NCBI GenBank assembly: GCA_007121775.1
Contig: SKJY01000118.1
Location: 1-38,195, forward strand
DNA: 38,195 nucleotides
Source: Gemmatimonadota bacterium
GTDB lineage: Bacteria; Gemmatimonadota; Gemmatimonadetes; Longimicrobiales; Gaopeijiaceae
Direction: 5' to 3'
Position numbers and translations under genes: made by a program
Part shown: positions 1 through 38,195 of the stretch, one piece after another
How the letters are laid out: each line of letters opens with the position of its first letter
How positions within the stretch are numbered: the stretch's first letter is position 1
Notes under the pieces: model-generated
Told to the model about the DNA's origin: nothing
What the model saw: the letters and a program-made list of their open reading frames with translations, nothing else
Database searches by the model: none

Positions 1-18
1 AAGGGCTGTACCCCGACT

Positions 19-1404
19 GTGCTGGTTCCCGGCTCCACCTCATTCCCGGCTCGCTTGCTCCTGATCCTGGTCACGGCCGTCGTACTCAAGGCATGCGCCG
101 GCGGGGACGGAGACATGGCCCGGACCGACGAGGGAGCCGAAGCCATGGGCCCTTCCGCAGCCTCCACCCCCACCCCGCCCCCCGTCACTGACGGGGAGGT
201 CCGGGTCTTCGCAGCACCTCTCCTCTGGGATGGGACGGGGGCGGCACCGGTTTCGGACGCTGTGGTCGTCACTCGGGGAGGCCGCATCGAGGCGGTGGGG
301 CCCCGGGGTGATGTGGCGATTCCCGCCGGAGTCGAGGAGATCGCCCTGGGTGGAGCATTCGTCATGCCGGGCTTCGTCAACGCCCATGGCCACGCCGCCG
401 GTGTTCGCGGTGCCGAGAGCGGATCTCAGCACTACACCCAGGAGAACCTCCTCCGGCAGTTGGCCCTCTATGCCCGCTACGGAGTGACCACCGTGGCCAG
501 CATGGGCGGCGATGGCCCCGAGGCGGTGAGGCTCCGGGATGGGCAGGATCGCTCCGACCTGGCCCGGGCTCGCATCTATCTGGCAGGCCGCATCCTGACG
601 CCCGGATCGCCGGAGGAGGTTCCGGAGCAGTTCGAGCGGCTGGCCGGCATGGAGGTGGACTGGGTGAAGTTCCGGGTGGATGACTTCCTGGGGCGAGGCA
701 CCGCCATGGACCGGGAGACGTACTCGACTCTCATCCGAGAGGCTGAGTCCCGGGGGATCCCCACCGCCGTCCACATGGTGAATCGGGAGCACGCCCAGGG
801 ACTGGTGGAGGAAGGCGCCGCCATCCTGGCCCACTCGGTGCGCGACGAATTGGTGGATGACGCCTTCGTGGCGGCGGTGGCGGAGCGCGGCGTCTGTCTG
901 ACCCCCACCCTGACCCGGGAGCTGTCCACCTTCGTCTACCGGGAGCGCCCGACCTTCTTCGACGATCCCTTCTTCCTGGCGGAGGCGGATCCCGAAGTGA
1001 TGGCAGCGCTGGAAGATCCAGCCCGGCAGGAGGCCATGCGGGAGAGTGAGTCGGCCCGCTGGTTCGAGGCTCAGCTACCGGTGGCTATGGAGAACCTCCG
1101 CCGGATCCACGAGGGAGGGGGGCTCGTGGCCATGGGCACGGATTCAGGTCCGGTGGGCCGCTTCCAGGGGTATTTCGAGCATGTGGAGATGGAGATGATG
1201 GTGCAGTCCGGGATGTCGGAGGAGGCGGTGCTCCTGAGCGCAACCGGCGACGCGGCCCGGTGCCTGGGTCTTGAGGGGACACTCGGGACCCTCATTCCCG
1301 GGGCGTGGGCCGACCTGGTGGTGCTGGAGGCGGACCCTCGGGACGACATCCGGAATACCCGCCGCCTCCGCTCCGTCTGGGTCTCTTCGAATCGGGTTCG
1401 GTGA
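19..1404 (+). CDS. Amidohydrolase family protein (imidazolonepropionase-like), putative lipoprotein/exported
   Basis: N-terminal hydrophobic segment ending in KAC; VMPGFVNAHGHAAG metal-binding motif; MGTDSGP near the C-terminus and GTLIPGAWADLVVLEADP, typical of amidohydrolases. Confidence 0.85.
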   Translation: MLVPGSTSFPARLLLILVTAVVLKACAGGDGDMARTDEGAEAMGPSAASTPTPPPVTDGEVRVFAAPLLWDGTGAAPVSDAVVVTRGGRIEAVGPRGDVAIPAGVEEIALGGAFVMPGFVNAHGHAAGVRGAESGSQHYTQENLLRQLALYARYGVTTVASMGGDGPEAVRLRDGQDRSDLARARIYLAGRILTPGSPEEVPEQFERLAGMEVDWVKFRVDDFLGRGTAMDRETYSTLIREAESRGIPTAVHMVNREHAQGLVEEGAAILAHSVRDELVDDAFVAAVAERGVCLTPTLTRELSTFVYRERPTFFDDPFFLAEADPEVMAALEDPARQEAMRESESARWFEAQLPVAMENLRRIHEGGGLVAMGTDSGPVGRFQGYFEHVEMEMMVQSGMSEEAVLLSATGDAARCLGLEGTLGTLIPGAWADLVVLEADPRDDIRNTRRLRSVWVSSNRVR

Positions 1405-1444
1405 CCGTGGCTGGGAGTCGGCAGGGGGGGATGGTTTTCAGATC

Positions 1445-2515
1445 ATGGGAGACGGAGTGATGGCACCGAGAGGGATGGCACTGAGAGGGACGGTCCGGTG
1501 GGGGACGGTGATGCTCGCGGTCATTCTCCTGGCAGGATGCGGCGACGACGGGGACGTCCGATCCGGTGGTGAGTCGCCTCCGGTCAGCGAGGGGGCAACC
1601 GACCTGGCCCACGGAGAGGGGGACGGAGTTCGGGGGGAAGGCGAACCTCTGGTCCCTGGCGCCCAGGCTCGATCCTTCCTGGGTGAGGCCCTCTTCCCGC
1701 CACCCCTCGACCCGGAGTTCCGGGAGGAGCAGACCCTGGAGTTGGAGGCGGCCCGGACGACGCTGGAAGCGGACCCGGACGATCCTGAGCCCTGGATCTG
1801 GGTGGGACGTCGGCAAGCCTACCTGGGGGAGTACCGGGAGGCCATCGAGACCTTCACCCAAGGTCTGGAGCGGTTCCCCGAAGATGCCCGGTTCCTCCGA
1901 CATCGGGGGCACCGGTACCTGACCGTCCGAGAGCCGGCCTGGGCCGAGGCGGATCTGGCGGAGGGGCTCCGCTTGGTAGAGGGTCAGCCCGACGAAATCG
2001 AGCCCGACGGACTTCCCAACCCCCAGGGGATCCCCCTCAGCACCCTCCACTTCAATCTCTGGTACCACCTGGGACTTGCCCGCTACCTGCAGGGCGACTG
2101 GCAGGGTGCGGTGGAGGCGTTCCGTGGGTGCATGGAAGTATCGGACAACCCGGATCTGCAGGTGGCTACCTCCTACTGGCTGTACCTTGCCCTCAACCGA
2201 GCCGGACGGAGTGACGAAGGGGCCGCCCTCCTGGCGGATCTCCCGGCAGATGAAGATGTCATCGAGAATGCCAGCTACCTCTACCTTCTGCGCCTCTTCG
2301 CCGGGGAGGTGGATGGGGCGTCACTTCGGGACCAGGAGGGGGCCGGCACCCTGGGTGGAGTCACGGTGCGATACGGAATCGCAGCCTTCCACCAGATGCA
2401 GGGGCGGGAAGACCAGGCCCGGGCTGTGATGCACGAGGTCCTGAGCGAACCCCGGCATTGGCCTGCCTTCGGGTATCTCGCCACCGAGGCGGAGGTGGCG
2501 CGCCGCGGCTGGTGA
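1445..2515 (+). CDS. TPR-repeat lipoprotein
   Basis: Start chosen at the internal ATG at 1445 of ORF 1271..2515; signal with lipobox (VILLAGCGDDGD); repeated helical TPR-like units (PWIWVGRRQAYLGEYREAIETFTQGLERFPEDARFL). Confidence 0.75.
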   Translation: MGDGVMAPRGMALRGTVRWGTVMLAVILLAGCGDDGDVRSGGESPPVSEGATDLAHGEGDGVRGEGEPLVPGAQARSFLGEALFPPPLDPEFREEQTLELEAARTTLEADPDDPEPWIWVGRRQAYLGEYREAIETFTQGLERFPEDARFLRHRGHRYLTVREPAWAEADLAEGLRLVEGQPDEIEPDGLPNPQGIPLSTLHFNLWYHLGLARYLQGDWQGAVEAFRGCMEVSDNPDLQVATSYWLYLALNRAGRSDEGAALLADLPADEDVIENASYLYLLRLFAGEVDGASLRDQEGAGTLGGVTVRYGIAAFHQMQGREDQARAVMHEVLSEPRHWPAFGYLATEAEVARRGW

Positions 2516-2600
2516 GGGGCTGGGGTGGTTCGGGGTGCCGACCGAAGGTGGGCGCCGCCGCCCCGTTGTCCCCGGACGTTGTTTGTACATAAATTCAAGT

Positions 2601-3122
2601 ATGAAAAAAACCAATCAGAACGGTCGTCATGGCGACGAAGCTGCTCAGGCGCTGGCCCGGAGGCTTCACCGTGCCACTCCCTTTCGGGCTCCCGGTCAGT
2701 GGGTGGGGATCTCCCTCCTCCGGAATGCGGACCTCCTGCGGCGACGCCTCACCCAGGTGGTGGGTCAGGAGGGTGTGACGCTACAACAGTACAACGTTCT
2801 CCGGATCCTCCGGGGTGCAGGCGAAGAGGGCCTCCCCACCCTCTCGGTGGCGGAGAGGATGATTGAACGGACCCCGGGGGTAACCCGCCTCCTGGACCGT
2901 CTTGAGTCCCGGGGCTGGGTAGAGCGTGAGCGTTCCGCGGTGGACCGAAGACAGGTAATGGCCCGGATCGCACCGGAGGGCCGCGCCCTCCTGGAGCGGT
3001 TGGATGCCCCCCTGGCCCGGGCCGAGGACGAGGCCTTCGCAGGCCTGGACCCGGAGAGCCTGGGGCAGCTGGGTGGATTGCTGGAAGAGGTTCGCCGTTC
3101 CCTGGAAGAGGCGGAGCGTTAG
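2601..3122 (+). CDS. MarR-family transcriptional regulator
   Basis: LQQYNVLRILRGAGEEGLPTLSVAERMIERTPGVTRLLDRLESRGWVERERSAVDRRQV is a MarR winged helix; ATG at 2601. Confidence 0.85.
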   Translation: MKKTNQNGRHGDEAAQALARRLHRATPFRAPGQWVGISLLRNADLLRRRLTQVVGQEGVTLQQYNVLRILRGAGEEGLPTLSVAERMIERTPGVTRLLDRLESRGWVERERSAVDRRQVMARIAPEGRALLERLDAPLARAEDEAFAGLDPESLGQLGGLLEEVRRSLEEAER

Positions 3123-3218
3123 CTTTCCGGGGATCGGCGATCGGATGGTCGGTTCACCGGGGCTCGGCCACCGGGGAAGCCACCGGTCTTCCAGCCTTCC
3201 CCTCCACCGGAGATTCCC

Positions 3219-4388
3219 GTGCTTCTGGATGAAGTCCGCCTCCCTCGGGAGTTCGTCTGCGCCGGCCGCGCCATCGGGATGCGGACGGATCCCACCTCGC
3301 CGGATCTGGCTCTTTTCCACTCCCTGACTCCCGCCGCCTCCGCAGGCCTCCTGACGCGGAACCACTTCCCCGGCGCGCCCATTCTTCTGGCCCGGGAGCG
3401 GCTGGCGGTGGGGCGTCTCCGGACGGTGGTGGTGAACGCCCGGGTGTCCAACGTGGCCACGGGCGAAGCCGGACTCCGGGATGCCAGGGAGATGGCTGAG
3501 TTGGCGGCTACGGAGACCGGCGTGTCTCCCGATGAGGTGCTGGTGGGGTCCACCGGCATCATCGGTCGACGCCTCCCCATGGAGCTGATCCGGAAGGGGA
3601 TCCGGGGGATGGCCGGGGAGTTGGGCTCCGACCCGTGGCCGGCCGCCCGGGCCATCATGACGACGGATACCCATCCGAAGGTGGTGACGGCAGAGGTGGA
3701 GGGAGCCACTCTGACGGCGGTGGGGAAGGGTGCCGGCATGGTGTCCCCCAACCTGGCCACCATGCTGGTGTACCTCTTCACCGATGCCGAGCTGTCGGCT
3801 TCCTCACTGGATCGCATGCTCCGGCAGGCGGCGGCGGCTTCCTTCCGGATCCTCTCCATCGATACGGACACCAGCACCTCGGACATGGTGGTGGCGCTGG
3901 CCAACGGCGCCGCCGGGCCGGTGCCGGAAGAACCCTTCCAGACTGCCCTGGACCAGGTGTGCCTCCGGATGGCGGAGTTGGTGGCCAGAGACGGGGAGGG
4001 GGCCACGAAACTTATCCGGGTGGTGGTTTCAGGCGCCGTGGATGCCGATGAGGCACACCGCATTGCCCGAAGCGTGGTAGATAGCCCCCTGGTGAAGACC
4101 ATGGCCTACGGGGCAGACCCCAACGTGGGCCGACTCCTCATGGCCGTGGGGAAGTGTGTGACCTGCAGGGTGCTTCCCGAGCGGGTCGGGATCACCCTGC
4201 AGGGAGTCGAGGTGATCCGGGAGGGTATGCCGGTGGAGTTTCCTGCAGACCGGGTGCGTGAACTCCTGGGCGGGGATCCGGTAGAGATCCGGGTGGAACT
4301 TGGCTTGGGGTTGGGAGAGGGGGCGGCGCTGGGGTGCGATCTCACCGAGGGATACGTGGAAGAGAACGCTGCCTATGCCTCATCGTGA
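3219..4388 (+). CDS. argJ: Bifunctional ornithine acetyltransferase/N-acetylglutamate synthase (ArgJ family)
   Basis: STGIIGRRLPM, GKGAGMVSPNLATMLVYLFTDA (autoproteolysis ATM site), DTDTSTSDMVVALANG, DGEGATKL, YGADPNVGRLL and C-terminal YVEENAAY; GTG start. Confidence 0.9.
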   Translation: MLLDEVRLPREFVCAGRAIGMRTDPTSPDLALFHSLTPAASAGLLTRNHFPGAPILLARERLAVGRLRTVVVNARVSNVATGEAGLRDAREMAELAATETGVSPDEVLVGSTGIIGRRLPMELIRKGIRGMAGELGSDPWPAARAIMTTDTHPKVVTAEVEGATLTAVGKGAGMVSPNLATMLVYLFTDAELSASSLDRMLRQAAAASFRILSIDTDTSTSDMVVALANGAAGPVPEEPFQTALDQVCLRMAELVARDGEGATKLIRVVVSGAVDADEAHRIARSVVDSPLVKTMAYGADPNVGRLLMAVGKCVTCRVLPERVGITLQGVEVIREGMPVEFPADRVRELLGGDPVEIRVELGLGLGEGAALGCDLTEGYVEENAAYASS

Positions 4389-4622
4389 CTTCCGCCCTGA
4401 CCAACGCGGCTTGTGCACCTTGGTTCCTTCCCCCGGAACGGCTCTCAGTGTATCTTCACTTGCTGCGGCACCCCCTGGCGGGTCGTGTGTACACCCGCAA
4501 CCGGACACCGGAGATTGTCGCTGAGCCAGCCTGGAGCCCTTCCCATGGGAACGGTCCGGAGCGTGGCCTCACCCGGGTTCCGAGAACCAAACTGCCACCC
4601 AGAACGGAAGGACACTGGACAC

Positions 4623-5210
4623 ATGCGAATCAAGACTCTGACTGTCGCGCTCTTTGTTGGTCTGGGCCTCGTTGCCTGCGGTGACGCCGACGCGCCTCCC
4701 GCCGATGCGCCTGACGCTCCCGCTCCGGCTACTGAAGAGCCCGCCGTCGCTCCGGGCGAACTGCACACGCCTGACTGGTTCGTGGTCGACCACGACGCCG
4801 GCACCGTGCAGATCGATCTGGTCGCCGGAAGCACTTCGGCGAACAACTACTGGAACTTCCATGGTCTGGCCGGCGGCGCCGGTGAGATCGTTGTGCCCCT
4901 TGGCTATGAGGTTTCCCTCACCCTCATCAACCAGGATCCCAACATGGGTCACTCGGTGGGTGTGGGCGAGATCCAGAGCCCCTGGCCCAACTCGTTTGCC
5001 CAGGTGGAGCCGGTCTTCGCCGGTGCTGTGACCTCCAACCCCACCTCCATGACCGAGTCCACCCTGCCGGGTGAGAGCGAGACCATCACCTTCGTGGTGG
5101 ATCAGGCCGGTGAGTTCGGTCTCATCTGCTACGTGGTCGGTCACGCCGCTTCCGGGATGTGGATGCCCTTCACCGTCTCCGAGGACGGTGAGGCTGGATT
5201 CCGTAGCTGA
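4623..5210 (+). CDS. Sulfocyanin-like type I blue copper lipoprotein
   Basis: Lipobox LVACGDADAP; NYWNFHGLAGGAGEIVVPLGYEVSLTLIN; GHSVGV and CYVVGHAASGMWMPFTV (Cys-x4-His-x4-Met copper ligands, sulfocyanin-like). Start at the internal ATG 4623. Confidence 0.85.
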   Translation: MRIKTLTVALFVGLGLVACGDADAPPADAPDAPAPATEEPAVAPGELHTPDWFVVDHDAGTVQIDLVAGSTSANNYWNFHGLAGGAGEIVVPLGYEVSLTLINQDPNMGHSVGVGEIQSPWPNSFAQVEPVFAGAVTSNPTSMTESTLPGESETITFVVDQAGEFGLICYVVGHAASGMWMPFTVSEDGEAGFRS

Positions 5211-5254
5211 GTTTCAGGTTAGCGGGATATCGCCCGGCCTAGGCCGGGTGGTTG

Positions 5255-5284
5255 CGGCCGCGTCGCCTCCAGGCGGCGCGGCCG
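5255..5284 (+). terminator. Stem-loop terminator candidate downstream of the sulfocyanin gene
   Basis: CGGCCGCGTCGCC-TCCA-GGCGGCGCGGCCG (13-bp stem with one G-T pair) followed by TATTTCGTTGT; preceded by the perfect palindrome CCCGGCCTAGGCCGGG at 5233-5248. Confidence 0.6.
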
Positions 5285-5386
5285 TATTTCGTTGTGGCCG
5301 GCAAGACCATACGTTGGGCTGCGTGATTGTCTTCCCCCGGCCCGGCACCGACCTGAGCCGGGCTCCCCCTACCAGGAGGTGACGCC

Positions 5387-7306
5387 GTGGGCCAGCACTT
5401 CGACCAGTCCGATCTCCGGCCCGAGGCGATTCGGACCTTCACCAAGGCGATCCTCCGGGATCTCCGGGCTCTGGAGCAACTCCTGGAAGAGGGACAGATT
5501 GAGGACGATGTGCAGCGCTTCGGGGCGGAGCAGGAGGTCTTTCTCACCGGGCGGGGGTGGCGTCCCGCCCCTGCGGCGCTCAAGGTCCTGGAGCGCCTGG
5601 GCGGAGACCCATATACCACGGAGCTAGCCCTCTTCAATCTGGAGTTGAACCTCCCTCCCATGCGCCTGGAGGGGAACAACCTCAGACGGATGGAGGAGGA
5701 GCTGGACCGTCGGCTGGCGGCGCTGCGGGCGGCGGCCCGGGCCGAGGGTGCGGAGGTGGTTCTCACCGGTACCCTCCCCACCCTGGCCAAGTCGGATCTC
5801 TCCCTGGACCAGATCACACCCAAGGCCCGCTATTATACCCTGAACGAAGCCCTGAACCGTCTCCGTGGCGGCGAATGGCAGCTCAGGATCGAAGGATCCG
5901 ACGAGATCATTCTCCGTCACGACTCGGTCATGCTGGAGGCATGCAACACCAGTTGTCAGATCCACCTCCAGGTGGGGGCCGACGACTTCGCAGCCGTCTA
6001 CAATTCGGCGCAGCTCATCATGGCTCCGGTCCTGGCGGCGGCGGTGAACTCACCCCTCCTCTTCGGTCGGCGTCTCTGGGCAGAGACTCGGATTGCCCTC
6101 TTCCAGCAGTCGCTGGATACCCGGGCGGCTACTCCCTACGTGCGGGATCTGGCTCCCCGGGTCCGCTTCGGTGACCGGTGGCTCCAGGGCAGTGTGACCC
6201 AGCTCTTCGAGGAGGACCTGGCTCGCTTCCGGGTCCTCATGGCCGGGCCGGTGGATGAGGACCCCTTCGAGGCCATGGCGGAGGGGCGCCCCCCCAAGCT
6301 CCAGGCCCTTCAGCTCTACAACAGCACCCTTTATCGTTGGAATCGGCCCTGTTACGGAATCAGTGACGGGCGCCCGCACCTGCGGATCGAATGCCGTGCG
6401 CTCCCGTCTGGACCCAGCGTGGTGGATGAGGCGGCCAATGCGGCCTTCTGGATCGGACTGACCCTGGGGGCCCTGGATCGTTATGGCGACCCGGCGGTCC
6501 GGATGGACTTTCGGGATGTGAAGTCCAACTTCCTGGCTGCGGCCAGACATGGGCTCAATGCCGGTCTCCGCTGGATCGACGGGCGGACCACCGGGGCGGC
6601 CCCCCTCATTCTGGAGACGCTACTTCCCCTGGCACGACAGGGGCTCGAGCAGGTGGGGATCGACATGGCGGACGTGGACCGCTACCTGGGCATCATCGAG
6701 GAACGGGTCGAGTCGTGCCAGACCGGGAGCGAGTGGACGCTCCGGTCGCTGGCCATGATGGAGGGGACCGGAACCCAGGCCGAGCGCCTGGCGGCGGTGA
6801 CTGCAGCCACCGCTCGTCGCCAGGAAGAGGGCGAGCCGGTCCACCGGTGGGCCCCGGCCCGGCTTGAGGAGGCCGGTGGATGGACCCATACCTACCTGCG
6901 GGTGGAGCAGTATATGACCACGGACCCTGTGACGGTGAACGAGGACGAACTGGTGGACCTGGTGGCCTTCGTCATGGACCGAGAGAAGATTCGCCACATT
7001 CCGGTGGAAGATCGGGATCACCGGCTGGTGGGGGTCGTCTCGTACCGAGCCCTTCTCCGCCATCTGGCTGATCCAGCAGCCCGGGAATCTGATGAGGCGT
7101 CGCCGGTGAAGAACATCATGGAGCGAAACCCGCTGACGGTTGCACCCGATACTCTGACACTGGAGGCCATCGACCTCATGCGGGACCGGGCCGTGGCCTG
7201 CTTGCCTGTGGTCCGGGAGGGTAAACTGGTGGGACTCATTACGGAAAGGGACTTCATGCCCATTGCCTACGAGCTTCTGGAGGAACGGCTGCGGCACGGC
7301 GAATGA
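5387..7306 (+). CDS. GCS2-like glutamate-cysteine ligase family protein with C-terminal tandem CBS domains
   Basis: RFGAEQEVFL, ELALFNLELNLPPMRLEG and CNTSCQIHLQV match GCS2-type ligases; the C-terminus YMTTDPVTVNEDELVDLVAFVMDREKIRHIPVED...NIMERNPLTVAPDTLTLEAIDLMRDRAVACLPVV is a CBS pair. Confidence 0.85.
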   Translation: MGQHFDQSDLRPEAIRTFTKAILRDLRALEQLLEEGQIEDDVQRFGAEQEVFLTGRGWRPAPAALKVLERLGGDPYTTELALFNLELNLPPMRLEGNNLRRMEEELDRRLAALRAAARAEGAEVVLTGTLPTLAKSDLSLDQITPKARYYTLNEALNRLRGGEWQLRIEGSDEIILRHDSVMLEACNTSCQIHLQVGADDFAAVYNSAQLIMAPVLAAAVNSPLLFGRRLWAETRIALFQQSLDTRAATPYVRDLAPRVRFGDRWLQGSVTQLFEEDLARFRVLMAGPVDEDPFEAMAEGRPPKLQALQLYNSTLYRWNRPCYGISDGRPHLRIECRALPSGPSVVDEAANAAFWIGLTLGALDRYGDPAVRMDFRDVKSNFLAAARHGLNAGLRWIDGRTTGAAPLILETLLPLARQGLEQVGIDMADVDRYLGIIEERVESCQTGSEWTLRSLAMMEGTGTQAERLAAVTAATARRQEEGEPVHRWAPARLEEAGGWTHTYLRVEQYMTTDPVTVNEDELVDLVAFVMDREKIRHIPVEDRDHRLVGVVSYRALLRHLADPAARESDEASPVKNIMERNPLTVAPDTLTLEAIDLMRDRAVACLPVVREGKLVGLITERDFMPIAYELLEERLRHGE

Positions 7307-8502
7307 ACAGGGTTTTGTGCGATGTCAACGGACCACTTCCCGGCCCGACCCTGGTGGGGCTCGGGGGTATGCACGGCAACGAGCCGGCGGGGATCCGTGC
7401 CCTTGAGGCGGTGGGTGGCGCTCTGAAGGATGAGGGCCTCCTCCGGGGGCGGTTTGTCGGGTTGGCCGGGAATCTTCCGGCTCTGGAAGCGAAGGTCCGC
7501 TTCCTGGACCGGGACCTGAACCGGATCTGGGATAAGGAAGAGATGGACCAGGGCTCCGAGGTGGAGCAGAGGGACGCACTTCGCCTCGAACTGAGGCGGA
7601 TTCGGGACGAGGCCGAGGGTCCCGTTCATCTGGTGGATCTCCACACCACCTCAGGTGACGGTCCTCCATTCACCGTGCTCGGCGACACCTTGGCCAATCG
7701 GGCCATGGCTCTGGCCATCCCGGTGCCCATGGTGCTGGGTCTGGCGGATGCCCTTCCTGGAACCCTCATTGACGCCCAGGATGCCGCCGGTATGGCATCC
7801 ATCGCCTTCGAAGCCGGTCAGCATGAGGATCCCCTCTCCGTGGACCATAGCCAGGATGCCCTCTGGCTCCTGCTGGGTTGGCTGGGGATGATCTCTCGGC
7901 GGGAACTCCGCACCGGTGAACCCCGCCGGCGTCTGACCCGGGCAACCCGCGGGTTCCCGGGTGCGGTGAGACTTGTCCATCGTCATGCGCTGGGGTCCAG
8001 CAGCGAGTTTCGGATGAAGGCCGGCCTTCGCTCCTTCGAGGCCATCCGTCGGGGGCAGGTGCTGGCCGAGGAGGATGGGGGTGTGGTGCGGGCGCCCGCG
8101 TCCGGCCATATCCTGCTTCCCCTCTACCAGACCAGTGGAGACGACGGGTTCTTCGTGGGGCGTCCCATCGGCCAGTCCTGGCTCCGGGTGTCGGAGACGC
8201 TCCGGCGCCGGAGGGTTGAACGCTGGCTGCGCTTCCTCCCCGGCATTCTGCCGGATCCGGATCCTGGTCCAGGAGGGGCCGCCGCATTCCGGGTTCACCC
8301 GATGATCCGGAAGATCTTCTTCCCATCCCTCTTCCGTCTCCTGGGGTACCGGGCCACGCCCCTGAAGGATGGTCGATACCTACTGGTCCGGCGCTCCGAG
8401 CCGGAAGAGGTGGAGCTTCCTGCCCTCCAGGGTGAGGCGGATTCCGGCAACGATATAACCGCTACCCCTTCCTCCCCCACAACCGCGAGTCGGGATGTCT
8501 GA
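7303..8502 (+). CDS. Succinylglutamate desuccinylase/aspartoacylase family protein
   Basis: GGMHGNEPAGIRAL (HxxE zinc motif), RDLNRIW, VHLVDLHTTSGDGPPF; ATGA overlap with the upstream gene. Confidence 0.85.
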   Translation: MNRVLCDVNGPLPGPTLVGLGGMHGNEPAGIRALEAVGGALKDEGLLRGRFVGLAGNLPALEAKVRFLDRDLNRIWDKEEMDQGSEVEQRDALRLELRRIRDEAEGPVHLVDLHTTSGDGPPFTVLGDTLANRAMALAIPVPMVLGLADALPGTLIDAQDAAGMASIAFEAGQHEDPLSVDHSQDALWLLLGWLGMISRRELRTGEPRRRLTRATRGFPGAVRLVHRHALGSSSEFRMKAGLRSFEAIRRGQVLAEEDGGVVRAPASGHILLPLYQTSGDDGFFVGRPIGQSWLRVSETLRRRRVERWLRFLPGILPDPDPGPGGAAAFRVHPMIRKIFFPSLFRLLGYRATPLKDGRYLLVRRSEPEEVELPALQGEADSGNDITATPSSPTTASRDV

Positions 8503-9709
8503 ACGCAGCGGGATGCCTGAGCCTGAACTCTCCACAGAAGTCCTGGAATGTCGGATCCTGGTGGTGGACGACGAGGCCGCCAACGTTCGGGTCCTGGAGC
8601 GGCTCCTGAACCGGGCAGGCTTTTCCGAGGTGCGGACCCTCACCGATCCGCGGGTGACCATGCGCACCTTCGAGACCTTCGAGCCGGACCTGCTCCTACT
8701 GGATCTCCACATGCCTTGGATCGACGGGTTCGGGATCCTGGAGATGCTTCGGGAGCGGATTCCGCAGGAGGAGTATTTCCCCATCCTGGTCTTGACCGGC
8801 GACCTGAGCGAGGAGGTCCAGGACGAGGCCCTCTCCATGGGAGCCCGGGACTTCCTCACCAAGCCCTTCAACACGTCCGAGGTGCTCCTCCGCATCCAGA
8901 ATCTGCTGGAGACCCGGGTCCTCCACCTCCGCCTGCAGCGCCACAACCGGACGTTGGAAGAGCGGGTCCAGCAGCGCACCCGGGACCTGGCGGAGGCTCA
9001 GGTGGAAATTCTGCACCGTCTGGCGCTGGCGGCGGAATACCGGGATGACCTCACCGGGCGCCATGCCGAGCGGGTGGGGCTTCTCTCGGCGCTCATCGGG
9101 AGGGAGCTCGGACTCCCTGAAGACGAGGTGCGTCTTTTGCGCAGGGCGGCCACCCTCCACGATGTAGGAAAGATCGGGGTGTCGGATTCCATCCTCATGA
9201 AGCCGGGGCCCCTCACCGATCGGGAATTCTCCACCATGCAGCGGCACACGGATATCGGGGAACGGATCCTTTCGGGGAGCCGCTTCCCCCTCCTGCAGAT
9301 GGCTGCGGAGGTGGCCACGTCACACCACGAGTGGTGGAACGGCGGGGGATACGGGAAGGGGCTCTCCGGTCCGGAGATTCCCCTCACGGGCCGGATTGTG
9401 GCCGTGGCCGACGTCTTCGATTCGCTGAGCCACGAGCGACCCTACAAACGGGCCTTCACCCGGGAAGAGACGCTGGGTTACGTCCGTGCCGGTGCGGGAA
9501 AGCAGTTCGACCCCGGGGTGGTGGAGGCCTTCTTCCGGTTGGTGGACCAGGGGTTGGTGGACCGTCTCGACTCGCTCCTGGCTGAGCCGCCGGCGGAGCT
9601 TCCCAGCCCCTCGGTCTTCCGGACGCCGGGAGCGGTGGCTCTCAGTGAGCCGGCACCGTCCTCCCCCGAGCCCAGCTCCGCAGTGCCTGGATCCGCTCCG
9701 CCGCGGTGA
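8495..9709 (+). CDS. Response regulator with HD-GYP domain
   Basis: REC domain RILVVDDEAANVRVL...LLLDLHMPWIDG...TKPF; HD-GYP domain TGRHAERVG...LHDVGKIGVSDSIL...HHEWWNGGGYGKGL...AVADVFDSLSHERPYK. Confidence 0.88.
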   Translation: MSERSGMPEPELSTEVLECRILVVDDEAANVRVLERLLNRAGFSEVRTLTDPRVTMRTFETFEPDLLLLDLHMPWIDGFGILEMLRERIPQEEYFPILVLTGDLSEEVQDEALSMGARDFLTKPFNTSEVLLRIQNLLETRVLHLRLQRHNRTLEERVQQRTRDLAEAQVEILHRLALAAEYRDDLTGRHAERVGLLSALIGRELGLPEDEVRLLRRAATLHDVGKIGVSDSILMKPGPLTDREFSTMQRHTDIGERILSGSRFPLLQMAAEVATSHHEWWNGGGYGKGLSGPEIPLTGRIVAVADVFDSLSHERPYKRAFTREETLGYVRAGAGKQFDPGVVEAFFRLVDQGLVDRLDSLLAEPPAELPSPSVFRTPGAVALSEPAPSSPEPSSAVPGSAPPR

Positions 9710-11138
9710 CCGCCAGGGGGCGGGTTCGCCGGATCTCCTCCAGAAGGAGCGCGTCGTCGAAGGGTGTACCGTCGGCGAAGGCGTCGTAGAGGGCGGACAC
9801 AACCACCTGCTCCAACTCCGCGCCGGTGAAATCCCCCGCCTCCCGGGCCAGCCCCGCCAGGTCCATCCCGGAGGGATCCCGCCCCCGATTCTCCAGGTGG
9901 ATGCGCAGGATCTCGGCCCGGGTCTCCTCATCGGGGAGGTCCACGAAGAAGACCTCATCGAAGCGGCCCTTTCGTAGGAGCTCCGGGGGGAGCTGATCGA
10001 CCTGGTTGGCGGTGGCCAGAAGGAACACGGGGCCTCGCCGTTCCTGCATCCAGTTCAGGAACGATCCCAGCACCCGCCGCGATACGCCTCCATCCTGGCT
10101 GTCGCTACCGGCGGAGAAGGCCTTCTCGATCTCGTCGATCCAGAGGACCAGCGGTGCCATGTCTTCCGCCAGGCGGGTGGCGCGGCGGAGGTTCTTCTCC
10201 GTCTCGCCTATGTAGCGGTTGTAGAGGGAGGCCGGGTCCAGGCGGAGCAGGGGGAGGCGCCATGCGGTGGCGATGGCCCGGGCCGAGAGGCTCTTCCCAC
10301 TCCCTGGCACGCCGGTGAGGAGGACCCCTCGGGGGAAGTCGAGTCCGAAGGCCTTTGCCCGCTCCGGTTCCCGGATCAGTGCGGCCCGTTTCCGGAGCCA
10401 GTCCTGGAGATTCCGCAGACCTGCCACCTGCACGACGGCATCCTCCAGGGGGTAGTACTCCAGGATCCCCTCTCGCTCGATGATCCGCCGCTTCGCATCG
10501 GCCACATGCCGGAGGTCTTCCGCGGCGAGACGTCGATCTTCCAGGATGGCCCGGGTGACGATCTTCTCGGCCTCCATGATGGAGAGGCCTTGCAGGTGGT
10601 CCAGGAAACGGTCCAGTTCGGCCCGGGAGAGCGCCACATCCACATGCTTGCGTCGGGCCATGTCCCGGACCACCCGTCCCACCAGATCCCGAAGCTCCTC
10701 CCGGGAGGGAGCCGGGAGTCGGAGGGTGGACGTTCGTCCCCGCACCTGCGGCGGGAGTTCGGGGGACTCACCCACCAGCAGGAGAGCGCCCCTGGCAGCT
10801 TCCAGCGCGTCCATCGCCTCCACCAGCTTCGCCTCCAGGAGAGGAGAAGCGGGAAGGACGGACCCGAACCCCTCCAGGAGGTAGAGGGCCGGGGTGGGGG
10901 AGGCGGCGATGTGACGGAGGGCCCGCTCCGGCTCCCGGGTCTCGTAGACGGAGCCGTCCTGGTCCAGTCGGGTGAGCCCCCGGGCCCGGGTCCACCGGAA
11001 GAGGGGCAGCCCCATGCGGTCGGCAAGGTGGAGGAGGAGGGTTCGGGTGCGGGGGCGATCGTCGCTTTCCACCACCAGCAGGGGATGGCCGGACCGGATC
11101 AGGAGTTCGGCGTCGCGAAGGGGGTGCTCCAGGGGCAT
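9642..11138 (-). CDS. AAA-family ATPase, Ycf46-like
   Basis: Walker A GVLLTGVPGSGKSLSARAIATAWRLPLLRLD; Walker B LVLWIDEIEKAFS; NWMQERRGPVFLLATANQVDQLPPELLRKGRFDEVFFVDLP. Start set to the internal ATG at 11138, just after the MscS gene. Confidence 0.88.
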   Translation of the reverse strand: MPLEHPLRDAELLIRSGHPLLVVESDDRPRTRTLLLHLADRMGLPLFRWTRARGLTRLDQDGSVYETREPERALRHIAASPTPALYLLEGFGSVLPASPLLEAKLVEAMDALEAARGALLLVGESPELPPQVRGRTSTLRLPAPSREELRDLVGRVVRDMARRKHVDVALSRAELDRFLDHLQGLSIMEAEKIVTRAILEDRRLAAEDLRHVADAKRRIIEREGILEYYPLEDAVVQVAGLRNLQDWLRKRAALIREPERAKAFGLDFPRGVLLTGVPGSGKSLSARAIATAWRLPLLRLDPASLYNRYIGETEKNLRRATRLAEDMAPLVLWIDEIEKAFSAGSDSQDGGVSRRVLGSFLNWMQERRGPVFLLATANQVDQLPPELLRKGRFDEVFFVDLPDEETRAEILRIHLENRGRDPSGMDLAGLAREAGDFTGAELEQVVVSALYDAFADGTPFDDALLLEEIRRTRPLAVTAAERIQALRSWARGRTVPAH

Positions 11139-11149
11139 GGGGACTCCGG

Positions 11150-12151
11150 TCAGCCGGCGCGGGGCAGGCGGGATGCCGCCTCTTCCACCACCGGGTCGAA
11201 GTGGACGTCGATCTGCGGGAAGGCGATCTCGATGCCGTCTTCCTTGAGGGCCCACCAGATCGCTTCCCTCAGTGTCGACGCCAGCCCGGGGGCAGTCCAG
11301 GCGTTGTCGGACCAGATGGAGATCTGCCAGTCCACCGTGGAGTCGCCGAAGTCGGTGAGGTGGACCACGGGATCTCGATCCGCCACCCGCTCCTGGACGG
11401 AGCGGGCGGCCCGGGTGAGGCAGTCCCGGACCACTCGCATGTCTGACCCGTAGGCGACTCCCACCGCTGCGCGGATCCGGAAGAGGGGGTCGCCCAGGGT
11501 GTAGTTCTTCACCGTGGACTGCACCAGGCTGGCGTTGGGGATAATGATCTCCTCCTCGTCCCGGGTCCGACCGATGGTGGTGCGGATCCCCATCTTCAGC
11601 ACTCGGACCACCCGCCCTTCCACTTCCACGATGTCTCCGGGCTTGATGGCGCGCTCGATGAGGAGAATGAGCCCGGATACGAAGTTCTGGGCGATGTTCT
11701 GCATGGCGAAACCGAGCCCCACCGCGAAGATGGCACCGGCGGCGAAGAGAGCGCTGAGGCTTATCCCCATGGTCTCCAGGGCAATCCCCAGCCCGATGGC
11801 CATGACGGCGTAGTGGAGGAGCCGTTTGGTGATGGCGGTGGTCCCTATGTCGTCCACGCCCCTGGCCCGGAACCCCTTGTCCACCGCCCGCTGCAGGAAG
11901 CTCGAGAGGGTCCAGGTGGCGATGAGGAGAAGGCCCACCGTGAAGATGAGCATGAGGTTGATGGGGGTGCCGCTCAGTTCGAAGAGCTCGAAGGAGATGA
12001 CCCGCTGGACGAGTTCGAAGAGCCCGCCCAGGCCGAGTTCCTCTCCGATTCCCTCCAACGTACCGGTCTGCTCCTGCAGGGGAGGTGGGGTGGGGGTGCT
12101 CATGGTCAGGACTCCTTCAGAGGAGGTGGGGACGGGACGCTCGTGGTTCAT
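11150..12151 (-). CDS. MscS-family mechanosensitive ion channel
   Basis: GLGFAMQNIAQNFVSGLILLIERAIKPGDIVEVEGRVVRVLKMGIRTTIGRTRDEEEIIIPNASLVQSTVKNYT is the MscS pore-helix/beta-domain signature. Confidence 0.92.
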   Translation of the reverse strand: MNHERPVPTSSEGVLTMSTPTPPPLQEQTGTLEGIGEELGLGGLFELVQRVISFELFELSGTPINLMLIFTVGLLLIATWTLSSFLQRAVDKGFRARGVDDIGTTAITKRLLHYAVMAIGLGIALETMGISLSALFAAGAIFAVGLGFAMQNIAQNFVSGLILLIERAIKPGDIVEVEGRVVRVLKMGIRTTIGRTRDEEEIIIPNASLVQSTVKNYTLGDPLFRIRAAVGVAYGSDMRVVRDCLTRAARSVQERVADRDPVVHLTDFGDSTVDWQISIWSDNAWTAPGLASTLREAIWWALKEDGIEIAFPQIDVHFDPVVEEAASRLPRAG

Positions 12152-12181
12152 GCGCCGGTGAGGGAGGTTGGGTGGGGCGGC

Positions 12182-13327
12182 TCATGCTCTCTCGTTTTCC
12201 ATACGGTGGAAGAGGGCCTCAACCCGGGCGAGCCCCGCATCCAACTCGTCCCGAGGTGGACCGAAGCCGACGCGGATGGTCCCTTCCACCCCGAACTGGG
12301 CACCGGGGACTACCAGGACGCTCTCTTCGACCCGGAGGCGCTCGGCCACCTCGCCGGAGGGGGTTGTGCCCCGGTAGCGGAGGAAGGCGATGGCGCCGGC
12401 ATCCGGGGGGTGATAGCTGAACCGGTCGTCCTGCTCGGCGACCCACTGGGCCATCCGTTCCCGGTTGGCGGCGATGATCTCCCGAGTGCGGGTCAGGATC
12501 CGACTTCGCACCGTGGGCTCCAGCGCCACGGTAGCCAGGCGGTCCGAGAGGGTGGAGGGAGTGATGGTGGTGTAGTCGGTGCGAGACCAGAGGTCGTCGG
12601 CCAGCTCCGGGTTCGCCACGGCCCAGCCCACCCGGAGGCCCGGAAGTCCGTAGGCCTTGGAAAGGGACTGGGTCACCACCACCCGAGAGGCGGTGCCGTG
12701 GAAGGAGGGAGTGGTGACGCCGTCGGCCTCGGCCCCGGAGTATACCTCGTCGGCTACGATCCAGGCCCCGTGGTGCTCGGCGTGGGCGGCGATGGCGGCG
12801 CGGCGCTCCGGGTCCACGCGGATCCCGGTGGGGTTGCCGGGGTTCGTGATGAGGAGTGCCCGGGCCCCTGCCTCGAAGGCCCGGCGGACGTCATCCGGGT
12901 CCGGCTGCCAGCGCTCCTCCTCCTGGAGGTGGATCTCATGGAGGGTGCCCCCCAGGTTCCGGACCATGCCCGGGATCTGCATGTAGGTGGGGAGGATGGC
13001 CGCCCAGTCGCTTCCTTCCTCCAGGAGGCGCCAGAGGGTGACGAAGTTCGCCTCCGCACCACCCACCGTGACCAGGACCGAGTCGGGGCCGGCGCCCGGG
13101 TAGAGGGCGGCGATCCGCTCCCGGAGGAGGTCGGAGCCATTGCTTTGTCCGTAGACGTGGCGGATGTCCAGGAAAGCCTCCTCCACGGCCCGGCCTTCCT
13201 CTCCGGCCATGGCCAGGAGTTCCCGGGTGGAAAGGGGGTGGACGCCGGATTCGGAGAGGTTGAAGCGGACCCGGTGCTCATGGGTCGACTGCCACCGCTC
13301 CATCTCGAAGGGGAAGAATGCGGTCAT
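12182..13327 (-). CDS. Aminotransferase class I/II (PLP-dependent)
   Basis: ALLITNPGNPTGIRVD, WIVADEVYSGAE, TQSLSKAYGLPGLRVGW (PLP Lys). Start at internal ATG 13327. Confidence 0.88.
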   Translation of the reverse strand: MTAFFPFEMERWQSTHEHRVRFNLSESGVHPLSTRELLAMAGEEGRAVEEAFLDIRHVYGQSNGSDLLRERIAALYPGAGPDSVLVTVGGAEANFVTLWRLLEEGSDWAAILPTYMQIPGMVRNLGGTLHEIHLQEEERWQPDPDDVRRAFEAGARALLITNPGNPTGIRVDPERRAAIAAHAEHHGAWIVADEVYSGAEADGVTTPSFHGTASRVVVTQSLSKAYGLPGLRVGWAVANPELADDLWSRTDYTTITPSTLSDRLATVALEPTVRSRILTRTREIIAANRERMAQWVAEQDDRFSYHPPDAGAIAFLRYRGTTPSGEVAERLRVEESVLVVPGAQFGVEGTIRVGFGPPRDELDAGLARVEALFHRMENERA

Positions 13328-13608
13328 TGGGGTGTGTGGGGTTCGAGGGAGGGGGGGAGGGGACGGCCACTCAGCCGCTCCCGGCGGGATCGTACCCCGG
13401 CGTTCCGGGGGCGGCAAGCCTTTCTTGGAGGGCGTCCTTCGCTATACTGAAGGCCGGGTTGCGGGTCCCATTGCCGCCGTTCCCATCCGTCGGCCGCCGA
13501 GTCTGTTTCGGGGAAGGAGCCGCCTCCCTGCCTGCTGGCGATGGGGGTGTTCTGAGCCTCCACGATCCCACTCATTCTATCAGATTCCAGCCCGGAGCGA
13601 CGCCGACC

Positions 13609-14829
13609 ATGCCCTCTGCCAGGATCCCCGATGACCTCGTGAAGTCCGGTGGTGGCCGGATCGTGCTGGTGGTGTTGGACGGACTCGGGGGGCTGCCCCA
13701 CCCGGAGTCCGGTCTGACGGAGCTCGAGGCCGCCCGCACCCCGAATCTGGATGCCCTGGCCGCCCGCTCCTCCCTGGGGATGCTGCTCCCGGTGGCACCC
13801 GGGGTGACACCGGGGAGCGGGCCCGGCCACCTGGCCCTCTTCGGGTACGATCCCCTTGAGACGGTCATCGGCCGGGGGGCCCTGAGCGCGCTGGGGGTCG
13901 GATTCGAGCTGGAGGCCGGTGACCTGGCGGTCCGGTTGAATCTGGCCACCCTGGACGAGGAGGGGCGGGTGGTGGATCGGCGGGCCGGGCGCCCCTCCGA
14001 CGAGGTGGGGCGGGCGGCGGTGGAGCGGCTCCGGGACGGGCTCCGGGAGGGTGTGGAGCTCCCGGAGGGCGGGGAGATCTTCGTGGAGCACGAGAAGGAG
14101 CACCGAGCGGTGCTCATCCTCCGGGCCCCGGGCCTCGACGACCGCCTCCGGGACACGGACCCGCAGACGGAAGGGGTGGAGCCGAACGCTCCTGAAGCGC
14201 AGGACCCGGCGGCGGAGGACGCGTCCCGGATCCTCGCTCGGGTGCTGAGGCGGGCCCGGGAGATCCTGAGCGACGGAGATCCCATCAGCGGCGTGCTAGC
14301 CCGGGGATACGCCGTGCATCAGGGCCTCAAGGGGCTCGACGAGCGCTTCGGCCTGAGGGGAGTGGCCATTGCCCGCTACCCCATGTACCGGGGGGTGGCC
14401 CGCTTGGTGGGGATGGAGATCGCCGGCCCTCCCTCCTCCGATGAGGAGGCGGTGGAGCTTCTGGGCCGCGGGCTCGAGGACTACGACTTCCACTTCCTCC
14501 ATCACAAGGCTCCGGATGCCCGGGGAGAGGATGGGGATTTCGATGCCAAGGTGGCCTCCATCGAGGCGGCGGACCGGTGGATGGAGGGGGTAGCGGCGCT
14601 GGAGCCCGACGTCCTGGTGGTCACCGGGGACCACAGCACCCCGGCTGCCATGGCGTACCACTCGTGGCACTCGGTTCCGGTCCTTATCCAGTCCCGTTGG
14701 GCCCGCCCCTCGGCGAAGACGTTCGGGGAGACCGCGTGTCGCGCCGGGGATCTGGGCATCCTGGAGGCACGCCACCTCATGGCCCTCTGCCTGGCTCACG
14801 CCGGGCGACTGGAGAAGTTCGGTGCTTGA
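13609..14829 (+). CDS. apgM: 2,3-bisphosphoglycerate-independent phosphoglycerate mutase, archaeal-type (ApgM family)
   Basis: VLVVLDGLGGLPHPESGLTELEAARTPNLDALA, TPGSGPGHLALFGYDPLETVIGRGALSALGVGFEL, VTGDHSTPAAMAYHSWHSVPVLI. Start at ATG 13609. Confidence 0.9.
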   Translation: MPSARIPDDLVKSGGGRIVLVVLDGLGGLPHPESGLTELEAARTPNLDALAARSSLGMLLPVAPGVTPGSGPGHLALFGYDPLETVIGRGALSALGVGFELEAGDLAVRLNLATLDEEGRVVDRRAGRPSDEVGRAAVERLRDGLREGVELPEGGEIFVEHEKEHRAVLILRAPGLDDRLRDTDPQTEGVEPNAPEAQDPAAEDASRILARVLRRAREILSDGDPISGVLARGYAVHQGLKGLDERFGLRGVAIARYPMYRGVARLVGMEIAGPPSSDEEAVELLGRGLEDYDFHFLHHKAPDARGEDGDFDAKVASIEAADRWMEGVAALEPDVLVVTGDHSTPAAMAYHSWHSVPVLIQSRWARPSAKTFGETACRAGDLGILEARHLMALCLAHAGRLEKFGA

Positions 14830-15700
14830 TCCGAACGGACCGGAGATCCGGGTCCCGGACGACGCCGAAGAGGCGGTTCTCCAGCGCACCCTGGAGATGG
14901 CCAGGGACGGAGAGTGGGATCAGGCTGTGGACCGGCTCCGGGATGCCCTGTCCGACCACCCGGAGAGCCCGTACATCCTGTGCTGGCTCGGGGTGGCGGA
15001 GCGTGAGTTGGGGCTGGAAGGGATTGCCTACGAGCGGTTCAAGCGGGCGCTGGCGTTGGAGCCTCAGGATCCGGTTCTCCTGACCACGGTGGGAAATGCC
15101 CTGGCCCGCTTCGACGATCCCGAGGCCGAGGCGGCGCTGCGGACGGCGGCCATGATCGCACCCCAGTCGGCACCGGCGCGGTGTGCCTATGGGGCCTACC
15201 TCTCCCGGGAGGGGATGTTGGACCGAGCGGTTGAAGAGTTGGAAGCGGCCCTCCGCCTGGAGCCGGCCGATCCCCTGGTGCATCTGGAGTTGGGGGTGGT
15301 CAGGGCGCTCGAGGGGGAGATGACCGCGGCGGCCCACTTCTTCGGACAGGCGGCGGAGTTGACACCGGACGACGGGTGGGCCCACATCCTCCTGGGGCTC
15401 GCCTGGGTTGAGCTGGAGGAGATGGAAGAGGCGGCGCGGGCGCTGGAGGAAGGGGCCCGCCTCCGGCCGGATGATCTGGAGGCCCAACTCCTGGCCGCGC
15501 TGGTCCTGGCTATTCGGGAGCGGCACTCGGAGGCCCTGGAGATGCTGGAGCGGGCCCGGCTCCGGGCGACGGAGGTGGATGAGGCCCTGGTCCTGGAGGT
15601 GGAGGACCTCCTGGAGGATCCTGGCGGGGCGGCCCGGCGCTTTCTGCTCCGCACCCTGGCGCCGTCGTCGTTCCGGGAACGGCTGGTCCAGCATCCCTGA
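14822..15700 (+). CDS. TPR-repeat protein
   Basis: Repeated 34-aa helical units (AYERFKRALALEPQDPVLLTTVGNALARF; AVEELEAALRLEPADPLVHLELGVV); GTG start overlapping the apgM stop. Confidence 0.8.
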   Translation: MLDPNGPEIRVPDDAEEAVLQRTLEMARDGEWDQAVDRLRDALSDHPESPYILCWLGVAERELGLEGIAYERFKRALALEPQDPVLLTTVGNALARFDDPEAEAALRTAAMIAPQSAPARCAYGAYLSREGMLDRAVEELEAALRLEPADPLVHLELGVVRALEGEMTAAAHFFGQAAELTPDDGWAHILLGLAWVELEEMEEAARALEEGARLRPDDLEAQLLAALVLAIRERHSEALEMLERARLRATEVDEALVLEVEDLLEDPGGAARRFLLRTLAPSSFRERLVQHP

Positions 15701-15866
15701 TCCTCGGCGGAACCCCGGTGCCCCGTCGGGGTGCCCAGTGAGACATCCCTGGGGACGTCCGGTGCACAACGGTAGGGCTGCCCCGCAGCACACCCTCCGG
15801 GCTGGTTGGTAGCTACCGCCCGGGATCCCCAGCGGCACATCGTCGACCCCCACCGCCAGAGGCTTC

Positions 15867-17138
15867 GTGCTCTCCTTCTCCTTCGAACGACATACCCTGG
15901 ACAACGGTCTCACCGTGATCCTGGCCCCGGATCGGGCAGTGCCTGTGGTAGCGCTGAACCTGTGGTACGGGGTGGGATCCCGGAACGAGCGGCCGGGGCG
16001 GACCGGGTTCGCTCATCTCTTCGAGCACATGATGTTCCAGGGGTCGGCCCACGTCCCCAAGAACCGGCACTTCGAGTTGGTGGAGGGCGCAGGGGGATCG
16101 CTGAACGCCACCACCTGGTTCGACCGGACGAACTACTTCGAGACCCTCCCCTCCCACCATCTGGATCTGGCGCTCTGGCTTGAGTCGGACCGGATGGGTT
16201 GGCTCCTTCCGGCCATGACCCAGGAGAAGCTGGACAACCAGCGGGACGTGGTGCTGAATGAGCGTCGGGAGCGTTACGAGAACCAGCCCTACGGAGACTG
16301 GGACGAGCGGCTCCAGCGCATGGTCTTCCCGGAAGATCATCCCTATCACCACACCGTCATTGGCTCCGCGGAGGATATCGCGGCGGCGGATCTGGATGAC
16401 GTGGCCGAGTTCTTCCAGGTCTACTACGCCCCCAACAACGCTGTGCTCACCCTTACCGGCGATCTGGATCCGGCTCTGGCGCTGGATCGGGTCCGGGAGT
16501 ACTTCGGCGAGATCCCCCGGGGCGACCAGGTCCCACCCATCCCCGGGCGCCTGGATCCGGGAGAGCGGATCGGCGGAACGGTGCGGGAGACGGTGCGGGC
16601 CAGGATTCCCCTCCCCCGGGTGTACCTGGGGTCCAGGGTTCCGCCCTTCACCGTCGATGACTTCTACGCCGCCGATGTGGCCACCTCCGTCCTATCCGAC
16701 GGACGGGCCTCTCGCCTCTACGAGCGGCTGGTGCGGGAGCGGGGGATCGCCAAGGATGTGGTTTCCTACGCCTTTCCCCTGGCCACGGGGCGGAGCTTCA
16801 TGATCTCGTGGATCACTGGATATCCGGAGTCCGATCCGGCTGAGTTGGAGACCGCCCTGGCGGCGGAGCTCGAGGGGTTGACCGACGTATCCGACGGAGA
16901 GGTGGAGCGGGCACTGGCGCTGGCCGAGACCCGCTTCCTTCGGCAGGTGGCACAGCTCGCTACCAGGGCTGATATGTTCAGCATGTCCGAGCAACTCCTG
17001 GGGGATGCCGGGCGGCTGAACACGGAGATGGAACGGCTCAGGGCCGTCACCCCCGCGCAGGTGCGGGACTTCGCAGAGCGATGCCTGGGAGCCGACAACC
17101 GGGCGGTCCTCACCTACCTTCCCGAAGAGGAGGCTTGA
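15867..17138 (+). CDS. M16-family zinc metallopeptidase, catalytic-type subunit
   Basis: GRTGFAHLFEHMMFQGSAHVP contains HxxEH; GGSLNATTWFDRTNYFETLPSHHLDLALWLESDRM. Confidence 0.92.
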   Translation: MLSFSFERHTLDNGLTVILAPDRAVPVVALNLWYGVGSRNERPGRTGFAHLFEHMMFQGSAHVPKNRHFELVEGAGGSLNATTWFDRTNYFETLPSHHLDLALWLESDRMGWLLPAMTQEKLDNQRDVVLNERRERYENQPYGDWDERLQRMVFPEDHPYHHTVIGSAEDIAAADLDDVAEFFQVYYAPNNAVLTLTGDLDPALALDRVREYFGEIPRGDQVPPIPGRLDPGERIGGTVRETVRARIPLPRVYLGSRVPPFTVDDFYAADVATSVLSDGRASRLYERLVRERGIAKDVVSYAFPLATGRSFMISWITGYPESDPAELETALAAELEGLTDVSDGEVERALALAETRFLRQVAQLATRADMFSMSEQLLGDAGRLNTEMERLRAVTPAQVRDFAERCLGADNRAVLTYLPEEEA

Positions 17139-18535
17139 TGAGCTCGCCCGACCCCCTTCGCCGTCACGCCGGTCCCCCGGAGCCTGGGGCCATCAGGCCC
17201 TTCCACCTTCCTCCCGTCGTCTCCCACAGCCGGGGAGACGGGCTTCGCGTCCTCTCACTGACCCGCCCCGAGATCCCCCTGGCCAGCGGGTGCATCGTCC
17301 TGGATGCGGGGGAGACCACGGCACCCGCGGATCGCGGAGGGCTGGCGGTGCTGGCCGGGGACATCCTGACGGGGGGTACCGAATCCAGGAATGCCGCCGA
17401 GCTGGCGGAAGCGCTGGAACGGTTGGGGGTCAGCCTTCGGGTGTCCACCGGGTGGGACGCCACCACCATGAGCTTCACCACCCTCGCCGATCGCCTCGAC
17501 GACACCCTGGAGGTGGTGGCCGAGGTGCTGGAGAGCGCCGTCTTCCCTGAAGCTGAGGTGGAACGGGTGCGGCGGCAGCGTCTGGCAGCCATCCGTCAGC
17601 GGAGGATGGACCCTGGACAGCTGGCATCCGATGAGTTGAACCGCACCCTCTTCTCGCCGGAGCATCCCTATCATCGCGGGTTGTCGGGAGAGACGGAGAG
17701 CGTGGAGGCCATCCAGCGCTCGGAGGTGGTTTCCTTCGCCCACCGGCGCTACCGGCCGGACCGGGCCGGTTTCATCCTGGTGGGTGATCTGGCCGCCGAG
17801 CAGGTCCAGGAGGCGGCGGAGCGACACCTGGAACGGTGGACCGGACAGGTGGACACTCTGCCTGAGATCTCGGAGGAGAAGCTGCCGGAGGCGCGCCCGG
17901 TGGTCCTGGTCCACCGCCCGGGAGCGGTGCAGTCGGAGATCCGGATCGGGCAGGTGGGGCCGGCTCGGAGTCTGGAGGGGGAGGCGGAGTTGGATGTGGG
18001 GAATGCGGTCCTGGGAGGATCGTTCACCAGCCGCCTGAACCTGAATCTGCGGGAGAAGCACGGCTTTACCTACGGTGTGCGGTCCGGTTTTGCCCGGCGT
18101 CGGCATAGCGGGCTCTTCTCCATCGGCACTGCCGTACAGACCGAGGTGACCATGGCGGCGCTCCAGGAGGCGTTTTTCGAGTTCCGCCGCTACCTGGCCC
18201 ATGGCCCCGACGCCGACGAGGTGCGGCAAGCTCGCGATTACCTGGCCGGCGTCTTTCCCCTTCGGATGGAGACGGCGCCCCAGCTGGCGGCCCGCATGGC
18301 GGAACTCCACATCTTCGGCCTGCCCCTGGAGTACCACCACGGCTACCGGGAGCGGATCCGGGCGGTGACCACCGAATCCATCCACAGGGTGCTGGGAAGC
18401 ATCCTGGATCCCGAGCGGTGCGCCGTGGTCATCGCCGGGGACGCGGACGAACTGCAGGCCCCCCTGGAGGCGCTGGGTCTCGGGGAGGTGGAGGTGCGGA
18501 GCGGAGACGGGGCCACGGCGGGGGTGTCTTCATGA
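17138..18535 (+). CDS. M16-family peptidase-like protein, apparently non-catalytic subunit
   Basis: M16 fold features (FSPEHPYHRGLSGETESVEAI; EKHGFTYGVRSGFARRRHSGLFSIGTAV) but the HxxEH position reads GGLAVLAGDILTGGTESR. TGATG coupling to the upstream gene. Confidence 0.88.
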   Translation: MSSPDPLRRHAGPPEPGAIRPFHLPPVVSHSRGDGLRVLSLTRPEIPLASGCIVLDAGETTAPADRGGLAVLAGDILTGGTESRNAAELAEALERLGVSLRVSTGWDATTMSFTTLADRLDDTLEVVAEVLESAVFPEAEVERVRRQRLAAIRQRRMDPGQLASDELNRTLFSPEHPYHRGLSGETESVEAIQRSEVVSFAHRRYRPDRAGFILVGDLAAEQVQEAAERHLERWTGQVDTLPEISEEKLPEARPVVLVHRPGAVQSEIRIGQVGPARSLEGEAELDVGNAVLGGSFTSRLNLNLREKHGFTYGVRSGFARRRHSGLFSIGTAVQTEVTMAALQEAFFEFRRYLAHGPDADEVRQARDYLAGVFPLRMETAPQLAARMAELHIFGLPLEYHHGYRERIRAVTTESIHRVLGSILDPERCAVVIAGDADELQAPLEALGLGEVEVRSGDGATAGVSS

Positions 18536-19230
18536 GTGGTCAGTCCGGTCCCAAAGAGTGGACGACGCTGCGGGGGGAGTTCCGGCTGGAGGGTCCGGGG
18601 AAGGCGGAGCCCGGTGAGCCGGGTCGGCTCTCCCGGACCCTGGTGCACCACGGCCGCGTGGTCCGGCTCGGCCTCGATGAGGTCCGGTTCCCCGACGGGA
18701 GCACAGGAGAGCTGGAGTTGATCCGCCACCGGGGAGCGTCTGCGGTGCTGCCTCTCCTGGATCCCCTCCCCCACCCGGATCCGAGGATTGTCCTCCTGCG
18801 CCAATATCGTTACGCCTCCGGTGGGTTCCTATACGAAGTCCCGGCGGGGATCCCGGATCGGGACGACGAACCCTGGGACGCCTGCGCCCGGCGGGAATTG
18901 GCCGAGGAAACGGGGTACCGGGCCCGGGACCTTCGGTATCTCACCGCCATCTTCACCACCCCTGGGTTCACCAACGAGGTGATCCACCTCTTCGCGGCCT
19001 CGGGACTCGAGCCCGGCGCCATGGACCAGGACGAAGACGAATTCCTGGAGGTGGGAAGCCTTCCTCTTTCCAGAGCCGTGGAGGCGGTCTACCAGGGGAA
19101 TGTGGTCGACGCCAAGACGGTGGCGACCCTTCTCTTCGCCCACGCCTTCCTTCCCCGGGCCTGGGACGCCGCCCGCCCGGTGCCGCCTCGCTCCCCTGTC
19201 CCCTGGGACGAGGTGCGCCCGTCCTCCTGA
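18532..19230 (+). CDS. Nudix hydrolase (ADP-ribose pyrophosphatase-like)
   Basis: Nudix-box-like PAGIPDRDDEPWDACARRELAEETGYRARDL; ATGA overlap with the upstream gene. Confidence 0.88.
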   Translation: MSGQSGPKEWTTLRGEFRLEGPGKAEPGEPGRLSRTLVHHGRVVRLGLDEVRFPDGSTGELELIRHRGASAVLPLLDPLPHPDPRIVLLRQYRYASGGFLYEVPAGIPDRDDEPWDACARRELAEETGYRARDLRYLTAIFTTPGFTNEVIHLFAASGLEPGAMDQDEDEFLEVGSLPLSRAVEAVYQGNVVDAKTVATLLFAHAFLPRAWDAARPVPPRSPVPWDEVRPSS

Positions 19231-19399
19231 GGGGACACTCCCCTGTGCCCCCTGGTGGGAAAAGGGGCCAATTCCCTGTCACATCGGCGGATCCATTTCT
19301 GGAACGCTTCCTGCACAATACCTGGTCAGGAGGCCGGGAGCGGTCTCCAGCCAGCGGGAGGGCATGCCTCCCGGGAAGGGAAGTCCAAGGGGGAATTCC

Positions 19400-20050
19400 A
19401 TGGCAGCCAACGCAATCGACGTCCGAAACGGAAACCACCGAGCGACGCCGGCCCGGACCACCCGGGAGGAGTTGGGCTCACTCAACGACAGCCAGGTGGT
19501 GCAGCGCTTCCTGGATGGGGAAGAGCGAGCCTTCGGGGAGTTGGTGGACCGGTATGACAACCGTCTGCTGAACTTCGTCTACCGTACGGTGGGAGACCGG
19601 GAGCGAGCCCAGGATCTGGTTCAGGAGACCTTCGTCCGGGTCTACCGGCATCTGCACCGGTTCGACCAGACGAAGAAGTTCTCGACCTGGATCTACACCA
19701 TCGCTTCCAATCTTGCGAAGAATGAATTGCGGAACCGGTCCCGGAATCCGCTGGTGCTTTTTCAGACCATCAAGAAGAACTGGGACGCCGACCACCGCCC
19801 GCTGGAGTGGGAAGACGAGAAGCTGAAGCCGGACGATCTCTTCCGGAAGCGCCATGTGAAGGACGTGGTGGAGAAGGCGGTGAAGGAGCTGCCCGAACAT
19901 CACCGGCTGGTCTTCGTTCTCCGGGAGCTTGAGGGGAAGACGTACGAGGAGATCGCCGAGATCACCGACACCAACCTGGGGACGGTGAAGAGTCGTCTGA
20001 ACCGCGCCCGGAACAACTTCGCCAGGATCGTGGCGCCCATGGTCGACTGA
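19400..20050 (+). CDS. ECF-type RNA polymerase sigma factor (RpoE-like)
   Basis: FGELVDRYDNRLLNFVYRTVGDRERAQDLVQETFVRVYRHL...FSTWIYTIASNLAKNELR (region 2) and LPEHHRLVFVLRELEGKTYEEIAEITDTNLGTVKSRLNRARNNF (region 4). ATG 19400. Confidence 0.92.
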   Translation: MAANAIDVRNGNHRATPARTTREELGSLNDSQVVQRFLDGEERAFGELVDRYDNRLLNFVYRTVGDRERAQDLVQETFVRVYRHLHRFDQTKKFSTWIYTIASNLAKNELRNRSRNPLVLFQTIKKNWDADHRPLEWEDEKLKPDDLFRKRHVKDVVEKAVKELPEHHRLVFVLRELEGKTYEEIAEITDTNLGTVKSRLNRARNNFARIVAPMVD

Positions 20051-20156
20051 CCGTCGACGGGACAGCGCCCCGGTTCATCCGGAGCGCCCCTCGGCCCTAC
20101 CTGGCCCGAACGAGACGGGTCGGCCCGCTCCCCCCTGGTGACGCCGCCCGCCTCCG

Positions 20157-20197
20157 CCCCCACCGGTGACTCTGTCCCGGTGGGGGTGTTTGTTTTT
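20157..20197 (+). terminator. Intrinsic terminator between sigma-factor and anti-sigma genes
   Basis: CCCCCACCGG-tgactctgtc-CCGGTGGGGG followed by TGTTTGTTTTT: perfect 10-bp GC stem plus T-tract. Confidence 0.8.
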
Positions 20198-20322
20198 CCG
20201 TCTGCTCCGGAGTTCGTGCGGTGGGGCGTCGGGTGGCGGTGGAGGACGAGATTCGTGACCCACCGCCGACGCCCTCAGAGGTGGGCCTGCGTCCCCTGGA
20301 GGAATCCCGGATCGGGGAGGCA

Positions 20323-20352
20323 GGAACCCCCCGGCGGGATCGCCAGTATGAT
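20323..20352 (+). promoter_or_regulatory. Candidate promoter upstream of the anti-sigma gene
   Basis: GGAACC at 20323-20328, 18-nt spacer, TATGAT at 20347-20352; about 90 nt upstream of ATG 20441. Pattern match only. Confidence 0.3.
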
Positions 20353-20440
20353 AGCCGGGACCGGGGAAGACTCGGGTTGCCTTCCGGCGCCCATCCAGGT
20401 CTCCCCGATGGTTCGATTCCCGAGCGAGGTGTGCCGGTCC

Positions 20441-21022
20441 ATGACATGCGATGACTTCCTAGCACGTTACTCCGATCTCCAGGACGAGAGCGTCCCGGAT
20501 CGGGACCGGGAGGTGCTCCTGTCCCATCTGGAGAGCTGTGAGTCGTGCGCCAGGTACGACGCCGTCGTGCAGCGCGGCGTAGGGATCCTGCGGGATATTC
20601 CCCAACTCAGCGTCAGGCAGGATTTCCGGGAACGAGTGCTCCATTCGGTCTACACGGTGGATGAGCAGGAGCGGTTGAAGCGCTTCCGCCCCCATGCGGC
20701 CACCGGCGGTGGTACCATGGCCCTGATGGCGGCGGCTGTGCTGGTGGTGGTTGCGGTGTGGAGTCCCAATCTCTGGCAGACCACGCCTTCCGTGGAACTC
20801 CCGGCCCTGGTGGTTCATGGGCCGGACACGGTGGAAGATGGGCTTCCCTTCGTCCTGGGCGCCAACCCGGTGACGGTGCCCATGGGGCGGCCCTCTCCCG
20901 CCGGTCCATCGCTCATGGTGGATAGCGACTTATGGTCTGGTTCCCACATCCTTCTCTATGAGCACTCGCCCCTCTATCATCGATACCGGAATCCTGCGCT
21001 GGTGAGGGCCGGGCTACACTGA
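20441..21022 (+). CDS. Anti-sigma factor, zinc-finger type, single transmembrane segment
   Basis: MTCDDFLARYSDLQDESVPDRDREVLLSHLESCESCARYD (HxxxCxxC motif) then TM ALMAAAVLVVVAVW; directly downstream of the ECF sigma gene. Confidence 0.8.
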   Translation: MTCDDFLARYSDLQDESVPDRDREVLLSHLESCESCARYDAVVQRGVGILRDIPQLSVRQDFRERVLHSVYTVDEQERLKRFRPHAATGGGTMALMAAAVLVVVAVWSPNLWQTTPSVELPALVVHGPDTVEDGLPFVLGANPVTVPMGRPSPAGPSLMVDSDLWSGSHILLYEHSPLYHRYRNPALVRAGLH

Positions 21023-21067
21023 GCCAGCCCCGCCCGGCCTCCGTCCCCTCATCCACGGAAGGCGAAT

Positions 21068-22072
21068 GTGATCCCCAAGGAACTCCGCCGCGCCCTCGGT
21101 TCTGATCCCGGGGGCGTTTTCTATCTCCACGGAGAGGATGAATTCCGGAAGGGGGAGGCTGCCGCCGCACTGGTGGCGGCCCACCTGGACGAGGCCACCC
21201 GTGACTTCAATCTGGATCGCTTGCGTGGGTCGGAGGTGGATGCGGAGACCCTGGCGGCTCGGCTTGGAACCCCGCCCATGATGGCAGAGTGGCGGGTGGT
21301 GGAATTGCGGGAGACCGAAGGGATCGCCGGCTCGGCACGAATGCGGGATCTCCTGTTGGACACCGTACGGAACCCGCCTTCCGGACTGGCGCTGATCCTG
21401 GTATGTACCGTCCCCGCCCGCTCCTCGGCCCGGTTCTACCGGGATCTGGCCAAGCTCGCCCGTTCCGTGGAGTTTCGGGCGGTGGGGCAGGATGACGTCC
21501 CGGGCTGGCTCATGGAGTGGGCCTCCGAACGATTCAGTCGGACGCTGGAGGTGGAGGCGGCTCGGGCCATGGCTGTGGGGGTCGGAAGCGACCTGGCGGT
21601 CCTTGCCCAGGAGGTGGCGAAGCTGGACGCAGTGGCGCCCCAGGGGGAGCCCATCACCCTGGCCCATGTGAAGGCGGCAGGAACCCGGATTCCCCGCCAA
21701 GATCGTTGGGCCTGGTTCGACCTGGTGGGGAAGCGGCGCTTCTCGGAGGCTCTGGAGGGGCTTCACACCCTCCTCCACCACGGCGAATCGGGGGTGGGGC
21801 TCACCATCGGGCTCGCCACCCACATGCTTCGGATCGGCGTCGCCGTCCATGGCGGCCAGCGCGCTCTGGAAGGCGCCCTTCCGCCGCGTCAGCGCTGGCT
21901 GGCCCGATCCGTGGCAGCCCAGGCTCGCGGATGGACGCCGGAGGAGGTGGAGGAGGCGGTGGAAGGACTTCTGGAGGTGGATCGCCTTCTCAAGTCGAGT
22001 CCGCTGCCGGACCTCCATCATGTGGAGAGTTGGTTGCTCGCTCGCCTCCATCGGGCTGCGGAGGCGGCGTGA
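21068..22072 (+). CDS. holA: DNA polymerase III subunit delta
   Basis: [88 protein letters not shown]-terminal helical domain. GTG start. Confidence 0.85.
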
Positions 22073-23079
22073 GGGACGTGGGGTGGGGTCGGCGGGGCGG
22101 CGGGTCCCTTCGCAGCATCGTTCAGGCGGCCGCCCTGGCCCTCTTCTTCCTTCTCGCCGCTCCCGGCCTGGGAATGACTGGAGGGGTGGGTGGCGTCGGG
22201 GAGCTGGCGGCACAGGACGCCCTGGACCGGGTCGAGAGCCTTCTGGACGACGGGCGATACGGCGAAGCGAGGTCGAGCCTCGAGGCGTGGTGGGAGGCCC
22301 ATGGAGGTAGTCCACCTCGAAATCTCCTGGCCCGTGGGCTCTGGCTTCGGGCGCTCCTGACGGTGGACCCGTCTCTCGCGGAGATGGAGTACCGAAGGAT
22401 CGTGGTGGAGTTTCCAGGCTCGGAGGTGGCGGAGGAGTCCCTGATGCGTCTGGCGCGAGGCGCCGAGTTCGCCGGGGATTTGGCCGGTGCGGAACGGTAT
22501 CTGGAGATCCTCCTCCGGGACTACCCGGGCAGCCCGCTCCGGGTGGAGGCTCAGAGCTTTCGGGACCAATTGGCATCCCACCCGGCCCCCCTGCCGGTGC
22601 CGGCAGGGGAGCTGGAGGCGGATCCGGAACCCGCAGTGGAGTCGGAGATTGAGCCGGAACCCGCGGTGGATCCTGAGCCTGAGCCGGATCAGGCACCCGA
22701 ACCAGAGCCCGACCCGGAACCGGAGCCTGATCAGATACCCGAGCCCGAACCGGAGCCGGAAGCTGAGGCTGAGGTGGACCCCGAGGTCCCGGGAGATCCC
22801 ACTCCGCAGATGCACCCGGATCAGGTAGAAGGGGATTGGGCGGTGCAGCTGGCCGCCTACCGCTCGGTGGAGGATGCGTCGGATCTCCTCTCCCGACTCA
22901 GGGCCCAGGGGTGGATTCCCCGTGTGGTTCGGATCGAGGGGGCAGACCTGGTGCGGGTCAGAATCGGGACCTTCACCTCCCGGGACGGCGCCAGGGAGTT
23001 GGCCGAGACGTTGGAGCTACAGGGGTTCGAGACCTTCCTGGTGGACAATCGGGCCCTGGAGCGGCCCGCTTCCCCTTAG
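22069..23079 (+). CDS. SPOR-domain protein with N-terminal TM, TPR-like region and Glu/Pro-rich linker
   Basis: GTG 22069 overlaps the holA stop; hydrophobic [58 protein letters not shown] linker; SPOR domain [60 protein letters not shown]. Confidence 0.82.
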
Positions 23080-23115
23080 ACCCCTCCATCGTAGGGGCCT
23101 CCTCCGCCGGTGGAC

Positions 23116-23190
23116 GCCTTCGCCGGACACGTCGTCACCCGGAAGGTCTTCGCCCGGAACGTCTTCGCCCGGAACGTCCTCGCCGGTAAC
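23116..23190. repeat. 15-bp tandem repeat, five units
   Basis: GCCTTCGCCGGACAC GTCGTCACCCGGAAG GTCTTCGCCCGGAAC GTCTTCGCCCGGAAC GTCCTCGCCGGTAAC, read directly; two central units identical. Confidence 0.85.
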
Positions 23191-23268
23191 GGGGTCCTTC
23201 CGATCCGGCGTCCACCCCACACCCCTTTTCCCCCGAACGCCTCCCCTTTGAACCCCAAGGGTCCCGCC

Positions 23269-25635
23269 ATGGAATCCCACACCGCACCCCGTCCTGCGGG
23301 CACCGGTCCCGACCGCGTCCGTGGCAACGGGCATTCCTCGCCCGATACCGGCCGCGACGAGACATCCGAGCGCATGACCCTGGCGGTGGAGGGGATGCAC
23401 TGCGGGGCGTGTGTGGCATCGGCGGAGCGCGCGTTGGCCCGGGTGCCCGGGGTGAGGGACGTCTCCGTGTCCCTCCCCTCGGAGCAGGCTACCGTGCGCT
23501 TCGGCCCCGGTGAGGTGTCCGCCGAAACGCTGGTGGAGGCCCTGGAGCGAGTGGGCTACTCAGGCCGGGTCATGGAGGCGGAAAGCGAGTCGGAGCGAGA
23601 AGAGGAACGGGAGGAGGAGCGGGATGAGGAGAGCCGTCTCCTTTTCCGGAAGTTCAAGGTGGGGGCGGTGCTCTCCGTGCCCATTCTCCTCCTGGGCCAC
23701 CACGACTGGGTCCCCTTCCTGGACGCCGTGGATCACGGCACCATGCGCCTGCTCTGGGCCCTGACCGGTGTCCTCACCGTGCCCATCATGGTCTGGGTGG
23801 GGGGACAGTTCTTCACCGGGGCGTGGAAGGCGCTCCGGCATGGGCGCTCCAACATGGATACTCTGGTGGCGCTGGGGACCGGATCGGCCTTCGTCTACTC
23901 GGTGGTGGCGGTGGCGGCACCCGGGCTCTTCCCCGCCGGCACCGCTCACCCCTTCTTCGAGGCCGCCGCCGTCATCATCACCCTGGTGGTCCTGGGGCAG
24001 GCGCTGGAGGCTCGGGCCCGGGGGTCCACCTCCCGGGCCCTTCGCTCTCTCATGGATCTCCGGCCCGAGACGGCCAGGGTCCTTCGGAACGGGGACGAGG
24101 TGGAGATCCCCGCCTCGGAGGTGCAGGTGGATGACCTCCTGATCGTGCGACCCGGTGAGCGGATCGCCGTGGACGGCGTCATCGAGCGTGGCGCCAGCGC
24201 CGTGGACGAGTCCATGGTCACGGGAGAGAGCATTCCGGTGGAGAAGACCTCCGGCGATGAGGTGGTGGGCGGGACCATCAATCGGTCCGGCAGCTTCCGC
24301 ATGCGGGCCACCCGGGTGGGGGCCGATACGGTGCTCTCCCGGATCGTCCAACTGGTGCGGGAGGCCCAAGGGTCCAAGCCCCCCATCCAGCGGCTGGTGG
24401 ACAAGGTCTCCGGTGTCTTCGTCCCGGTGGCGGTCACCATCGCGGTGGTGGCCTTCATCGTCTGGATCTCGGTAGGGCCCGAGCCCTCCCTGAACTACGC
24501 CGTGGTGGTGGCCGTCTCCGTCCTGGTCATCGCCTGCCCCTGCGCCCTGGGGCTGGCCACCCCCATCTCGGTCATGATCGCTGTGGGGAAGGCCGCCGAA
24601 GCCGGGATCCTGATCCGGAACGGCGAGGCGCTGCAGCAGGCCCGGCGCCTGGACACCGTCATCCTGGACAAGACCGGTACGGTGACCCGGGGTGAGCCGG
24701 TCCTCACCGATTGGCTGGACCGTGAGGGCAAGGCGTCGGAGCGAATCCTGGCGCTGGCCGGCGCCGCCGAGGTGGGCTCGGAGCACCCCCTGGGGCAGGC
24801 CGTGGTCCAGGCTGCCCGCCAGCAGGGGGTGGAGTTGGACGAGGCCACCTCCTTCGAGACCCGTGGGGGGAAGGGGGTGGTGGCCGTGGTGGGGGGCAGG
24901 CGGATCCTGGTGGGTACTCCCACCCTGCTTCGGGAGGAAGGGGTGGACCCCGCTCCCCTGGAAGAGGCTTGGGACCGCCTCTCCGGCCAGGGGAAGACCC
25001 CCGCTATGGTTGCGCTGGATGAGTCGGCCGAAGGGGTGCTGGCGCTGGCCGACCGGGAGAAGGAGGATTCGGCGGCGGCGGTGGCCCGCCTCGAGGGGCT
25101 CGGGCTCCGGGTCATCATGCTCACAGGTGACAATGAGCGCACCGCCCGGGCGGTGGCGGACCGGGTGGGCATCCGGGAGGTCCACGCCGGCGTTCTCCCC
25201 GACGGGAAGGACGAGGTGGTGGCACGGATCCAGTCGGAGGGGGGGCGGGTGGCCATGGTGGGAGACGGGATCAACGACGCCCCGGCGCTGGCCCGGGCCC
25301 ACGTGGGGATTGCCATCGGCGGAGGGACGGATGTGGCCATGGAGACCTCCGACATCACCCTCATGGGTGGGTCGCTCCATGGGGTGGCCGACGCTGTGGA
25401 GCTCTCTCGGGCCTCGGTGCGGAACATGAAGCAGAATCTCTTCGGGGCCTTCGTCTACAACACCGCCGCCATCCCGGTGGCTGCCGGGGTCCTCTACCCC
25501 GTCTTCGGGCTCCTCCTGAACCCCATGATCGCCGGCGCCGCCATGGCCTTCAGCTCCGTCACCGTGGTCACGAATGCCAACCGGCTGCGGAGTTGGAGCC
25601 CGCGCCGAGCCAGAACGCCAGCGCCACAAGGCTGA
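23269..25635 (+). CDS. copA: Copper-translocating P1B-type ATPase
   Basis: HMA domain [101 protein letters not shown]. Start at ATG 23269 rather than 23110, which would run through the tandem repeat. Confidence 0.93.
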
Positions 25636-26167
25636 GGGCGCCCACGAGAACGATCCCCCGGCTGAGGCGAAGGGCGAAAGGGGTGGGGGCGCCAGGCTCA
25701 TCCGGCGTCTTCACCGCCGGCACCGTCAGGACGCCGGCCATGATCACCACGATCCCCATGGCCACGAAGAGGTCGGCTCCCGGGACCCGCGCCCCCCAGA
25801 GGACCCCGGGGAAGAGGAAGAGCGCCGGCGTGAAGGGAGAGCGCCTGGTGCCGCCGGTAGCGGACACGGCGGCGCCGAGGACGGCCAGGTTCATGAGGGT
25901 GAAGGTCCTGATTCCAAGGGCCGGGTCGAAGCCTTCCCACCCCCAGGCTCCATGGAGGAGGGGGCGCCAGAGGGTGGAGAGGGGGGCGGCGAAGAAGAGG
26001 AGGCCACAGACGATCAGGACCACCGGGAGGAGGACCCCCATGAGGTCGCCGCGCAGCGGCGCCGGACCTCGCCGGATGCGAACCCCCCCCAGGGGAACGG
26101 CCCCCAGCCAGAGGAGGGCGGCCACGAAGAACTGAAGGGACAGAATGGGGAGAAGGGCCGATTCCAT
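25568..26167 (-). CDS. Hypothetical multi-pass membrane protein
   Basis: 199-aa ORF with several hydrophobic segments ([84 protein letters not shown]); lies between copA and cls. Confidence 0.65.
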
Positions 26168-26267
26168 GGGTGCGGAGGCAGGGGTTGATGTGGGTGATGG
26201 GGGATGCAGGCGCGGTGGCCAGGACCGGGAGCTCTACCGGTGGTTGGAAGCCGTCAGCGGGAATCCG

Positions 26268-27692
26268 TCAAAGGATGGGGGCCAGGAGGTAGGCGCCCCG
26301 GGCCGCCACCCGCTCTATGGTGGGTCGGGCGTCCAGTTCGGCGGCGGTAACCGGCTCTGATCGCGCCAGGTCCGCTTCCAGCATGGACTGGACCCGGAGA
26401 ACGGCCCCCGGATCCAGGAGTAGCGCCGTGATCTCGAAATTGAGGCGGAGGGAGCGGTTGTCCAGGTTCACGGTGCTCACGGCGGCGGCTCGGTCGTCCA
26501 CCAGGAAGGCCTTGGAGTGCATGAATCCGGCGGAGTAGCGGTGGACCGCCACCCCGGCCCGGAGGAGCCTTGGGAGCACAGCGAGTTTGGCCAGGTGGAC
26601 CAGGGGGACGTCCGCCGAGCTGGGGACCAGGAGGCGGACGTCCACCCCCCGGAGCACCGCCAGCTCCAGCGCCGAAAGGATCCCTTCGTCCGGAACGAAA
26701 TAGGGGGTGGCGAGCCAGAAGCGGTCCCTGGCGCCGTGGATGGCGTGGTGGATCATGAGGTTGGCGGTCTCCACCGGGTCGGCTGGGCCTGATGGAAGGA
26801 TCAGGACGGCCTCGTCGGCCTCCACCGGTCGCGGCGTCCAGTCCAGGGAGAGCACGGTTCCGGTGGACCAGTGCCAGTCTTCCAGGAACGCCAACTGCAG
26901 CCCCGCCACCGAGGGCCCCTCCAGGTGAAGGTGGGTGTCACGCCAGGCGCCGATTCGGGGATCCTCCCCCAGATAGGCCACGGAGGCGTTCAGCCCCCCC
27001 AACCATCCTTCACGACCGTCCACCACCAGGATCTTCCGGTGATTCCGGAAGTTGACCTGTATCCGTGGGCGGAAGCGCTGGCGGATCCAGGCCCGGGAAG
27101 AGAGGAAGGCCGAGACCTCCACGCCAGCCTCCCTGAGGATCCGCACATAGCGCCGGGGGAGGGAGCGGCTCCCGATCCGGTCGAAGAGAAGGTGGACCCG
27201 AACGCCGCTCCGGGCCCGATCCACCAGGAGGTCCCGGAGCTTCCTGCCCACCCGGTCGTCGTGGATGGTATAGAACTGGATCAGCACGTAGTCCCGGGCA
27301 CGCTCGATGCCCTGGAAGAGGCTCGGGAAGGCCTCCTCCCCATCCACGAGGAGATGTGTCCGGTTTCCGCGGAGTACCGGCATCCGGGCCAGGCGCTCAA
27401 TGGCCCGGATGCCTCCCCTGGTCTCGGGAATCTCCGCCTGGAATCGGCGAGCCTCCGCCTCCACATCTCCCACGGCCGCCCGGAGCTTGTCATCTCCTCC
27501 ACGGCGGGCCGAGACGTAGCCTTCGAACCGGGAGGGACCGAGGATCCAGTAGGCCGGAATGGCCAGATAGGGGACCACCAGAAGGGAGAGTCCCCAGGCC
27601 AGCGTTCCCTGGGGCGTGCGCACCTTCATGAGCGCCATGCCCGCCAGGACGGCCCCGGTGAGGTGGATCAGCACGATGAAGGTGACGAGCAT
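26268..27692 (-). CDS. cls: Cardiolipin synthase / phospholipase D-like protein
   Basis: Two N-terminal TM segments; two HKD motifs (NFRNHRKILVVDG and FMHSKAFLVDD). Start at internal ATG 27692. Confidence 0.9.
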   Translation of the reverse strand: MLVTFIVLIHLTGAVLAGMALMKVRTPQGTLAWGLSLLVVPYLAIPAYWILGPSRFEGYVSARRGGDDKLRAAVGDVEAEARRFQAEIPETRGGIRAIERLARMPVLRGNRTHLLVDGEEAFPSLFQGIERARDYVLIQFYTIHDDRVGRKLRDLLVDRARSGVRVHLLFDRIGSRSLPRRYVRILREAGVEVSAFLSSRAWIRQRFRPRIQVNFRNHRKILVVDGREGWLGGLNASVAYLGEDPRIGAWRDTHLHLEGPSVAGLQLAFLEDWHWSTGTVLSLDWTPRPVEADEAVLILPSGPADPVETANLMIHHAIHGARDRFWLATPYFVPDEGILSALELAVLRGVDVRLLVPSSADVPLVHLAKLAVLPRLLRAGVAVHRYSAGFMHSKAFLVDDRAAAVSTVNLDNRSLRLNFEITALLLDPGAVLRVQSMLEADLARSEPVTAAELDARPTIERVAARGAYLLAPIL

Positions 27693-27706
27693 GGGCCCCT
27701 CTCGGT

Positions 27707-27735
27707 TTGACCTCTTCTCGGTTCGTCCATATCGT
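27707..27735 (+). promoter_or_regulatory. Candidate sigma70-type promoter for the M19 dipeptidase gene
   Basis: TTGACC (27707-27712), 17-nt spacer, TATCGT (27730-27735) in the 79-bp divergent intergenic region; GGAGG precedes ATG 27772. Confidence 0.4.
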
Positions 27736-27771
27736 CCGGTTGCCGTCACAACAATCTAGCCGGAGGAATCC

Positions 27772-29082
27772 ATGAAGCGGTCGTTCGCCCCTATCATCCC
27801 CACCCTGGCCCTGGCGTTCCTCGCCGCCGGGTGCGCGGAGGACACACCGGAGGCCGGGGATCTCCCTGACCGTGCCGAGCCCGAAATGACTGAACTCTCC
27901 GAAGAGGAGTTGGTGGAGCTGGCCCGAGGAATCCACGAGCGGGTCATTACCATCGATACCCACATCGACATTCCCTTCAACTTCGCCACCGACGAGGTGG
28001 ATCCCGGGGTCCGGGGACCCTTCCAGTTCGACCTCCCCAAGGCCCGGGAAGGCGGGATGGATGCCTTCGTCCTCATCGCCTACCACGGCCAGGGCGAACG
28101 GACGGACGAGGCCATGGCCGAGGCCTGGGCCCGAGTCCTGCCAAAGTACCACGCCATCCGGCGGATGGCCTACGAGATGCACCCGGATGAGGTGGACATC
28201 GCCTACACTGCCGACGACGTGGTACGGATCCACGGCGAGGGGCGGCTGGTGGCCATTATCGGGAAGGAGAACCTGTGGCCCATCGGGTACGATCTGGATC
28301 GGCTCCAGGAGATCTACGACCTGGGTACCCGCTACATCTCCCTGACCCACAACGGCCACAACCAGTTTGCCGATGCCGCCGTGGAGCGTGCCGATCTGGG
28401 CGACGACGGTCCCGAGTGGGGAGGACTCTCGCCCCTGGGAGAGCAGGTGGTGGACGAGATGAACCGGCTGGGGATGATCGTGGATGTCTCGCACCTCTCC
28501 AAGGACGCCATGATGCACGCCACCACCCACACCCGGGCGCCCCTCATCGCCTCCCACTCCTCCATCTCGGCGATCCGGGACCACCCCCGGAACCTGGACG
28601 ATGAGCAGCTTCTCGCCATTCGGGCCAACGGTGGGGTCGCCCAGACCACGGCGCTGGGGTCCTTCGTGAAGGCGCCGCCACCGGAGCGAGGGGAGGCCAT
28701 CGCGGCCCTCCGGGACGAGTTCGGAGTGGCTTCGTTGGCGGAGATCCAGGCGCTCCCGGACGATGAGCAGGCGGCGTTCTCCGCTCGGATGGAGGAGATC
28801 AACGAGCAGTTCCCCCCGGCGGATGTGGCCGACTATGTGGACCACATCGACTACGCCGTGGATCTCATCGGCATCGACCATGTGGGGATCTCCTCCGACT
28901 TCGACGGAGGGGGCGGCGTCATGGGTTGGATGGACGCCTCCGAAACCTTCAACGTGACCTTGGAGTTGGTGCGGCGGGGGTACTCGGAGGAGGACATCCG
29001 GAAGCTGTGGGGCGGAAACTTCCTGCGGGTGTGGCAGGAGGTGGAGCGGGTGGCAGCGGAGCTGCAGGCCCAGGACAACTGA
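27772..29082 (+). CDS. Membrane dipeptidase (M19, renal dipeptidase family), lipoprotein
   Basis: Lipobox FLAAGCAED; TIDTHIDIPFNF; ISLTHNGHNQFAD; MIVDVSHLSKDAM; PLIASHSSISAI; DHVGISSDFDGGGGV. Confidence 0.92.
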   Translation: MKRSFAPIIPTLALAFLAAGCAEDTPEAGDLPDRAEPEMTELSEEELVELARGIHERVITIDTHIDIPFNFATDEVDPGVRGPFQFDLPKAREGGMDAFVLIAYHGQGERTDEAMAEAWARVLPKYHAIRRMAYEMHPDEVDIAYTADDVVRIHGEGRLVAIIGKENLWPIGYDLDRLQEIYDLGTRYISLTHNGHNQFADAAVERADLGDDGPEWGGLSPLGEQVVDEMNRLGMIVDVSHLSKDAMMHATTHTRAPLIASHSSISAIRDHPRNLDDEQLLAIRANGGVAQTTALGSFVKAPPPERGEAIAALRDEFGVASLAEIQALPDDEQAAFSARMEEINEQFPPADVADYVDHIDYAVDLIGIDHVGISSDFDGGGGVMGWMDASETFNVTLELVRRGYSEEDIRKLWGGNFLRVWQEVERVAAELQAQDN

Positions 29083-29087
29083 GGCCC

Positions 29088-29104
29088 CCCGGGGTTGCCC
29101 CGGG
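29088..29104 (+). terminator. Short GC stem-loop just after the dipeptidase stop
   Basis: CCCGGGG-TTG-CCCCGGG, perfect 7-bp stem, no T-tract. Confidence 0.4.
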
Positions 29105-29179
29105 ACACGTCCGCGTCGTCCCGGAAGCCACGGTGTATCCCGGACACCGGTCGTTTAGGCCGGCGAGCCGGGGATCCCA

Positions 29180-29221
29180 CTACGCCCCCGGGTCCGGCAG
29201 GAAATGGACCCGGGGGCGTAG
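29180..29221. terminator. Bidirectional stem-loop between convergent genes
   Basis: CTACGCCCCCGGGTCC (29180-29195), 10-nt loop GGCAGGAAAT, GGACCCGGGGGCGTAG (29206-29221): perfect 16-bp inverted repeat between stops of genes ending at 29082 (+) and 29267 (-). Confidence 0.7.
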
Positions 29222-29266
29222 CTGTGCCCAATTTCAGGCGAGAGGTCGCCGCAGCTATACCCGGCC

Positions 29267-30193
29267 TCAGGGAGAGAGGTCAGCGCGGTAGTTGCCGACG
29301 AATTGGAAGAAGCGGGCCATCTCCACCATATCCGGAGCCTGGTAGCGCACCGTGCGGGCTCCGACCCGCTCCACGATGGGGAGGTAGGCCAGGACCTCGG
29401 CGGCCCGGTAGTGCTTGAAGCTGAGCTCCAGCGTCACCGGGGTGTCCAGGCGATAGGGCTCGAAGTCGTCCAGTCGCTCGAGGGCACGCCGGGCACCCTC
29501 CCGGATCATGCGCTGGGCCCGGGCCGGCGTCACTGTCCGGGCTGAATGGAAGCCCAGCGCCTCCTTCACAGCTACGCCCTCCACATCGCCCAGGAAGCCC
29601 CTGAGTTCATCCACAGTCACGTTGTCGCCTGTAACCAGAGCCACGGGGACACCGAAGTGTCCGGCCAGCGCGGCGTTGATCGCCCCCTCCGGCATGGCCT
29701 GGCCGTTCAGCGCCACCGATGTGTAATTGGCGCTGGAGAAGGTGTGGGCCCGAACCCCTTCCGGGTTCGTGGCGGCGGAGTGGTAGCCGATGAAGAAGAC
29801 CGCATGGAAGGTCTCATCGATTCCCTCCATCATGTGCATGGGCCGGGGCCAGGCCCGGACGATCTCCACATCCTCCGGGAACCGGTCGATGAGGAGGTTC
29901 TGTCCGTTCCCATGGGAGTCGGCGACGACAAAGTGGGTAGCTCCCGCCTCCCGGGCGCCCTGGATGGCGGCCAGCGTCTCCTCGGTGGCGATCTCCCGGA
30001 AGCGATTGTACTCGAAGCCCCCCGGCCCCAGCTGTTCACCGGTGACGGCACCGGCGAGCCCCTCCATGTCAACGGAGATGAAGACCCGGAGCTCCCGGGG
30101 TTCGGGGTCGTCGCTGCGGGGCGCATCCCCGAAGGTGGCGGGGAATCCGGCGGCCAGGGCGGCGCCGGCCAGGAGGGGGATCAGGTCCAGCAT
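29267..30193 (-). CDS. M55-family D-aminopeptidase (DppA-like), exported
   Basis: RVFISVDMEGLAGAV; FVVADSHGNGQNLLID; RAWPRPMHMMEGID; AVFFIGYHSAATNPEGVRAHTFSSANYTSVALNGQAMPEGAINAALAGHFGVPVALVTGDN. Confidence 0.92.
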   Translation of the reverse strand: MLDLIPLLAGAALAAGFPATFGDAPRSDDPEPRELRVFISVDMEGLAGAVTGEQLGPGGFEYNRFREIATEETLAAIQGAREAGATHFVVADSHGNGQNLLIDRFPEDVEIVRAWPRPMHMMEGIDETFHAVFFIGYHSAATNPEGVRAHTFSSANYTSVALNGQAMPEGAINAALAGHFGVPVALVTGDNVTVDELRGFLGDVEGVAVKEALGFHSARTVTPARAQRMIREGARRALERLDDFEPYRLDTPVTLELSFKHYRAAEVLAYLPIVERVGARTVRYQAPDMVEMARFFQFVGNYRADLSP

Positions 30194-30293
30194 GGGCGTA
30201 TCCTCCGGTGGGGCGGACGGGGAAGGGACCGGGCGTCTTCCCGGATCAGGGGGAAGGGGGCCACGGCCGAGCGAGGCCCCCGGGGCGCTTCAG

Positions 30294-30383
30294 GCGGCCG
30301 ACCTCTACGGTGGTGACCTCCAAGGTGGTGACCTCCAGGGTGGTGACCTCCAAGGTGATGAACTCTACCGTAGTGAGGTCGTG
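30294..30383. repeat. 15-bp tandem repeat, six units
   Basis: GCGGCCGACCTCTAC GGTGGTGACCTCCAA GGTGGTGACCTCCAG GGTGGTGACCTCCAA GGTGATGAACTCTAC CGTAGTGAGGTCGTG, read directly; + frame reads AADLY GGDLQ GGDLQ GGDLQ GDELY RSEVV. Confidence 0.85.
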
Positions 30384-30406
30384 GACTCATGGTGGATCGT
30401 GCCTCG

Positions 30407-32065
30407 TTACCGGTCCAGGCCGGCGCTGCGGAAGGCGGAATCCACCACGGCCCGGGCCTCCTCCACGATGCGGTCCAGGTGGGCCGCGTCACGGAAGCTC
30501 TCGGCGTAGATCTTGTAGATGTCCTCCGTGCCCGAGGGGCGGGCGGCGAACCAGCCGTCGTCGGCCACCACCTTGAGCCCGCCGATGGGTGCTTGATTGC
30601 CCGGGGCCCGGGTGAGCCGGGCACGGATCGGTGAGCCGGCCAGCTCCCGGGCCGTCACGGATTCGGGGTCGAGCGCCTTAAGGACGGCCTTCTGGGCCGC
30701 TGTGGCCGGTGCCTGGTCCCGTCGGTAGAGAGGAGAGCCGAACTCTGCTTCAAGTTCCCGGTACCGCTCCCCGGGATCCTTCCCCGTGCAGGCGGTGATC
30801 TCGGCGGCCAGGAGGGCCAGAAGGATCCCGTCCTTGTCGGTGGTCCAGGGGAGCCCATCCTTGCGGATGAAGGTGGCGCCGGCGCTCTCTTCGCCCGCGA
30901 AGGCCAGGGAGCCCCCGAGGAGCCCGTCCACGAACCACTTGAACCCCACCGGGACCTCCACCAGCGGGCGACCCACGGAGGCCGCTACCCGGTCCAGCAT
31001 GGAGCTGGACACCAGCGTCTTTCCCACACCCATCTCCGGCCCCCACCCCGATCGGTGCCGGAAGAGGTAGTCCACCGCCACCGCCAGGTAGTGATTGGGG
31101 TTCAGGAGTCCCTGGCCGGGGGTGACGATCCCGTGTCGATCCACATCCGGATCATTTCCGAAGGCCAGATCGAAGCGATCCTTGAGGGCCACCAGCCCGC
31201 TCATGGCCCAGGGCGAGGAGCAGTCCATCCGGATGACCCCGTCCGAGTCCCGGGGCATGAACCCGAAGGTCGGGTCTACCGCCGGGTTCACCACCTCAAG
31301 GTCCACCCTGTAGCGCTCAACGATGCGCTCCAGCACCTGGATCCCCGCACCTCCCATGGGATCGGCCCCGATCCGGACCCCCGCCCGGGCTACTGCTTCC
31401 AGGTCCACCACCTGGGTCAGTCCTTCCACATAGGGGGTGGTGAAGTCCCGGCGATGGGTGCTCCCGGCGGTGAGGGCGCGCTGGTATGGGATCCGGGGGA
31501 GCGAACGGACCCCCTCCTCCAGAAGCTCGTTGGCCCGATCCTGGATCCGTCGGGTCAATGCCGTGTCCGCTGGGCCCCCGGAAGGAGGATTGTACTTGAA
31601 GCCGCCGTCCTGCGGGGGGTTGTGGGAGGGGGTGATCACGATGCCGTCGGCGGGGGCATGGGGGTGCTCACGGTTCCAGGAAAGGATGGCGTGGGAGACC
31701 ACCGGGGTGGGGGTGTACCCCAGTTCGGCGTCCACCTGCACTGGGATCTCCCTGGCGGCCAGCACCTCCAGCGCCGTTCTGCGAGCGGGCTCCGAGAGGG
31801 CGTGGGTGTCCATCCCAAGGAAGAGGGGACCCCGCACCCCCCACTCGGCCCGGAGTTCGGCCACGGCGTGGGTAATGGCCAGGATGTGCTCTTCGTTGAA
31901 GGTGCCGGCCAGGGCGGTGCCGCGATGGCCGGAGGTGCCGAAGGAGACGCGTTCGGCCGGGTTCGAGGGGACCGGCGACCGGGAGCCGTAAGCCCGGAGG
32001 AGGGACTCCAGATCCACACGTTCGCCCTCAGGCAGGAGGTGTCCGGCGTCGGGGTGTACACTCAC
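30407..32065 (-). CDS. pgm: Phosphoglucomutase (alpha-D-glucose phosphate-specific)
   Basis: [81 protein letters not shown] start at 32065. Confidence 0.93.
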
Positions 32066-33138
32066 GGAGTGCTCTCCTCCATCAGGGTGGTCCAGGTGAT
32101 GCGGGATAGTTCGGCCAACACCCGGGATCCCTCCTCCTTGTCGTCATACCCTTCGGAAAGGGTGACCAGGAGGTAGGGGGCCCTGCCCGGGATCCGGACG
32201 ATGGCGCCGTCGTGGAGGATCCGTGTGATGGAGCCGGTCTTGTTCCCCACCCGGACTCCCCCCTCCAGCGCGGAGGCCGGGATGCCGGCGGGGATTTCAG
32301 ATCGGAACTCCTGGCCGTCCAGGACCTCCAGCATTTCGTCGCATGAGGCCCGGCTCGTCACTTCGCAGCGGGCGATGGCGTCCAGGACCCTCAGGTATGC
32401 CCGAGCCGTGGTTCGGTTGCTCAGGCCGGCCTCGAAGGCCGGGATGTCCGAAACTCCCCGGACCACTTGCATCTCCTCCGCGCCAATCCGGGCCATGGTG
32501 GATTGGACCGAGTCGGGGGTCAGGAGTTCCAGGAGAAGATTCGTTCCAAGGTTGGACGAGACCTGGATCATCCCCTCGGCGATGCGGCGGGCCGGAAGCT
32601 CCTGGCCAAGGGCCTCCATGAGCCCCTCATCCACATCCTCGTCCAGGGTGAACTCGCTCCCATCATACACACTCCGGAAGGTGTTTCTCACCGGCACCGG
32701 TTCGTCCAGCGATCGGAGCCCAAGTTCGCTCTGCCGGTACCATTCCAGGAGGACCGGGACCTTCATGGTGGAAGCCGCGTGGAACGATCGCTCCGCACCC
32801 ACCTCCACGGACCGGCCCGTATGGAGGTCCAGGAAGGCCACCCCCAGGTGGATGCTGTCACCCTCCTGGGCGATCCGAGCCAGTAGTCGCTCTTCCAGAA
32901 GGGGCCAGGGAGACACCTCCAGAGCCCCAGGGGACGACTCTTCCGCAGCGCCATCGGGGAGCCCCTGGTCGATGCCGGGCCGGACCGTCGGGGCCTCGCC
33001 GGCGACGTCGGGGATGGCCGCCGCGGAGGCGGTCGCGTCGACGCCGTCACGGTCATTGGCGGACCCGCACGCGGCCATGAGGCCAACGAGTCCGACGGTG
33101 GTCCAACGGAGGGTGCTTAGGGCGCTCACCGGCTCCAT
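32062..33138 (-). CDS. Class A beta-lactamase-fold serine hydrolase, lipoprotein
   Basis: Lipobox-like LMAACGS; SxxK ([13 protein letters not shown]); [13 protein letters not shown] at the SDN position; [16 protein letters not shown] (KTG motif). Confidence 0.85.
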
Positions 33139-33941
33139 CCCCGGGCGTAGAGGTCGCCCCGCACCGCCAGGTAGCCCGGATAATCCCCCCTAGCCTCTCC
33201 GACGCGCTCGGACTCCAGGACCACCACCGCTACCGGATCCACCGTCTCCAGGACCACCTCCCCGTCGGGAGCCACCACCACCGAGGGGCCTCCGATTGGG
33301 ACTCCAGGCTCCGGCTCCGGGCGATTCACCGAGATGAGGTACGCCCCGGAAGTGAGGGCCACGGTTCTCAGGACCATCCGCCAGCGCTCCCAGCTCTCTC
33401 CCGGCGTGGCCCGGGGCAGAAGGAGGGCCTGAGCTCCCTCCATCGCCAGAAGGTGGCAGCCGGCGGGGCGATAGACGTCGGAGCAGACCTGCACCCCCAC
33501 CGGGAACCCCTGCACCGGAACAGGCGAGGGAAGCTCTGAGCCCGCCTCGTAGTGCTCCGCCTCCCAGAATCCCTCCTCCCGGGGCAGGTGGGTCTTCCGG
33601 TATCGCTGCAGGATCTCTCCCCGGTCATTGAAGAGAAGGCCCTCGTTGAAGCGGCGACCGGACTGGGGGTCTTCCACCACAGCTCCCCCCAGGAGGGCGA
33701 TCCCCGCCGCCGCCGCGGCTTCGGCCTGCCGGCGCTCCCGGCCTTCACCGGGACCCTCAACCATCCCGGGGCGAGGCTCCTTGGTGGCCGGGAACCAGGG
33801 GTGGAGGGGAAGCTCGGGGAGGACGGCCAGTTCCGCCCCCTCCGCCCGGGCCTGCCCCAGGCGGACCTTGAGGCGCTCCGGGCCGTCCTGGTCATGGAAC
33901 GTTTCGGTGATGAGCGCGACAGCCAGGGTGGTACCGGCCAC
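33126..33941 (-). CDS. Carbon-nitrogen hydrolase (nitrilase superfamily)
   Basis: Glu-Lys-Cys triad contexts: LPELPLHPWF, YRKTHLPREEGFWE, GVQVCSDVYRPAG. Confidence 0.88.
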   Translation of the reverse strand: MAGTTLAVALITETFHDQDGPERLKVRLGQARAEGAELAVLPELPLHPWFPATKEPRPGMVEGPGEGRERRQAEAAAAAGIALLGGAVVEDPQSGRRFNEGLLFNDRGEILQRYRKTHLPREEGFWEAEHYEAGSELPSPVPVQGFPVGVQVCSDVYRPAGCHLLAMEGAQALLLPRATPGESWERWRMVLRTVALTSGAYLISVNRPEPEPGVPIGGPSVVVAPDGEVVLETVDPVAVVVLESERVGEARGDYPGYLAVRGDLYARGWSR

Positions 33942-33990
33942 GAAGGACCTCCGGATACGGGTACTCGGGTGAGGTTAGCACTCGAGCGTA

Positions 33991-34010
33991 CCCCCGCCGC
34001 ACAACGGGGG
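33991..34010 (-). terminator. Weak stem-loop downstream of the beta-propeller gene
   Basis: CCCCCG-ccgcacaa-CGGGGG, 6-bp stem. Confidence 0.3.
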
Positions 34011-34099
34011 CAAGGGGCCCTCGACCCGACCGGTACTCCCCTGTGGGGCACTGGCTCCTCCCTTGAGCCTCGGTCCTCCCCCAGGGAAGAGAGTGCCCA

Positions 34100-35596
34100 T
34101 CACCGGCGCCGGAGCCGCAGCACCAGAATGGAGATCTCCGGGTCTGCGGGAACGACGACGACCCGGTCTCCCCAGAGGGCCGTCGGGCCTGCCGCCGGAA
34201 GAAGGAGGCTTTCAAGGTACTCCCCTGAATCGCCTTCGTAGAGGTCGAGCCAGCGACCGGCTTCCGGCGTTTCGCCGAAGAAGCGGATGGCGAGTCGACC
34301 ACCGCCATCTCCGGATACCTGCCCGGCGGCGAAGGTCGGTTGCTCCATCAGGCGGGTCGTCATCGTCTGGTTCCCATCAGAGGACCGTCGTTCCACCACC
34401 CCTGGAAAGGGAATGGCCTCGGGATACGCCGGTGGGTCACCCAGGGCTTCCAGGCGATCCATGCGAAAGAACCCGTCCCCTACCGTGAATGCGTAGACCC
34501 ACCGGCCGTCAGGCCATCCATCGGCGTCCACAAGCCCCACTGCCTGCCCTTGGAGCGCGAGGGCAGCCGCCCCCGGCTCCACCCCGGGAATGGTAATTCG
34601 AGCGCCCCGCTCGACCGTCCCTTCCCAATCGACACGAACCGGGACCAGGCCCCCGTCCGTCATCATCCCGAAGATCCCATCCGGCGCCAAAGCGAAGGAC
34701 ATCAGCGTCCCGTCGAGTCCACCTAGAGGGATCTCCCTCACCAAGCGCCCGGATTCATCAAAGGAGGTGACCCGGAGGTTGGTCGCATCCAGGACATGAA
34801 CGGCCCCCTCCGGATCCACATGGAGGGTTCGGGGATTCAGGAACTCACCCGGGCCGCTTCCCCTGCGTCCCGCGTACCAACGGAGCCCACCGTCCCAGTC
34901 CAGGTGTGCCAGGCGCTGGGCCGCCCGATCCAGTACCCAGAAGCCTGCTTCTCCCGCCGCCAGGGCATCGGCGCTGAACAGCAGGGTGTCGGTGGTGGGG
35001 ATCTGGCGATGGACCAGAGTGTCCCAACTCACCGCCACCTCCGCCCGAACCGGTCGGGATCGGTCCCAGGCTTCGACACTGTCGCTCGCCCCACACCCGC
35101 TGAGAAAGACACTGCCCAGGACCGGGGTTGCCAGGGCCGGAAGCAGGAGGAGTGGGAGTCCGGTGGAATCCCCTCCGGAATCGGACGGCCCCTCGACCCG
35201 ACGGCGGCGCAGGATCGGCACACCCGCCAGGAATACCAAGAGGGCCAGGGGGATCTGGGCAGCCAGTCTGGTTTCGGCCCGGAGAACCTGCTGGTCCACA
35301 TCCCTCTCCACTTCCCGGGTCTGCACCAGGAGCGGTGTCCGGATCTCTGTGGTGGTGGCCACCGCCGGATTGCCACCAGATGCCCCCCGGGGCACATCCA
35401 CCCCAGATCGGGCCCAGATCTCAGGTCCCCATGCACTGCCAAGCCCGGCAGCCACCCAGCAGGCCAACCAGAGCCACCGGCGGCGGCTTGTGGGCCAGCG
35501 GAGCGGATAGGCGATAGGCGATCGGTAGATGTCCCATCCCATGATGAGCCAGACGGCGACCAATCCGAAGGTCAGGGTCCACAGCAGGGATTCCAT
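34100..35596 (-). CDS. Membrane protein fused to a C-terminal 6-bladed beta-propeller domain
   Basis: N-terminal TM helices (LLWTLTFGLVAVWLIMGW; LACWVAAGLGSAW; IPLALLVFLAGVPIL); C-terminal propeller pattern FWVLDRAAQRLAHLDWDGGLRWYAGRRGSGPGEFLNPRTLHVDPEGAVHVLDATNLRVTSFDESGRLVREIPL; SD GAGGTGA before ATG 35596. Confidence 0.75.
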   Translation of the reverse strand: MESLLWTLTFGLVAVWLIMGWDIYRSPIAYPLRWPTSRRRWLWLACWVAAGLGSAWGPEIWARSGVDVPRGASGGNPAVATTTEIRTPLLVQTREVERDVDQQVLRAETRLAAQIPLALLVFLAGVPILRRRRVEGPSDSGGDSTGLPLLLLPALATPVLGSVFLSGCGASDSVEAWDRSRPVRAEVAVSWDTLVHRQIPTTDTLLFSADALAAGEAGFWVLDRAAQRLAHLDWDGGLRWYAGRRGSGPGEFLNPRTLHVDPEGAVHVLDATNLRVTSFDESGRLVREIPLGGLDGTLMSFALAPDGIFGMMTDGGLVPVRVDWEGTVERGARITIPGVEPGAAALALQGQAVGLVDADGWPDGRWVYAFTVGDGFFRMDRLEALGDPPAYPEAIPFPGVVERRSSDGNQTMTTRLMEQPTFAAGQVSGDGGGRLAIRFFGETPEAGRWLDLYEGDSGEYLESLLLPAAGPTALWGDRVVVVPADPEISILVLRLRRR

Positions 35597-35648
35597 GTCT
35601 CACCTCGGGTCAGAGGAGGAAGAAGGAGGGCACGGGGCTTAACCCATG

Positions 35649-36311
35649 TCACGGATCGACCCATGGCGTGGGGCTCCCATCCCTGGGGGCATTGCCCCGG
35701 GTAGGAGGGATGGACTCGGCTGCGGCGAGCGCCACCGCCGTCGCGAGCCCTGGCACGGCACCAGTGGGCGTGAAGTCACTGGCCAGTACGGTGCGGCCCC
35801 TGGCATCCACCACCAGTAGCGCAGGAGATCCCTCCACCGCCATGGTGCGAAGGGCTCGAACCGCCCGGTTCGCGTCGGAGGGAGCGAGCCGCGGGAGTCC
35901 ATCAAATAAGGCGGTCAGGGACGGGGGGAGGGACAGGCCCTGGGCACCCATCTCCGCAACTGCCACAGGTAGCGGTTCCGGCCGGAGCTGATGGGGGACC
36001 GACTCCGCCCGGCCCTGGTCGGGGGCTGGCACCGCCGCTGGAGCGAGGCGAGCGAACCAGCGTTCCAGGGTGGTCGTGCGGTCCGGACAGTCTCCGGGCT
36101 GAACCACCAGGATCACCCCGCCTGTGGGAAGATCCTGGAATGCCGCTGGAGCACGCCCGTTGGCATCCATCCAGGAGAGGCCCAGGAGGGCCAGGGCCAC
36201 CCCAATCAGGGCGCCGGATAGCCACCCCGACCCCCCTTGGGAGGCCGGGGCGGCGATTGTTTGCTTCCCGAGGGAAGCCCTGCGAGTGCGCGGTCGATCC
36301 GTCATGACCAT
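35649..36311 (-). CDS. Membrane-anchored thioredoxin-fold-like protein with a single Cys (CPDR)
   Basis: TM segment GWLSGALIGVALALLGLSWM; GGVILVVQPGDCPDRTTTLERWF resembles beta1-CxxC-alpha of Trx folds; VEGSPALLVVDARGRTVLAS resembles the cis-Pro/beta-hairpin of TlpA-like proteins. Start 36311 or 36305. Confidence 0.6.
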   Translation of the reverse strand: MVMTDRPRTRRASLGKQTIAAPASQGGSGWLSGALIGVALALLGLSWMDANGRAPAAFQDLPTGGVILVVQPGDCPDRTTTLERWFARLAPAAVPAPDQGRAESVPHQLRPEPLPVAVAEMGAQGLSLPPSLTALFDGLPRLAPSDANRAVRALRTMAVEGSPALLVVDARGRTVLASDFTPTGAVPGLATAVALAAAESIPPTRGNAPRDGSPTPWVDP

Positions 36312-36375
36312 AGTGTTCCGGGACCTGGGTGTGGAGTGAAGTGCCTTGAATCGGCTCAGTCGAACTCGTTCGTCC

Positions 36376-36579
36376 CTACTGGAGAGCGGTGGTGCCCCAG
36401 TAGTCGTAGGTCGTGGTGCATTGCCGGAAGAAGAGGATCCCGGCGCAAGCCTGGTTCTCCTTACAGAGAACCTCTCCGGGTCCACCGCAGTCGGCAGCGG
36501 CGATCTGGGTGTCGGGGGCCGCTGTGAAGAAGGCAGTTCCAGCCAGGAGCATGGCAGGGAGAGTGAGCTTCTTTCGCAT
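36376..36579 (-). CDS. Small secreted cysteine-rich peptide (67 aa)
   Basis: Strong SD AAAGGAG 8 nt before ATG; signal MRKKLTLPAMLLAGTAFFTAAPDTQIAAA followed by DCGGPGEVLCKENQACAGILFFRQCTTTYDYWGTTALQ (4 Cys). Confidence 0.7.
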   Translation of the reverse strand: MRKKLTLPAMLLAGTAFFTAAPDTQIAAADCGGPGEVLCKENQACAGILFFRQCTTTYDYWGTTALQ

Positions 36580-36896
36580 GGGAGTTCTCCTTTGGAAAGG
36601 GGTTTGGATTCTTCCCGTCGGGGCTCTTGGTGCCCCGGACGGTGAGGGTCCCAGGACAGATCGGGTCCGCGCCGGATCCGACTCACCGGGGCCGCCTTCC
36701 GGGAGGTGGCCCGCGGAGAATCAAGATGTACCGGGAGTGGTGTCATCCTCCATGTCTAGATCGGCCTTCATGGACCCGCTCCCTCCATTGAGTCCCGCCG
36801 GTTGATCGGCGCCCCCGTTCCAGGGTATCCTCAAGGGTCTCGAGATCTATCCGGACCGAGGTGCCGGTCCCCTCTCCGTCCACCCTCCGCCCCTCC

Positions 36897-38195
36897 ATGT
36901 CCCCTCCGGAAGACACGCCTCTCATGAAGCAGTGGCGGGACGCCAAGTCCCGACACCCTGACGCCCTCATCTTCTTCCGGGTCGGCGACTTCTACGAACT
37001 CTTCAACCAGGATGCCCGGGACGGCGCCCGACTTCTGGGGCTCACCCTCACCTCGCGGAACAACGGGGCGGCGGCGGAGGTGCCCATGGCGGGGGTGCCG
37101 GCCAAGGCGCTGGACGACTATCTGGCGCGACTCCTGAAGCAGGGACGCCGGGCCGCCATCTGTGAGCAGGTGGAAGACGCCTCCCAGGCCAAGGGCATCG
37201 TTCGTCGGGAGGTGGTGGAGACGGTCACTCCCGGGACCGTGGTCCAGGATGCCCTTCTCCGTGCTGATCGAAACAACTTCCTGGTGGCGCTGGGCCTGCC
37301 CCGGGATGGGCGGTTGGGGTTGGCAGCGACCGATCTCTCCACCGGGGAACTCACCCTCCAGACCGTCCCCCTGGCGACCCTCCCCGCCGAGTTGGGGAGA
37401 CTGGATCCGGCGGAACTCCTCCTCCCCCGGGGCCTTCAGGATCGGGTACTGGACGCGGCCACCGGCAGGGACGGCGCCGGCGCCCGCTCCCGGGAGCCGC
37501 TGGCGGCGCTGGCCGACACCCTGGGAGGGGAAGGGACGGGGCATCGGGCCACCCTGACGGTACGGGACGACTGGCTCTTCGATCCGGAGCTTGGACGCGA
37601 AGAACTGCAGCGTCGCTACCGTGTCCTCTCCCTGGACGGCCTCGGCTTCGACCCATCCGATGACTTCCTCACCGGGGTGGCCGGCGCCCTGGTCCAGTAC
37701 GTTCGGGAGATCCAGCCTCGGGGTTCGGAGCACCTGCAGGTCCCCCGGATCCTCCGGCCAGGGCGCGAGATGGTCCTGGACGAGATGACCCGCAGGAATC
37801 TGGAGTTGGTGGAGCCCCTTCGGGCCGGGGAGGAAGGGGGAACCCTCATCTCGGTGGTGGACCGGACCGTGACCGCCATGGGAGCCCGCCTGCTCCGTCA
37901 GTGGATCCTTCGTCCCCTGGTGGAGCTGGAGGAGATCCGCCTTCGCCAGGAGGCGGTGGCGGAGCTGGTGGCCAGACTCGACCCCAGGACCCGGATCCGG
38001 GACCTCCTGGCCGATGTCCACGATCTGGAACGTCTGGCCGGGAAGGTGGGCTCAGGCCGGGCGAACCCAAGGGAACTCCGCTCCCTGGGCAGGTCGCTGG
38101 CCATGCTTCCGGCGCTCAGAGAGGAGGGCGGGGAACTCGAGGCGCCTCTCCTGCGCCTCCTTACCGTGGAGCTGGACACCCTCCCCGACGTGGCC
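36897..38195 (+). CDS. mutS: DNA mismatch repair protein MutS (3' truncated by the window end)
   Basis: Manual translation from ATG 36897: MSPPEDTPLMKQWRDAKSRHPDALIFFRVGDFYELFNQDARDGARLLGLTLTSRNNGAAAEVPMAGVPAKALDDYLARLLKQGRRAAICEQVEDASQAKGIVRREVVETVTPGTVV; open to 38195. Absent from the ORF track because no stop is reached. Confidence 0.92.
   Translation, partial: MSPPEDTPLMKQWRDAKSRHPDALIFFRVGDFYELFNQDARDGARLLGLTLTSRNNGAAAEVPMAGVPAKALDDYLARLLKQGRRAAICEQVEDASQAKGIVRREVVETVTPGTVVQDALLRADRNNFLVALGLPRDGRLGLAATDLSTGELTLQTVPLATLPAELGRLDPAELLLPRGLQDRVLDAATGRDGAGARSREPLAALADTLGGEGTGHRATLTVRDDWLFDPELGREELQRRYRVLSLDGLGFDPSDDFLTGVAGALVQYVREIQPRGSEHLQVPRILRPGREMVLDEMTRRNLELVEPLRAGEEGGTLISVVDRTVTAMGARLLRQWILRPLVELEEIRLRQEAVAELVARLDPRTRIRDLLADVHDLERLAGKVGSGRANPRELRSLGRSLAMLPALREEGGELEAPLLRLLTVELDTLPDVA

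Follow-up and report, generated by a model that had tools for sequence, protein, structure and literature searches.

A recurrent gene module in Gemmatimonadota with a secreted cysteine-rich peptide, a monothiol thioredoxin-like protein, a membrane module and an NHL-type propeller

Introduction

The mau gene set of methylamine dehydrogenase includes mauB, mauA, mauD and mauE, which encode a propeller protein, a small cysteine-rich subunit, a thioredoxin-like protein and a membrane protein, respectively. As cited in the part of the decRiPPter survey used here (PMC7794033), MauE is thought to help disulfides to form in the small subunit, and the same part describes homologues of mauE and mauD that adjoin Cys-rich precursors without other mau genes. 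The RiPP candidates of that survey resemble the locus analyzed here, because a Cys-rich precursor is placed beside redox-type membrane and thioredoxin-like proteins; however, as far as this part of the paper goes, they originate from Streptomyces, have precursors with at least 8 Cys and a MauE-type membrane protein, and no propeller is mentioned (PMC7794033). The ranthipeptides in a paper on Gemmatimonadota (PMC11651109) are of a different, thioether kind.

According to the preliminary description of the DNA analyzed here, small peptides with a leader also occur close to genes of propeller and TlpA-like type in Bacteroidota, at the NVEALA loci (PF14055, PF17170). Regarding single proteins, TlpA, ResA and DsbE share with our locus a membrane-anchored thioredoxin fold and the positions of the nucleophilic Cys and the cis-Pro, while the NHL six-bladed propellers of Brat, TRIM2, the PknD sensor domain and ScyF share the propeller fold. 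In the open-access literature that was searched, neither NVEALA, DUF5128 nor such a gene set was named, and the set might be described elsewhere.

Results

The window, i.e. the whole stretch of 38,195 nucleotides that was analyzed, represents contig C26 in a draft genome of 3.25 Mb and 95% completeness. Three co-directional ORFs on its minus strand, on which all features mentioned below are located, encode a secreted four-Cys peptide (67 aa, 36376-36579), a membrane-anchored monothiol thioredoxin-fold protein (220 aa, 35649-36311) and a membrane domain that continues into a six-bladed NHL-type propeller (498 aa, 34100-35596); the gaps between them are 64 and 52 bp. The preliminary description had postulated such a three-gene row with gaps of about this size, made up of a signal-peptide-bearing four-Cys peptide, a TM-anchored thioredoxin-fold-like protein with a lone Cys and a TM domain joined to a beta-propeller, and all of this is borne out by the ORFs and, for the two larger proteins, by the predicted structures. 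The peptide start is preceded by an AGGAG ribosome-binding site. At four related loci (L033-L036) the thioredoxin-like gene and the fusion gene share 13 bp, which suggests translational coupling. Further downstream on the same strand (29267-33941), genes of nitrilase type, for a serine hydrolase lipoprotein, of phosphoglucomutase type and of DppA type are found, which are common to G001 and partly to G005, not to more distant relatives of the module; the nitrilase, hydrolase and phosphoglucomutase genes were rejected as module parts, because they are common only to the nearest relatives.

The peptide (MRKKLTLPAMLLAGTAFFTAAPDTQIAAADCGGPGEVLCKENQACAGILFFRQCTTTYDYWGTTALQ) has its Cys residues at positions 31, 39, 45 and 54. 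Three segments can be distinguished by comparison of relatives: an unusually conserved Sec-type signal peptide as leader (residues 1-29, MRKKLTLPAMLLAGTAFFTAAPDTQIAAA, 36493-36579), the core C-x7-C-x5-C-x8-C-TTTYDYW (residues 31-61, 36397-36489) and an unconserved C-terminal tail (residues 62-67, 36379-36396). Among near relatives of the window's group the leader is 90-97% identical with pN values of 0.02-0.05, and its identity falls to about 60% between genera, whereas control signal peptides of three genes from neighboring DNA are only 29-50% identical (for two of the control pairs the genomes are those of the first peptide pair, while the third comes from more distantly related genomes). 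Because the leader is far more conserved than these controls, it seems to do more than direct export and may, for instance, be recognized by a partner. Between near relatives synonymous changes dominate, with Nei-Gojobori dN/dS values of 0.14-0.26 (0.03 in one near-identical pair) that are based on small numbers of changes; the short ORF thus passed the test for purifying selection that had been proposed for it, and the substitutions indicate that core and leader are constrained while the tail is free. The peptide had no match in Pfam and NCBIfam. With a view to a possible RiPP nature, the leader is conserved and the tail is free, and no known RiPP enzyme was recognized among the neighbors inspected by eye. 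Two other readings of the N-terminus were rejected: a lipoprotein, since most members have D, E or T ahead of the first Cys, which is incompatible with a lipobox, and an uncleaved TM anchor, since the leader contains no 19-residue stretch of TM-like hydropathy.

Most peptides of the other loci can be written as C-x6-8-C-x5-8-C-x4-23-C followed by aromatic residues, and one simple pattern fits 34 of the 46 listed, which is a description and not a test, because the pattern was written after the peptides had been seen. Longer peptides with YKD-like ends occur in the f5 genomes, and two or three different peptides are arranged in tandem around the propeller in g14 and g28 (L132, L148, L149). In g28, three different secreted four-Cys peptides follow the propeller (L132:3669-4462, L149:3651-4444), with dN/dS of 0.7-0.9 between the two genomes from few changes. 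Two tandem peptides of different types are located upstream of one thioredoxin-like/fusion pair in G002 (L034:465-1143), the first of which probably has an orphan peptide of G007 (L130) as its orthologue. In addition, two thioredoxin-like genes flank a propeller and a six-Cys peptide in G054 (L113:2094-4565, contig C115), and a Cys-rich peptide similar to the latter is present in L135. A peptide paralogue in G147 (L129:290-5624, contig C12) is flanked by a set of ABC-2/DUF3526 transporter genes and by a GGDEF gene; no thioredoxin-like or propeller genes are nearby, and the full set is found elsewhere in this genome.

The thioredoxin-like protein contains C75 as the sole Cys among its 220 residues; its exact start is ambiguous by two codons (M1 or M3), with the G001 relative starting at the equivalent of M3. 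The residues D74, C75, P163 and D169 are invariant in all 26 aligned sequences. Asp74-Cys75 (36087-36092) takes the place of the first Cys of a CxxC motif, and Pro163 (35823-35825) in a [TS]P motif is of the cis-Pro type. The second Cys of CxxC is kept in none of the 26 sequences, i.e. the protein is no dithiol oxidoreductase by this measure, and Cys75 can be regarded from the alignment as a conserved monothiol site. AlphaFold2, run on the 26 relatives, predicts a TM helix (residues 29-52) followed by a thioredoxin fold with a core pLDDT near 90, in which the superfamily core and the cis-Pro are both found. In Foldseek, the best PDB matches of this model are of thioredoxin, TlpA and DsbE type, and the model is placed among TlpA, ResA, DsbE and tryparedoxin proteins, with TM-scores of 0.3-0.5 that are modest partly due to the extra termini. 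In the profile search against PDB sequences, the region around C75 corresponds to the first Cys of DsbE-type proteins at marginal E-values (0.05-0.07). In contrast to TlpA, ResA and DsbE, the module protein lacks the second Cys, shows D-C instead of W-C and matches no Pfam family; the NCBIfam scan gave no match either. Its dN/dS between near relatives is 0.27-0.54 (Nei-Gojobori), and its identity with G001 is 55% compared with 84% for the peptide. The scan of genome contigs with this protein as sole query found no match, because the family diverges fast.

The fusion protein starts with a membrane module (MEM, residues 1-135, 35192-35596) consisting of TM1, an Arg-rich loop, TM2, a small beta domain with an RTP motif, and TM3; it has no conserved Cys. 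It is followed by TM4, at the end of which a lipobox-type Cys168 (LSGC, 35093-35095) stands ahead of the propeller domain (residues 185-498, 34103-35044), which is supported by profiles, predicted structure and Foldseek. AlphaFold2 on the relatives' alignment predicts the order TM1-TM2-four-stranded small beta domain-TM3, then TM4 and about 24 propeller strands, and the best PDB matches of the model are NHL six-bladed propellers (E 5e-13), which places the domain in the NHL fold. In Pfam and NCBIfam, weak matches to DUF5128, NHL and ScyF were the strongest for the propeller; with DUF5128 (PF17170) the window protein scored 16.4 bits and stayed below the gathering score of 22.9, and weak similarity to this family was found in 8 of 9 propeller members (best E 1.7e-4). 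The fusion shows dN/dS of 0.15-0.21 between near relatives (Nei-Gojobori). It differs from the NHL propellers Brat, TRIM2, PknD and ScyF in its lipobox, the fusion to a membrane domain and its partner genes.

The two halves of the fusion occur apart in other genomes. MEM is encoded by a gene of its own in L131, L141, L142, L144, L147 and L039. In family f7 (L131, L141, L144, L147), peptide, thioredoxin-like protein and propeller are followed by a stand-alone protein with three TMs, which is matched by the N-terminal part of the window fusion. In G030, one locus (L038) holds the peptide, the thioredoxin-like protein and a plain lipoprotein propeller, while at another (L039) the MEM part adjoins a peptide without a propeller. 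A single contig of G169 (L142:4006-5350) carries peptide, thioredoxin-like protein and MEM with no propeller between them, unlike its family relatives. The lipobox-type Cys after a hydrophobic helix is kept in the fusions as well as in the separate lipoprotein form L038, and the propeller would accordingly classify as a lipoprotein with putative cleavage. Because MEM is separate elsewhere and the lipobox Cys is kept, the window fusion has united a membrane protein with a lipoprotein propeller while retaining the lipid-anchor signal. A separate lipoprotein made from an internal start within the fusion was rejected, since the sole nearby in-frame start (GTG) has no ribosome-binding site; hence, a true fusion is the preferred reading of the gene.

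An alignment search of genome contigs for close peptides matched six Gemmatimonadota MAGs. Several of the matching MAGs presumably come from soda lakes, as read from their isolate names. Of the 8 genomes of the same genus that were searched, 6 contain the set, which also occurs in other families, with fusion relatives in G001, G002, G003, G007 and, as two pieces, G005 of the same genus, and in G026, G028 and other family members. Its presence is patchy, because G006, which is 95% complete, has no close relative of the fusion. In the phylum, the peptide profile matched 28 of 399 genomes, a few of them weakly, and the thioredoxin-like profile 46 of 399 genomes from 18 genera; both counts are probably lower bounds, as 8-15 candidates were scored per genome. 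HMM scans identified a co-directional propeller directly downstream at 43 of 46 distinct thioredoxin-like loci (44 of 47 when L045 and L145, which are one place, are counted separately). A Cys-rich secreted small ORF, detected as a secreted small ORF with at least 3 Cys or by the peptide HMM, lies beside about 43 of these 46; the loci without a peptide match are L139 (contig end), L133 (2-Cys version) and L134. This detector found 49 ORFs in 275 kb near module genes and 2 spurious-looking ones in 214 kb elsewhere, a 19-fold higher density that is partly built in, because peptide HMM matches also defined what is near, although most peptides adjoin thioredoxin-like genes. Examined genomes with a confident peptide match also carry the thioredoxin-like gene, and the extra orphan peptides (L039, L129, L130) occur in genomes that have the full set elsewhere. 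The set is kept in at least five Gemmatimonadota families, and its flanks vary by genus: MutS in the window's clade, aminotransferase-type genes in G026 and relatives, amidohydrolase-type in G024/G025 and cation antiporter-type in family f7, all named by resemblance only. Neither the peptide nor the thioredoxin-like protein found a match in the plasmid search, and the PADLOC search for defence systems gave no match. A promoter scan yielded no usable signal.

Hence, the co-occurrence in related genomes that the preliminary description had made a test of its proposal is found, and so is its expectation of recurrence with variable peptides, including the different tandem ones. The proposed three-gene system stands as a recurrent module; its count needs correction to four modules, as MEM is a gene of its own in f7.

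Discussion

The nearest working model for these genes is the MauA/MauD/MauE/MauB set. We tentatively read the operon, with the chances on both sides nearly balanced, as a module dedicated to folding and docking a single small disulfide peptide within the cell envelope, which would be analogous to the mau set in its parts and not homologous to it. Sec would export the peptide, and its leader would be cleaved behind the A-A-A. The membrane-bound thioredoxin-like protein may then hold it via a transient mixed disulfide at Cys75 and help its two disulfides to form or rearrange. Once folded, the peptide would use its aromatic end to dock on the propeller; the latter may be held at the membrane by the lipid anchor and/or the membrane module, and the docked or released peptide might act as a subunit, a sensor ligand or a secreted effector.

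This reading is favored because the order and common direction of the genes are repeated in genera whose flanking genes differ, because the thioredoxin fold is combined with a TM helix and the invariant D74, C75, P163 and D169, and because the peptide core and leader are under purifying selection with a free tail. MEM is regarded as a linked part, because one clade has it fused to the propeller and another has it as an adjacent gene of its own. The published parallel of mauE and mauD homologues beside Cys-rich precursors, in the part of the survey cited above (PMC7794033), points in the same direction. The earlier suggestion that the thioredoxin-like protein acts on the peptide disulfides needs correcting insofar as it must allow for the absent resolving Cys; catalytic oxidoreductases do not usually have a lone Cys with neither a resolving partner nor an evident electron donor, which counts against the folding role, and MEM offers no conserved Cys. 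The thioredoxin-like protein also evolves faster than the peptide, more than expected of an enzyme, and the G169 locus has peptide, thioredoxin-like protein and MEM, yet no propeller beside them.

A wider reading, doubtful but quite possible, is a phylum-wide system in which the constant monothiol thioredoxin-like, NHL propeller and three-TM proteins would mature and bind diversifying secreted disulfide peptides, recognized via the conserved leader and the C-terminal aromatic motif, for cell-cell communication or conflict. The main rival to a folding and docking module is that the peptide is a released signal or antibacterial peptide with the propeller as its receptor or self-protection, while the thioredoxin-like protein merely aids folding. 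The different tandem peptides in some genomes (two in L034, three in L132 and L149), the high dN/dS of the g28 arrays from few changes, the strong differences between peptide classes of different families and the paralogue next to ABC-2/DUF3526 transporter genes are in line with it. However, the core is strongly conserved in the window's clade, unlike in an arms-race peptide, and no constant dedicated exporter, protease or immunity-type gene and no PADLOC match were found, which makes this rival rather unlikely.

The preliminary description had also linked the genes to NVEALA, and descent of the module from the Bacteroidota NVEALA/TlpA/six-bladed-propeller neighborhoods, as their Gemmatimonadota branch, could explain why the same kinds of parts, as stated there, come together with a propeller that in 8 members weakly resembles DUF5128 (best E 1.7e-4). 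The link is unsupported and common descent improbable: at the curated cut-off, PF14055 matched the positive control Bacteroides ihuae, but had no match among 13 aligned peptides or in 151 Gemmatimonadota genomes, and no NVEALA motif was found in the peptides, which differ from those of the NVEALA loci in their motif. In the plasmid search with the propeller, a single fragment of Phocaeicola massiliensis was found (L150, OY726033.1), with no NVEALA-like peptide seen beside the propeller. Although labeled as plasmid, it carries genes of carbamoyl-phosphate synthase type (large) and tryptophanyl-tRNA synthetase type that look chromosomal, and it may be a mislabeled chromosome fragment.

The correspondence of the four module types to mauB/A/D/E could also be taken literally, with the peptide as the small structural subunit and the propeller as the large subunit of a periplasmic enzyme like methylamine or quinohaemoprotein amine dehydrogenase. 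This is very improbable, since the Pfam scans revealed no common sequence family, the peptides match neither the MADH light chain nor QHNDH gamma, MEM does not match MauE, and many peptides contain one Trp or none and hence no TTQ. Moreover, the thioredoxin-like protein is monothiol and not dithiol as in the mau set, the propeller is six-bladed and of NHL type, and no cofactor-maturation gene was seen among the adjoining genes. Finally, a coincidental neighborhood, in which an unrelated small secreted protein stands beside a propeller and a periplasmic redox protein of general function, conceivable given the spurious small ORFs common in high-GC DNA and the abundant propellers of these genomes, is hardly credible and already contradicted by 46 loci in five or more families with different flanks, the 19-fold enrichment of peptide ORFs and the signs of purifying selection.

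The gene module is apparently new in parts and layout, and comparison with the NVEALA loci of Bacteroidota could make it a variant of an equally uncharacterized kind. Three of its four parts, i.e. the peptide, the thioredoxin-like protein and the membrane module, match no Pfam family, and these parts nonetheless travel together across a poorly cultured phylum. The recurring layout and the clear peptide motif make the role of small secreted peptides beside propellers directly testable. If the proposed mechanism is true, it would represent a new way in which the bacterial envelope folds and holds a disulfide peptide, and one small client would have a one-cysteine thioredoxin to itself.
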